Below, in pieces: positions 1 to 64,000 of a stretch of DNA of 64,000 nucleotides. Each line of letters opens with the position of its first letter. The first letter of the stretch is position 1. Made by a program: the position numbers and the translations under genes. This stretch comes from Meghimatium bilineatum (lineage: Eukaryota > Mollusca > Gastropoda > Stylommatophora > Philomycidae). The stretch lies in contig CM067312.1 in the NCBI GenBank assembly GCA_034231615.1, positions 9,212,696 to 9,276,695 on the forward strand, read 5' to 3'. Under the pieces are notes generated by a model. That model did not search any database. It saw only the letters and a list, made by a program, of their open reading frames with translations, and was not told the origin of the DNA.

Positions 1-411
1 AATATATTTCAGGTTTGGTCGTTGATTTTTGGCCTCCTGTCATGTAATGTTAATGGTTGCTTTATTAATATATATCAATATATCATTTTGTATGGTCAGG
101 TAAGATGGACAGAAGAACACAGAGCTTGAAAAATTAACATAAAATTTATCTTTAGGTTTCGACCTCGTATTTTGGGCTTTTGCCTGTTGTGTTAATATAC
201 TTCAATATATAATTTGTGTATGGTCAGGTCAACAAGCCAATAGAACTCGGCGGTTGGAAAAAATAATAATAATGAAATATATTTCAGGTTTGGTCGTTGA
301 TTTTTGGCCTCGTGTCATGTAATGTTAATGGAGGCTTTATTAATATGCATCAATATATTATCTTGTATGATTAGGTAAGCTGGTCAGAAGAACACAGAGA
401 TTGAAAAAATG
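1..411. repeat. Three degenerate ~137-bp direct repeats
   Basis: The first and third units are close copies (about 1-134 and 275-411), both opening with AATATATTTCAGGTTTGGTC and ending in AACACAGAGMTTGAAAAA. The middle unit is much more diverged. Each unit contains a GGTCAGGTMA-like stretch resembling a splice donor, but no coding frame is supported. The function is unknown. Confidence 0.6.
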
Positions 412-452
412 TATCCTGTTTTCTATATCATGTTTTATTGTTTCTATTACAG

Positions 453-800
453 ACCCGCTCAGCTCGCTCAGTCCTTGAAGGGGTGTGGTTGTCCCTGTTC
501 GCTGATAGGACACGACACTGTCGTGGTTGCCGGGAAGAGCAACCAAATCAATTGGCCCACTCATGTTTAATGTCAGCTGAGGATGCTATAGACCACCAGC
601 TTGGGTCGGTTCTCGACACGGACGTGTCCCAGGCGGACTTAATAACGCTGATACAGCCTGCTATACGGCGCTATTTCCATGAGCGCGTGCGGCGCCGAAC
701 TGCCTGGCACACAGAGTGGTTGGCGACCCGTGAAGAACATTATTTGTGTTGTGTTGTGGAGGTGTGTCAATCACCGGTACACCCAAATTTTTTAGATTAA
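453..800 (+). CDS. Candidate 3'-terminal exon of an unidentified protein
   Basis: The open frame has no convincing ATG start. It begins right after a pyrimidine-rich tract and a consensus acceptor (TTTCTATTACAG, AG at 451-452), is clearly more GC-rich than its surroundings, and stops at TAA 798-800, eight bases before AATAAA. This is the layout of a terminal exon of about 115 codons. The residues include CRGCREEQPNQLAHSC, which could be a C-x2-C-x9-H-x-C zinc ligand set, then an acidic/hydrophobic middle part and an Arg-rich segment (FHERVRRRTAWH). I do not recognise the family. A donor-like AG|GTAAGC at 374/375 would give a 78-nt intron, but the upstream frame holds a stop, so the preceding exon is not identified. 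It could be a captured or transposon-borne exon rather than a host gene. Confidence 0.4.
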   Translation, partial: TRSARSVLEGVWLSLFADRTRHCRGCREEQPNQLAHSCLMSAEDAIDHQLGSVLDTDVSQADLITLIQPAIRRYFHERVRRRTAWHTEWLATREEHYLCCVVEVCQSPVHPNFLD

Positions 801-807
801 TGAATTA

Positions 808-813
808 AATAAA
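808..813 (+). promoter_or_regulatory. Polyadenylation signal AATAAA
   Basis: A canonical hexamer lies eight bases downstream of the stop codon of the 453-800 frame, followed by a T-rich stretch. It supports a 3' end here if the exon is real. Confidence 0.35.
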
Positions 814-1085
814 TATGCTTTTTATTATCTTCGCTGTAATTATAGTTTGTCTCTATGTTGTACTAAATGTTGTGTTAGGGTCAGTTAACGTGTGTTAGTT
901 GGGTTTATTAACATAACACTTATTGATTATATAAGATATGCATTAATATGACAATATTAGTATATTCCCTTATTTTCACCAGTTGCCCCTTACCTGATTC
1001 GGATGCTGTCACACCACGACAACCAACCGCGTTTTCTTTTTTTAGTATGTAATATTTTGTCTCTTTTTCACAGACCCGAATGTTT

Positions 1086-3369
1086 TATGTTGTTAGTAAT
1101 AAGAACCCCAGGTCAGACCTTCCTTACTAATAGGACAAAAGCTAATACAACCCATGAAATTATGAAATGTATACAACCGCCTGGGGGTATTTCGGTACCC
1201 TAGAGAGGTATCACACAACCTGGCTATGTTTCTACTTATGTATATAACGCGCATGTGTCAACATCAAGCTGCAAGTACAAAGGGTGTATAAGTTATCAAC
1301 ACCCACAAACAAGCTTCAATCAGCCCACACGGAACACAACTGGCGTGCTATGACTATTTACTAGACAAAAATTCTCTCAAATTGCTACATATGGAAATAT
1401 AAAATGTAAAAAGGAGTTACAGCAACGGTATACAAAGGGGACAGCAAAACCTTAAGCCACTAACCCCGCTATGCATTATAGCACTTTTACAATTATCACC
1501 ATCCAAAACCATCAATATGTTGTTAGTAATAAGAAGCCCGGGTCAGACCTTCCTTACTAATAGGACAAAAGCTAATACAACCCATGAAATTATGAAATGT
1601 ATAAACCACTTGGAGGTATTTCGGTACCCTAGTGAGGTATCACACAGCCTGGCTATGTTTCTACTTATGTATATAACGCTCATGTGTCAACATCAAGCTA
1701 CAAGTACAAAGGTTGTATAAGTTATCAACACCCACAAACAAGCTTCAATACCAATAAATGTTAAATTTACACAAATAAAACTTCTCAAATGTACTATGTT
1801 GTTAGTGAGAAAGGGTTGCTACATATTGAAATATAAAATGTAAAAAGGAGTTACAACAACGGTATACAAAGGGGACAGCAAAACCTTAAGCCACTAACCC
1901 CGCTATGCATTATAGCACTTTTACAATTATCACCGTCCAAAACCATCAATATGTTGTTAGTAATAAGAAGCCCGGGTCAGACCTTCCTTACTAATAGGAC
2001 AAAAGCTAATACAACCCATGAAATTATGAAATGTATAAACCACTTGGAGGTATTTCGGTACCCTAGTGAGGTATCACACAGCCTGGCTATGTTTCTACTT
2101 ATGTATATAACGCTCATGTGTCAACATCAAGCTACAAGTACAAAGGTTGTATACGTTATCAACACCCACAAACAAGCTTCAATACCAATAAATGTTAAAT
2201 TTACACAAATAAAACTTCTCAAATGTACTATGTTGTTAGTGAGAAAGGGTTGCTACATATTGAAATATAAAATGTAAAAAGGAGTTACAACAACGGTATA
2301 CAAAGGGGACAGCAAAACCTTAAGCCACTAACCCCGCTATGCATTATAGCACTTTTACAATTATCACCGTCCAAAACCATCAATATGTTGTTAGTAATAA
2401 GAAGCCCGGGTCAGACCTTCCTTACTAATAGGACAAAAGCTAATACAACCCATGAAATTATGAAATGTATAAACCACCTGGAGGTATTTCGGTACCCTAG
2501 TGAGGTATCACACAGCCTGGCTATGTTTCTACTTATGTATATAACGCTCATGTGTCAACATCAAGCTACAAGTACAAAGGTTGTATAAGTTATCAACACC
2601 CACAAACAAGCTTCAATACCAATAAATGTTAAATTTACACAAATAAAACTTCTCAAATGTACTATGTTGTTAGTGAGAAAGGGTTGCTACATATTGAAAT
2701 ATAAAATGTAAAAAGGAGTTACAACAACGGTATACAAAGGGGACAGCAAAACCTTAAGCCACTAACCCCGCTATGCATTATAGCACTTTTACAATTATCA
2801 CCGGCCAAAACCATCAATATGTTGTTAGTAATAAGAAGCCCGGGTCAGACCTTCCTTACTAATAGGACAAAAGCTAATACAACCCATGAAATTATGAAAT
2901 GTATAAACCACCTGGAGGTATTTCGGTACCCTAGTGAGGTATCACACAGCCTGGCTATGTTTCTACTTATGTATATAACGCTCATGTGTCAACATCAAGC
3001 TACAAGTACAAAGGTTGTATAAGTTATCAACACCCACAAACAAGCTTCAATACCAATAAATGTTAAATTTACACAAATAAAACTTCTCAAATGTACTATG
3101 TTGTTAGTGAGAAAGGGTTGCTACATATTGAAATATAAAATGTAAAAAGGAGTTACAACAACGGTATACAAAGGGGACAGCAAAACCTTAAGCCACTAAC
3201 CCCGCTATGCATTATAGCACTTTTACAATTATCACCGTCCAAAACCATCAATATGTTGTTAGTAATAAGAAGCCCGGGTCAGACCTTCCTTACTAATAGG
3301 ACAAAAGCTAATACAACCGATGAAATTATGAAATGTATAAACCACCTGGAGGTATTTCGGTACCCTAGA
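1086..3369. repeat. 434-bp tandem satellite, about 5.3 copies
   Basis: Five full units and a 118-bp partial sixth begin near 1086, 1516, 1950, 2384, 2818 and 3252. Units two to five are almost identical. The first is clearly diverged and has a replaced internal segment near 1320-1400. Each unit also contains an internal second ATGTTGTTAGT. The short frame that repeats every 434 bp is a by-product: it stays small and no flanking gene continues it. A splice-acceptor-like tract (TCTCTTTTTCACAG, ending near 1073) precedes the array. Confidence 0.9.
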
Positions 3370-3405
3370 AAAGTACTGAAATATGGGTTTGTATGGTATC
3401 TAATT

Positions 3406-3684
3406 GTATGTGTCATTTTCGTTATCTTGGATTAGCAGTCTAAAGGTGACTCACAGGTTACAAATTTCACTGATATTGACCTTGATGTATCACCTTGCCC
3501 CTAAAAACAACGGAAAAGTGTGGAAAAGTTTCATAATTAGAATGGTGAGGTCGACACAAGGTCAGCTGTTGTATGTGTCATTTTCGTTATCTTGGGTTAT
3601 CAGGCTAAAGGTGAATCACAGGCTACAAATTTCACTGATATTGACCTTGATGTATCACCTTGCACCTAAAAACAACGGAAAAGT
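3406..3684. repeat. Two ~114-bp direct copies spaced 165 bp
   Basis: Copies at 3406-3519 and 3571-3684 share GTATGTGTCATTTTCGTTAT and the following block with few mismatches. The 51-bp spacer differs. They lie between the 434-bp satellite and the long hairpin. Confidence 0.75.
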
Positions 3685-3707
3685 TTCAGTGGAAAACCTT
3701 ATGCCTA

Positions 3708-3953
3708 GATGTTCAAGATGATACGTAGACGCCTCAATACGCCTCAATTACGCCTCCCAAGATGGCGGCCGACGCCTCACAACGCCGCCAAGATGGCGGT
3801 CGACGCCTCACAACGCCTCAAGTAACACTTGAGGCGTTGGGAGGCGTCGGCCGCCATCTTGGATGCGTACTTGAGGCGTTGTGAGGCGTCGGCCGCCATC
3901 TTGGGAGGCGTAATTGAGGCGTATTGAGGCGTCTACGTATCATCTTGAACATC
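3708..3953. repeat. 246-bp near-perfect hairpin (foldback) element
   Basis: The outer arms 3708-3786 and 3875-3953 are perfect reverse complements over 79 bp. Inside them, 3788-3823 and 3827-3862 pair over 36 bp with two mismatches around a 3-nt loop (AAC). An asymmetric bulge of about 12 nt on the right side separates the two stems. The arms are built from ACGCCTCA-type modules and four copies of CCAAGATGGCGGC (3757-3769, 3788-3800 and complements at 3849-3862 and 3891-3904). That motif matches the known YY1-type AAGATGGCGGC site. No clear target duplication is visible. The CpG content is far above the surroundings. Confidence 0.92.
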
Positions 3954-4126
3954 ATATACTACTCACGTGTATAAATTATTGGAAAACATACCTACAGTTC
4001 TGGCCACGCTTTGGTAACCTCATACCATCTAGTAATTAAGGTCATGTTTGCGTTCCTGGCCATTATTTATTTTAAATAACACGACAAGCACAATGTAAAC
4101 TTAATTATCGGCTTTCGAACCACAAG

Positions 4127-4287
4127 CTTTCCGAAGACGGATGTGTTTGACCATTGGCGCAAATAATACGACAACACAACGCATTTCCATTATTTAGACT
4201 ACATTCAACTGGAAATCTTGTAGGACCATTGTCCTATTACAAGAGAAATCCAGCGGGAGTTTGAGAATGAACGCTGAAAAAGAAGAA
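4127..4287 (+). mobile_element. NA-2 short retroposon with 10-bp TSD
   Basis: The element opens with CTTTCCGAAGACGGATGTG, contains the hairpin-forming GTAGGACCATTGTCCTATTAC and ends with GAACGCTGAAAAAGAAGAAG. It is flanked by perfect duplications GAACCACAAG at 4117-4126 and 4288-4297. The duplication and the (GAA)n-type tail indicate target-primed insertion by a LINE. It has no coding capacity. Confidence 0.85.
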
Positions 4288-4297
4288 GAACCACAAG

Positions 4298-4830
4298 TAT
4301 GCTCGGCAGAATTGTATGTATGAGGCACCCACTAACCTCTCTGCAACTGAGCGAGTTATTTGGAAAATGAATGTCAGAACGTATTTAAAACCATGCAGAA
4401 AATGATAGCTCATCGATCTGTTATTGGTGACTAGAAGATGACATTTCATGTACCAGGATGTTATGATAAAACGCACCATCATTTCAATCATACAAATGTC
4501 ACAACACAGCTGTTCACTTAACATCTCCCCGCCCGAAACAGCCCACAAGGTTCAGAGACTCGAATCTTTCACCTGAAACAAGGATAAAGATCTCCACACT
4601 TCTTCGATTATGTCATTGCCGTGAATGCGTAATTTTGCTAGTCTGACGAATTCCTTAAGAACTTAATACCCTCGTTTAACTCACGCGTCGTTATGAAGAT
4701 CTGAGATTCCCCAAATGACACTTTCTTAGACATTCTTTACAATTCGAGATTTCGTTCTCACTGGGGCAAAAACGGCCAATGCAACAAATTAGCTAAAGCC
4801 ACATCGACTTGAAACAAGATAGTAGAAACA
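4298..4830. other. Unannotated, no feature recognised
   Basis: The stretch is mixed AT-rich sequence with no convincing coding frame, inverted repeat or tandem repeat on either strand. Confidence 0.5.
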
Positions 4831-5431
4831 AATGAACCACAGTAGATAGATTTACTAGAAGTATATGAACCAAAGTAGATATATTTACTAGAAGTATATG
4901 AACCAAAGTAGATATATTTACTAGAAGTATATGAACCAAAGTAGATATATTTACTAGAAGTATATGAACCACAGTAGATAGATTTACTAGAAGTATATGA
5001 ACCACAGTAGATAGATTTAGTAGAAGTATATGAACCAAAGTAGATATATTTACTAGAAGTATATGAACCAAAGTAGATATATTTACTAGAAGTATATGAA
5101 CCAAAGTAGATATATTTACTAGAAGTATATGAACCACAGTAGATAGATTTAGTAGAAGTATATGAACCAAAGTATATATATTTACTAGAAGTATATGAAC
5201 CACAGTAGATAGATTTAGTAGAAGTATATGAACCAAAGTAGATATATTTACTAGAAGTATATGAACCAAAGTAGATATATTTACTAGAAGTATATGAACC
5301 AAAGTAGACAGATTTACTAGAAGTATATGAACCAAAGTAGACAGATTTACTAGAAGTATATGAACCAAAGTAGACAGATTTACTAGAAGTATATGAACCA
5401 AAGTAGACAGATTTACTAGAAGTATATTAAC
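4831..5431. repeat. 33-bp minisatellite, about 18 copies
   Basis: The unit contains TTTACTAGAAGTATATGAAC, with variant sites (AGATATAT, AGATAGAT, AGACAGAT) that define sub-blocks. The period is a multiple of three, so the minus strand stays open for about 200 codons of an 11-residue repeat. I treat that frame as an artefact. Confidence 0.92.
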
Positions 5432-5462
5432 CTTAAGTGTCTTCTGTTTTTATTTATCATTA

Positions 5463-5720
5463 TTAAGTACCGTCTCCGCAACGAAGGTTGGCTGCAACGG
5501 ACGTCCAACATCTTCTGTCTCTTGCCTTGTTGTTGCACTCTGCCAGACTGTAACATGTCATTCTCGTGATGCTTCTCTCCCAGATGTATCTCTGCTCACC
5601 AGTTGCCCGCCTCCTCTCGACTTTGCCCACAAGTAAGGTCTTCAACAAAGTGTCATGTCTTTTAACATGTTCAAAATACTTTATTTGTTTCATCTTTATT
5701 TCTTTGAATATTCTCTTTTC
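5463..5720 (-). mobile_element. LINE-C 3'-terminal coding fragment
   Basis: The minus strand encodes YFEHVKRHDTLLKTLL, GKVERRRATGEQR and SVAANLRCGDGT. This is the C-terminal tail found after the RT domain in RTE-like non-LTR retrotransposons (basic G-K-x-E-x-R-R-x-R-G block, then a short terminal motif). Related pieces lie at 14630-14712, 17617-17790 and 37070-37275. Only the last ~75 codons remain; there is no RT core and the fragment is non-functional. Confidence 0.65.
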
Positions 5721-5870
5721 ATACGAAATGTTGTTAGAACCTCTTTATTCGTTTTCTTCTCTCCCCACGGAATTCTCTCTATTCTTTTCTCAATTTTCAT
5801 TATCTGTTATTTATTCTGATTCTTCTTGTTTATACTCCACCCTCCCCCCACCCACTACAATAATTGCTTA

Positions 5871-6692
5871 ATCTTGTATTGTTTGTCGACCTATCTTTCT
5901 TATCCTGATGATCAACTCAGTTAAGAAGTCTGGTGTTTTTCCACAAGCAAGCCAAACATGCACAAGTAATGCAAACCATGTGGGCGGCAGTCTCTGGACA
6001 GTAATCTCAGGAGAAGACAAACTGGCAAACATATCTGACAGTTTCGCCCTCACACCAACATGGCGTCATTGTCCGCAGTTGCGCGTGGTTTCTCAGTCAC
6101 GTGACAGGATGTCTAACGCGGAATCTTGTCCACCAATGAGACAGAGGATATAAAGTTTGCACACGCGCTATGCTTGACGTATATTTGTCCGTAGCTTAGA
6201 ACCGCCTTTTTATATTAAAACATTAAGTCCAGGGGGGACAGTCGTGAAATAAAGCTCACATATGCTAACATCTTTAAGTTCTTTAGTGGTTTCCATTCAC
6301 AAAACACTGCTCGACTGAGACATCTCCAAATTAACAATTCTTGAGTTGGTGAAACAATTCTAACTCACATCATCAATTTGAACACGAAAGATAACCTACG
6401 CTGTTCATATACAAAACTAGAGTCTTTAAATCTTACCTCACACTAAAGTACAAACACGGAAAAACAGATCAGTCAAAAGAAGAAATTAAAATAAATAACT
6501 CACGGTACACTTCGATAAGAAGCAACATCAGTGACCAGTCCATCGTGTCAAGTCCATCCAGTGCTCTGCTGGACCACAGATCAAAGACAAGAAAGAACTT
6601 GAAAGACAAAGATAGAAACATTTAGGAAAAAGCTGGTAAGTCTTCATGTTATCAAGTACTATTATCTAGCCACCATTTGTCATTAACTAGAT
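5871..6692. other. No gene recognised; holds a promoter-like cluster
   Basis: Apart from the cluster at 6098-6154 and an AATAAA-like site near 6248, I see no coding or repeat structure. The 6000-6180 part is richer in CpG than its neighbours. Confidence 0.4.
6098..6154 (+). promoter_or_regulatory. Possible core promoter: E-box, CCAAT, TATA
   Basis: CACGTG (6098-6103), CCAAT (6133-6137) and TATAAA (6149-6154) occur in order within a locally CpG-richer stretch. The CCAAT-to-TATA spacing is shorter than usual and no open reading frame starts downstream, so this may be chance or the promoter of a vanished element. Confidence 0.2.
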
Positions 6693-7331
6693 CAGTGGTT
6701 CTGACATTTTTTTTTATCAGTGGCCCCACTTTCGAGACACATTTTACTCTGTTGCTCTTGGGACTAAGAAATTGAAATAAAAATTTCTCAACATTATTTA
6801 TGTTTTTAAATAATGTAGTTTATGAAATATCATACAAAAATAATGTAGTTTTTAAATATCATACAAAAATAATGTAAATTTTAAATATCATACAAAAATA
6901 ATGTAGTTTTTAAATATCATACAAAAATAATGTAGTTTTTAAATATCATACAAAAATAATGTAGTTTTTAAATATCATACAAAAGTAATGTAGTTTATGA
7001 AATATCATACAAAAATAATGTAGTTTATGAAATATCATACAAAAATAATGTAGTTTATCAAAATTTCATACATAAGTAATGTAGTTTTTAAATATCATAC
7101 ACAAGTAATGTAGTTTATGAAATATCATACACAAGTAATGTAGTTTATGAAATATACACAAATAATGTAGTTTTTAAATATCATACACAAAGCGACCTTT
7201 ATATTAACACCTAGACGCGCACGTGGTTCCTAATGTTTAATTTGTCTTGTATTCCGTCCCCCCCCCCTCTCTGCCTCAATAAAAACCATGTAGTACCAAG
7301 GAGACCATATGGATCATGGTGAGAAACACTG
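6693..7331. mobile_element. hAT-like MITE containing a 29-bp minisatellite
   Basis: The left end CAGTGGTTCT and right end AGAAACACTG are inverted copies with one mismatch. They match the CAGNGNTTCTCAA-type ends common to hAT superfamily MITEs. The interior (about 6815-7195) is a 29-bp minisatellite of about 13 units containing AATAATGTAGTTTTTAAATA. No coding region is present. I could not confirm an 8-bp duplication, so the boundaries are tentative. Confidence 0.5.
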
Positions 7332-7397
7332 AGCATTATATCACACTTATGAACATATATCTTTGAATTCTCATATACAAGATCATACTCACCATAT

Positions 7398-7502
7398 GTA
7401 AATGTTACTGCCTTCTCTCCATATATATATATATATGTGTGTATATGTCAATGTTACGGCCTGCTGTTCATATATATATATATATATATACAATGTGTGT
7501 GT
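7398..7502. repeat. Duplicated short unit ending in (TA)n
   Basis: Two tandem units begin AATGTTACTGCC / AATGTTACGGCC and each runs into an (AT)n tract. A similar phrase ends the repeats at 11237-11457 and 35797-36019. Confidence 0.6.
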
Positions 7503-7659
7503 ATAAATAAAGCAACAATACCCGAAAACAACATGAGCGACAACAGAAAAATGGCACACCACCAATCAAATATAAATAAATGAATGATCTGTATTACGAC
7601 CAAATGGTTTTAAGGATACCAAACTGCAATATATAGCGGTTTTCTAAGTCGTGCCTCGT

Positions 7660-7990
7660 TCTATACTCTAATGTGCAAGATCTTATTGCGGTGACATGAA
7701 TGCTACGGGTTTAACGATCATCAGCATAGCGACATTGAAATTTGTAGAAATTGAAATGTATAGCGACAGGAACATGTGACATGGTTTATGGCACGGAGAT
7801 GTTGGCAGAAACAGACATTTAGTCTTTTGCCAATTTCACCTAAATATTTCATGTTACAGCGTTTACAAATAATAACGTAAATAATGTTACGGAACTCGTG
7901 ACAGTAACCCCAGGAAGTTGCACGGAACGGATCTGCACTACATGTCAGACGCCTAATGATTTTGGCTGTTTCTACGATGTCTTGTATTTA
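7660..7990 (-). mobile_element. Penelope-like element, GIY-YIG endonuclease fragment
   Basis: Reading the minus strand from 7983, 87 codons stay open and include NIIYVIICKRCNMKYLGEIG followed by KRLNVCFCQHLRAINH. This is the PLE-type GIY-YIG core: V/I-I-Y strand, C-x2-C, Y-x-G-E, and the helix that normally carries R-x-x-x-H. The Arg positions of that helix read Cys here, consistent with CpG decay of CGT codons, so the nuclease would be inactive. The frame ends at TGA near 7721, and weaker C-terminal similarity follows in other frames. No RT lies upstream, so this is a fragment. The equivalent segment occurs in the PLE at 15 kb. Confidence 0.7.
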
Positions 7991-8745
7991 CTTGAAAAAA
8001 AGATCTTAAGGTTGAAACTGTCTCGTATACTGTTATATGTATTTTCCATACCCATACCCTATAGACATATAGTCTTTGCGGTCATTGTAAAACTGACAGA
8101 TCTAATTGTTGACGTAACTTAATATGATCCCCATATCTCAATGTTCCCTTCCACTTGCATGTCGTTTCTTCATTCCCCGACGGTCATCTTTCACCCGCTA
8201 GTAATGACTTCAATAAGAACTTATATATTGTTTATGTAACCACAATATTAGATTTGGTTTTTCCCCCACTAGTACGTTTTTCCTTATTACACATTTTTCT
8301 AGTTTCTCTTTATTTATTCCTCTTACTATGATACCAATTCTCACTGTCAACAACCCAAGAAAGTGAATATTTCTATCTATAGTCATTTCCACTTGTGCGA
8401 TTAAGCGTCGTAAAGGATGGGAGGGGGAGGCGTTGGGGGGGGGGGGTGTCTTTGGCCATTTGGATCCATTGGCCATGGTCAGCTACTTTGATTGTATTTA
8501 TCAATCTAATTCTAAGTCTTCTTCGTAACTCGATTTTTTGTTATATTCGCAAAAGGCTGTTTTCGCTGGTTACATTATCACGAGGTGCCTCGTTTTCGCA
8601 AGAGTCTTTGTCAATGTCCATGTTTGACATTGGTAGCACAGAAAAGAAAAATTGGTGTTATATCTTATTTAGGATGTAGCCATCAACTAAATAATTGTTT
8701 AGCTGTAGTAATTTTTTTAGGCAATATAAATACGTTTAGTAGTTT
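7991..8745. other. No feature recognised
   Basis: Mixed sequence with a (G)n run near 8436-8447. Open frames here are short, overlap each other on both strands, and show no recognisable domain. Confidence 0.4.
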
Positions 8746-8761
8746 TATATTGCTTTCTGGA

Positions 8762-8904
8762 TGTGTCAGGACATTGGCGCAAATAAAACGACGACACAAC
8801 GCATTTCCATTTTCTGGACTACATCTTGCTGGAAATCTAGTAGGACCATTGTCCAGCTATATGAGAGATCTAGTGCGAGTTTGAGAATTAACGCTGAAGA
8901 AGAC
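8762..8904 (+). mobile_element. NA-2 short retroposon with 16-bp TSD
   Basis: The element runs from TGTGTCAGGACATTGGCGC to AACGCTGAAGAAGAC, with the AGGACCATTGTCC hairpin inside. Perfect duplications TATATTGCTTTCTGGA flank it at 8746-8761 and 8905-8920. This is the clearest target-site duplication for the family. Confidence 0.9.
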
Positions 8905-9025
8905 TATATTGCTTTCTGGACGGTCCAGATGAACAATTTCTCCTGGTTGGATTCTAACATGGTAGTGTGGCCGTCACAGTGAGCTCTGTACCACCATAGC
9001 CACATAACTGGTAGCAAATATTGTT

Positions 9026-9306
9026 TTCTTCTTCTTCTGCGTTCGTTCTCAAACTCCTGCAGTTAAGCAGGATGTAGTCCTGAGAACGGAATGAGTTGTG
9101 TCATGGTTTACAACATTGCTGCGATATCTGCGCCTTTTGGCCTGACACATCCGACTTCAGTATGGCTTTGGGTCACTTACCCTATATGGGAAGGGACAGC
9201 CAACTCCATGCCATAATTTCCTTATTCGCCTTTTACGACATGCATGGAAGGTAAACAGTGTTGCTATTCTTTGCTCCCCTTTTGGGCCCCGGCAACACAC
9301 GGTCAT
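9026..9306 (-). mobile_element. NA-1 retroposon with 12-bp TSD
   Basis: On the minus strand the element starts with a GTGTGTTGCCGGGGCCC head, passes GTCGGATGTGTCAGGCC, and ends GTTTGAGAACGAACGCAGAA plus (GAA)n. The flanks GCAAATATTGTT (9014-9025) and GCAAATACTGTT (9307-9318) are a duplication with one mismatch. It is non-coding. No RNA polymerase III A or B box is evident. Confidence 0.85.
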
Positions 9307-9498
9307 GCAAATACTGTTATCAATTGTTATTTTGTAGAAATGCTTATTGAATGTTTGTGTACTGGCGATATCTGGTGATAGCATTGGATATCTGATATCT
9401 TGTCTTGATCTCTCTATCGAGTTTGTCATCAGCGGTAAAGACGCTTCCTCAATATGTGAAACCTGCTTTAGCTGTCAACCGTTGACAGATATATTTAA

Positions 9499-9741
9499 CT
9501 TCTTCTTCTTCTTTCATTCCTCTTTTACCCTTTACGGGTGTCGAGGGAGATACAATGTTCTTGTTCTCGCTTTTCTGGCAGCTTCAGATAATGTTATATG
9601 ATGTTCGTGTAATGTCTCTTTGATGTTGTCGATCCAGCGTGCTCTAGGTCTACCCTTGTCTCTTCTTTCTGCTTCTCCTCTCTTCGTATATGCTTTATAC
9701 ACTAATGAATCAGACGACATTCTTTCCAGATGACCAACCAT
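9499..9741 (-). mobile_element. LINE-B 3' end, truncated
   Basis: The minus strand encodes MVGHLERMSSDSLVYKAY, KGRPRARWIDNIKETL and RTRTLYLPRHP, then a short 3' UTR and an (AGA)n tail (9499-9513). A longer copy is at 37335-37720. The segment corresponds to the tail following the RT domain; nothing upstream of the GHL motif remains. Confidence 0.7.
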
Positions 9742-9849
9742 TTAACGTACGTGGCGTTTTCTGCTTAACATCGTAGTCTCTGTTTTAGAGGTTGAGTGTA
9801 CCACAGTCGTCTAAATTATTGTTTATTGTCCAAGTCTCAGAGAGTCATA

Positions 9850-10115
9850 TATTATAACACATTCCTTCTTATAGTCCATTCCGTGTTGATTATCATGCCC
9901 TTCCACAGACTTCTGTTTCGTGTGCTGTCAGTCATTTCCGATACCGATGTTCTCCCATGCCACAATGCTAAGTTGTCAAGCATCTTTTTTCCTGCTCTTT
10001 CCAGACCACTCCTGCTCTTTAACTTGCTTGTCGTCACGATATGTAACATCTTTCCTCTTCTCGTGATGTGTCTAAAAATGTGGAATGTGTCTTTCTGGTG
10101 CGCGTGAGCAGCTCT
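9850..10115 (-). mobile_element. LINE-D C-terminal coding fragment, degraded
   Basis: The minus strand reads HIVTTSKLKSRSG, KKMLDNLALWH and SLWKGMII. It aligns by eye with the better copy at 33250-33682 (NIVTTGKIEG, EKLLDGLKAWH, MWRDMIAYARRHG). Only the tail after the RT remains. Confidence 0.5.
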
Positions 10116-10272
10116 CTTTTTGAATTAACTTCTTTCAAGAAATTTCCATTAGGCTTCTTATCTGTTCAAGTATGTCTTTTGCTGTGAAACCACGTCTCTG
10201 CTGCCTGTATTTAGTTTTTCACTACTCTGCTGGCATAATATAACAAAGAAACTGCTAATACTGCATTTTTCC

Positions 10273-10396
10273 AGTAAGATAGTTTGTGAGTGGATTGTGT
10301 GATAGCTTGTGAGTGCATTGTGTGACAGTTTGTGAGTGGATTGTGCGACAGTTTGCGAGTAGATTGTGTGATAGTTTGTGAGTGCATCGTGTGATA
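10273..10396. repeat. 24-bp minisatellite, five units
   Basis: The unit is TTTGTGAGTGSATTGTGTGA plus a short variable end. The last unit merges into GTGTGATAAAGG, the 3' end of the adjacent tRNA-derived SINE, which suggests the array grew from that end. Confidence 0.8.
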
Positions 10397-10552
10397 AAGG
10401 CTTGCTGTCGTCTCTTTATGTACAGGGTGAGATTTGTAATTTACCTCTCTCCCCAAAAGTAAAAATACCCAGTCTTTACCAAGAGTCGAATCGAACTCGG
10501 ATCTCACAGGTGTGAAACCAACGCTCTAGCCCCTGGGTCATACGACACATAA
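10389..10552 (-). mobile_element. tRNA-derived SINE, ~164 bp
   Basis: The minus strand begins with a tRNA-like head: A-box-like TGACCCAGGGGCTAGAGCG and B-box-like GAGTTCGATTCGA. A tRNA-unrelated body follows (GTAAAGACTGGGT, then a T/A-rich part, then GACGACAGCAAG) and ends in TTTATCACAC. A second copy with the same head, body and end is at 16583-16748. Both are about 165 bp. Confidence 0.75.
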
Positions 10553-10589
10553 TATATATATAGCTCCTCAAGAATCGTATAAAGAACTT

Positions 10590-10860
10590 TTTCAAGTACT
10601 TCGGCGTCGACACTATCTACTGGGTACTACAGCCCTTGATAGCTCAGCCGGGCACACCCATATCACTGCTGCCATCACTAAATTTGAAAAAGAGAGAACA
10701 CTGCCGAAAATTTACAAGCGACGAAAGCAGAAGGGCAAATCCGAAAACTCTCCTACTCGGACCCTCTGCACTCCTGCATGCACTGCAATAGAACTTTCCT
10801 GGCACGAATCGGACTCATCAGGCTTCTATTAACTCACAAACCTAAACTAAATTGGACAAT
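10590..10860 (+). mobile_element. LINE C-terminal zinc-finger fragment
   Basis: One frame contains SCMHCNRTFLARIGLI followed by THK. It resembles the C-x2-C-x-R-x-F-x-x-R-I-G-L finger found at the C-terminus of some metazoan LINE polyproteins. The first His of the finger is missing. An upstream frame has a basic stretch typical of the same region, with a frameshift between. The parent family is not identified. Confidence 0.4.
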
Positions 10861-11236
10861 GGCAAATATTTTGTTTATTCTACTTGCTCACCATATATTT
10901 GTTATTGTATTATTTTTGCTAAGCCACGCTAAGCTTCGTTTGGGAAGGAGGAACATCATCAGTATCATCAGATCTGAGTATCTACGTCAGTTCGACTATC
11001 TGTGTGTATGTTTATTTGTCCGCTGCTATTGCATCTTTCCAATTGTAGTGCTTTTAATTTTTCACTTTCTATGAATTTCCACGTTCACTTTACGTCACGC
11101 TCAGGATGTGCGTGCGTGTATGTGTGAGAGTGTGCGCGCGTGTATGTGTGAGAGTGTGCATGCGTTCGCGCGCCTTCATGTGCGTGCATGGAAAGGTCAG
11201 ACTTGGTTGCATGCATGAATCCTAACTAATCATTAC
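10861..11236. other. No gene; GT/CG-rich simple repeat near 11100-11180
   Basis: A duplicated 24-bp GCGTGTATGTGTGAGAGTGT unit lies near 11110-11160. The rest shows no recognisable structure. Confidence 0.45.
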
Positions 11237-11457
11237 GTTAATCCGCTTACCACGTTCACTGCATTCTGTATCTCGTGTTTTTACTGCAACTGCTCTTCCA
11301 CTTAAGATCTGCTCGCTTATATTTACATTCAATAGTTCTCTTATACACCTCTCCTTTTTATTACTCGACGACTCTGTGAATATTATTTCCTCCTCATATA
11401 TCTCTATGTCAATGTTACCCCCTATTCTCCATATCTAGATTAGGTATTAGGTATGTT
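11237..11457. repeat. ~220-bp dispersed duplication (second copy 35797-36019)
   Basis: The copies are near-identical from TCGCTTACCACGTTCACTGC-type sequence through TAGGTATTAGGTATGTT. The minus strand is open across most of both copies (contains NVNISEQILSGRAVAVKT). Several of the few differences change amino acids, so purifying selection is not evident. The family is not identified. Confidence 0.8.
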
Positions 11458-11719
11458 GATTATCCTCTTCGTACACCGGACAAGTCCATAGGTGCTCAGA
11501 TCTCCGCTTCAGTAAATCTCTCAGGGTATAACGGCTGATGGTTCCGGTTCTATGTTGGTTCACTGCTCTTTTTGAAATCTTTGTCAGGGGTTCTCTACGG
11601 ACCAGACCCATCCTCACTCCCAATTCACACATTCTCGATATTGACTCATGCTCATTCATTTCAAAATCCTCTGATCGTGAAGATTCAGGAAGAGCAATGA
11701 GTATGTCTGCTCGGTCCAT
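11447..11719 (-). pseudogene. Repeat-borne coding fragment with SEHLWTCP motif
   Basis: The frame ends in RTGTISRYTLRDLLKRRSEH followed by LWTCPVYEED. Related pieces with the same order of motifs occur on the minus strand near 25600-25720 (RRPEHLRDFPECSSDG) and 27700-27815 (KERSEHLWTCPECSDDD). Three dispersed copies show it belongs to a transposable element, and C-P-x-C could bind zinc. I do not recognise the family. The upstream 45 residues (acidic, then Arg-rich) have no counterpart I can identify in the other copies. Confidence 0.4.
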
Positions 11720-11825
11720 AGACTGACCATCTGTTGTGGTGGCGAGGCTAGCTTATTGGTTGGCTCGTTCGTTTCCCTCCACGTATTTCCCTTATACGTA
11801 TTGTAGTGCATGTCTGTAGTCTAAT

Positions 11826-12091
11826 CTTCTTCTTCTGCGTTCGTTCTCAAACTCCTGCAGATTAGCAGGAAGTAGTCCGGAGAACTGAATGCGTTGTGCC
11901 ATCGTTTACAGCATTGCTGTGATATCTGCGCCTTTCGGTCTGACACATCCGACTTCAGCATGACTTTGGGTCACTGACCCTTTATGGGATGGGGCAGCCA
12001 ACTCCATCCCATAACCTCCTTAGTCGCCTCTTACGACATAACAGTGTTGCTATTCTTTGCTCCTCTTTCGGGCCTCGGCAACACACAGACG
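11826..12091 (-). mobile_element. NA-1 retroposon with perfect 11-bp TSD
   Basis: The element is 266 bp. On the minus strand it runs from CGTCTGTGTGTTGCCGAGGC to a (GAA)n tail. Perfect duplications TGTAGTCTAAT lie at 11815-11825 and 12092-12102. It is a good reference for the family's boundaries. Confidence 0.9.
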
Positions 12092-12127
12092 TGTAGTCTA
12101 ATGTATTAGCATATTGTATCGCAGTGT

Positions 12128-12131
<4 letters not shown>

Positions 12132-12201
<70 letters not shown>
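12132..12201. repeat. (TA)n microsatellite
   Basis: About 35 TA units sit immediately upstream of the LINE RT remnant. Confidence 0.98.
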
Positions 12202-12204
<3 letters not shown>

Positions 12205-12353
12205 CATCATCTGATAAGCCTATGTCAGAGCATATACGCCAATGCACAATGCGCAGTAAGAATGAGCACAGATATATTGTTAATTTCCAAATACACTCGG
12301 GAGTGAGGCAGGGATGTGTACTATCCTTCCTATTGTTCATAAGATACATAGAT

Positions 12354-12700
12354 CAGAGGAAGACAAACATGATGCAATACACCTCCTCCAAAGATATCAA
12401 CAGACCCACAATATTTCGCCTTAGAATAGGCCACTGCAGACTGTTGGATCTCCTTTACCGATTGAGGATCTCGTACACAGATGAATGTCCATGTGGATCC
12501 GGAAACCAGACTCAGGAACACATACTTCAGGACTGCCCAACATACAAAGAGCAGAGACAGCAGACCTGGCTAGAGGTTACAGACTTGAGGCAAAAGCTAT
12601 GGGGGTAGCCGCTCTGACATGGAGAAGACAGTGGACTTCGTCTTGACGACAGGCCTGACAATATAGCATGACCACAGATGCTGAACGCAGAAGAATAAAC
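12354..12700 (+). mobile_element. LINE-A-related 3' fragment nested in a LINE-B RT
   Basis: The fragment encodes FRLRIGHCRLLDLLYRLRIS, DECPCGSG and HILQDCPTY, then DMEKTVDFV, the same order as the C-terminus of LINE-A. One extra G in a G-run near 12604 shifts the frame. It is flanked by ACATAGAT at 12346-12353 and 12701-12708, and the host RT frame resumes on the far side between motifs B and C. Confidence 0.7.
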
Positions 12701-12922
12701 ACATAGATAACATCTGCAAAGTAGCAAAGACAACGGAAGAAAACAATCTGAAGGATAACGTAAGCGAATTACTATTTTCAGACGACCAAGCACTAGTAGA
12801 ATCATCAGAAGAGCAACTACAAAGACTAATAGAAAGATCACATTAAACATGTCAAACCTTTAACACGAAGATAAATATAGTAAAGACTGAAGTAATGAAG
12901 ATAGGATGAGTAGAAAGAAATA

Positions 12923-13024
<102 letters not shown>

Positions 13025-13615
13025 TATGTTGGGAAACAACAGACTTAAATAAGTGACAGAATTCACATACCTGGGAAGCAATATAACAACAGACGGCAAG
13101 AGCTGCAAAGAAATACAAAATAGATGTAGTAAAGCATATTAAGCCTAGAGCAAAAGACACCAGTCTTCAAAAACAAAAATGTAGATTTAAACACCAAAAT
13201 AGCACTATTCAAAACGACTATTATGCCAACACTGTGCTATCAATGGCAAGCATTGACGACAGCACAAGACAAACGTTAACTTATGAAAGCTGAAATGGCA
13301 TGCTTACGCAGAATCTTAGGAATATCGCTAAGAGACTGAGTAATGAGTACATTAGACAATGAACCGTCACCGCCCCAATCTTGAAATATTTTAAGGGACA
13401 ACAGATCAAATGGATTGCACACGTCAGCATACTACCATCGAACAGAATACCACAGCAAGCTATGCTACAGAGATACAATGAAGGCAGACCTAGTTACCGA
13501 CCACGACAATGATGGACCACCGAAATAAAAGAGGCGACAAATTCCACAATATAATCAGCACACACGGGGGCCATCTCCAGAGAACTCCTCTACACCTAAC
13601 GCTGATAGGAAATAA

Positions 13616-14629
13616 CGGGTTTAGCGAATAGATAGACGTGTGAGCTCGTGTCCTCGGATGAGGAAGCTGTAAATGAAATGAGATGTGCCGGTAAAGAAAC
13701 AAGCAATATCACTGAGACCTTCATGTCAACACACCCAGCAGAACAGTGACGTAATACATCTGTGCATTTCGTCTCTGTCCGCCAAAAATGCAGAAACATT
13801 GAAGTGGTGACCACTGTCAGAGTCCTGATATGGATAGATCTCGTTAATATATTGTAATTCCAAGAGTACACGTTGAATCTGGAAAAGGCAACACTGGAAG
13901 GCAGCGTTGTGTATGTAAAGCAATATAGTGGCATGGAAGTTACATTCGTCTATCACGTGATTGATTGACTCCGGAAGTGCTGTTCATGCACGAGAACACA
14001 CAGAAACCCACATGTCCCACCACACTTGACCCCATCAAAGTAGGAGCCATGACTCAGGTACTGGATGCGCCAACTTCAACATACACTCTTGGGTGTGGAA
14101 AAAAAGCTTTGAATCCAGCTCCCCGTTGTACACAGGAAAAGCATTGAACAAATGTCTATGATCACGTTGTTCAAAACTTCTATCGGAAACAGTGTTGAGA
14201 CTCGGACCAAGATTTGTTCTCCTACTGAGAAGCTCCTCGTTCGGGATAAGCGCCATCTACCTATTTCTTTGGGTGGTAAACACAATGGCGGAGAGTCAAA
14301 ACACAGGCGGGGTATGGCGATGTATTGGAAGGTCATCATAGACGGATGAGGCGAGCGCGTGAGAAATGCACAGGGCAAATACCAGACCCCCGACGTGACG
14401 ATCACATGATGGCATGGCCCACGCATGCATGGTATCATATTTCAAGTAGCCAGAAAGCAATTGCCGAGAAAAATGATACATAAACTAGACATTTTGAAAA
14501 GTGCAAGTTACAATTCAGAAAATCCAATTTATATCCACATCTAAGTAAAAGGAAATTTCCGGTTTTATTTTAACTTCTTTATAAGTTCTTTTCAATATAT
14601 ATATATATATATTCATCATTATATTATGC
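13616..14629. other. No feature recognised; short (AT)n at ~14596-14612
   Basis: Several short frames exist on both strands (for example around 14076-14438), but they overlap one another and none shows a domain, a splice-site pattern or repeated copies elsewhere in the window. Confidence 0.4.
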
Positions 14630-14712
14630 CATCTCCGCAACGAAGGTTGGCTGCAACGGACTTCCGACATTCTTTGTCTCTTGACTTGATGGTACACTCT
14701 GTTAGACTGTAA
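14630..14712 (-). mobile_element. LINE-C terminal fragment
   Basis: The minus strand encodes YSLTECTIKSRDKECRKSVA followed by ANLRCGDGI, matching the last residues of the 5463-5720 copy (SVAANLRCGDGT). Confidence 0.65.
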
Positions 14713-14724
14713 CCAACAGGCAAA

Positions 14725-14870
14725 GCTTGGAACACGGTAATGAAGTTTTGCAAGTCAGTGGAAACACACAAATCAACGATTCGATCAAAAAACATTCATC
14801 AAGTCTACATACACAACCAAAAACAAAGAGCAAGAACGGCGTTTTTGACGTTCACAAGACAGATCTAAAC
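14725..14870 (-). mobile_element. PLE terminal repeat piece with hammerhead-core-like motif
   Basis: The segment is homologous to 25060-25230. On the minus strand it carries CTTGATGAATG, a short spacer, then GATCGAATCGTTGATTTGTG (about 14778-14803). It lies just downstream, in element orientation, of the PLE C-terminus at 14993, as expected for the PLE terminal repeat. Confidence 0.55.
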
Positions 14871-15171
14871 GTGGAAACAATCCAGAAGGTTTGAATCTAA
14901 GTTCGATGTGAAACAACAAGAACAGGAAATAAACAAACAAAAAACACAAATACATTTGAAACAGAACAAAGAAATGACGGAACAGCAAGATATCATCCGT
15001 ACGTCTGGTGGGCATTTATTCCGAAAAGCGAGTGGTGATTCCTGTCAGCTGAGAAGCATGACATAATGGCTGTCTCCTGAATATTCTTGGCTCCCCTATG
15101 GCACGTGCTGTTGAAGTGGTCGGCTACAGGAGTGGATTTTGATGCTGTACAGATGTTCGCATAATTGGTCT

Positions 15172-15612
15172 GCAAGTCTCCGTCAAGTCTCACCTATGTA
15201 CGTCATAGACCAACGCTTCCAGTCTCACCTGTGTACGTCATGAACAACGCTTCCAGTCTCACCTGTGTACGTCAGGGTAAAACGCTTCCATTCTCACCTA
15301 TGTAGGTCACGGAACAACGCTTCCAGTCTCACCTGTGTACGTCAGGGTAAAACGCTTCCAGTCTCACCTGTGTACGTCATAGAACCAACGCTTCCAGTCT
15401 CACCTGTGTACGTCATAGAACCAACGCTTCCAGTCTCACATGTGAACGTCATGAACAACGCTTCCAGTCTCACCTGTGTACGTCAGGGTAAAACGCTTCC
15501 AGTCTCACCTGTGTACGTCATAGAACCAACGCTTCCAGTCTCACCTGTGTACGTCATAGAACCAACGCTTCCAGTCTCACCTGTGTACGTCATAGTACAA
15601 CGCTTCCAGATG
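15172..15612. repeat. 33-36-bp minisatellite grown from the PLE GIY-YIG motif
   Basis: About 13 units contain CGCTTCCAGTCTCACCTGTG. On the minus strand the unit nearest the PLE linker reads IIWKRCTMTYTGETG, aligning with IICKRCNMKYLGEIG of the PLE fragment at 7.8 kb. The unit at the far end continues into RRLADQLCEHL. The array is therefore an expansion of the nuclease active-site segment. Unit lengths of 33, 34 and 36 bp break the frame. Confidence 0.85.
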
Positions 15613-16177
15613 ATGACATAAATGACGTTGCGGCACAAATGACAAACTCTTTTCAATGGTGAAGGTGTCTGTGGGGAATGTGGCTGACTGGGTCAGGGTG
15701 TCAGAGGCACAGATGCACTTGCAGCTGATGGTGCAAAAATGGTTAGGGACGTCAGGCTTGAGATGACCAATATATCGCTGCAGTTTGTGTCACATCTGTA
15801 AATAACTAGAGGGGATCGCAGGACAGTTCTCACGTCATGGTATCAGACTGGAGAAGAGGAAGTGTCGAAGTAGGAAATGACGGACAGCGGCGCTATCGGG
15901 ATGAAACTATCAAGTGAGAATAAGTTTCATCATGTCCTTAGAGGAAGACATCCGAGTGTTCAAGAGGGTATCCTGGCGAGAGATGTTGCACACTCGAAAC
16001 AGGGCATACCTCAAGTAATATATCCTATCGTGGTATAGGCAACAACGAAAGAAATCCATCATTTTATGAATGTTCTCCAGAAAGATCTCTTCATCACTAC
16101 ACAGACGCCAGAGACAAGGACGTTGAAAGAATGGATAGGAATCTCGACAGACAGAGAGATGAGAGAAGATGTAAAGT

Positions 16178-16503
16178 AGAAAGCTATTGTCATCAGTCGT
16201 TTTGTGGTGGGGCAGAAAGCTATTGTCATCAGTCGTTTTGTGGTGGGGCAGAAAGCTATTGTCATCAGTCGTTTTGTGGTGGGACAGAAAGCTATTGTCA
16301 TCAGTCGTTTTGTGGTGGGGCAGAAAGCTATTGTCATCAGTCGTTTTGTGGTGGGGCAGAAAGCTATTGTCATCAGTTGTTTTGTGGTGGGGAAGAAAGC
16401 TATTGTCATCAGTCGTTTTGTGGTGGGGCAGAAAGCTATTGTCATCAGTCGTTTTGTGATGGGGCAGAAAGCTATTGTCATCAGTCGTTTTGTGGTGGGG
16501 CAA
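16178..16503. repeat. 36-bp minisatellite grown from the PLE KPTD-like motif
   Basis: Nine near-identical units each contain GAAAGCTATTGTCATCAGTC. On the minus strand each reads HHKTTDDNSFLP. The last unit runs in frame into LLYIFSHLSVCRDSYPFFQ and then LWRLCSDEEIF, which is the position of the conserved K-P-T-D-x-x-x-Y-L block of PLE proteins. All three plus-strand frames are also open because 36 is a multiple of three. Confidence 0.85.
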
Positions 16504-16582
16504 TGTGCTAAGACAGGAGGGTTGGTTTAAAAAAAGGCAATATTTTACCAGTTCAGGTGTTTCAGGGAGGGGATTGAATAGC

Positions 16583-16748
16583 TGTGTGATAAAAGCCGCA
16601 TGCTCTTGCTGTCGCCACGTCATGTACAGTGTGAGTTTTTTAATTTATCCTCCGATAGAAAAAAAACCCAGTCCTTACCGGAGGATTGAACCCTAGAACT
16701 CACTCGTGTGAGGCTAGCGTTCTAACCTCTCGGCCATGCGCCACACCA
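16583..16748 (-). mobile_element. tRNA-derived SINE inserted in the PLE
   Basis: The head contains A-box-like TGGCCGAGAGGTTAGAACG and B-box-like GGGTTCAATCCTC. The body shares GTAAGGACTGGGT, CTCACACTGTACATGACG and GCGACAGCAAG with the copy at 10389-10552, and the end is CTTTTATCACAC. It interrupts the PLE coding body between the FLDIF and KTTD blocks. Confidence 0.75.
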
Positions 16749-17284
16749 TGAGGGATGGTTAGGGGTGAATATATCAAGGAAGTTCACATGGGAGGCAGAG
16801 ATATCGGATGTCAACTGATGGCCGGGTGGAAGTTATCGATGTAGTGTATGAAGTGTGACAGATCAACCTGAGACATGTCAGTGGTGCCAATCCCATCATC
16901 GATATACCTATGGAACACCAATGGGAAGGTCCTACCATAGGATTCCCATATCTGATTCTCAAGATGACTCATAAACGAGCAGGCATAGCTGGGTCCCATC
17001 TCAAAGAAGTGCCCATCGTACCTAAATGAGTTAAGAGTAAGAACAATCTTCGCAAGACGGATAAGAGCAGAGGTAGACATAGAGGAATTATAATGCTTGC
17101 CGAGGAAGACTTCAGGGCCTCTGATTGTGATATGGAGGTGTACAGGGAGCAAACATCAAGTAGAAAGAGACGATAGGTGTGAGCAGGGAGACAGTGAAAT
17201 AGAGGCAAAGATAGACAAGACATGGTTAGTGTCTTTCAGGAATGTAGGGAGTTGCTGCACTAATGTTTGGTAAACCTGCATTCG

Positions 17285-17520
17285 ATATGCTACGTAAAAT
17301 TACCAAGTCTTTCATCCTCGGCAAACCTATTGTATCTGCATGTTTCTGCTCCTGCGGAACAAATCGAGGACTTCATGAATAGTGTATATCAACCAATAGT
17401 TATCTCTGAATTATCTCCACATGTAGCTGTGTAGGTCACAGTCAATAGTGCGGTGATTATTCGTGATTTTTTTGGTTGCATATGTAGTCTTGATGAAGGA
17501 CATTTGGTCGAAACGTCGAT
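17285..17520 (+). mobile_element. Inverted 5' segment of the PLE plus terminal motif
   Basis: On the plus strand ITKSFILGKPIVSAC appears, and after a frameshift SAPAEQIEDFMNSVYQPIVI then SELSPHV. This is the PLE block that precedes L-P-x-x-x-K-D-T, but it lies in the opposite orientation to the body at 14993-17280. Its last ~12 residues overlap the first residues of that body. Further on, CTTGATGAAGGACATTTGGT and CGAAACGTCGAT (17489-17520) repeat the terminal motif seen at other PLE ends. Confidence 0.6.
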
Positions 17521-17616
17521 ATCAGTTATGTTGCAGTGAGTACATACTATACACTGTAACAGAACATCTTATGATCTCCCCTTCCTAGATTCTCTCCCCC
17601 CCCCCTTAATTGTAGC

Positions 17617-17790
17617 TCGCCTCCCTTAAACCCTATCACCCAATTATGCTCTTCAACAAGGTATCTTGACTTTTAATAATTTTTTGTTGTTTGATTCTTA
17701 TTTTAAAATAGCTATTTATTATTAGAAAGTGTTGTCACAACTCTTTGCTTTTTTTTCTCTTTACGCGAAATTTTCCATATTCTTATATAT
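17617..17790 (-). mobile_element. LINE-C-related fragment, degraded
   Basis: Sequence around CTCTTCAACAAGGTATCTTG and the following T-rich part resembles 5630-5790 (GTCTTCAACAAAGTGTCATG). No intact frame remains. Confidence 0.4.
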
Positions 17791-18292
17791 ATATATCCAC
17801 ATCACAAATGCATCAATTCGGTATTTTAGATCTTTGTCCAATATCCACTTTCTTGAGACATACTTTAATGTCACAGTTCCCATAGCATTTTCATTTTTAG
17901 TTTGTTTGCGATCTCTCTTTACATACAAGTAACTTTTAAAACGATTATTACGAAAAATAAACCTGTCGCATTGCCACCTACGTACTATCAAATTACAAGG
18001 AACAAATAAACAATAATTTGAAACAGAAAATTCTGATGAGATGAAACGGGGAAAAAACGTAACAAGATGTCTCAGGGAAGATAGAAATTGATAAAAAAAA
18101 AGGACAGAGATATTGAATACTACACAAGAAGAAGAGTTACAATTTAGTTTTTACGAAAGATAAAATGCGATCAAAGACGGAATGTTTGACATTTTTCCTT
18201 GAAATATACGGAATAAACAAAACAAGTTCGACATCCTGATTTCATTAATTTAAACTGTTTACTTGGAATTAAATATAGGCAGAAACTGTGTT
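17791..18292. other. No feature recognised
   Basis: AT-rich sequence without a recognisable frame or repeat. Confidence 0.45.
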
Positions 18293-18475
18293 TGCGATCT
18301 TCTAGGTATTTGTAGCACGGTACTTTGCCCGTGACTATCTATGATATAAGACATATGGGATAAACTAGGACATATGGGATAAAATGGAAAGATTTGTTTG
18401 TGATATTCTAGGTATTAGTAGCCCGGTATTGTACCCGTGACTATCGACGATATAAGATATATGGGATAAAATGGA
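18293..18475. repeat. ~80-bp direct duplication, spacing ~105 bp
   Basis: Both units contain TTCTAGGTATTWGTAGCMCG and end in ATATGGGATAAA. The copies are about 85 percent alike by eye. Confidence 0.75.
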
Positions 18476-18594
18476 AAATTCTTCTTCTAAAGAAACGAAT
18501 TGGCCATTTCCCGTTATTTTCATTGGTTGTAGGTACAAATTATTCACCGATGAAAGGCGGTGGGGGAATGGAGAGAAGTCAATTTTGTCACGTT

Positions 18595-18767
18595 AAAACC
18601 CCATCAAGGTCAGCACCGTGCAGTGGTGATGGGGCTTAGTTCAACCATCAGGGGCTGGAAACTAAGACTGGTCGGGCAGTCCCATTCGAGCAGGACCATA
18701 GTCCTGCCCAAGTAAGCAGAGTGCTGAAGACGGAGGCATCCAGCCAAAAGGCGCACAGATAATCAGG
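18595..18767 (+). promoter_or_regulatory. LINE-A 5' leader with 7-bp-stem hairpin
   Basis: The leader contains a perfect hairpin GCAGGAC-CATA-GTCCTGC (18690-18707) and the block TGCTGAAGACGGAGGCATCC then AAAGGCGCACAGATA. Both parts recur in the short retroposons NA-1 and NA-2. LINE-A-like elements usually carry an internal promoter in this region; none can be proven here. Confidence 0.55.
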
Positions 18768-20009
18768 ATGCCACGCACAAAACACAATGGAAACATGTCT
18801 GTATCTATAAAAAGTTATGGTGCCTGCCCTGTGGCGGACGTTCAGGCAGGGACGGTGCCGGGCCCTATACCTCGAAAGGGCCCAACCTCAGTTATTGAAA
18901 GTCCTTCTCAATTGCCTCGAGGAGCCAGGAGGCAAGGGAATAGAGCTACTGGCCAAACAAACTTTAAACGACCAATAAAAATAATGCACTGGAATGCTGA
19001 GGGTGTCAACAGTAAAAGAGATGGATACAGCAAAACATTGGAACTTGAAAATGTCCTCAGTGAAGAACAAGTTAATATATGCTGTATCCAAGAAACACAC
19101 CTCAGCAGCGACATAGCCTTCAAAATCAGAGGCTACCAGTGCTACCGATCTGACCGAAAGGACAGGCGAAAGGGTGGAATTCTGACACTTGTTAAAAACA
19201 ATATCAGCGCATGTCAGCTGGAAGTATATATGGAAGGGGCAGAATACCAGATGCTCCACCTAAAAACAGACAGTGCAGAATTCCATCTCCTGAACTACTA
19301 CTGCCCAAATGATAAACCATTGGCACTAGACACAATTCCAGATAAAGAGAGACTTATGGTGTGTGGTGACTTCAACAGCCACTCTCAGAGCTGGGGCTAC
19401 GATCATATCGACAAGAGAGGTGAGGAACTTGAGAGCTGGAAGGATGAAAATAATCTCATCCTTATTAACCAGCCAGCAGACTCATCAACCTTCTACTCGA
19501 GAGCATGGCACACCACCTCTACACCAGATCTGGCATTCCACTCACCAGGCCTGGAATGGAACATCACACGTGTCGTTGGAAAGCAGCTTGGGGGTAGTGA
19601 CCACAGACCAGTATTTCTGGAAATCCACAATGAATTTACCAAGGACAGCAGCACGCTCACTAGGTGGAACTATAAGAAGGCAGACTGGAAAATGTACCAG
19701 AATTTAACCAGTGTTCTAGCTAAGAACATGAACTTGGACAAAGACATCAATAGAGCAGTGAGTGAATTTAATAGATGTATACTACATGCTGCTAGTAAAA
19801 CCATACCCAGGGGGGCACGCAAAAACTACAAACCCTACTGGAATGATGAACTGGAAAAGCTGCAAAATCAGATGGAAACATCTAGACAGCAGGCTGAGAA
19901 CAGACATAGCCAAGAACATCACAACAAAAATCAGCAAACAAGGCTAAATTTCAAAGAGCCAAGTTACAAGCCAGACGGAGTAGCTGGAAAGAAAAAACAG
20001 AGTCGCTGA
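18768..20009 (+). pseudogene. LINE-A endonuclease domain (5' part of broken ORF)
   Basis: The ATG at 18768 opens a 413-codon frame. Residues ~70-285 form an apurinic/apyrimidinic-type (EEP family) endonuclease. Visible motifs are HWNAEG (N76), IQETHL (E109), GDFNSHSQSWGY (D201, N203) and GGSDHRPVF (D278, H279), so all the core catalytic residues are present. This domain nicks target DNA to prime reverse transcription. The first 65 residues are basic and Pro/Gly-rich with no recognised domain, and no separate gag-like ORF precedes it. The true frame is lost by a frameshift near 19925-19935, after which this frame runs to a spurious stop. The continuation lies in the next frame, up to the premature stop near 20268. 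Confidence 0.85.
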
Positions 20010-21208
20010 ACCTAGAAAGAGATACTAGGAAATTATGGAAACTTGTAAAACAACTAAATGATGAAGGTACAGGGAGAAATACCAGGATCACACTTTATAA
20101 AGATAGAAACATTTTAACAGGTAAACATGCAGCTGATTACTTTGCAGATTCCTTTGCAGAAGACAATAACATCAAAGTCAGCCCAGACAAACAACAGGTG
20201 GTTCTAGAGAACCAGCAAAACATTGGACAAGACGAACCTATACCTGAAGTCATGGAAGCGTTACAATGAGAGAACTGGAGCATGCAATATCCAAATAGAA
20301 AATGAAAACGTCCCCTGGAGCTGATGGAGTGTCCAATGAAATTATTAGAAACCTGGGTATTGCAGCAAGAGCAAAGCTACTGCAGATCTTTAACACAAGC
20401 TGGTCCACGGGTAATGTACCACAGGCGTGGAGAGAAGCAATAATGATACCACTCCTCAAATCGGGAAAAGATGGCAACACAGTCTCCAACTACAGGCCCA
20501 TCAGCCTCACAAGCTGTCTATGCAAAACAATGGAACGCATTATCAATCTTAGGATGCAGTGGTACCTTGAAAGTGTAAACCTTCTGGTATCACAGCAAGC
20601 AGGTTTCAGACAGTAATACTCTACTGAAGATCAGGCAACCTACCTCTCCCAAGAGATTGAGGATGCCTTCCAAGATAAGAAACTGTACTAGCAGCATGGA
20701 TAGCCCTCAGAGAAGCATTTGATAAGGTCTGGAAAGAAGGGCTCCTAAAGAAATTGCGAAATTGCAGGGTTCGTTCAAGAATGTACAAATGGGTAAAAGC
20801 ATACCTGCATAATAGAAGATCCAGGGTACAATTGGATGGTCGCAAAAGCAAGAAAGTTCTACTGCGTCACGGAGTCCCCCAGGGAGGAGTCCTGTCACCC
20901 ACACTTTTCTTGGTTTACATCAATGGCCTAGTTGCTGAACTACCACATGGGATCAAAGTGGCAATGTATGCTGACGACCTGGTGATCTGGTGCACGGAAG
21001 AACATGCGACAGTGGCCACTAAACAAATACAAAGAGCTATCGATGCCCTAACCTTATGGGCTAATAGATGGTGCGTCAGCATTAACACAGATAAGTGCAG
21101 CACTACACTTTTTACCCTCTCACCAAAACAAAAAAGCTGGTCATATAAAAATAGATGGAGAGCTCTTGAAAGAAGACAAACAACCCACATACCTCGGAGT
21201 TACTTTTT
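20010..21208 (+). pseudogene. LINE-A reverse transcriptase domain, disrupted
   Basis: RT blocks appear in order but in changing frames. KTSPGADGVSNEIIRNLG (near 20305) is followed by NYRPISLTSCLCKTMERI, QQAGFRQ, AWIALREAFDKVWKEGLL (motif A, near 20700), HGVPQGGVLSPTLF (motif B, near 20872) and MYADDLVIW (motif C, near 20964). Premature stops lie near 20268, 20294 and 20614, and frameshifts near 20690, 21130 and 21205. The first Asp expected in motif A (x-D-x-x-x-A-F-D) reads Ala, which removes a metal ligand. Even with the frames ignored, the enzyme would be inactive. Motifs B and C are intact. Confidence 0.8.
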
Positions 21209-22618
21209 GATGATAAACTGACATGGAAGCAGCACATAAACAAAGCAACAACAAAAGCCAGGAGGAAGTTAGCTATCCTGAGAAAACTAAGTGGAACCAC
21301 ATGGGGAGCCAGTGGGAATATACTCAGTAAAGTTTACCAGCAAGGCATAAGACCACACCTGGAATATGGTTCAGCTGCGTGGTGTCCTGCATCAAACACC
21401 ACATTACAAGATCTGGATAAAGTGCAAAATCAGGCACTTAGAATAATGTTCGGAGCAATGAAATCAACACCCATAGCAGAGATGCAGAAAATGGGAAGAA
21501 TGCAAACACTTCGCGAACGCAGAGACACAAAAGTACTAATTCAGGCAGAGAAGTTTCAGTGTATGCCAAGTCATCCAATGAAGGAAAGATTCCAAAATCT
21601 AGCAATGGGACGACTGAAAAGAAGTAGCTTTATCCATCAAGCTAAACGACTCCGCAGACAACTTACAGACCTACCTGAAGTTGAAAGCCCCTTAAGGCAT
21701 GTACCAGAACAAACCCCGTGGAGTGAAAGACATGGAATGCCAATATACATTCAGACCCATGTGAAAGGAATACTAAGCGAGGACGAACAGAACAGTGTGC
21801 ATCGAAGGACAGTCACCATCAGTTTCCTGGATGAGGAATATCCACAAGATATATGGGTCAGAGTATACACAGATGGGTCAGCACAGAATGCCGTGAGGAA
21901 TGGAGTTACAGGTGTATATATAGAATATCCACACAAGCCTAGAGATACAATCAGAACACCGACAGGAAAATTCTGCAATAATTATGATGCTGAAATCCAG
22001 GCAATTAGTGTGGCAGCTAAAATACTGCTGAACTCCAACTCTGACCTACAGCCTGTGGTATTCCTGACAGATGCAAGGTCAGTGCTTCAAGCTCTCCAGT
22101 CTGGAAAACTAACAGACTTGAAAAAACTACTTAGCGAATTGTCTTACCAGTATAGGGTAACCATGCAGTGGATACCCTCTCACTGTGGAATACCAGGAAA
22201 TGAAAAAGCAGACCAACTGGCTAAGGAAGGTGCTGCCGAAGACCAACCAGATATACCAATCACCTACCATCAGAAAAAACAGATGATCAAGTCAATAAGA
22301 AAGCCACAAACACCAACACAAGATGACTATCATATTATGAACAGATCAGAACAAGTTATAATTCTACGTCTCAGAACAGGACACAACCGACTCCGCAGTC
22401 ACATGTATACTAAGTTCAAGATTGGCAACACATCCATGTGTACATGTGGACAGGCAGCACAGAGTGCCAAACATATACTTCAAGAGTGTTCTGAGCACGA
22501 AACGCCGAGGCAGACATATTGGCCAGAGGAAACAACACTGGAATCAAAGCTCTATGGGACACTGTATGAACTAGAAAAGACAGTGAGTTTTATTAAGGAG
22601 ACAGAATTACAGATATAG
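21209..22618 (+). pseudogene. LINE-A RNase H domain and Cys/His tail (intact frame)
   Basis: The last frame is open for 470 codons from 21209. It starts with the RT thumb (DDKLTWKQHINKA, then RPHLEYGSAAW). RNase H follows with all acidic residues visible: YTDGSAQN (~21869), NNYDAEIQAI (~21980), LTDARSVL (~22058), and QWIPSHCGIPGNEKADQL (~22168). RNase H degrades the RNA strand of the cDNA hybrid. The tail has MCTCG, then HILQEC, a possible zinc site, and ends KTVSFIKETELQI. It is the best preserved part of the element, as expected for a 3' end, but it is cut off from a functional RT. Confidence 0.85.
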
Positions 22619-22864
22619 ACATGTTTCAAGTGAACGAAAGAAGAAGAAGAAGTGACGTTGGAAGAATTATGAATAATGAGCCATCAGGACTGTATAGTAG
22701 ACGAAAGACACGCTTTGCATATTGTCATTCATTCCGCACGTGTCCCGTTTGACTGATTATTTCAGTCTGCCTGACTGTTGCTAACATTCTGGATGGGGCT
22801 TGATATCCCCACTCAACGTGTGTATGGCTCTAGCCACTCAACGTATGTATGGCTCTAGAGTGGA

Positions 22865-23105
22865 GCAGAGAATAGTAACACTCTGACCAGCTGTGTATGT
22901 TGTAAAAATCGACTATCTAAGAATTGGGATGAAGTTTACCCCACCTCATAAGTCAGAGTAAACATAAATACCGTGTTGAAATTGAATGTGTTTACCCTGA
23001 AAGTTACAGATATCGCAGCCAAGCAGTAAACTATGGACAGCTGCATTTTGTTTTTCTGACTATATCACTCTAGCAAGTAGGAGTTTGAAAACAAATGCAA
23101 AAGAA
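22865..23105 (+). mobile_element. NA-1 retroposon, diverged copy
   Basis: GCAGAGAATAGTAACACTCT, TGTTGTAAAAATCGACTATC, ACAGATATCGCA and GAGTTTGAAAACAAATGCAA follow the NA-1 order, with many substitutions. Confidence 0.6.
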
Positions 23106-23119
23106 TAAAGATATTGTTA

Positions 23120-23190
23120 TTAGTGGCGTTGTAGTTAAGCTGTTTGCAATGTCTGGAAGAGATCGTGGGTTCAAATATTGTTTGCGAATT
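23120..23190 (+). mobile_element. tRNA-like SINE head, degraded
   Basis: GTAGTTAAGCTGTTTGCAATG and B-box-like GTGGGTTCAAAT align with the head at 25256-25340. It is not a functional tRNA. Confidence 0.35.
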
Positions 23191-23282
23191 GTTTGCCATG
23201 AGTGGTATTTTTTGTGTGTGTGGCGTGCATGTCCACAAGAGAAAAACTTCACTGTATTGGAATATATATAAACCTCACACGA

Positions 23283-24265
23283 TATAACACTGTCTCATAA
23301 CACATTTATCCTATACTTTTTACCCATGAAATAATAACACTGTCTCATAACACATTTATCCTATACTTTTACACATGAAATAATAACACTGTCTCATAAC
23401 ACATTTATCCTATACTTTTTACCCATGAAATAATAACACTGTCTCATAACACATTTATCCTATACTTTTACCCATGAAACAATAACACTGTCTCATAACA
23501 CATTTATCCTATACTTTTACCCATGAAACAATAACACTGTCTCATAACACATTTATCCCATACTTTTACCCATGAAACAATAACACTGTCTCATAACACA
23601 TTTATCCTATACTTTTTACCCATGAAACAATAACACTGTCTCATAACACATTTATTCTATACTTTTTACCCATGAAACAATAACACTGTCTCATAACACA
23701 TTTATCCCATACTTTTACCCATGAAATAATAACACTGTCTCATAACACATTTATCCTATACTTTTACCCATGAAACAATAACACTGTCTCATAACACATT
23801 TATCCTATACTTTTACCCATGAAACAATAACACTGTCTCATAACACATTTATCCTATACTTTTACCCATGAAACAATAACACTGTCTCATAACACATTTA
23901 TCCTATACTTTTACACATGAAACAATAACACTGTCTCATAACACATTTATCCTATACTTTTACCCATGAAACAATAACACTGTCTCATAACACATTTATC
24001 CTATACTTTTACCCATGAAATAATAACACTGTCTCATAACACATTTATCCTATACTTTTACCCATGAAACAATAACACTGTCTCATAACACATTTTACCT
24101 ATACATTTACACATGAAACAATAACACTGTCTCATAACACATTTTACCTATACATTTACACATGAAACAATAACACTGTCTCATAACACATTTATCCTAT
24201 ACTTTTACCCATGAAACAATAACACTGTCTCATAACACATTTATCCTATACTTTTACACATGATA
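23283..24265. repeat. 49-bp minisatellite, about 20 copies
   Basis: The unit contains AACACTGTCTCATAACACAT, with small variants (TTTACCC/TTTACAC, GAAATA/GAAACA). It is strongly homogenised. There are no unique spacers, so it is not a CRISPR array. Confidence 0.95.
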
Positions 24266-24419
24266 AAATCTTCTTATTTTAATAAACTTTTTAGCAGTCA
24301 TCTGTGTGTTTCACATTGACTTTTTTATGGTTGACAATGTATTGTGCTTCCTTTGGTATAGGATATCGAAACGACGGTTATGTCTTTTTAAAAATTTAAA
24401 TCTTTCAATCAAATACCAT

Positions 24420-24690
24420 GCAGAGTGAGTGTCGTAGGCGATCATGTTTCTCCACAACTCTCTATCTCATGTGTTGATAATAAGTTTAGTTGGTGACTTC
24501 TTTTTGTGCCACAGTGACAACCAATCCAAAAATGTATCTCTTTGTCTTCCTCTGTCTTTTCTCCCCTTGGTATTTCCGGTTGTTACGAAATGTTCAAGTT
24601 TTACTTTATTCATCACATGCCCTAAAAAACTTGATTTTCTGCTTCTAATTTTTGCTATAATTTGTATTTGACAAAGTTACCTTATAAAAT
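24420..24690 (-). mobile_element. LINE-D C-terminal fragment
   Basis: The minus strand encodes RKSSFLGHVMNKVKLEHF then VTTGNTKGRKDRGRQRD, followed by RELWRNMIAYD. The order matches 33250-33682. One stop interrupts it. Confidence 0.6.
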
Positions 24691-25059
24691 GTTTGGAATT
24701 TTCATCAGCTAATATTTAGATTGAAATATCAATCCTATCAAATATAATGATTGAACGTTTGAATTTTGAGGGTACTCAACAAACTACTAACTCATTTCAA
24801 CATACCATCAGTTATAAAATTCGTGTAAAACCCATTTGCGGTGGTTGTTCTAGGAATCAACTCTTTAATATCCTGCCAGGCATCCATATCCTCCTTAATC
24901 CGTCTGATCAATATTCTTGTACAGTCCGAAGACCAGACGTCAACAAGTGCAGCATCTTTCTCTACGGACTGTTATGAGGGTTATTAAAGACAAAATATCC
25001 AAATGAGATACGATAATAACTGTTGTATAAAATACAAATCTGTAAAAGATTATTACAGA
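24691..25059. other. No feature recognised
   Basis: Short open frames show no recognisable domain, and no tandem structure is seen. Confidence 0.4.
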
Positions 25060-25230
25060 TACAGCTTGGGACAGGGTAGTGAAGTTTTGTTAATCATTGG
25101 AAACATACATAATAACGCACACAAATCGACGTTTCGACCTAAAGGCCTCTATCAATACTGCATATGCAACCAAATAAAAAACGACGGGGAAGAACGGCAC
25201 TATCGACATTCACGTGACAGAGATAAATCA
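25060..25230 (-). mobile_element. PLE terminal repeat piece
   Basis: Homologous to 14725-14870 (GTGAAGTTTTGTTAATCATT and onward). On the minus strand it carries TTGATAGAGGCCTTTAGGTC then GAAACGTCGATTTGTG. Confidence 0.5.
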
Positions 25231-25255
25231 AAGACTATTACAGCAGATTATTCTG

Positions 25256-25340
25256 GGATATCCAAGGTAGCGGTTAAGTTGTTTACCATGTGCTCACGAG
25301 GTCGCGGGATCGAATCCGACTCGTGACGTCTTGTTTATAA
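25256..25340 (+). mobile_element. tRNA-like SINE head
   Basis: GGTAGCGGTTAAGTTG (A-box region) and CGGGATCGAATCCGAC (B-box region) are spaced as in tRNA. The rest does not fold into a convincing cloverleaf, so I call it a SINE head. Confidence 0.4.
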
Positions 25341-25439
25341 AGTGGATTTCTTCGAAGATCCCCGGAGGAATCATCGCTGAAGCTACGGAGTTACGTGCTA
25401 TGCATCATGCTCTCGCAGACGGCGTGCAGATTTTTTTAG

Positions 25440-25500
25440 AGGGACTGTGTACATATGGGGAACCCGAGTACAGTGAAGTCAATCCTCTACTCCCTTTGAG
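25440..25500 (+). repeat. Dispersed repeat piece (GTGAAGTCAATCCTCTAC)
   Basis: GTACATATGGGGAACCCGAG followed by TACAGTGAAGTCAATCCTCT recurs at 60113-60185 (+), 44028-44075 (-) and 48650-48700 (-). The parent element is unknown. Confidence 0.5.
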
Positions 25501-25599
25501 CAAGTTCTTTTATTGCAGTGAATACGATCACATATGCTAACACAAGAAAATGTAGTTTTGGTTTGACTATAAATAATGTACATTCATATCTTATTGATT

Positions 25600-25720
25600 G
25601 TAAACCGTCACTACTACACTCAGGGAAGTCCCGTAGGTGCTCAGGCCTCCGTAGCAGATGACGAAGGATATGCATACTTATAGTACATGTGGATTGAAGT
25701 TGATCACGTTTCTCATTCTG
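25600..25720 (-). pseudogene. SEHLWTCP-family fragment, degraded
   Basis: The minus strand reads TISMHILRHLLRRPEHLRDF then PECSSDG, aligning with the fragments at 11447-11719 and 27700-27815. Confidence 0.4.
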
Positions 25721-25782
25721 ACGAGCAGGTGTCCACTTGAACTGGTACCATAATTTATATAAAATTCTCAAAATTTCAACTT

Positions 25783-25860
25783 TTGTCAGTGGTGGGCAAC
25801 CTTCTTAGGTCAGCGGGCCGCATTGGGCTTATTTCGTGTGTTATGGAACGAACAATCTTT
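25783..25860. mobile_element. hAT-like terminus
   Basis: CAGTGGTGGGCAACCTTCTT and GCGGGCCGC resemble the 5' end typical of hAT superfamily elements. I could not place the opposite terminus. Confidence 0.3.
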
Positions 25861-26214
25861 CTTTTTTCTGTTGTTGATTATTTGGAGCTCCAATCAGTTT
25901 TTTCTTCTTTCTGTCTGTTGTTCGCTACTTGGTCACCCCGTTGTACTTGATGTCAACACCGTTTATAACGTTTTATGGATAAACTCCACCGTTGTCTGAA
26001 GCTTTTTCTGGCTCCATATATATTTGCTTGCATGGTTGAACTGTTGGACGAGTACTATCTCTCAAATGTTCATATCGGAGATAGCTCTGAAGAATATATT
26101 CAGAGATATGGTCATCTGTTCCATAAGTGCACACTGGTGTGACACACAACGCATCCTGTACTTGTGTTTATTCAGTCTGTTGTTTCCTGTCCTCAGGCGA
26201 AATATTGTATTCTA

Positions 26215-26650
26215 TGTCCTGGGGCTCCAAGTAGATTTTTTTAGTTCTGGGGCTCAAAGTAGTGTTTTCTGAGTTACGGGGCTCCAAATTGCGTTTTCTG
26301 AGTTCTGAGGCTTCAAGTAATGTTTTCTGAGGCTTCAAGTAATGTATTATTAGGTCTTGGGTGCCAATTAGTGTCTTCTGAGTTCTGAAACTCCAGGAAG
26401 AGGCCTCAGAGTTCTGGGGATCTGTGTGGTCCTTTCTGAGTTCTGGAACTCCTAGTTTTCTGAAATCTGTGGGATTCAAGTAGAGTTCTCGCAGTTCTGG
26501 GGCCCTAATTAGAGTTCTCGGAGTTCTGGGGCTCCAAGTAGTGTTTTCTGAGTTCTGGGGCATTAAGTAGTATTTTTTTCTGGGGATCCAAGTAGTCTTC
26601 TGAGTTTTTGACTCCAGGTTGTATTTAATAAGTTCTGTGGCTTTCGAACC
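26215..26650. repeat. Degenerate ~30-33-bp repeat cluster
   Basis: Variants of TTCTGAGTTCTGGGGCTCCA recur about 13 times with uneven spacing. The apparent minus-strand frame of ~170 codons is a by-product. Confidence 0.75.
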
Positions 26651-26699
26651 ACTAATAAATTTGAGTAAATTGTGTTTGGGAGCCAGACCCACTGCGACT

Positions 26700-27690
26700 A
26701 ATATATCACGCCTGTATCAACAAATAAGCATAAAAAGCACTTGCGTGGGGTACCAAGTACTTTCAGGGCACCAAACGCTTTAAGTGCATCACTGTAAATG
26801 CCAGTTTTCCCAAAAAATATGCTTTTTATTTGACAAATTAAGAGTTTATATTAATAAAGGTAAGAAAGCAAGCTTATGGTTCAGTTGTAAACTTAGTAAA
26901 TAGTGATGTGTGCAAAAGAACTGATTGTCTCAGAATTGTTAAGCTAGTGTGGAGACACATTAGTGACAAAAATCACATTTTTATTACGTTTTTACAGTTT
27001 CTACGACCAGATAACCATTAAGTGACCTAAAATAAAAATTGCACAACTATAATGTCAGGACGCTTCCTGTTTATCCAACGGATCCACACAAAAAATGGAA
27101 CAATGAATTTGCTGGTCAATAGCAGTAACTTGATATTTAGACTCTAATTCTGGGAGTTGGGCTAAAAAATTGACCACTTCTAGATTTAATTAATTGCACT
27201 TAAGCGAAATCTGTTCCCTGTCCTGAACAGAACGGAAAGTCATGGTGTTTTAACTTAACGATGGATATTCTAGAACAGTATTTGTGGGAATGGCACCGGT
27301 CAAGATACAGTTGGAATGGGGCATAATCGTATTCTGTTCAATATCCCAGAAATTTAAAAAGTGAATGAAGTGAGAATGAATGAAATGTATCAATATTTGA
27401 AAATTGCACATACGAGTAAAATATTACCGTAGTAGACGACATAGCTAATTTAAGTAATACACTGAGAATGTAAATAAGCGATATCAAATGTGTATTACGA
27501 TGTGATATTTATATGGGACATTAGAATACCATATTGTATTTTGTTACATACACAGCTGAGTGAGTGTGTGTGTGTGTGTTAAGAGGAAATGATTGTTCTG
27601 TGAGCTAAGTAATTAAGTAATAATAATAACGTCTTATTGGCATATGCTGTTTAATAGTGAATGTTAGTTTAAATAGCTAGTTGGTTAGTC
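26700..27690. other. No gene recognised; (GT)n near 27565-27580
   Basis: About 1 kb of AT-rich sequence. No frame longer than background, no repeats and no transposon termini are visible. Confidence 0.45.
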
Positions 27691-27699
27691 AGTTAGTCG

Positions 27700-27815
27700 T
27701 TGGATCATCGTCACTGCACTCCGGACAAGTCCATAGGTGCTCAGATCTCTCCTTGAGTGTAGCCGCCATTACACGTTGACTGACGGTCCCAGTACACCAT
27801 TGATTGATCATCATT
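27700..27815 (-). pseudogene. SEHLWTCP-family fragment
   Basis: The minus strand encodes INQWCTGTVSQRVMAATLKE followed by RSEHLWTCPECSDDD, parallel to VNQHRTGTISRYTLRDLLKR in the 11447-11719 copy. Confidence 0.5.
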
Positions 27816-27904
27816 CATTTAAGACATATTAAATATGACAATGTTTATTAGTTTATATAAAGAACTGAATCGTGTTGACGTTTGGCAATGAATGTAACGT
27901 GTGG

Positions 27905-28200
27905 TCAAAAAGTAAATATATATTCATAAAATGTTAAATAGCAATTTTACGCTGACCAATACACAGGATCGACGTTTCTACCAAAATGCTTTTATCGGGA
28001 TTGGTACGAACATACACAATTAAATACAAGCATAAAATGTAAACAACAACAAAGAAAAAAACAACAACAAACGAAGAGAGGCGAGAACGATGGAAATGAC
28101 AATACATAACGAGAAAGAACAGTAGGATATACAAAGACAATGGAAAAATTGAAACAAAAAGCATTACTAATATTAGTAATGACAATGCAAAGTCTTGACT
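27905..28200 (-). mobile_element. PLE terminal repeat piece, diverged
   Basis: On the minus strand CCCGATAAAAGCATTTTGGT then AGAAACGTCGATC (27970-28000) is a diverged form of the PLE terminal motif. It is followed by CA-rich sequence similar to 14800-14990. Confidence 0.4.
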
Positions 28201-28467
28201 TAATTTGATGTTTGATTACCTTTAGTATGTTTGAGATGCTGGAATTATGTGATAACACAAAAACGTCAGGTGACTCAAGATGGCGTCAGATGTCCCAAAA
28301 ACTTGCAGAAAACATGGGGTGTAACACAAGAGAGTGGGGAACAGTCTGTAGAAGAGTGTCACGGGAGACGGGTCTTACACCTCCTTCTGCACAACATCAG
28401 ACATGAGCTAAGACATATCCAAAAATCAACAGCTACTTGTTGCAAATCCACTGATTTGCCCTTCAGT

Positions 28468-28627
28468 GGATACCATCACACTGTGGCATCATGGGAAATG
28501 AGAAAGCGGATACCCTGTCAAAAACAGGAAGCGAAATGGAGCAACACGGACACCCACTGTCATACGAAGAAGAAAAAACAATAATCCAGAACACATACAC
28601 AACAAAGTGGAAGAAACAAATGTGATC
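28468..28627 (+). mobile_element. LINE RNase H fragment (LINE-A relative)
   Basis: QWIPSHCGIMGNEKADTLSK is the C-terminal RNase H motif. It differs from LINE-A (QWIPSHCGIPGNEKADQLAK), and the downstream residues diverge, so it comes from a related family. Confidence 0.65.
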
Positions 28628-28654
28628 CATACATGTACATGTATATGTATATAT

Positions 28655-28716
28655 ACTTTTCCTGTGATTTCCTGTGATTTTCATTTGGTCATTTACTTTG
28701 TGTCGGCAGCTAAAGA
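28655..28716. mobile_element. Small hairpin element (GTGATTTTCATT ends)
   Basis: CTGTGATTTTCATTTGGTCA and AGAAAATCAC form inverted ends around ACTTTGTGTCGGCAGC. A homologous 68-bp copy is at 32147-32214, and the same core occurs reversed within 57121-57273. Confidence 0.5.
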
Positions 28717-28830
28717 AAATCACTAGAAAATACCTAGAGAATCCATAGAAAATCCCTAGAAAATCCCTAGAAAATCACTAGAAAATCACTAGAAAATCCC
28801 TAGAAAATCACTAGATAATCACTAGAAAAA
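28708..28830. repeat. 12-bp minisatellite, ~9 units
   Basis: The unit AAAATCACTAGA (with CCCTAGA variants) starts at the right end of the small hairpin element, whose terminus is AAAATCACTAG. The array appears to have grown from it. Confidence 0.8.
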
Positions 28831-28849
28831 TCAAATGAGTTACATTAGA

Positions 28850-29550
28850 AGGATGAAACTCAATTGATAAATAATTCTTTTGATAAAGACATGTTGCACA
28901 AGATACCCCCAATTTTGTTCGTTTTACACACAACAAATAAACTAAACAATGAGTTCGGAAGTGGGGTGAAAGAGAAGCCACCTCGAATTTCCAGTATAAT
29001 TACCGGGCATATCCGATTTCCGAGATCGAATTGAATTATAGGTTTCAAAAATTAAGGAATGGAAAATCTTGTAATTATGTTGTTTTGTTTTAAAAAACCT
29101 GAAGTATTAAATGATGTAACACAGCTTTTAATTACACGTACATGTATTTGGAAAAATCCGGTATTTCTAGTATCGCTATTATTGCATAACAGGCAAGTGT
29201 ATTATTTCCAGAATTTTTTAATATAAATTCCCTAAACGTTTTATTGTCAATCTACGTTACATGGATACATTTTCTAAGATCTCAATGCCACATAGGGGCG
29301 TAGTACAAGTTAGCGTCAATACAGGACCGTAGAGACGTCATTGGTAGGGGAGGGTGTTAGGATCGTAGTAAAATTTAAAAAATGTGATTTGTTAGTTTTC
29401 GTGGGTCATTTTTTTGGTCGCTTTCGAACTAAATATCGTTCTCCGACTATGCTGTGGTTGCTCCCCCACTAATACCTCCACCCCCTCCTAAACCCCCGCT
29501 TCCTATAGGTTTGCGTCAGTATGACCAAGTTTATAGAATTCGAGGGATGC
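28850..29550. other. No feature recognised
   Basis: AT-rich sequence followed by a C-rich stretch near 29460-29510. No supported frame. Confidence 0.45.
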
Positions 29551-29553
29551 GAG

Positions 29554-29830
29554 TACGTCCCACTTGTTGCCTATGCCAGGCAGTGCAGTTTGTCCCAATC
29601 GTTGCCTATGCCAGACAGTGCAGTTTGTCCCAATTGTTACCTATGCCGGCACTGAAGTTTGTCCCAATTGTTGTCTATGCCAGACAGTGAAGTTTGTCCC
29701 AATTGTTGTCTATGCCAGACAGTGAAGTTTGTCCCAATTGTTGTCTATGCCAGACAGTGAAGTTTGTCCCAATTGTTGTCTATGCCAGACAGTGAAGTTT
29801 GTCCCAATTGTTGTCTATGCCAGACAGTGG
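29554..29830. repeat. 35-bp minisatellite, ~8 copies
   Basis: The unit contains CAGACAGTGAAGTTTGTCCC. The period is not a multiple of three, so frames shift from unit to unit. Confidence 0.9.
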
Positions 29831-29889
29831 AGAATGACTTTAAGTTCCAGTTTGATGTTGATCAGGAATTCTATTTTGGGACAGTTTCT

Positions 29890-30353
29890 GAAATGAAAAA
29901 GCAGACCAGCTGGCTAAGGAAGGTGCTGCCGAAGACCAACCAGATATACCAATCACATACCATCAGAAAAAACAGATGATCAAATCAATAAGAAAGCCAC
30001 AAACACCAACACAAGATGACTATCACATTATGAACAGATCAGAACAAGTTATAATTCTACGTCTTAGAACAGGACACAACCGATTCCACAGTCACATGTA
30101 TACAGAGTTCAAGATTGGCAACATGGCCATGTGTACATGTGGACAGGCAGCACAGAGTGCCAAACATATACTTCAAGAGTGTTCTGAGCATGAAACGCTG
30201 AGGCAGACATATTGGCCAGAGGAAACAACACTGGAATCAAAGCTCTATGGGACACTGTATGAACTACAAAAGACAGTGAGTTTTATTAAGGAGACAGAAT
30301 TACAGATATAGACATGTTTCAAGTCAACGAAAGAAGAAGAAGAAGAAGAAGAA
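29890..30353 (+). mobile_element. 5'-truncated LINE-A copy with perfect 12-bp TSD
   Basis: The copy starts inside the RNase H motif (EMKKQTSWLRKVLP in a shifted frame), covers the C-terminal tail to ETELQI stop, and ends in a longer (GAA)n tail. Perfect duplications GGGACAGTTTCT lie at 29878-29889 and 30354-30365. It is very similar to LINE-A over ~410 bp, so the family was active relatively recently. Confidence 0.92.
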
Positions 30354-30589
30354 GGGACAGTTTCTCTCAACAAGTTACTCAGAGACAGTTTCTCCGAGCA
30401 AGTTTCTCTGAGCTTTAGCAAGTCCTAGATATATGTTGGACTCAATATGGTTGTAGAGTGCACTGCCAAGGGTTGGACAGGCTTCTATTCCGGAGGGACC
30501 TTTTCTGTGACTTTCTTGAACCTTGTGACATATTTCACTTAGGGTTTGATTTAATTCCACAGTTCAAAAATTGTTCTTCATGTTTCACA

Positions 30590-30705
30590 ACAGCTGAAAT
30601 CAGGGAGTGGGCTAGCCAAACCCGCTCTCCAACATTCAGTGTACTAAGTGGCCTCCTACGACTTGCATGCCAGGTGGCAATGTTGCTATTATTAGTTCCT
30701 TCTTA
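30590..30705 (-). mobile_element. NA-1-like remnant, weak
   Basis: GTGGCCTCCTACGACTTGCATG and GGCAATGTTGCTATTATTAG resemble the minus-strand NA-1 block (GTCGCCTCTTACGACATGCA, then GTGTTGCTATTCTTTG). Confidence 0.35.
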
Positions 30706-31040
30706 TCAACAATGGCAACAAAATGTAATGAAGTAGCTAGAAAATTATCAGACTTTGTAAAGTTAGATTTCAAATTCTCTCAGCATGGATGCGTCATTAG
30801 TTTTTGTGTAGAAGTGTAGATTCGTCATCACTTGTGTTGTTTTAGTATTGTCGTCGGTATCAGATGGCAGTATTATAGTCGTCATCAATGTTTGTGCTGT
30901 AGAAGTATTGTCGGTGTCATCAATTTTTGTGTTACACATAAATTGATATCTTCCAAGCCTACACACGGTCACTATACAACTTTGTCTACAATTAACACTT
31001 CGACTATGATGAAATTAAATAACATTTTAACTTAAATTGG

Positions 31041-31110
31041 AGAGGGCGGTGGTGAGTAAACTGACACCCAAGTTTCCATATCATGGTTTGATTCCCACTA
31101 GAAATGAAAT
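31041..31110 (+). mobile_element. tRNA-like SINE head, weak
   Basis: GGGCGGTGGTGAGTAAACTG and B-box-like ATGGTTTGATTCCCAC are spaced as in tRNA. No body shared with other SINEs is recognised. Confidence 0.3.
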
Positions 31111-31229
31111 GTTTAAAACCATATATTAATCCTGGGTCAACCTAGCTTTAGGAAATTGGTACCAAATTATCTTTCGAAATCAAGGTCGCCTTCGTCATGC
31201 ACGTCAAAACATCATAAGACCTTATTTCA

Positions 31230-31445
31230 TATATGTTTCAGTGGTATAGACAATATATTCTATATGCGTCAATGGTATAGGCCGTATATTCTATATGCGT
31301 CAATGGTATAGACAATATATTCTATATGCGTCAATGGTATAGACAATATATTCTATATGCGTCAATGGTATAGACAATATATTCTATATGCGTCAATGGT
31401 ATAGACAATATATTCTATATGCGTCAATGGTATAGGACGTATATT
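31230..31445. repeat. 31-bp minisatellite, ~7 copies
   Basis: The unit contains TATGCGTCAATGGTATAGAC. The edge units are diverged. Confidence 0.9.
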
Positions 31446-31606
31446 GTATATTCTTCAATGATATAAATACTATTTTATCGCTTGTGTGTTGAGAAAACAT
31501 CAAAAGGTAGCAAGGAATAGTAATACTGTGATCTGCCATCCATATCGCAAGATGCTACTGAAGATTTGGTCATAGTAACTGAAAAACAATGCTGACGTAG
31601 GATGTG

Positions 31607-31720
31607 AAAAACTGAAAGGCACAAATATCGAAGCTAGACCGTATACCATGATTCGTGGCTTTCCGTTCTCCGGACTGCATCCTGTTAATCAGCCAGAGTG
31701 TGAGAACAAACACAGAAGAA
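31607..31720 (+). mobile_element. NA-1 3' half
   Basis: CTGAAAGGCACAAATATCG, TTTCCGTTCTCCGGACTGCA and GAGTGTGAGAACAAACACAG follow the NA-1 3' order. The copy is 5' truncated. Confidence 0.6.
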
Positions 31721-32146
31721 CTAGAAGACATATGAAATATTCATATCTTCATGTTGACCACATCACATAACACCATATTTTCCCCACATATCCTCAATGG
31801 TAAGAATAATGGTGTTTTTTTTACTACTTCCAGAAATGACGCTATCCATAAATAATAACATTTTGTTTGCGAAGTGAACCTACGACCTCTCGCGTGTCAG
31901 TAAATCACTCATCACAAGCTTTATAACTGCGGATAAGTTTTCAAGGGTCAGCATTCCCGCTAGTGCTAAGCTTCTTTCCCGAACAAAAACATATTACAGT
32001 CTGTCCATCCGTGATGGTATTAATAACTTCGTGATGACTGATTTACCATACAGTTTATGAGGGTCAGATCGTGTCCCTCGTCATATATACAGTCATGCGG
32101 ACTCATCTCGAAGATCATCCGTCTAAACTGACGCATTTGGTTTTGT

Positions 32147-32214
32147 TCTGTGATTTTCATTGATCACTTTGTGTATAGTTTATGACTACAGCCAATGAAA
32201 ATCACGAACAATAT
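32147..32214. mobile_element. Small hairpin element, second copy
   Basis: GTTCTGTGATTTTCATTG and CAATGAAAATCACGAAC are inverted ends with one mismatch around an ACTTTGTGT core. Confidence 0.5.
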
Positions 32215-32445
32215 TAAATGCCTCACTTTAGAAGGATTATTCCCAATTTAGCTCACATGTCCTATATTGATTGATGGTCAAGCTCATGAGATAATAAGTG
32301 TTACTTAATCAATAGGTAGGTTGTTAATGAGTCTACCTCTCGTATTGAGAGGCGTAATACTTTCAACCAGCGAACAACAAAGTTCAAATAGGTTATATCA
32401 GGACGCAAAACATAAAATATTAGAGGTAACATAGACCCCAAGTTA

Positions 32446-33110
32446 GTATAACTTGATGAATAGCCAGGTAGGTAGGTAGGTGATGTGGTAATATATACCC
32501 CACATTAGTATCATCATCATCAAGTGACATATTCTTTCCAGAACGTAGTCTTTCCTATGGATCTCTTGAATTCTCCGCGGTCTTGAGCAAGTTGTCCAGC
32601 ATCTTTCAGTGACATGCGCAGGCATTCTTGAATGTCTTTTGTCCAACGGTGTCTTGGTCGGCCTTTGCCCCTGTTGCCTTTTATCATCCCCTCTATGTAT
32701 GATACTATGTAGTATAACTTGATGAATAGCCAGGTAGGTAGGTACAAGTTAGTATAACTTGATGAATAGCCAGGTAGGTAGGTACAAGTTAGTATAGCTT
32801 GATGAATAGCCAGGTAGGTAGGTACAAGTTAGTATAACTTGATGAATAGCCAGGTAGGTAGGTACAAGTTAGTTTAGCTTGATGAATAGCCAGGTAGGTA
32901 GGTACAAGTTAGTATAACTTGATGAATAGCCAGGTAGGTAGGTACAAGTTAGTATAGCTTGATGAATAGCCAGGGAGGTAGGTACAAGTTAGTATAACTT
33001 GATGAATAGTCAGGTATGTAGGTACAAGTTAGTATAACTTGATGAATAGTCAGGTAGGTAGGTACAAGTTAGTATAACTTGATGAATAGTCAGGTATGTA
33101 GGTGATGAGT
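32446..33110. repeat. 40-bp minisatellite, ~11 units, split by a LINE-E fragment
   Basis: The unit contains AGTATAACTTGATGAATAGC plus CAGGTAGGTAGGTAC. One unit lies left of the LINE-E fragment (32446-32490) and about ten lie right of it (32710-33110). Alternate units carry a TATAGCTT variant. Confidence 0.9.
32516..32710 (-). mobile_element. LINE-E C-terminal fragment inside the minisatellite
   Basis: The minus strand encodes SYIEGMIKGNRGKGRPRHRW, SLKDAGQLAQDRGEFKRSIG and KTTFWKEYVT stop, with a (GAT)n-like 3' tail. It matches 61342-61434 (TSIEKTTFWKQYVT). Confidence 0.65.
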
Positions 33111-33249
33111 GTATCTCTCCTTCGGAGATGCGTGCTCCTTTCCACCAGCGGACAATGTCCAAGTAGGCCATATCAGGACGCACAATCATTATATATTAGA
33201 TTATTTTTTACCCACAAAGTATTAGAGGTCACAGAGATCCTTAAAAGAA

Positions 33250-33682
33250 GATATAGTTGATCAGTTGTTATATGGTAGGGAAGCATGGACAATTGACAAT
33301 ATTGCAAGAAAACATCTGGAGGCGACAAAGATGTGGTTTTATGGAAGAATGTTGCAAAAAATTTAAGGCAGCTAAAAAGAGTAATGCTATAATTCTACAA
33401 CTGGTCAACTCAAATAGATAACATATTAACTGTATTAGAGGACGACAATCACAGTTCCTGGGTCATGTCATGAGAAGAGGTGGGCTGGAGAACATTGTAA
33501 CAACTGGAAAGATCGAGGTGAGAAGGACAGAGGAAGACAACGTGAGAAATTGTTGGATGGCTTGAAAGCCTGGCATGATGCAGAATCATCAGTAACTATA
33601 TTTAAATGTATAACAAACAGAGGAATGTGGAGAGACATGATCGCCTACGCCAGAAGGCATGGTACCAATGAATGAATGAATA
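33250..33682 (+). mobile_element. LINE-D 3' end with (ATGA)n tail
   Basis: YGREAWTIDNIARKHLEATK is followed by SQFLGHVMRRGGLENIVTTG, EKLLDGLKAWHDA, MWRDMIAYARRHGTNE stop, and ATGAATGAATGAATAG. Frameshifts and stops occur upstream. It is the best copy of this tail in the window. Confidence 0.7.
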
Positions 33683-33689
33683 GTTGATC

Positions 33690-34310
33690 AATAAGAAGTG
33701 TACTGCTGCCTAACATTTATACAGCTGGGGGCGGGGGGGCGGGGGTTGAAGTATAAAGTAGCAGAATGAAGATTGCAGGACAGAAACCGCAAGCATGAGA
33801 ATGACAATTCAGGTAGTTACAGCGACACTAAAATTGGTTTCCGACACATACAAATTGGGAGTTGTTTACCTCCATGGAAGGTAACAAAAATATCGAGAAA
33901 TGGTTCAGATTTATTGTCTACATTTATTGTCATGATTTCCCTTGGCTATGTTTATCAGTTTATGTTTATCATTTATTACTTCAAATATCCGGGAAGTAAA
34001 GACTGCGAGGGAGAGGAGATGGCTACCGCCCTCATTTTCAGAGCCTCTGAAATGTGAGATCGCTAATATTTCACACCCCTACGACATTAACAAATGCTAT
34101 TGGTTATTTTACTTTTTTTTTTTTTACTTCAAATATAAATATAGTTATGGTTAGTTAGGGTTAGAATTAGTTAATGTAAAACATATATTTGAATTAATTA
34201 TTGATTAATTATAATATTTAGATTAAGTAACCATACAATGCGCAGTGAGATACTAATTGCAAACCAGAACCCAGTTTCGCTATTATTCGCTCCTTTTCGG
34301 GTTCCGGGTA
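33690..34310. other. No feature recognised
   Basis: Contains a (G)n run near 33727 and a (T)n run near 34112. Short frames show no domain. Confidence 0.4.
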
Positions 34311-34319
34311 TTAAATTTT

Positions 34320-35660
34320 TATTTGTCTATTGTCTTTTTCTATGTTGATGATGGTCAGAATATCCAGACTTGCCGTTAAGAATGGGGGTGGTGACTGAGA
34401 GCTGTAGTTGTCTATCCAAGGCCAGATGTGTCGCAATGGCTGCGCTGCGTTGAATCCATATTTGTTCAGTGTTGTCTTGATATTATCTATCCATCTTGTT
34501 CTAGTTCTTCCTCTGGTCTTGTATCCGGATCTTCTTATGTTCTATGTTCTTGTTGGTAGTTGGTTATGGTTCATTCTCATAAGGTGTCCAAACCATATGA
34601 TTTGTTGTTTCTGGATGTATTCTGTGCATGGTCTTATACCGATTATTCTCCTTATGTCATCATTTCTCATTTTGTTTAGTTTGGTCACTCTTGCGAATTT
34701 CCTCAACCATTTCATCTCACATGTTATAAGTTTTCTTTGCTGGACTGCTGTCAGCACCCATGTCTGGCGTTGATAGCAGAGTGTTGGCATAAAAATATTG
34801 TTTATCATCTGTCTATTGACTTGCATCGTGATCTTTGGACGGAGCAGATCTCTGTGATAGCTGATATGTCACTATGATTTCTTTATGGCATCTTGTCTCC
34901 ATCTCTCTATCTAATTTTCTAAATTTCTGTTGTCTGTGAATATACTTCCCACTTATTTAAATTCAGAGGTGTTTTTTTTTCCACTTTAGTTTTATTTACT
35001 GGATTTGGTGACTTCCTGATTTTCATTACTTTTTGTTTTCTGCGAATTTATTTTCATGTTATACTTGGTGCACGTTGTCGTGAGTACATTAATACGATTC
35101 TTTAACTGCTGTTCTTCTTCGTAGATAAGACATTGATCATCAGCAAATAACAATTCGTTTATTGCGTTGTTTAATTTCTCATCAGATTCTTCTCTTATAA
35201 CTGCACTGTTTACTTTCTTGTTTTGGGACTGTTTTGGTATTCTGTCCATGTATATGTTAAAAGGTATAGATGAGAGCAGACATTCCTGTATTACCCCTGA
35301 TGTTGTTTCAAAAGTCATTCCGTCGGTAGTTCTTACTGAGCTTTGGAAGTTCTGGTAAAGGGCTTTTATGTTTGCTAATAACTGACCTTTGATTCCGTAG
35401 TGTTCTGGTGTTTCATATGAAGTATTTATATTGACTCTATCAAATGCTTTTTCTTGGTCTATGAATATTGTGTTTAGTTCTTGATCATATTCTAGTGCTT
35501 TTTTCACTTAGTTGTCTCAAGGAAAAAAAAAACATCTGTATAACTTACCCCTCTCTTGAATCCAAACTGGGAGGAGCTTATTGTGGGTATGTGATGTATC
35601 TTAGACGTATTTCTAATATTTTGGCATATATATTTTCTGTGTGACTTAGTAGGGAGACAA
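34320..35660 (-). mobile_element. LINE-B RT and C-terminal remnant
   Basis: Minus-strand blocks in order are YAKILEIRLRYI, SSSQFGFKRGVSYTD, FIDQEKAFDRVN (motif A, catalytic Asp present), SGVIQECLLSSIPFNIYMD (motif B, degenerate), NELLFADDQCLIYEEEQQ (motif C) and NNIFMPTLCYQRQTW. Then come IQKQQIIWFGHLMRMNHNQL and a basic tail. Frameshifts and a (T)n/(A)n insertion near 35520 break it. This is the longest LINE-B copy here. Confidence 0.75.
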
Positions 35661-35796
35661 CTCTGTGTGATTCACACTTTCTTTTACTCTCCCCTCTTTA
35701 TACGTATTTAACATGTATCACGCGTTAATCAACATTCTCTAACATATCTCTCTATCCTTTATCTACAATATCTTTCTCCTATTTTTTCATTCTCCT

Positions 35797-36019
35797 ATTA
35801 ATTCGCTTACCACGTTCACTGCATTCTGTATCTTGTGTTTTTACTGCAACTGCCCTTCCACTTAAGATCTGCTCGCTTATATTTACATTCAATAGTTCTC
35901 TTATACACCTCTCCATTTTATTACTCGACGACTCTGTGAATGTTATTTCCTTCTCATATATCTCTATGTCAATGTTACCCCCTATTCTCCATAAATATAT
36001 ATTAGGTATTAGGTATGTT
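35797..36019. repeat. Second copy of the 11237-11457 duplication
   Basis: The copies agree over ~220 bp with about ten differences. This one sits directly upstream (minus orientation) of the LINE-B remnant, whereas the 11-kb copy has no LINE-B beside it. Confidence 0.8.
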
Positions 36020-36235
36020 ACCTTATGGGTGTTTCTATATAGATTTGTTTTTTGTTGCTTGCCTAATATTTTTCGTCCTTTTTAAGCCTTTTTAATGGAA
36101 ACGTCGCGTGGTCTTGTATCCCGTCGCTAATATGTCGTGTTAATAATGATTGGTAAAATATACTTATTTCGGTTTATCTCCACATTCGCCTTGTGTTGTC
36201 CTAGCATTCGCATTCCCATCGCATCGGGTTGATTC

Positions 36236-36350
36236 ATGATACTCAATATTTATCTTCCATATCATACATGATACTCAATCTTTATCTTCCATATCATACA
36301 TGATACTCAATCTTTATCTTCCATATCATACATGATACTCAATCTTTATC
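36236..36350. repeat. 32-bp repeat, ~3.5 copies
   Basis: The unit contains ATCTTCCATATCATACATGA. Confidence 0.9.
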
Positions 36351-36388
36351 ACTGCAGCACTTATTACTTGTATCATCATGGTCTATAC

Positions 36389-36705
36389 CAGCGCTTCTTT
36401 AACTGTGATCCACGGACCTTTGGGGGGGGGGAAATATTTCCACTTATGGGGTCGGTAAAGATTCGAATAAATATGAGCCTGAGCATTTGCAATAGAAAGA
36501 TGAAACCACATACATATCTTTTACTAGTCTATTGTTTGTTAGTAACACATTACTGTTACACTTTCTATTGTAGACATTGATTACTATGGTTATGACACAC
36601 ATAATACATCCATGAACATTTTCAAATATGGAATATTTTGTGGGTACACGACAGAAACAAATAGTTAAAGTTGGTCCACTACAATTCACATTTTAAGAAC
36701 CGTTG
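36389..36705. mobile_element. hAT-like MITE with imperfect 8-bp TSD
   Basis: The ends CAGCGCTTCTTTAACTGTG and (complement) CAACGGTTCTTAAAATGTG are inverted repeats. The flanks GTCTATAC and GTTTATAT match at six of eight positions, fitting the 8-bp duplication of hAT elements. It is 317 bp, has no transposase and includes a (G)n run. Confidence 0.6.
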
Positions 36706-36719
36706 GTTTATATAACTTT

Positions 36720-37060
36720 ATAACCAGTTTTACACAAAATAGTAGAATAAACTATTAACATAATGTTAATCTTAAGATTTATCTGTGAATATTGGTACTC
36801 ATAGCTAACAGTTTCTTTTAACAAAATGAATATTCCTTTCGCAGAAAGAAACATAGACAAAGCTCAGACCGGATTGCTGTAGGTTTTACACGAAGATTTT
36901 AGTTAACGAATCTCGTATCCCGTACAATGATACATAATTATGCGAACTCATCCAGCAATAACTGTAGTTATTCCAAGAGATTATTCTCAGATAGCGTTAA
37001 TCAACGCTGATAACTTCACATGCAAGGAAGGGGGGGGGGGTCACAAACACGAAATATAAT
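36720..37060. other. No feature recognised
   Basis: AT-rich sequence ending in a (G)n run near 37030. Confidence 0.4.
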
Positions 37061-37069
37061 GATCATTAT

Positions 37070-37275
37070 CAAGTGCCGTATCAGCATAGAAAGTTGGTTA
37101 AGACTGACTACCAATATCTCTGCTTCTTGTCTTACTTGTTCACTCTTGATAGATTGTATCCTGTCCATCTTATGATGCCGTCCTTCAATTCTCCCTTTAA
37201 GTATGATCTTCAACAAGATGTCATATTTTTAAATATGTCCAAGATACTTTATTTGTTTGAACTTTATTTCCTTTA
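37070..37275 (-). mobile_element. LINE-C fragment, degraded
   Basis: The nucleotide order matches 5463-5720: GTCTTACTTGTTCACTCTTG, CAACAAGATGTCATA, ATACTTTATTTGTTTGAACT. Only short minus-strand frames remain. Confidence 0.5.
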
Positions 37276-37334
37276 ATAATTCTTTCTTCATAGTGTTGTA
37301 AAAATATTTTGCTTGTGATTTGTTTGGATATTAT

Positions 37335-37720
37335 TTGTTTCTTCTTCTTCTTTCCTTTCTCTTTTACCCTTTACGGGTGTCGAGGGAGATACAAGGTTCT
37401 TGTTCTCGCTTTTCTGGAAGCGTCAGATAATGTTATTTGGTGTTCGTGTAATGACTCTTTGATGTTGTCGATCCAGCGTACTCTAGGTCTACCCTTGGCT
37501 CTTCTTTCTGCTTCTCCTCTCTTCATATATGCTTTATAAACTAATGAATCACACAACATTCTTTCCAGATGACCAAACCATTGTATCTGTTGGTTTTGTA
37601 TGTATTGTAGAATTGATATGACACCCACTCTTTCTCTTATGACATCGTTTCTAATTCTGTGTCTTCTGGTCACTCCTGTGGCTTTTCTCAGACTTCTCAT
37701 CTCTGTTGTAACCAGTTTAT
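37335..37720 (-). mobile_element. LINE-B 3' end with (GAA)n tail
   Basis: The minus strand encodes RSLRKATGVTRRHRIRNDVI, RVGVISILQYIQNQQIQWFG, HLERMLCDSLVYKAY and GRPRVRWIDNIKESL, ending RTRTLYLPRHP. The tail is (AGA)n. It is open for 109 codons and is the cleanest copy of this terminus. Confidence 0.75.
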
Positions 37721-37855
37721 TTATTGTTTATTGTTTCTTCGTGTCAATAAACGTACTTTTTACCATTTGTATTATCAGTAAATATAACAGAAATACTATA
37801 TGTCACATAACGTGTAAACAAATAATATTATTTCTTATCTTGACATTTTTGTATC

Positions 37856-38103
37856 TTTATCTGTGTTCGTTTTCAAACTCCTGCAGATTAAGACAATGTA
37901 GCCCGGAGAACCCAATGCATTGTTTCATAGTTTACAGATTTGCTGCCATAACTGTTTTTTCGGCCTAACAACTCCGGGTTTATAATAGTTTCTGGGTCAC
38001 GTTGATCCTTTATGGGATGAGACGGCCAACTCAACCCCACAATCTCCTTAGTCGCCTTCCATGATATACATGGATCCCCTTTTGGGCCCTAGCAAAACAC
38101 AGA
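37856..38103 (-). mobile_element. NA-1 retroposon, moderately diverged
   Basis: Minus-strand NA-1 blocks are GTCTGTGTTTTGCTAGGGCC, GGCGACTAAGGAGATTG and CTGCAGGAGTTTGAAAACGA. The (GAA)n tail is lost. Confidence 0.7.
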
Positions 38104-38144
38104 CTTCCTTCTGATATTTTTAAGTAACATCTTCTCGTATTTGG

Positions 38145-38400
38145 CTCTCTCTCTCTCTCTCTCTCTCTCAGCACTCCCTCGTCATTTGTTCTCTCTGACC
38201 ATTGTACTTTCAGCATTTTTTATACATCCACACTTCTCTAACCATTGTACTTTCAGCATTTTTATATAGAACCACATCTCTCTAACCATTTTACTTTCAG
38301 CATTTTTATATAGAACGACATTTCTGTTCTCTCTGACCATGGTACTCTCCGCATTCTTCTATAGAACCATATATCTGTTCTCTCTAATTTTCCACTGTCC
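38145..38400. repeat. (CT)n and ~60-bp repeat, four units
   Basis: A (CT)n tract (38150-38170) is followed by units containing CATTGTACTTTCAGCATTTT. Confidence 0.75.
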
Positions 38401-38404
38401 TGTT

Positions 38405-39035
38405 TAACAAAACAGAGCAAATAGATTTAACTAATAATGTTAATGAAAAAGACAGTTGGCAATAGTAGAAAGACCACAGAAGAACCTATTATCGATTGTA
38501 GTAAAAATGAAAAGCTTCTAAATGTCGCAAATCACGTTATCGTATGTAAACTTTGACTTAAAGGACGACCACTTAGCTCACCAAGAACACATTATCTCCC
38601 TTCGCGTGTACGTTAAGTAGTTTGTACCATTTGTGTTTCTTCAGAGAAATTCATTTTGTATGAATGAAGGTGGTTAGATAAGGCGGAAGTTATTAAATTA
38701 GATGTCTGATTTCAGTGTTTTAAGACATTTCCTTTTCCCTTATCTGACTTCTTTATCATTCAACTTATTAGTAAAATATTACGTTATATGTCTAGTTTTA
38801 GGTAATTTTTAGAGATTGCCCGAGATCTGTTTATTCATGCATCTATGGCTTACATTTATTTTATTATCTTTCTTGTTCGTTATTATTTCTGATGGTTTTT
38901 TTTCCTTTACTGAAGATGATATCTTTACCTCCCGTAGAATATTGCCGACATAGAATTACAGTGCTTTTTGAATGTTTATTTTCTTGTAAATTTATTACTG
39001 TTGTTTTGAATGGATATTTCACAACAACACGGAAT
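38405..39035. other. No feature recognised
   Basis: AT-rich sequence with no supported frame. Confidence 0.45.
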
Positions 39036-39039
39036 ATTC

Positions 39040-39268
39040 CGATGTTATTCTTAAATATCATCCTTAAATATCATCCTTAAATATCATCCTTAAATATCAT
39101 CCTTAAATATCATCATTAAATATCACCATTAAATATCATCATTAAATATCATCAATAAATATCATCATTAAATATCACCATTAAATATCATCATTAAATA
39201 TCACCATTAAATATCATCATTAAATATCATCATTAAATATCATCATTAAATATCATCATTAAATATCG
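39040..39268. repeat. 13-bp minisatellite, ~17 units
   Basis: The unit is TAAATATCATCMT, with blocks of CCT then ATT variants. Confidence 0.9.
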
Positions 39269-39587
39269 TCCGATATGAAAGCTGTAATAATGTATGTAGA
39301 TAGTCTGACATATGAAGTAGCGAAGATCGTGTGGTCACAACATTAAAATATGGATACAGATGGACATATATAAGGTTAGGGTTGGGGTCGGGGAAGAGAG
39401 AGAGAGAGAGACTGTGGGTTTTTTTACTCTGTACAACATTTTTTTAATGTTGTGGATTTTCCCCCTTTCTTGTCTATATATCCTTCTTGTCCGATATTAG
39501 AACTCTTACATATATTATTTAATATCTTCCTTAATAATTGCTATTGTTGATGTTATGGTTCGTGGTTCATCTTCTTTCTTCTTAGTA

Positions 39588-40002
39588 TAGTGGTTCCCAA
39601 ATCTGAAATTTCTGTTGGTGTTATAAGTACTTCTTTTGATGTTAGTTGTTTTGAAGCATAAAGTAAACCATTTAACTACTGTGCCAGGAATATCATTAAA
39701 AAAACACACGAAAACTCCGAAGAAGAGAATGACATATTTCATGAATGATTTTAGTGATATGAGATAATGGATGAGAAAAAAGAAACAATGAAGGTAGTGA
39801 AGAAAGAGAAACGTAGGCTTAATCACTTTGTTAGTCGTGTGGCATAAAATCTGTCTCTCAGCCATCATTTATGTCAAGTTTGTTTTCTTTAGTTATCAGC
39901 CTGAGTGCTAGACCAGTTAATCTAAACCTGTTTTTCTTCGTGGTCACCTTGAGGTCTTCGTGGAAACCAGGAGAGCCTTTTGGTCCACGTTGAGAACCAC
40001 TG
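39588..40002. mobile_element. hAT-like MITE
   Basis: TAGTGGTTCCCAAATCTG and the complement CAGTGGTTCTCAACGTGG are inverted ends. The 3' block TTCTTCGTGGTCACCTTGAG is shared with the element at 42022-42294. The flanks CTTAGT and CTAAGT may be part of an 8-bp duplication. Confidence 0.5.
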
Positions 40003-40009
40003 TGCTAAG

Positions 40010-41350
40010 TGTCTTGGCGTGTTTTGATTCTTTTCATGGAATTGCTTACTAAGGACGCCCCGCTGATATTTGTGTGACGGGAGGGGGGGGGGTATGTTAT
40101 CATGCTGGTAATCTCCACGCTGGCAACCCACAGGTTTCGCTTTAAGATGAAATGAGTTTTCTTTTCACCTGTATGCTATTCGACTTTCCTTTCGCCATAT
40201 CTCTTACACTTGTATTTACTATATAAAAAACACTATCAACTAATCTTCACACTTAGAATCCTAGATGTATTTCGAAGTTTCTAATCTAATCTTCACACAT
40301 ATAATTCGAGACGTTTTCTCGATGTATCAAACCTATATATTTGGCTTTGGTAATTGGGCAGCTGTCCTATACACTGCATGACTAACTGTCGACGTCCACA
40401 GCCGCCAGCCGAATTCCGACTGAATCCGAGTCAATTTTTTCTGAACTGAATATGTTTCCCGCCCCATTTATACTAGTTCCTAATCTAATGCTCGTTATGA
40501 CATTAAATTCCAGGCCTCATACTTTATACAATTAAATTTACAATATTTTTGTTTCCATACTTTCTTACATCTGGCATTCAACTTTCTCCAACTCTAAGTA
40601 TATCTACATTAAAATATTGACTTCGAAGTAGTCAAACTAAAGGACATGAAATAAAATCGCATTTGCATTTGTGATGACGACATACAAGTAAGTGAGTAAA
40701 TAGTAATAAATACCATCAGTCATTTCTAATATACCTCAATGAATTAACACCTCGATGTAACAATCCTTAAGTAGGTGTGAGTTAATATGGTAATATCAAC
40801 AGATCAAGTCCCTCCGCGCTTAATGGCGATCTAGATAAATATTTACCCCTTATGGTCGGCCACCGTCACGGACTTAAAGGAGATGGTTCCTAGTAGCCTC
40901 GAAAGATAATCGCCTTGTTATTAGTCTTCCATAAACCGACCTTCGAACAAAAGCTACTTACTCTCTACCTGTAGGTGCTAAGTGACTGCCAATTACAATG
41001 ACTAAAGAAAAGCACTCTAATGAATTTGGTAACGATATATTTGTGTCGCTATTTCATTAGTGTCTCTGTTCTTTGTTGTGTCTCTGTTCTTCTCGTTAAC
41101 ATTGAAGCGAGGGCTCTCAATTCTTTCTTAGCGTTCTCAACGGCATCTGGAGGTTCTCTGTTCTTTAGGTACATTCCCCCATCTTCCTGGCACATGTGGA
41201 TGTACAGTATACAGATCTCTGTTGCCATGGAAATCTGAAGACATTAGATGAAGCTTTTTTGTACATGACACTTTTATAACAGGATAACCGAGCAGGGGAG
41301 TATGAGAAAGGGGAGGCTTGTGTGTCATAAAAAAAGTTCAAATTATTTGT
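40010..41350. other. No feature recognised
   Basis: About 1.3 kb of AT-rich sequence. A (G)n run lies near 40081. Two overlapping frames near 41020-41328 show no domain. Confidence 0.4.
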
Positions 41351-41354
41351 CTTC

Positions 41355-41400
41355 TTCTTTTTTCTGTGTTTCTTTCCAAACTCCCGCAGGTTAGCAGATA
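41355..41400 (-). mobile_element. NA-1 3' terminus only
   Basis: The plus strand reads CTTCTTTTTTCTGTGTTTCT then CCAAACTCCCGCAGGTTAGCA, the complement of the NA-1 end. The copy is strongly 5' truncated. Confidence 0.5.
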
Positions 41401-41404
41401 TATA

Positions 41405-42020
41405 TCATATTTCTTGGAGATTGCTTAAGGCAAACAATAAAAATCACATATTCCTTGAATATACCTACTTCTAGCTGCATCTGTCTCTGACCAATCCCAT
41501 TCAGAGGCTTAGAAAAGTGCATACTTTTCTTCTCACTACGTTTCCTATAACTGATTGTCTCAACTGTAATGTTTTGGAGAAATCTCAGACCTATATATCT
41601 TATCACGTGCACATTGTAAGCGGCAGAAGAGGATGCTTACAAAATACGAGCTATAACTTATCATCGAAAAACGCATTTTTTTCGTATCTTATTTTACCAC
41701 GCACTTCTCAGCTATTGTTACAATATTAATTTTGACATTTTATATGTACTGTTAAAATGATTGAAGTGATTTAATTTTATACGACATTGTGCTGCTTGGT
41801 AAGAATTATAATCAATTTTAAATAAGCAAACAATGTTTACATTGTGTCAACTTATGGGCGCCTCAACTTTGAAATACACATTTTCGTTTCTTTTATTTTT
41901 GTGTGAGTTAGACTGATGAAAATTTCCCTTGGAAGTTGTCAACAATTTGACCAATGTCCACCAGTCTAGATAAAAAAAAACGTAGGACCTATAAAAAAAA
42001 CCAACTCACAGTTATTTAAA
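41405..42020. other. No feature recognised
   Basis: Overlapping short frames on both strands near 41391-41729; no domain recognised. Confidence 0.4.
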
Positions 42021-42021
42021 A

Positions 42022-42294
42022 CAGCGTTTCTCAAATTTTATTAACACCTGGCCCTCTTTTAGGACACATTTTCTTCCGTACTTAAATGTGACATTTGATT
42101 ACTTTACAAGTCACTAACACTTTTTCAGTTTTACTGCTGCTATTTTATTGTTAATCATTCAATGTGTTACCTTCCTGTGCTCCCACACTCTTGACAGATG
42201 TGTTCCCCCCATTTTATAATATTTCTTCGTGGCCGCCCTTAAGTCTTCGTTCTCCTCATGGTGGGGGCATATTAACCCACGTTGAGAACCATTT
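42022..42294. mobile_element. hAT-like MITE
   Basis: CAGCGTTTCTCAAATTTT opposes GTTGAGAACCATTT. The interior shares ATTTCTTCGTGGCCGCCCTT with the 39588-40002 element. Boundaries are approximate. Confidence 0.45.
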
Positions 42295-42474
42295 CCATAA
42301 ATGTGTGCTTACTACCAACTGCTATCGTGACATATCGTACTGCATCGCACAACCAGCATCTAAGTATTCTTGTTGCAATAAACAAATATGCCCAAATATG
42401 TTTGTCGTAAGCAGTGCTGTTCATTAATTAGGTTAGAAATTTTTGGACCTCTCCTGTCCTCGACAAGACACTGT

Positions 42475-42755
42475 TAGAATTCAGGGATCCACCCCCTGCT
42501 TTATTATGTTCAAAAAAAAATGTCCCCTTCCACCGTGAACATTTTTAAAAGAAAAAAAAACAGTACAAATTACACAAATTACACAAATTACAGGTTTTTA
42601 TTAAATTTTTCCGACAATAATCAAATTCAAACAATTGTAAAGATGTATTACAACAATTGCTTGTGTCAACTTTTGTTAAACCCCCTCTCCCATTTTTAAC
42701 AACTAAAACTTTCTCATAGCCCCACCCCCGTAATTATTAACTTAATTCGCGGACA
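42475..42755. repeat. ~280-bp dispersed repeat (second copy 47630-47915)
   Basis: Both copies run from AGAATTCAGGGA through TTCAAATTCAAACA, AAGATGTAT and a C-rich block to TTGKCTTAATTYR. The family is unknown. Confidence 0.6.
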
Positions 42756-42780
42756 GCCCTTGATACCGTTATCCGGAGTC

Positions 42781-43470
42781 AATTCTGCTAGTCAATATGG
42801 TAATTCTGCTAGTCAATATGACAATTCTGCTAGTCAATATGACAATTCTGCTAGTCAATATGACAATTCTGCTAGTCAATATGACAATTCTGCTAGTCAA
42901 TATGGTAATTCTGCTAGTCAATATGACAATTCTGCTAGTCAATATGATAATTCTGCTAGTCAATATGACAATTCTGCTAGTCAATATGACAATTCTGCTA
43001 GTCAATATGGTAATTCTGCTAGTCAATATGACAATTCTGCTAGTCAATATGATAATTCTGCTAGTCAATATGACAACTCTGCTAGTCAATATGACAATTC
43101 TGCTAGTCAATATGATAATTCTGCTAGTCAATATTATAATTCTGCTAATCCATATGAAAATTCTGCTAGTCAATATGGTAATTCTGCTAGTCAATATGAC
43201 AATTCTGCTAGTCAATATGATAATTCTGCTAGTCAATATGACAATTCTGCTAGTCAATATGATAATTCTGCTAGTCAATATGATAATTCTGCTAGTCAAT
43301 ATGACAATTCTGCTAGTCAATATGATAATTCTGCTAGTGAATATGACAATTCTGCTAGTCAATATGATAATTCTGCTAATCAATATGACAATTCTGATAG
43401 TCAATATGACAATTCTGCTAGTCAATATGACAATTCTGCTAGTCAATATGAAAATTCTGCTAGTCAATAT
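42781..43470. repeat. 21-bp minisatellite, ~33 units, open in several frames
   Basis: Each unit codes for NSASQYD-type heptads on the plus strand and for LTSRIVI on the minus strand. All related frames stay open because 21 is a multiple of three. It ends in ACGCTGAAGAAGAAGAAGAG, an NA-2 3' terminus. The plus frame of 249 codons has an ATG and a stop, but no exon or promoter evidence supports a gene. Confidence 0.9.
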
Positions 43471-43509
43471 GATAATTTAAAATTACACGCTGAAGAAGAA
43501 GAAGAGTAG

Positions 43510-44100
43510 AAGATCCGTGTACAAGATTAACCTTCATGAACTTCCCTTGAGTATAGTAGCTATGAATAATTGACCAGAGCTTCACCTTAGAAATGTTTAA
43601 ACCCTCTGCAACTTTATATTCAACCAAATAACATGATAGCCCAAACGGGAAGGTTACGATACAAAACTAGACAAAAGATCCCGTGTCAATTTAGATTTGT
43701 ATTGCGAAGCACAGATTAGTTTTTTGACATATTTCACATCTTCATTGTTCTTCCTATTTCCCTTGAGTATAAGCAATACCTTACATTTCTTCTTGTTTTC
43801 TTGCACATCATGGCAAGGTTAACAAATGTTTTGTTATTGCATCTTGTTATTATCTACATAAGGTGTATTCATCTTGATTTTTTGGGGTTTAATCAGCTTT
43901 CTATAAATGCAAATATAATGTTGTAGGAAGATACATTTTTAAAAAAAAGCCAGACTATTATAGAGGTTAGATATTTTTTAAATCTAGGTTTCGGGTGTGG
44001 AAGTGAATAAAATCAGTTCACAGGGCATAGAGAGGATTGACTTCATTGTCACCCCAACTGTACCCCGAAGCTCCTAAATGTTCAACGAAGCAGATGACAC
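43510..44100. other. No gene; dispersed repeat piece at 44028-44075 (-)
   Basis: GAGAGGATTGACTTCATTGT is the complement of the motif at 25440-25500 and 60113-60185. Otherwise nothing is recognised. Confidence 0.4.
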
Positions 44101-44129
44101 TGCTATGAATGCCTCTCACAATATTTATT

Positions 44130-44521
44130 ACAGTAATGTCTATTGTCTATTGTATATTGTCTTTCCCCAGGTGAATGATTGTTGATCGCATTCACACTTG
44201 CCGTTAAGCGTAGGGGTGGTATCTTAAGCTGTCGTTTCAAGGCCAGATGTGTCGCCGAGATTGCATTTAGTCCATGTTTGTTCAAAGTTATATTGATGTT
44301 TTCTATCCACCGTTTTCGTGGTCTACCTTTGGATGTACGCCCGGATATACTTGTATTATATGCTCTTATTGGTATCTGGTTTGGCTTCATTCTCATAAGG
44401 TGACCGAACCATTTTACTTGCTGTCTCTCAATATGTTCGATACATGATATTATACCAACTCTTTTCCTAATTTCTTCATTTCTTATTTTATCTAGTTTGG
44501 TAACCATTGCAGCTTTCCTCA
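44130..44521 (-). mobile_element. LINE-B C-terminal fragment
   Basis: The minus strand encodes RKAAMVTKLDKIRNEEIRKR, VGIISCIEHIERQQVKWFGH and LMRMKPNQIP, then RTSKGRPRKRWIENI, open for ~130 codons. It abuts LINE-F, which points the other way. Confidence 0.7.
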
Positions 44522-44559
44522 GTAACGTACAATACAATAATAAGCAGTGTTTGAGTTTC

Positions 44560-45717
44560 GACCATATATTCACTCTTAGAACAATAATAGAAGAATGTCT
44601 AGAATTTACATCTAATCTCATAATAAACTTCGTTGATTTTCAAAAAGCCTTCGACAGTATCCATCGACCATCGCTTTGGAAATTTTACAAATATATGGAT
44701 TCCAAAATAAATATATAAATGTGATAAAATCATTCTATACCAACTCAAAATTCTGTGCTAAAACAGAAAAAATGTCAATTCAGAATGGTTCCCTGTGATT
44801 ACTGGTGTTAAACAAGGCTGCCCTATGTCACCATTACTATTCAATATCGCAATTGACTGGGATATGAGAAAAAACACACCCAACACAAATTTAGGAATCA
44901 AATCGATAAATAAAACAACATTAGAAGACCTGGATTTTGCTGATGATCTTGCACTATTGAGTGAAAACCATCAAGATGCACAAACAAAAACTGACAGATT
45001 AAAACTCATCACAGGACAAATAGGTCTCCAAATCAATTCATCAAAAACACACATTATGGATTTCACCAATTCATCTAGCGAAATTACTTTACATGGACAA
45101 CTTCAAAAAGTACACAAATTTTCCTATCTAGGAAGCAAATTAACACTCTACGGTGATGTCATGACAGAAATTACAACTCGCATTGCACTAGCATCAAGTG
45201 TCTTTAACAGACTTCTAATATATGGAGGTCAAAGTCAATCAGCACACGCACGAAAATTCGCTTATTTAATTCCTGCATTATTCCGGTGCTATCATATGGA
45301 TGTGAGAGCTTGAAAAGCTCTTTATCTTCAAAAAAAAAAATTACTGAGTTTCGAGAACAAATGTCTTTGTAGGATAATTAACACCCATTGGAGTGAAATC
45401 AAATCGAATGATAAAATCAGAGAAGAGACACATCAAAATTTCATCACAGGTGTTATCAGAAAACGCCGTTGGTCCTACATCGGGCATGTCCAACGCGCAG
45501 ACACCAACAGAATACACCACCAATCTCTTGAATGGATACCTACAGGCAAAAGAGCCAGGGGTTGACCAAAAGAAACACCCAGAAGAACAATACTTAAAGT
45601 AAAACAATCAATAATCATACTATTCAAAAACTGCACATAATAGTTTTGAACAGACAGAATTGGAGAGATCTGACCTGTGCCTTATGTGCTAACTTGAACA
45701 TGAATGAATGAATGAGT
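44560..45717 (+). mobile_element. LINE-F RT remnant with (ATGA)n tail
   Basis: Plus-strand RT blocks are INFVDFQKAFDSIHRPSLW (motif A, near 44626), TGVKQGCPMSPLLFNIAIDW (motif B, near 44800), LEDLDFADDLALLSENHQD (motif C, near 44925) and FSYLGSKLTLYGDVMTEI. The tail is RRWSYIGHVQRADTNRIHHQ. A frameshift lies near 44720-44800 and stops follow 45313. The 3' end is MNE stop plus ATGAATGAATGAATGAG. Motif residues are intact, but the N-terminal endonuclease is missing. Confidence 0.75.
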
Positions 45718-45861
45718 TTTTGGATTGAAAATATATAGCATTACCAAACAATCCAGAGAAGTAAAACAAACAGGAATGGACCATCTCTCGCTAGTCGATG
45801 TTGTGTAGACAAAAGTGGATGGATCTAGTGGTGCTTTGTGAGAAGGCAATCTTTCAACACC

Positions 45862-47413
45862 AACATGAACTAAATCAATCATTCACACTAACATGAACTA
45901 AATCAATCTTTCACACTAACTTGCACCAAAGCAATCTTTCACACTAACATGAACTAAATCAATCTTTCACACTAACATGAACTAAATCAATCATTCACAC
46001 TAATATGAACTAAATCAATCTTTCACACTAACTTGCACCAAAGCAATCTTTCACACTAACATGTAGCAAAACAATTGTTCACACTAACATGAACTAAATC
46101 AATCTTTCACACTAACATGAACTAAAACAATCTTTCACACTAACATGAACTAAATCAATCTTTCACACTAACATGAACTAAATCAATCATTCACACTAAC
46201 ATGAACTAAATCAATCTTTCACACTAACTTGCACCAAAGCAATCTTTCACACTAACATGTAGCAAAACAATTGTTCACACTAACATGAACTAAATCAATC
46301 TTTCACACTAACATGAACTAAATCAATCTTTCACACTAACATGAACTAAATCAATCTTTCACACTAACATGAACTAAATCAATCTTTCACACTAACATGA
46401 ACTAAATCAATCTTTCACACTAACATGAACTAAATCAATCTTTCACACTAACATGAAATAAATCAATATTTCACACTAACATGAACTAAATCAATCTTTC
46501 ACACTAACATGAACTAAAACAATCTTTCACACTAACATGAACTAAATCAATCTTTCACACTAACATGAACTAAATCAATCATTCACACTAACATGAACTA
46601 AATCAATCTTTCACACTAACTTGCACCAAAGCAATCTTTCACACTAACATGTAGCAAAACAATTGTTCACACTAACATGAACTAAATCAATCTTTCACAC
46701 TAACATGAACTAAATCAATCTTTCACACTAACATGAACTAAATCAATCTTTCACACTAACATGAACTAAATCAATCTTTCACACTAACATGTACTAAATC
46801 AATCTTTCACACTAACATGAACTAAATCAATCTTTCACACTAACATGAACTAAATCAATCTTTCACACTAACATGAACTAAATCAATCTTTCACACTAAC
46901 ATGAACTAAATCAATCTTTCACACTAACATGAACTAAATCAATCTTTCACACTAACATGAACTAAATCAATCTTTCACACTAACATGAACTAAATCAATC
47001 TTTCACACTAACATGAACTAAATCAATCTTTCACACTAACATGAACTAAATCAATCTTTCACACTAACATGAACTAAAACAATCTTTCACACTAACATGA
47101 ACTAAATCAATCTTTCACACTAACATGAACTAAATCAATCTTTCACACTAACATGAACTAAATCAATCTTTCACACTAACATGAACTAAATCAATCTTTC
47201 ACACTAACATGAACTAAATCAATCTTTCACACTAACATGAACTAAATCAATCTTTCACACTAACATGAACTAAATCAATCTTTCACACTAACATGAACTA
47301 AAAAAATCTTTCACACTAACATGAACTAAATCAATCTTTCACACTAACATGAACTAAATCAATCTTTCACACTAACATGAACTAAATCAATCTTTCACAC
47401 TAACATGTACCAA
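45862..47413. repeat. 28-bp satellite, ~55 units, with higher-order blocks
   Basis: The base unit contains CATGAACTAAATCAATCTTT then CACACTAA. Variant units (CTTGCACCAAAGC; CATGTAGCAAAAC with ATTGTTC; AAAAC; CATTC) recur in a fixed order. The CTTGCACC variant occurs at about 45920, 46032, 46228 and 46620, at spacings of 4, 7 and 14 units. The second half of the array is nearly homogeneous. Confidence 0.95.
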
Positions 47414-47567
47414 AGAATACAGAAGATAATTGACTTTGTACTCTCCTCGCGGACTGCATCATTTATAAACTGTGATAATTGTGTGAAACATAACTAGATT
47501 TACTGTATAACGGTTGTCCATAAGTTATGTCATCCAGTTTTTGAAATTTTTTACCTCTTACTCCACC

Positions 47568-47627
47568 CTGTCAACAACTGTCAACAACTGTCAACAACTG
47601 TCAACAACTGTCAACAACTGTCAATAA
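47568..47627. repeat. 10-bp repeat, six units
   Basis: The unit is CTGTCAACAA, directly upstream of the dispersed repeat at 47630. Confidence 0.9.
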
Positions 47628-47629
47628 TA

Positions 47630-47915
47630 GAATTCAGGGAATTCCCTGCTTACGTATGCAAAAAGAAAATTAATCCCCCCCCCAATCACTTAAAAAATTT
47701 TTTTTTGCGGAAACAATACAACAATATACACAAGCTTTGTTTCACATTTTTAGATAAATGTTTCAAATTCAAACAGTTTAAAAGATGTATAAAAACAATT
47801 ATTATTGACTTCGCCGTGTGTCAAGAGCCCCCCTCCCCCACCTCACAAATATAAACAACTATCAATTTTTGTCAGTTCCTCTTCTCTAATTGTTGGCTTA
47901 ATTTATAGACACCCC
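47630..47915. repeat. Second copy of the 42475-42755 repeat
   Basis: Shares AGAATTCAGGGA, TTTCAAATTCAAACAGTT and the C-rich block with the first copy. Several small indels separate them. Confidence 0.6.
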
Positions 47916-48065
47916 CCATTAGAATACATTATATACGATCGATCCATGTCTCTATATTGGTAATAAATTAATGATGGAACGACGGTTTCTATTCATTGAC
48001 TGAAAGGGTGATGTCTCAATTTGTTAGGACAGAGTTTTACAATGACAACTCTCATAGATATACGT

Positions 48066-48382
48066 GGTACACACGCATGTACACACATATATGTGCAGGA
48101 ATACATGCACACACATATACGTGCAGGAATACATGTACACAAATACACGTTCCGGAATACATGTACACACATATATATATGTGCCGGAATACATGTACAC
48201 ACATATATATGTGCAGGAATACATGTACACACATATATATGTGCAGGAATACATGTACACACATATATGTGCAGGAATACATGTACACACATATATATGT
48301 GCAGGAATACATGTACACACATATACGTGCCGGAATACATGTACACACATATATATGTGCAGGAATACATGTACCCACACAT
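48066..48382. repeat. 28-32-bp minisatellite, ~10 units
   Basis: The unit contains GTGCAGGAATACATGTACAC with a variable (AT)n. Both strands stay open by chance. Confidence 0.9.
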
Positions 48383-48649
48383 AAAAACACTCCTTGCACA
48401 GCGTCGCTTATATTACAAATTTCAAATTATCAGTTCGTCAATCAATTTTGTCACATGGAAGCGAATCATGGACAATATAAATATATATATATACACATAA
48501 AGTAGGAATCTAGAGGCCACAGAGAAGTGATTCTTCAGAAGAATATTCCATGGACAGTCAGGAAATCTTTTACGGTGGTACTGAGAGGTACTGAGGGACA
48601 ATGAGAGGTACTAAAATGTACTAGACTAGGTAAGTAAAAAGGCTTAAAA

Positions 48650-48836
48650 GGCGTAGAGGATTGACTTCATTGTACTCTGGTTAGATATATGTTAGATATA
48701 CCCAATATGTACGCTGTATCTATCAACGAAGCGGCGGGCCGCTGTCCGTTAGTGCCACTGATAGGTACGCGTGTAGCTTCAGGGAGATCCACACCAGGGA
48801 GATCCACATCAGGGAGATCCAGACCAGGGAGATCCC
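48650..48836 (-). repeat. Dispersed repeat piece and 15-bp tandem
   Basis: GTAGAGGATTGACTTCATTG is the complement of the motif at 25440 and 60113. Four 15-bp units of AGGGAGATCCACACC lie at 48777-48836. Confidence 0.5.
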
Positions 48837-48929
48837 CACTTATAAACAACAATAAAAATCATATATCTCTAAACAATTCTTTGGGATCTCCATATCCTTT
48901 CAAAAGTTTTCTGTAATATTTCCTATGTT

Positions 48930-49065
48930 CGCGGAGGTCAGATATGTCGTGTCACTGTGGCAAATAAAGCAGAGACACACAGTTTCTGTTCTCAGGATTA
49001 CATCTTGTTGTATATGTAGTAGAGCTATCGTTCGTTCTGCAAGAAGAAAGCTCCAGCGGGAGTTT
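48930..49065 (+). mobile_element. NA-2 retroposon, diverged
   Basis: GTCAGATATGTCGTGTCACT, TCTGTTCTCAGGATTACATC and CTCCAGCGGGAGTTTGAACA follow the NA-2 order. Confidence 0.45.
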
Positions 49066-49151
49066 GAACAGCGGTTCGATCTACCGTCTTATGTTATCTT
49101 CACCAGATACACGGAACCATGCCTTTTATTGGTACAAAAATTAACAGAAAT

Positions 49152-49452
49152 AGGTATACTTGTTACCAAAATAAATCAATAAAACAACCTAGCAACGATA
49201 CAGACAACGTCTTGACTAAAAAGCCTTTATCAGGACAAATAAAAGGAAGAAAACTGTCCTTCTCCCTTCTCCTCATTTCTCTCTTTTTTTTCTTCTTACC
49301 ACCACCATACCATATGTATGTCTCCATGTACAATTTGGTGTTCATGATATTTTGTTTGTCCTGATGAAGGCTTTTAGTCGAAACGTCTTCTGTCACTGTG
49401 TCTCACTGCTATATTGTTTTTTTTTACTTATTGTGGTAACATGTATACCTAT
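49152..49452. mobile_element. Foldback of two PLE termini
   Basis: Arms at 49152-49245 and 49353-49452 are imperfect inverted repeats (GGTATACTTGTTACCA against its complement in TGGTAACATGTATACC, and ATCAGGACAAAT against TTTGTCCTGAT). The right arm carries CTGATGAAGGC then TAGTCGAAACGTC (49361-49387), and the left arm a degraded complement. The central ~107 bp has a pyrimidine-rich stretch. Confidence 0.65.
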
Positions 49453-49454
49453 TT

Positions 49455-49855
49455 CTGTTCATTTTGATATTTTCTATGTGTTACCACAGCCACCATTTCC
49501 AGTTTCGAGTTTCCAAACCCGACACAAGACTTTTTATACCTTCATTAGTACACTTGCTAAACCACTGTGACGCGTTGACCAGTCTTTCCTTCGAATGCTC
49601 TGTAATATCTTTAGATTTCCCTGGCAACATTACATTTTATCCTATTAGACGGGACTGATTCAATTCATATTTTGTACGCTCTGATCGTTATAAGAAAGTC
49701 TACATATATTTTGTCCATTAAAGAAATAAACATATAGAGGGTATACATACAACATACGAGTAGAACAAGAATCCAAAGATAACAATGATATTTATGTATA
49801 CACCATCGAACGAACTATACAACCGCTATTCGTAGACAACACTAGTAATTGGATA
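49455..49855. other. No feature recognised
   Basis: AT-rich sequence without a supported frame or repeat. Confidence 0.4.
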
Positions 49856-49857
49856 AT

Positions 49858-50075
49858 GCTGCCGTTTCTAAGACAACAAGTTTTAATGGTTAATACCGCA
49901 TAAGACATCGCTAGTGATTGGATAATGCCGCTTCTAAGACATCGTTAGTGATTGGATAATGCCGCTTCTAAGACATCGCTAGTTATTGGATAATGCTGCT
50001 TCTAAGACGACACTTTTTATTGAACAATACAGCTTGTAGGCCAGCATAATATTAGTAATTGGATAAGCTGCTACT
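49858..50075. repeat. ~34-bp degenerate repeat, ~6 units
   Basis: The unit contains TTCTAAGACATCGCTAGTGA then TTGGATAATGCCG; the edges are diverged. Confidence 0.8.
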
Positions 50076-50164
50076 AAAGAAGACTCTTGATTGGATGAGA
50101 AATGTGTGCTGTCCTTCTCCCTTCTCCTCTCCTTCTTTTTTTTCTTCAAGTCCTCCAATTTGAA

Positions 50165-50375
50165 AAAAAATCTTTTCGTTCGGGTTCGAAGATAGTCGTT
50201 TTGCAAGATGCTACCTCTCGGCAAGGTATCTCCGACTTTAGCACCTGTGATTGCTTGGGCAGGAATGTGGTCCTGCTCGATGTCAGGGATGGCCCAACCA
50301 ATCTTAGTTTCCAGCCTCTGTTAGCTGCATCAAGTCCCATCACCACTTCAAGGAGTTGACCTCGATTGGGCCGGT
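50165..50375 (-). mobile_element. LINE-A 5' leader fragment
   Basis: Minus-strand blocks GTGGTGATGGGACTTGATGC, GAGGCTGGAAACTAAGATTG and GAGCAGGACCACATTCCTGC match 18625-18710 of LINE-A in order. The homology stops near its start codon. Confidence 0.7.
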
Positions 50376-50484
50376 AAATAAATCGTTTCGTGATAGTGGG
50401 GTTAGCTACTGATTTCGAAAGTCAGCCGTCGACGTTATACTAACGATGCGATTGATGTTATCATGGTGCCTAAAATTCCTCTTC

Positions 50485-50705
50485 AGGATATACCATTCAG
50501 GATATACTATTCAGGATATAATTCAGGATATACCATTCAGGATATACCATTCATTATATACTTTCAGAATGAACTATTCATGATATGCTTCGTGTATGTT
50601 CGGCGTCAGTATAGGAACACCTTTCCTGCAAAAAGTTATGATTGTCGTGTACAATTTGATGCTCTCTTCCTCTCCTCCGCAGAAAGCCAACGTTTACTAC
50701 GACCG

Positions 50706-50735
<30 letters not shown>
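50485..50735. repeat. 14-bp repeat and (CT)n tract
   Basis: Six degenerate units of AGGATATACCATTC (50485-50560), and (CT)n at 50706-50735. Confidence 0.85.
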
Positions 50736-50737
<2 letters not shown>

Positions 50738-51094
50738 TGTCGTTTCTCGCTTTATGAGAACGTCATGTTTCTTTGCGAGAGTGTGCTTGAAGGTTGTACT
50801 GTTATATTTATATGTTCCAACAACTGAAGTCTCTGCTTTTGATAGAGTCCGGCTATGTGACCGAGAGATAAAGAGCACATTTAGGATTACCAAGGATATC
50901 AGATTCAATCGACACCGGGCTACATTTATTAAGAAAACAGGATTTGCTGTGTAGACATGTCAAACTGCGAACGAGAAGAAGAAAAAGAATCCACACCGAA
51001 GGCAATCAGAAAATCACTGTCTGTACTATAAAAATTTTGCCAAAATGTATGTAAAGCTATACCCCTCACGACTGGAAAGATTTTCGCAAAAAAA

Positions 51095-51465
51095 GGTCAT
51101 CAATATAACCAGGAACAAGAGGAAAGTGCACACGAAACAGAGAGAAGTGCACAGGGACAAGAGGAATGCGCACACAAATATGAGGAAAGTGCACAGGAAC
51201 ACGTGGAAAGTGCACACAAAAAATGGACGAATGACATTTCTTTATATAAATCGTCTCCCTTTTAATGAAGACGTATCTACGGTTTTGGTCACATCACATT
51301 GTTTCTCATAAGTGTTCAGCTGCCTAGTCGTCGGTTGACCAGAAACATAAGTGTTCAGCTGCCTAGTCGTCGGTTGACCAGAAACATAAATGTTCAGCCG
51401 CCTAGTCGTCGGTTGACCAGAAACACAAGTGTTCAGCTGCCTAGTCGTCGGTTGACCAGAATCCG
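51095..51465. repeat. ~21-bp and 39-bp tandem repeats
   Basis: AAAGTGCACACRAA-type units at 51095-51220, and four 39-bp units containing GTTCAGCTGCCTAGTCGTCG at 51309-51465. Confidence 0.85.
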
Positions 51466-52570
51466 CCTGACTAGCGTTACCTAACGAACTTGCTCGGTAG
51501 CAGTGGCACCATTCCTCGACCTTGCCAGAGCTTGAGTTCTGGTACCATACTTCCTGGTAGGAATGTCAACCACGGAAGTAAGTTTTATTTCGAACCACGA
51601 ATAATGAACGGGTTCGAAACCCGAGTCTGCTGGTCAATGGGCGAATGACTTTATAAACAATACATTACCGTGGCTTCCTGAATAGGATATCCTTACAACA
51701 ACACATTTTTCATATACAATTCAGAACTACAATGGTGCCGACTTTCTTCCTGACATAATCATTTCTGATTCTATCCCTTCTTTTTACTCCAACTATTTAG
51801 ATATTTCCCCTCAATTGTTATTATTTGATGTATATCTCTTAAACGTCATTGTTCAATTTTTCAAGGGAAGAAACATGTCCTAAACATGCGCCACAACTTC
51901 TATACTTCCAGGACACTGTGCTGATGTATAGATGTGTTCATATCGGAGTGCAGAGACTCCAATAATTCACAATAATAGAAAACATCAGAAGAGGCAACCC
52001 CTCCCCCACCCCCGCCCCCCCCCCCCCCCCCAATTAAGAAAAAGTGAACCATACTTTGATTGAAAAAAAAAAATACTTAACAAAATTATTCCTTAGAGAT
52101 AAATCAAAACAAATTTGTTGAATCAAAAACCTTGTTGACGCCAAATGTTTTCCCAACTGCCGGCTACTTTGTGTAGAAGAACTGTCGAAATAGCACCCGT
52201 TTTGAAAGACTTCATTCATCAGACTTATTCTAGTTTTATGGATTTTTGGAGCTGCGAGTTGCCCACTTGTCATCGAAATTCCATGTTTTATTCCCTCCTG
52301 AGTCACAAAATGAAAATAGCACAGTATGTTCAGACTTTGATGTGTATTGATTTAAAGAAATTATATTGTATGTATGGCTCTCAAGTCTATCTCATGTAGA
52401 TTACTTATTAGACAGAAGAAGGACTCATTAAGGGCATCAATGATGATATGTATCCTTCGGAGATTTAACCCAAACGGGATATGCAAATAAACGGAAGCAT
52501 TTATGTCTGTTGTATTTTCCTGTTTCATTTTTGGGGTCAACATTTTTCTATAATTTTTGGACTTCATGGT
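51466..52570. other. No gene; weak tRNA-like site and (C)n run
   Basis: GGGTTTCGAACCCG (complement, near 51617-51632) is a B-box-like palindrome that could belong to a SINE head. A (C)n run lies at about 52012-52031. Overlapping frames near 52034-52399 show no domain. Confidence 0.35.
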
Positions 52571-52574
52571 ATGA

Positions 52575-52850
52575 GAGCTGACCACATTGTAGTACGATGA
52601 GTACTGACGGACCACATTTTAGTACGAAGCGATTAGCGGACCACATTATAGTACGACGAAATTTGGTGGACCACAATGCACTACAATGCGATTGGCGTAT
52701 CACATAAACTATGGTGCGATTGGCGGACCACATTGAATGCGATGCGATTGTCGGACCACATTTTACTACGATGCGATTGGCGGGCTACAGTGTACTGCGA
52801 TGCGATTGACGTACCCCATTGTACAATGATGCGATTGGATGTATTACTGC
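52575..52850. repeat. ~35-bp degenerate repeat, ~8 units
   Basis: The unit is GATGCGATTGGCGGACCACA plus a variable TTGTAGTAC-type segment. Confidence 0.8.
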
Positions 52851-52856
52851 AAGGTC

Positions 52857-52956
<100 letters not shown>

Positions 52957-53035
52957 AAGCTGCGACGTCACAAAAAGAGTTTGCTGTTACCACAAATAGC
53001 AGAATTTTCCTTACAGTCTTTTTCGTGTTCACTAT

Positions 53036-53235
53036 TTGTTATCTACACCGTCAGACAACTCTATCTATCTACACCGTTATCTACACCATCAGACAATTTT
53101 ATCTACACCATTATCTACACCATCAGACAACTCTATCTACACCGTTATCTACACCGTCAGACAATTCTATCTATCTACACCGTTATCTACACCATCAGAC
53201 AACTCTATTATCTACACCGTTATCTACACCGCCAG
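53036..53235. repeat. Complex ATCTACACCRTT / CATCAGACAA repeat
   Basis: Units of ~18 and ~35 bp built from TTATCTACACC and ATCAGACAACTCT alternate irregularly. Confidence 0.85.
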
Positions 53236-53400
53236 TCTGCGCTTAATGGCCCAATATCGACGACTTAAGCACCTACACTTGATTGGGCAGGAATGTGAAC
53301 CTGCTTATATAGAATAGCCGGACCAATCATAGTTTTCAGCCTCTGTTGGCTGGACTAAGCCTCATCTCTACTTCAAGGAGTTGTCTTCAATGATCACTTT
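53236..53400 (-). mobile_element. LINE-A 5' leader fragment, diverged
   Basis: Minus-strand blocks GAGATGAGGCTTAGTCCAGC, GCAGGTTCACATTCCTGCCC and TGCTTAAGTCGTCGATAT with ATTAAGCGCAGA follow the LINE-A leader order. Confidence 0.6.
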
Positions 53401-53529
53401 ACAGAAAATATTAAATTCATTTACCCAAAAAAACCTGCTTATTGATAGCACGCAGCGTCACTCACTTTGGCTGATACCACTTAGTTTTCATGCATATACT
53501 TGATGTTTTCAGCCAATGAAAGGAGCAAA

Positions 53530-54010
53530 GATACATTCTTCTTCTTTCCTGTCCTCATGTACCTTTCGGTGTTGAGAGGAGAGTGAGTGTACGGTCTTTT
53601 GCCCTTCTATTTGCCTCTTCTGCTGTTATATTTCCGAGTGTCTCTAATACACTATATATCCACATTTTACGAGGGCGTCCAATAGATCTACTGTTTTCGT
53701 ATAGCTTGTTAAGGGTTTCTTGGATAATACTTTGCTCTTTGTGTCTGGTTAAGGGACTAAACCATTTAACTTGTTGTTTTTTTCTGAATATATTCTAATG
53801 TTGACTGTTGACCTGAACCATAATTGTTTTCTTAGTTTTTCATTCCTGACTTTGTCTCTCAAGCTAACTCTAATCATAATGTCTGACACATTTCATTTCA
53901 GTGTTGTTAATTTTATGAATTGTTCTAGAATCTAATGTTCACGTTTGACACTGATAACACAACGTTGATAGAAAAATGGTGTTGAAGAGTGCTTTCTTTG
54001 TTTCTAGTGT
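53530..54010 (-). mobile_element. LINE-B C-terminal remnant, heavily decayed
   Basis: The minus strand encodes KKQQVKWFSPLTRHKEQSI, NRRSIGRPRKMWIYSVLETL and KDRTLTLLSTPKGT, with an (AGA)n tail at about 53538. Upstream, NTIFLSTLCYQCQT can be recognised. Confidence 0.6.
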
Positions 54011-54084
54011 AATATCTTTGTTATGTAGTAAAGATGTTAACTGACCGATGACCTGACAGGCCTTATTACATACGTTATTAAAGA

Positions 54085-54260
54085 TACGTTATGTATGATA
54101 ATGTCGCGTGACAATGTATGATAATATCGCGTGATGTTGCATGATAATGTCACGTGATAATGTCATGTGATAATGTCGCGTGATAATGTCATGTGATAAT
54201 GTCATGTGATAATGTCGCACGATATTGACATATGATAGTGTCGTGAGATAATTTAATAAA
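54085..54260. repeat. 13-bp repeat, ~12 units
   Basis: The unit is GATAATGTCRYGT with degenerate edges. Confidence 0.85.
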
Positions 54261-54332
54261 GAATGGTCCGAAAGAGAAAACGAATAGTAAACAGCTCAGT
54301 GAGAAATAGAGTTAAGTAACGTCCATTTTGTG

Positions 54333-55075
54333 TTGGAGGGATAAGAATGTGTGATGGTATATGTGTGATGGTATATGTGCGATGGTATATGTGTGATGGT
54401 ATATGTGTGGAGATAAATATGTGTGATGGTATATGTGTGATGGTATATGTGTGATGGTATATGTGTGGCGAAAATAATGTGTGATGGTATAAGTGTGAAG
54501 ATAAATATGTGTGATGGTATATGTGTGATGGTATACGTGTGATGGTATTATGTGTGGCGAAAATAATGTGTGATGGTATAAGTGTGGAGATAAATATGTG
54601 TGATGGTATATGTGTGGCGAAAAGAATGTGTGATGGTATAAGTGTGGAGATAAATATGTGTGATGGTATATGTGTGGCGAAAAGTCACAACTTGATACGG
54701 ATAATAATGAGAACTGTGTGTGAGATATAAGAACGTGTGAAGATAAGTGTGTGGGGAAACCCACGACTTGGATAATAAAGTCTTTTTTTGTGTGTTGCAC
54801 ACATGGTGTGAGGGAATTAAGACTTTATTAACGAAGTCAATTCTGTGTGTGAGATATAATAACGTGTGAAGATATATGTGTGGGGAGAGAATCCAATGCT
54901 TGGAGAATAATGTCTATTCTGTGTGTGATATACAAGACCGTGTGAAGATATATGCGTGTGGTGAGGGGGCACGACTTGAATAATAAAGTCAATTATGCGC
55001 GTGATAGAGACAACGTGCACAAAAATAGATGTGTGGGTGAACTCAAATAGATGGATAATAAAATCAGCTCTTGCG
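54333..55075. repeat. 14-bp and ~75-bp nested repeats
   Basis: GTGTGATGGTATAT units with GTGTGGCGAAAATAAT and GTGTGGAGATAAATAT variants lie at 54333-54690. About four degenerate ~75-bp units with GATAATAAAGTC lie at 54700-55075. Confidence 0.85.
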
Positions 55076-55079
55076 TGGG

Positions 55080-55440
55080 GGAAAACAGCTAAGACATGGC
55101 AACCCAGCAGCCAATGATAGAAAAGAACTATACTCCGACTCCGTTCAAGCCTCTTATATAAGCTAATTAGTCTGGTCTCCGTCATCAGTTTATGTGACTT
55201 GTCCACGAAAGACTAACACTTGAATGTACTAATTCTGCCATAGATCATACTCTATTTCATTAAACCCCTATCCTAATACTTTTGGTAATACCGTGTTTCA
55301 TAAAAGCTTTTGGTTAGCGTCCATGGTAACAATTATGAATATTGACGACAACAACATAAAAAACATCAGAATGTAATATTCTTAACTCGTCAAAAAAAAG
55401 GAGAACCCGGGAATAGTATGCATGTATATACATGTGTGTG
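55080..55440. other. No feature recognised
   Basis: AT-rich sequence with no supported frame. Confidence 0.4.
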
Positions 55441-55444
55441 TGCA

Positions 55445-55617
<173 letters not shown>

Positions 55618-55621
<4 letters not shown>

Positions 55622-55894
55622 CCGTGTGTTGCCGGGGCCCGAAAGAAGAGCAAAGAATAGTAACACTATTTACCTTCCACGCATGTTGTAAAAGGCGACT
55701 AAGGAGGTTATGGGATGGAGTTGGCTGTCCCATCCCACAAAGGGTCGGTGACTCAAAGCCATGCTGAAGTCGGATGTGTCAGGCCGAAAGGCGCAGATAT
55801 CGCAACAATGCTGTGAACCATGACACAAAGCATTCCGTTCTCCGGACTACATCCTGCTAATCTGTAAGAGTTTGAGAACGAATGCAGAAGAAGA
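55618..55894 (+). mobile_element. NA-1 retroposon, full length, in (TA)n
   Basis: It runs from CGACCGTGTGTTGCCGGGGC through AAGGCGACTAAGGAGGTTAT, GCTGAAGTCGGATGTGTCAG and CCGGACTACATCCTGCTAAT to GAGAACGAATGCAGAAGAAG. (TA)n lies on both sides, so it probably inserted into a TA tract. It is the best plus-strand copy. Confidence 0.88.
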
Positions 55895-55899
55895 AAGAA

Positions 55900-55979
55900 A
55901 AGATATATATATATATATGTGTGTATGTATGTGTGAATATGTATATATGTGTGTGTGAGAGAGAGTGTGTGTGTGTGTG

Positions 55980-56028
<49 letters not shown>

Positions 56029-56060
56029 GTGTGTGTATGTACATCTATGTGTGTGCGTAT
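55900..56060. repeat. (TA)n/(TG)n compound microsatellite
   Basis: Alternating TA and TG tracts follow the NA-1 tail. Confidence 0.95.
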
Positions 56061-56267
56061 GTGTATTTATGGATGCGCTAATGCTCGGCAACGCATCCAA
56101 AAATAGCTGATATATAATGAGCTCCTTAAGAGAAAACGACTGGCCGATGGGCAGAAGAAACGCTTTAACTCTCTCAAAAGTGTCCCTAAAATGTTCAATA
56201 TCGACGTCTCATCTTGGGAGACTGTCGCCGAGAATCGCCATGTGGCGCTGGAAAAGTTCTGCCTTCG

Positions 56268-56690
56268 CTGAAAAACATCAAATCTCAGAGACAGAGAAAA
56301 CATGCTGCCGGAAAAACATCAAATCTCAGAGACAGAGAAAACATGCTGCCCGAAAAACATCACATCTCAGAGACAGAGAAAACATGCTGCCCGAAATGCG
56401 CAACAAATATACAGATGTCAAATTCTGATCCAAACTTGTCCCAATTGTTGCAGAAGGGGAATATATGTCAAGTTTGGCAGCAGGGGATTATGTGTCAAGT
56501 TTGGCAGCAGGGGATTATATGTGAAGATTTGCAGCAGGGGATTCTATGTCAAGATTGGCAGCAGGGGATTTTATGTCAAAATTGATAGCAGGGAATTCTA
56601 TGTCAAGATTGTCAGCAGGATTTTATGTCAAGATTGGTAGCAGGGGATTTTATGTCAAGATTGGCAGCAGTGGATTCTATGCCAGGATTG
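56268..56690. repeat. ~41-bp (3 units) and 27-bp (9 units) tandem repeats
   Basis: ATCTCAGAGACAGAGAAAAC units lie at 56268-56400. GTCAAGATTGGCAGCAGGGG units lie at 56445-56690. Confidence 0.9.
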
Positions 56691-56799
56691 GACTTTTCAG
56701 ACATCTCTATATACACACACACATCAGAAAGATGCAACAACACAAGTTAGAAACTGTTGTCATCAACTCCTGCGATTGACGTGCGGTTATTATTATTTA

Positions 56800-56930
56800 T
56801 GGTTGTGTGTGTGTGTGTGTGTGTGTGTGCGGTGTTTGTTTATGCGGTGTGTGAATATATGTGTGTGCATGAGTGTGTGTATGAATATATATGTGTGCCT
56901 GCGTGAGTGCGTGTGTGTAGAGCCGGAATA
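56800..56930. repeat. (TG)n-rich tract
   Basis: TG repeats with interruptions. Confidence 0.9.
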
Positions 56931-57120
56931 GACAATGGCGTGTAACTGATTGAAAAAAATGATAGTAGCGAATGAGTACATTTCCTGTGTAGGACACTAA
57001 TGTTCAACTTGTATTGATATTTTATCACTGAAGGTGAGCAATCATATTATGTTTGCGGGCTAGATTCACGTATTTGCGTCGGTTGGAGCATGATTATTAA
57101 ACAACAAGGGCCTACGAGGA

Positions 57121-57273
57121 GAATCAAAACAAGCCTTCAAATGTTATGTTTTCCATTATTTCCATGCATTTTGTTGCTGAGAGCTAGCCGGTTACACAAA
57201 GTATATACATAGTGACCAATGAAAAACATGACAATAAAGAAAAACCATCTCGTTTGAAGGCTTATTTTGATTC
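57121..57273. mobile_element. MITE-like element with 21-bp inverted ends
   Basis: GAATCAAAACAAGCCTTCAA (57121-57140) and the complement of 57254-57273 differ at one base, and similarity continues inward. The interior holds, reversed, the TTTTTCATTGGTCACT / ACTTTGTGT core of the small hairpin elements at 28655 and 32147. Confidence 0.6.
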
Positions 57274-57288
57274 TGTGGTCGTTTACTG

Positions 57289-57752
57289 TCGATAACGGCA
57301 TGTACTCTCGATAACCTGTCGATAACGGCATGTACTCTCGATAACCTGTCGATAACGGTATGTACTCTCGATAACCTGTCGATAACGGCATGTACTCTCG
57401 ATAACCTGTCGATAACGGCATGTACTCTCGATAACCTGTCGATAACGGCATGTACTCTCGATAACCTGTCGATAACGGCATGTACTCTCGATAACCTGTC
57501 AATAACGGTATGTACTCTCGATAACCTGTCGATAACGGCATGTACTCTCGATAACCTGTCAATAACGGCATGTACTCTCGATAACCTGTCGATAACGGTA
57601 TGTACTCTCGATAACCTGTCGATAACGGCATGTACTCTCGATAACCTGTCAATAACGGCATGTACTCTCGATAACCTGTCGATAACGGCATGTACTCTCG
57701 ATAACCTGTCAATAACGGTATGTACTCTCGATAACCTGTCAATAACGGTATG
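57289..57752. repeat. 30-bp minisatellite, ~15.5 units
   Basis: The unit contains CGATAACGGCATGTACTCTC then GATAACCTGT. Each unit repeats GATAAC twice, so it may derive from an older 15-bp unit. The minus strand codes a 10-residue repeat only because the period is a multiple of three. Confidence 0.95.
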
Positions 57753-57759
57753 TACTGGA

Positions 57760-58620
57760 TGTAGAGAATAACTATTTTGTAGTATCTTGGAGTTCCCAGT
57801 ATTGTTTATGTTAGCACATGTGCAAAAAGGGGGGGGGGAGATTGTAATTTAGTCAAATCCCTTGTAATAAAAGTCATATTCTGATTTTCTAAGGGAGAGG
57901 GGTTTGGACCTCCCCCTCCTTGTCTACAGGCCTGGAGTTAAGAATATATGGTATATGCATCTTGTTAACGTGTTATATTACCCCCATATTGTAAATCCCT
58001 ATGACCCTAAATATCGCAGAAATGGTCAGTTGTTACCAAAAATAGCTGGAACTTCACGTATAGTTTTTTTTTTAGTAAAGTATTCAAACCCGTCTCCTTA
58101 GTGTTCATTCGTGCTGATCTAACGCAGCGTGATTAACCCTCACTAATGGAACAGATCATCTGTTACTTCGCGTATATGTCTGATCGCCAGCCAAGGAAAG
58201 CTCGGAAAAAGTCGTATACAATCAGTATACAGTCGTTAAGATAAGTGCGGACAGCTATCCTAAAGATATTCTTAAAATGTGTACTAGTTTTCTAGTGATA
58301 TTGTGAGAGTTGGTTCAAAACGGGAAATCACGAAAGAAAAAGGCCCCTAAGTGTGACGCATGCTTGGTCATTGTTAATATATCTAAATGTCTTTGGTGTC
58401 ACATACCGCAGAAGTGATAAAGTAGAAAAAAAGTATTAAAAAATAAACCTTCAACACACAAAAAAGAGGGTACAAGTACATTAAGTGCATACGAACTGAA
58501 AAATTGAGAGATGGGATTTGTTTTGAAACAATCAGGGAAAGAGGCAAAGAGGGGACACCTAGAAATAAGTAAATTCTTAGAAACATCAAGTACAGGACTG
58601 TAAAGATTATCTGAGGACAT
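57760..58620. other. No feature recognised
   Basis: Contains a (G)n run near 57831. Short minus-strand frames near 58383-58620 are hydrophobic, without a domain. Confidence 0.4.
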
Positions 58621-58624
58621 GAAC

Positions 58625-58790
58625 AGATTGAAGATGTGTTTTGATGATATTGAATACCAGTGAAGACGAATGGCGAAGAAATTGAAGATGTATGTTGAAG
58701 GTATTGTCTGACGGTGAAGATGTATGTTGAAGGTATTGTCTGACAGTGATGATGTATAAATGAAGATATTGTCAGATAGTGAAGATGATA
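58625..58790. repeat. ~35-bp degenerate repeat, ~4 units
   Basis: GAAGATGTATGTTGAAGGTA and TTGTCTGACAGTGA variants alternate. Confidence 0.7.
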
Positions 58791-58799
58791 TTCCGTCTC

Positions 58800-59935
58800 G
58801 GCATCCTCAGTTTTTAAAAATCTATCTGCATTACAGCCCGCCCCTCTCCTTCTTGATCCACCTAAAACTAAATATTGGATCTCATCACATCTCCTAATAT
58901 AAATCTTCCATCTATCCTTTTGTTTTCATTCGCTTCATTCATCTTCATCCGTTCTTTTATTCTCTGTATAGATCTAAATTAATATTAAATCTTCACCATG
59001 ATTTTTTCTTAATCAAACTAAAAACATGAATGAAAGATCCACTTTCCAATTCATTCATATATGTTCTAGAATTTTCAAAAGAACATCCCAACCATAGATC
59101 ATAAATAACATAACTAGAAGCAGACATTAGTTCTGAGACAGACACTTGTCACAGACGCACTTTCCTTCTTTTGAAAGTACTCGTAAGTCATAAATATATG
59201 ACAAGATTAATCCGTTATTCCATTTCTAGATGATATATTGAGGTACGTTCTGCGCTTGGTGATTAGTTTTTTTTATTGTTGTCGTGGAGATATATAGAAT
59301 TCGTATGGGCTTGAAGTCTATACAAACATAACCTTAAACTCTTTAGTGATTAATGATTTTCAGAGTCGACGGCGATACATTTCTTGCATACCCATTGGAG
59401 TATCGTCTTTTTTATCACATAGCGATATAGTATGAATGATGGCGGTTCGGTAGTCCGATGACTATTACTCATACAACACCACAATTCTCTCTTATAAAAT
59501 TATGTGGCCGAGGAGGGCATTCGCCCCGTGCGCAGCGCCTAGGTGCCTTATTATTTTTGGGGACATAATAGTAAAAAAAAGCTTATCGCTTGCGGAGCAG
59601 CGGCGACAAATTATTAGTTTTACCCCAGGTGTGACTAGCTACACCACTTCTATAATCTTCATGGTCAATTCTAAACGACCTCAATCTCGTAATGATATTC
59701 TCCTCTTACGATAAAAGCTGGACCAGCAAGGTAAGAGAAGACTAGTGGAAGTGGTGGACAAGAGAGAAATCTGTGAGATTTGAGTGAGAAGATAAAATGA
59801 AATAAAATGTTAAAATTTGGTTACTTATCTCTGCGTCAGTCCGTCTGGAGAACGGAATTTTTAAGTTAAGTAATAAGGATTATCTCCAGATTTAGATGCG
59901 CCATGTGAACGACAATAGTGCCGTTCACGCTCGTG
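58800..59935. other. No feature recognised
   Basis: A 70-codon frame at 59502-59714 has no ATG-associated context, domain or second copy in the window. Confidence 0.4.
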
Positions 59936-59939
59936 GTGT

Positions 59940-60010
59940 TCTTAAAGTTTGTATGTAGTATTGTTAAAGGCCTTTTGGTCGAATCGTCGATTTGTGTGTC
60001 CTCTTATGTG
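59940..60010 (+). mobile_element. PLE terminal motif, diverged
   Basis: TTGTTAAAGGCCTTTTGGTC then GAATCGTCGATTTGTGTG matches the motif at 25119-25156 and 14778-14803. Confidence 0.45.
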
Positions 60011-60112
60011 TGTTTCTAGTGGTTATCAAAACTGCATATCTTGTTCCACAGTATGAAATTACAGAGGTATGTTCTATGAGCGATACACTCGGCCGGCGGT
60101 GGGCTGTTTTAT

Positions 60113-60185
60113 TGAGAGGGACAAAGTACATATGGTGTAACCAAGTACAAATGAAGTCAATCCTCTACGCCTTTTTGTCCCTATC
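60113..60185 (+). repeat. Dispersed repeat piece (ATGAAGTCAATCCTCTACGC)
   Basis: AGTACATATGGTGTAACCAAG and ATGAAGTCAATCCTCTACGC recur at 25440-25500 (+), 44028-44075 (-) and 48650-48700 (-). Confidence 0.5.
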
Positions 60186-60239
60186 CAATTTTCTTTTTAG
60201 TAAATGTATGTTCTTGTGAATTTTCGTGAATGTGAAAAT

Positions 60240-61105
60240 GACTTGCACTGGGGATTTTGATTAAAGTGAGGAGGAGCTATGTAAAGCGTCGACCTCACTC
60301 CCTTGTCGGACCTCATTTGAAACGAGTAGTAAGAGGGTTCGAGATGACTGGAAGTGAAGTTCGATTCAGTGGAAGACCGTGGTTTTCTACGTGTCTCACC
60401 ATGCTCGATGCGGTCCACACCGCCTTGCTGGCGTTCTCCTACATTACCCGGTGGACCGATAAACTATCGTACCTCATACGCGTAATTTCGCCGAATACCA
60501 AACTTTACGTGTAGTGGTTAGACAAGACCGGCATGTTTTTGAGACAGTTTCCGCATGACATCACCTACTTTATGACTGCCTAACAGACTGTCAGTCAAAT
60601 GTGGAGCCAGAACACACCTCAGATAGTCCCTGGTGCTTTGTTCACAGGACACGTTAAAACTGCTGTAGTTGCATAGTGAACGATTGAATGTGCTGTTGAT
60701 ACTAAAGCAAATTTTGTCATCACATAAACTTCAAAATTAATTTTCGTAAATAGTGTATCATGTATGACATTAACAAAGTAAAACGACCGATTTGACTAAC
60801 GTTCTTTCTGATTTAGCTGTTTATCGCCGAGGGTCCTGCCAATGGCTTCTTTTTCCTCATGATGGTGTTCTTAAATATTAATTGGTTGACGTTTTTTTAG
60901 CAAACACTTTTGCAGAACGCGGTTGTTGTTAGCCCTCAGGATACAGAAACAAGTAATGGTTGTTGACTTGAAGTCGGCCGAGAGTTCTAAAATGCCTCAT
61001 TGCGATCAGGTATTACTTTTCTATCAAATAGAAATGTGAGAACATAAATAATACATTAATTTATTCAACGGATATGTTAATTACCATCCGGAAAATAGTT
61101 AACGA
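60240..61105. other. No feature recognised
   Basis: An 85-codon frame at 60257-60514 has no recognisable domain. Confidence 0.4.
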
Positions 61106-61109
61106 GTAA

Positions 61110-61490
61110 CAGTACATATTTCTAACAGTACCAAAACATGTAACAATTTATAACAGTACCGTGACATGCAACAATTTATAGCAGTACCATGAAATATAAC
61201 AATTTATAATACCACCATGAAATATAATAATTTATGACAGTACCATGAAAAATACAATTATAATAGTACCATGAAATATAACAATTTATAACAGTATCAT
61301 GAAAAAGAACAATTTAACTTAAAATATAACTGAATTAATGAATCATTGGAGGATGCAGGCAGATTGGAACACGACAGAGTCGTGTTCAGGACATCAATTG
61401 AAAAGACAACGTTCTGGAAACAATATGTCACGTGACGATGATAATGACCATGAAATATAACAATTTATAGCAGTACCATGAAATATAAAA
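61110..61490. repeat. 28-bp minisatellite split by a LINE-E fragment
   Basis: AACAATTTATAACAGTACCA then TGAAATAT units lie at 61110-61310 and resume at 61447-61490. The LINE-E piece lies between. Confidence 0.85.
61342..61434 (+). mobile_element. LINE-E C-terminal fragment inside the minisatellite
   Basis: SLEDAGRLEHDRVVFRTSIE then KTTFWKQYVT stop, followed by GATGATAATGA. It parallels 32516-32710. Confidence 0.65.
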
Positions 61491-61765
61491 TTGTATAACC
61501 TTAACAAAATCAGGTTTAATAAATAATAGTAGGTCCTCATAATTTTAAAATGTCAGAATCGATCATAAAATGTCCAATACATGGGACTGTAGTGACACTG
61601 GGATATTAAGCAGTGTAAATAAAAATATGTTAATTGGGATGTATCACGGACAACACAAAACGACAAAGGAAAAACATGACAACTAATTTAGAAATTAAAC
61701 AATTAGTCACACATACGACGTTTTGCCCACTACCTTAATGATGTATATTTGAACATAAAAAAGCA

Positions 61766-61935
61766 ATAAACAATAGTACATTCATAGCTATGAAACACAA
61801 CAACTAGAGAGAATAACAAAGCAAGAAACAATAGTACATTCATAGCTATGAAACACAACAACTAGAGGGAATAACAAAGCAATAAACGCCGTCTATTACA
61901 TTCGTAGCGATAAAACAAAACTAGAGGGAATAACG
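61766..61935. repeat. ~60-bp repeat, ~3 units
   Basis: ATTCATAGCTATGAAACACA with ACTAGAGRGAATAACAAAGC. Confidence 0.85.
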
Positions 61936-62079
61936 TTCTTCGTATTATTTATATTGATAACATTGCAGTATACGAGGTATACGTGCAATAGAGGAGAGGG
62001 AAAAAGGAGAGAAGACAAAACTAGAAGAAAGGGTTAATCAGGGGAGGACTGTAATGTCTAAATGATTCTGTGTAAAAAA

Positions 62080-62230
62080 AAAATAATAATAATAACAAAA
62101 CAAACAAAAAATAATAATAATTACAATAATAACGATAATAAAAACAGCAATAATAATAGTTATAAAAATAATAATAACAATACTTATAAAAATAACAATA
62201 ATGATAATAATAATAATAGCAGTAAAAATA
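62080..62230. repeat. (AAT)n-rich low-complexity tract
   Basis: AAT/AAC triplets code Asn/Lys runs by composition only. Confidence 0.9.
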
Positions 62231-62459
62231 CTCCTGTACTACTAACAATACAAGTTATGTGGACGTGTTATGTAGATAGTGTTGCAGACATCGGTACAAC
62301 GTTCAAGGAAATTTCTCTGTGTTTAGCTTTGTGGTTGCTTTGCAGTGTGTAGTGCGGGTAAACATTTCTCTCGTATGGCAGACTTACTAGCGATATGGTT
62401 ACAGACGTTTACCATTTAATGGAAGTTGTAGAAACACCGACGTATTAGTTACCACCTCC

Positions 62460-62605
62460 AAAGTCGGATGTGTCAGGCTATTGACGCAAATAAAACGACG
62501 ACGCAATGTATTTCCGTTCTTTTAGCTACATACTGCTGGAAATTTAGTAGGACCATCGTCCTGCTACAAGAGAGATCCGACCAGAGTGTGAGAACAAGCG
62601 CTTAC
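62460..62605 (+). mobile_element. NA-2 retroposon
   Basis: AAGTCGGATGTGTCAGGCTA, GCTACATACTGCTGGAAATT, AGGACCATCGTCCTGCTACA and GAGAACAAGCGCTTA. The (GAA)n tail is absent and no duplication was found. Confidence 0.7.
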
Positions 62606-62811
62606 ATGTAACAGAAATATACACTGTATAAGACATTCCAATCAACGTTTGTATAATTATTAGGCACAACTAATACAGCAAATCAAATCGGCAGCACAGT
62701 ATGGACAATCAACAATACAGTATGATTGCAGGTTCGTAGATAAGGAGAGGGAGATTATGGTCTTCAAACCCTACTTAACAAATTTGAACAAAATTTTAGT
62801 ACTAGGAACGT

Positions 62812-63122
62812 GACCAAGAGGTCGCACGAAATATCCCGTCACCAAGATGTCGCACAAAATATCCCGTTAAAAAGAGGTCGCACGAAATATCGCGTCACCA
62901 AGAGGTCGCACGAAATATCCCGTCATCAAGAGGTCACATGAAATATCCCGTCACCAAGAGATCGCACGAAATATCCCGTCACCAAGAGGTCGCACGAAAT
63001 ATCCCGTCACCAAAAGGTCGCACGAAATATCCCGTCACCAAGAGGTCGCACGAAATATCCCGTCACCAAGAGGTCGCACGAAATATCCCGTCACCAACAG
63101 GTCGCACGAAATATCCCGTCAA
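62812..63122. repeat. 28-bp minisatellite, ~11 units
   Basis: The unit is CACCAAGAGGTCGCACGAAA plus TATCCCGT. The period is not a multiple of three. Confidence 0.95.
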
Positions 63123-63289
63123 ACAGGAAAATTTGCATACGAAAACGGACTAAAGACCTTTTTTCGAAACTCTCTTCTTAAGGTAATCATATCTAGTACT
63201 CTGAGACAATGTGTAGTGCAATATGGACAATCGGTTTTCAAAGCACAAACAACTTCTACTGAGTTGCTATTTTGTGAAACCGCCCACTA

Positions 63290-63485
63290 ACCAGATGCCA
63301 TGCCACAAATGGCCATGACACATAGACATAACGGTTATAAAGCCAGAGGCAGACCATGTAAAAGATGGATCACAGAAATCAAAGAAGCAACAGAATTAGC
63401 TAACAAACAGCCCACAAGAAGGCCATCTCCAGAGAACTCTTCCACCCCTGACGGCAAACAAGGGCTACAGCGTACAGATAGATAG
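63290..63485 (+). mobile_element. LINE-B-like C-terminal tail
   Basis: KARGRPCKRWITEIKEATEL and RRPSPENSSTPDGKQGLQ match the end of the RT remnant at 12205-13615 (TEIKEATN and RGPSPENSSTPN). Confidence 0.6.
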
Positions 63486-63489
63486 CCCA

Positions 63490-64000
63490 CTAACCTTCTT
63501 ACCATCAAGCTGAAGCACATTATGGAACCAGGAAAACAAGATTCATATCTCAAATTTAAAAGGACAGATATTCTTGTGATGTAAAAGCGGCTCTGCCGAA
63601 CCACAAGACCACCAAGACTTTCTTCTGGAGACCCAGCGGTCCAGTCCACAGCTGCTGATAATGTATAAGCTTGAATGTTAGTGAGGCATTGAAGGAAAAC
63701 ATGATGACTTAGAGGGAAATCAAGTAATCGGGGCATAGAGTGGTTCAAACTCTTTTATTTATTTTTTTTTTTTTTTAAAAGCCATCCAACGTCGTACCAG
63801 ATATAATATCAATTTAAAACCAAGAGTGGCACATTTTTTTCACGCTAAATCACTTCCAAAGTAACATTTCAGAAATTACAATATGGCACGAAATCGATCG
63901 TAGCAAAGATGCTGACGGAACTATGTTGCCAGCTAATAATATTTTGAAACAAAATAGCGGCTTTTGCTTGATATTGCCAAGGGACACAAATTTGATTTTG
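63490..64000. other. No feature recognised; (T)n near 63765
   Basis: A 137-codon minus-strand frame (63335-63748) lies mostly antisense to the LINE-B-like tail and has no domain. Confidence 0.4.

What the first reader, a model, noticed from the sequence alone, without database searches (positions are those of the whole stretch)
15172..16503. Two minisatellites born from conserved coding motifs of one PLE
Within a single decayed PLE, the K-P-T-D-like block (KTTDDNSFL, 9 units of 36 bp) and the GIY-YIG active-site block (KRCTMTYTGETG, ~13 units of 33-36 bp) have each expanded into a tandem array, and each array merges in frame with the flanking PLE protein. Two independent expansions of near-identical period in one element suggest a shared mechanism, such as slippage during reverse transcription or repair.
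Basis: partly seen in the sequence, partly recalled or inferred. Interest (0 to 1): 0.75.

Follow-up and report, generated by a model that had tools for sequence, protein, structure and literature searches.

The report
Minisatellites grown inside a dead retrotransposon
Two short stretches of an old, broken Penelope-type jumping gene in what is probably a snail or slug genome have each been copied head to tail about ten times; this looks like ordinary local repeat growth in a genome full of such repeats, though one of the two spots has also expanded in several other copies of the element.

Summary
On the minus strand a decayed Penelope-like element (PLE) holds array A (15186-15609; 12 units of 34-36 bp, GIY-YIG block) and array B (16178-16502; 9 units of 36 bp, TDDNSF block). 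PLE sequence continues on both sides of each; relatives have one unit. The shared-mechanism reading is not supported. A search with array B finds no other PLE. Seven states of unit B that are rare or absent in relatives are in nearly all nine units, so B grew after this copy decayed. Two arrays in one element are unremarkable here: the window holds 31. Most likely each array began as one tandem duplication after insertion, then grew by slippage or unequal exchange. Left over: site A has expanded or duplicated in at least six PLE copies, in three registers (34, 35, 39 bp), three of them with one junction found nowhere else. That recurrence is worth following.

The parts
16770..17290 (-). decayed PLE reverse-transcriptase fragment (SLYTSI, YIDD, FLDI blocks), frame-shifted
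   Evidence: tblastn with PLE proteins P0005 (17290-16814), P0002 (17239-16814) and P0001 (16826-16770)
16526..16746 (-). interspersed SINE-like repeat inserted in the PLE, with target-site duplication 16514-16525 / 16747-16758 (10 of 12 bases alike, read)
   Evidence: PLE hits to L014 meet with a 12-bp overlap; other copies L024:2946-3143 (80.5% over 200 bp) and window 10401-10549 (70.7% over 150 bp); tRNA-like promoter by eye only, ARAGORN found no tRNA
16178..16502 (-). array B: 9 units of 36 bp, LPHHKTTDDNSF block (PLE K-P-T-D block), open in one frame
   Evidence: TRF; units; no array in the 30 relatives alignable there
15640..16209 (-). PLE thumb and linker, decayed
   Evidence: tblastn P0001 50-242, 39% identity, E 5e-29
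15186..15609 (-). array A: 12 units of 34-36 bp from the GIY-YIG block (KRCTMTYTGETG); higher-order unit of 141 bp
   Evidence: TRF; units; 33 alignable relatives other than L009 have one unit, partly deleted in L020
14996..15235 (-). rest of the GIY-YIG domain downstream of array A (first part lies in the last unit)
   Evidence: tblastn P0001 261-344, E 2e-8

Best explanation
A PLE copy inserted long ago and decayed. Within its dead DNA, two segments of 35-36 bp were each duplicated once in tandem, by replication slippage or microhomology-using repair. Each duplication then grew into an array by further slippage, unequal exchange and gene conversion. Shown: the single-copy PLE counterpart of each unit, copy-private states in unit B, a higher-order pattern in A, and the absence of these arrays from the relatives examined. 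Inferred: the founding events and the mode of growth. The genome makes minisatellites at a high rate, so two in one element need no common cause.
For: PLE identity and single-copy state. No array B in 39 relatives (30 alignable there); 1 of 39 (L009) has an array at site A, and its sister L071 (82.9% over 432 bp, running about 220 bp beyond the PLE part) has one unit. Array-B query: 3 of 3 candidates scored, the other two without PLE homology. The window copy is 83.2% identical to the majority of 31 relatives. Seven in-array positions of unit B have states found in 0-15% of relatives, four of them in none; six are in 9 of 9 units and one in 8 of 9. Arrays of period 20-60 with at least 3 copies: 31 in 64 kb of window, 8 in 40 kb at eight arbitrary places, 28 in 99 kb beside PLEs; in PLE bodies 3 in 46.9 kb and 2 in 11.8 kb. 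Poisson chance of two or more in 2.27 kb at 0.20, 0.28 or 0.48 per kb: 8%, 14%, 30%.
Against: Gene conversion within an array can spread later mutations, so shared private states do not strictly date the founding duplication. Two arrays whose periods also agree within 1 bp would by these rates have a joint chance of roughly 1-3% (8-30% times 10.8%). Array B has no clear 5-10 bp flanking repeat. At array A the downstream edge now reads CTTGACG against CTGGAAG upstream, so the founding microhomology rests on the relatives, and in the 38 other relatives the longest exact repeat at offsets 33-37 around site A is only 3-6 bases. PLE samples were picked by similarity, which biases against interrupted bodies. 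Site A recurs in six copies, three with one junction, which random birth does not obviously predict.
Confidence: 0.8

Rival explanations
1. The arrays grew during reverse transcription in an active PLE lineage and were inserted ready-made.
For: Three copies (L057, L061, L063) share one 34-bp site-A junction, as an inherited duplication would; L057 and L061 belong to one subfamily, and L057 is second of 51 to L063 by 3' flank (73%).
Against: That junction was returned at three loci only (19 matches up to 3 mismatches, 0 controls), and the copies nearest to L057 and L061 (L045, L024) have a single unit. The window's array B is found in no other PLE and carries copy-private decay.
Confidence: 0.05
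2. The GIY-YIG block is a preferred birthplace: its codons (CTGCAAG ... CTGGAAG, 35 bp apart, with other near-repeats close by) favour tandem duplication, so site A expands again and again.
For: Six PLE loci have site-A arrays or a duplication in registers of 34, 35 and 39 bp. The near-repeat is one of two 6-of-7 matches among 1628 offset-position pairs tested at site A (offsets 30-40). In L009 it is a perfect GTCTGCAAA on both sides. Flanks of the window copy and L009 are not sisters: 27th of 34 by identity from the window's side, 26th of 34 from L009's.
Against: The PLE query had 2332 first-look candidates; at 0.2 arrays per kb a 35-bp site in that many copies would give about 16 arrays by simple arithmetic, so six is no excess. 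Other PLE blocks also expand: L010, L033, L057, L067, L076. Site B has as many 6-of-7 pairs (2 of 1408), and at 10-bp windows the site-A pair is not among the top matches. The query was itself array A, so it finds site A first. L009 and L059 are fairly close by 3' flank (74%, ranks 3 and 4 of 51).
Confidence: 0.25
3. The minisatellites are unrelated insertions that happen to lie in a PLE.
For: None found.
Against: Units align with the single-copy site in relatives, and PLE sequence reads across the edges.
Confidence: 0.02

Closest known systems
Minisatellites derived from transposable elements (human Alu, LTR and L1-derived tandem repeats; passages of PMC3389668)
   Same: An internal piece of a dispersed element becomes the unit of a local array, while copies of the element elsewhere keep one unit.
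   Different: Here the source is the coding part of a PLE, twice in one copy; the 10 papers holding both 'Penelope-like element' and 'minisatellite' do not report it in title or abstract start (listing only).
Haber and Louis model: a segment flanked by 5-10 bp direct repeats duplicates by slippage or unequal crossing-over (as told in passages of PMC3389668 and PMC6947457)
   Same: L009 has GTCTGCAAA on both sides of its 35-bp unit; the family majority has CTGCAAG/CTGGAAG 35 bp apart.
   Different: In the window the near-repeat of array A is degraded on one side, and array B shows none.
Penelope-like elements with GIY-YIG endonuclease (gastropod and other animal PLE proteins)
   Same: Homologues of the open relative L018 carry RVT_1, PF26215 and GIY-YIG in varying sets; the six best are 53-63% identical.
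   Different: The window copy is dead: frameshifts, stops, an inserted repeat, two arrays.

Membership tests
Penelope-like element | reverse transcriptase of the PLE type | tested here: met
   tblastn with P0002 (17239-16814, 49% identity, E 3e-38) and P0005, which carries RVT_1 and PF26215; Pfam alone found no RT in the broken window piece
Penelope-like element | C-terminal GIY-YIG endonuclease domain | tested here: met
   relative L018 open frame: Pfam GIY-YIG 23.8 bits, above cut-off 22.6; window aligns on both sides of array A
Penelope-like element | terminal repeats (pLTRs) of this copy | not tested
   ends of the copy were not mapped
TE-derived minisatellite | unit is homologous to an internal, single-copy segment of a dispersed element | tested here: met
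   33 alignable relatives at site A other than L009 (5 more disrupted) and 30 at site B (9 dropped: part lost, replaced or cut)
TE-derived minisatellite | array absent from sister copies | tested here: met
Haber-Louis minisatellite birth | 5-10 bp direct repeats flanking the founding unit | tested here: inconclusive
   9 bp in L009; 6 of 7 in the family majority at site A but degraded at the window's downstream edge; none clear at array B
array expansion inside an active PLE lineage | same array in many copies | tested here: not met

The most novel reading that the evidence does not exclude
The codons of the GIY-YIG active-site block of PLEs are a recurrent birthplace of minisatellites. Conserved near-repeats about 35 bp apart, kept by selection on the protein while the element was alive, later seed tandem duplication in dead copies, even with the same 34-bp junction three times over. 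PLE copies would then be a natural replicate experiment on how minisatellites are born.
Probability: 0.2. Interest if true: 0.55.

Novelty: new member of a known kind. Interest (0 to 1): 0.35.

Why it matters
How minisatellites start is still poorly explained: in the human study read in passages here, established models accounted for only 6% of TE-derived tandem repeats (PMC3389668). This genome has many array births and many PLE copies of known single-copy state (2332 first-look candidates). At site A alone the examples run from two identical copies (L063) to sixteen (L057), so early and late stages of one kind of event can be compared. For the given window the lesson is modest: two arrays in one element are expected here.

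Tried and rejected
Rfam scan of 14000-19000 gave only two sub-threshold snoRNA-like matches inside array B (22.8 and 22.6 bits against 42 required, E about 2), taken as chance. Pfam on the window's broken PLE pieces gave no RT or GIY-YIG hit; Terminase_3 (E 1.3e-4, below its cut-off), Collagen and DUF6727 lines were taken as chance or artefacts of repeats. PDB sequence search gave nothing for the RT piece or for L018. C6:18219576-18221689 and C14:56960452-56960813, the only other matches to array B, were rejected as PLE: no credible PLE homology (one tblastn line at E 0.71); by eye their flanks resemble each other. L072, a match to array A, was rejected: no PLE homology. I first took both array-A edges to read CTGGA (notes say so); on re-reading, the downstream edge is CTTGACGG. 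The 35-bp near-repeat is not among the top matches at 10-bp windows, so the hot-spot reading stays at low probability.

Full report
What is there. TRF on the window gives array A at 15186-15609 (35 bp x 12.1) and array B at 16178-16502 (36 bp x 9.0). Read on the minus strand, A consists of 12 units of 34-36 bp that encode KRCTMTYTGETG at its 5' edge, and B of 9 units of 36 bp that encode LPHHKTTDDNSF. Mean identity between units is 89.7% in A and 96.9% in B; A also shows a four-unit higher-order pattern of 141 bp. B is open in one frame throughout; A is not, because units of 34 and 35 bp shift the frame and stops follow.

The host element. A relative of this copy in the same genome, L018, has an open frame of 321 aa through both sites, with a GIY-YIG domain above Pfam's cut-off (23.8 against 22.6 bits). 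Its homologues number 203 at E 0.001 or better (120 listed) and carry PF26215, RVT_1 and GIY-YIG in varying sets; named ones among the best ten are from the gastropods Arion vulgaris and Bradybaena similaris, so the genome is probably a gastropod's (inference). These proteins align to the window at 17290-16770 (RT), 16209-15640 (thumb and linker), 15632-15570 (5' edge of A) and 15235-14996 (end of A and rest of GIY-YIG); I printed 7 of 120. The names of the blocks (K-P-T-D, active site, thumb) are recalled, apart from the Pfam hit. An interspersed repeat of about 220 bp sits at 16526-16746 with a 12-bp target-site duplication (10 of 12 alike); other copies lie in L024 and at window 10401-10549.

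The home genome is held (G000, 1.61 Gb in 32 contigs). A search with 15100-16550 gave 59 matches from 40 candidates scored of 2332. I fetched 39 PLE places. At site B I kept 30 that read through the site and dropped 9 by eye (site lost, replaced or cut; L030 keeps its 3' half); TRF finds no site-B array in any of the 39. At site A, one (L009) has its own array; 33 have one unit (partly deleted in L020); 5 are disrupted there and were not counted. L012 and L013 are identical in the compared body, so they count as one lineage. A search with array B alone scored 3 of 3 candidates: the window, and two places without PLE homology. A search with array A scored 22 of 22 candidates and gave 23 rows: the window; PLE copies with more than one unit at C15:1128143-1128695 (L057, 34 bp x 16.0, two rows), C2:62096593 (L009, 35 x 10.3), C16:54300534 (L059, 39 x 7.9), C9:67306826 (L061, 34 x 3.8) and C17:1841397 (L063, 34 x 2.0, 100% identical); one non-PLE array (L072); and 15 rows of about one unit in PLE copies. 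The tool skips common words and scores only the best candidates, so these are lower bounds.

Dating. The window copy is 83.2% identical to the majority of 31 relatives over the body between the arrays. Within unit B, seven positions carry states found in 0 of 20, 3 of 20, 0 of 20, 1 of 26, 0 of 30, 0 of 29 and 2 of 29 relatives that could be read there; six of these are in 9 of 9 units and one in 8 of 9. So the unit was copied from an already decayed element, unless gene conversion later spread each change. In unit A the six minority states are found in 9-42% of relatives, so A says less about age. L071 aligns with L009 at 82.9% over 432 bp, about 220 bp beyond the PLE part, and has one unit, so that array too is private to one copy among those seen. 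The flanks of the window copy and L009 are not close: 27th of 34 by identity from the window's side, 26th of 34 from L009's.

Is the co-occurrence surprising? Counting arrays of period 20-60 and at least three copies, the window has 31 covering 10,070 bp. Of 2271-bp intervals tested in steps of 50, 22.5% hold two or more whole arrays; 7 of 30 neighbouring gaps are no longer than the one between A and B, itself included. The similarity of period is less common: 10.8% of all array pairs, and only this one of 30 neighbouring pairs, differ by at most 1 bp. Eight arbitrary 5-kb stretches elsewhere hold 8 arrays in 40 kb, and flanks of the PLE places 28 in 99 kb. PLE bodies hold 3 in 46.9 kb (chosen by similarity of the uninterrupted body, hence biased low) and 2 in 11.8 kb in a second set of 16 (a third array there has period 19). 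At 0.20-0.48 per kb, two or more arrays in 2.27 kb have a Poisson chance of 8-30%; with the period condition, roughly 1-3%. Other PLE copies also hold more than one: L057 has three (34 x 16.0, 30 x 6.1, 36 x 3.9) and L067 two (57 x 7.0, 19 x 8.8). A shared cause is not needed, though the like period remains a mild oddity.

Mechanism. The family majority has CTGCAAG and CTGGAAG 35 bp apart at site A (6 of 7 alike; one of two such pairs among 1628 tested; around site B 2 of 1408). In the 38 relatives other than L009 the longest exact repeat at offsets 33-37 around site A is 3-6 bases. In L009 the two sides read GTCTGCAAA without a mismatch. In the window the upstream edge is CTGGAAG and the downstream edge CTTGACG. 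This fits, without proving, the model in which a segment between short direct repeats duplicates by slippage or unequal crossing-over (Haber and Louis, as told in passages of PMC3389668 and PMC6947457). Array B shows no clear flanking repeat. The higher-order pattern in A points to later unequal exchange or conversion. The founding step remains inferred.

What is left over. The 34-bp junction was returned at three loci (19 matches up to 3 mismatches, 0 in the reversed control); the 35-bp junction pattern only at L009 (4 matches, 0 control; the window's own junctions were not returned at that tolerance). L057 and L061 are close to L045 and L024, which have one unit; L063's 5' flank is not informative (best 56%), and by 3' flank L063 is nearest L032 (78%), then L057 (73%). 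Three births at one junction, or one birth followed by loss, inheritance or transfer, cannot be told apart here. Against a real hot spot: at 0.2 arrays per kb and 2332 candidate copies, about 16 arrays at any 35-bp site would be expected by arithmetic; arrays also occur at RT and thumb sites; and the query was drawn from site A.

Literature. Searches: 'Penelope-like element' with 'minisatellite' (10 papers), six terms on TE-born minisatellites (73 papers, 20 listed), PLE with GIY-YIG and mollusc (1 paper), minisatellite birth (24 papers, 15 listed), Penelope with tandem repeats and mollusc (9 papers), gastropod minisatellites (1,164 papers with two of three terms, 10 listed). In those listings no title or abstract start describes minisatellites grown from PLE coding sequence. 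Passages of three papers were read (PMC3389668, PMC6947457, PMC9659126); no paper was read whole. TE-derived minisatellites as a kind are well known.

Verdict. A sound observation with an ordinary explanation for this copy: two local, post-insertion minisatellites in a dead PLE. The recurrence at the GIY-YIG block is the part a specialist might pursue.

Noticed in passing
window 1-64000: The region is very rich in minisatellites: 31 arrays of period 20-60 with at least 3 copies cover 15.7% of the window; eight arbitrary places give 0.20 per kb.
   Followed up: partly
L057:1358-1903, 2847-3029, 3098-3237: One PLE copy with three in-body arrays (34 x 16.0 in GIY-YIG, 30 x 6.1 and 36 x 3.9 in the RT).
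   Followed up: partly
L076:1-923: Another PLE copy with a site-B array of a different period (48 bp x 19.2, cut off by the locus end).
   Followed up: partly
L063:1494-1562: A 34-bp duplication at site A in two 100% identical copies: an apparent newborn minisatellite.
   Followed up: partly
window 17487-17520: A 34-bp motif (TGATGAAGG...GTCGAAACGTC) recurs at 88% downstream of PLE copies in sense orientation (L033, L037, L040, L043), but in the window it lies upstream of the PLE and inverted. It recalls PLE end sequences with hammerhead-like cores (recalled); Rfam found no ribozyme in 14000-19000.
   Followed up: no
L080, L081: A non-PLE repeat family carries its own minisatellite (34- and 31-bp units) with flanks that look alike at two places, so there the array seems inherited (by eye).
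   Followed up: no
window 18702-20009: Plus-strand ORF with an endonuclease of a different retrotransposon type (Exo_endo_phos_2, E 1.6e-16).
   Followed up: no
L012 and L013 (C1:5896000 and C1:5449200): Two PLE loci 447 kb apart are identical in the compared body and give nearly the same window hits, but their neighbouring 39-bp array differs (11.0 against 6.0 copies): perhaps a recent segmental duplication with array length change.
   Followed up: no
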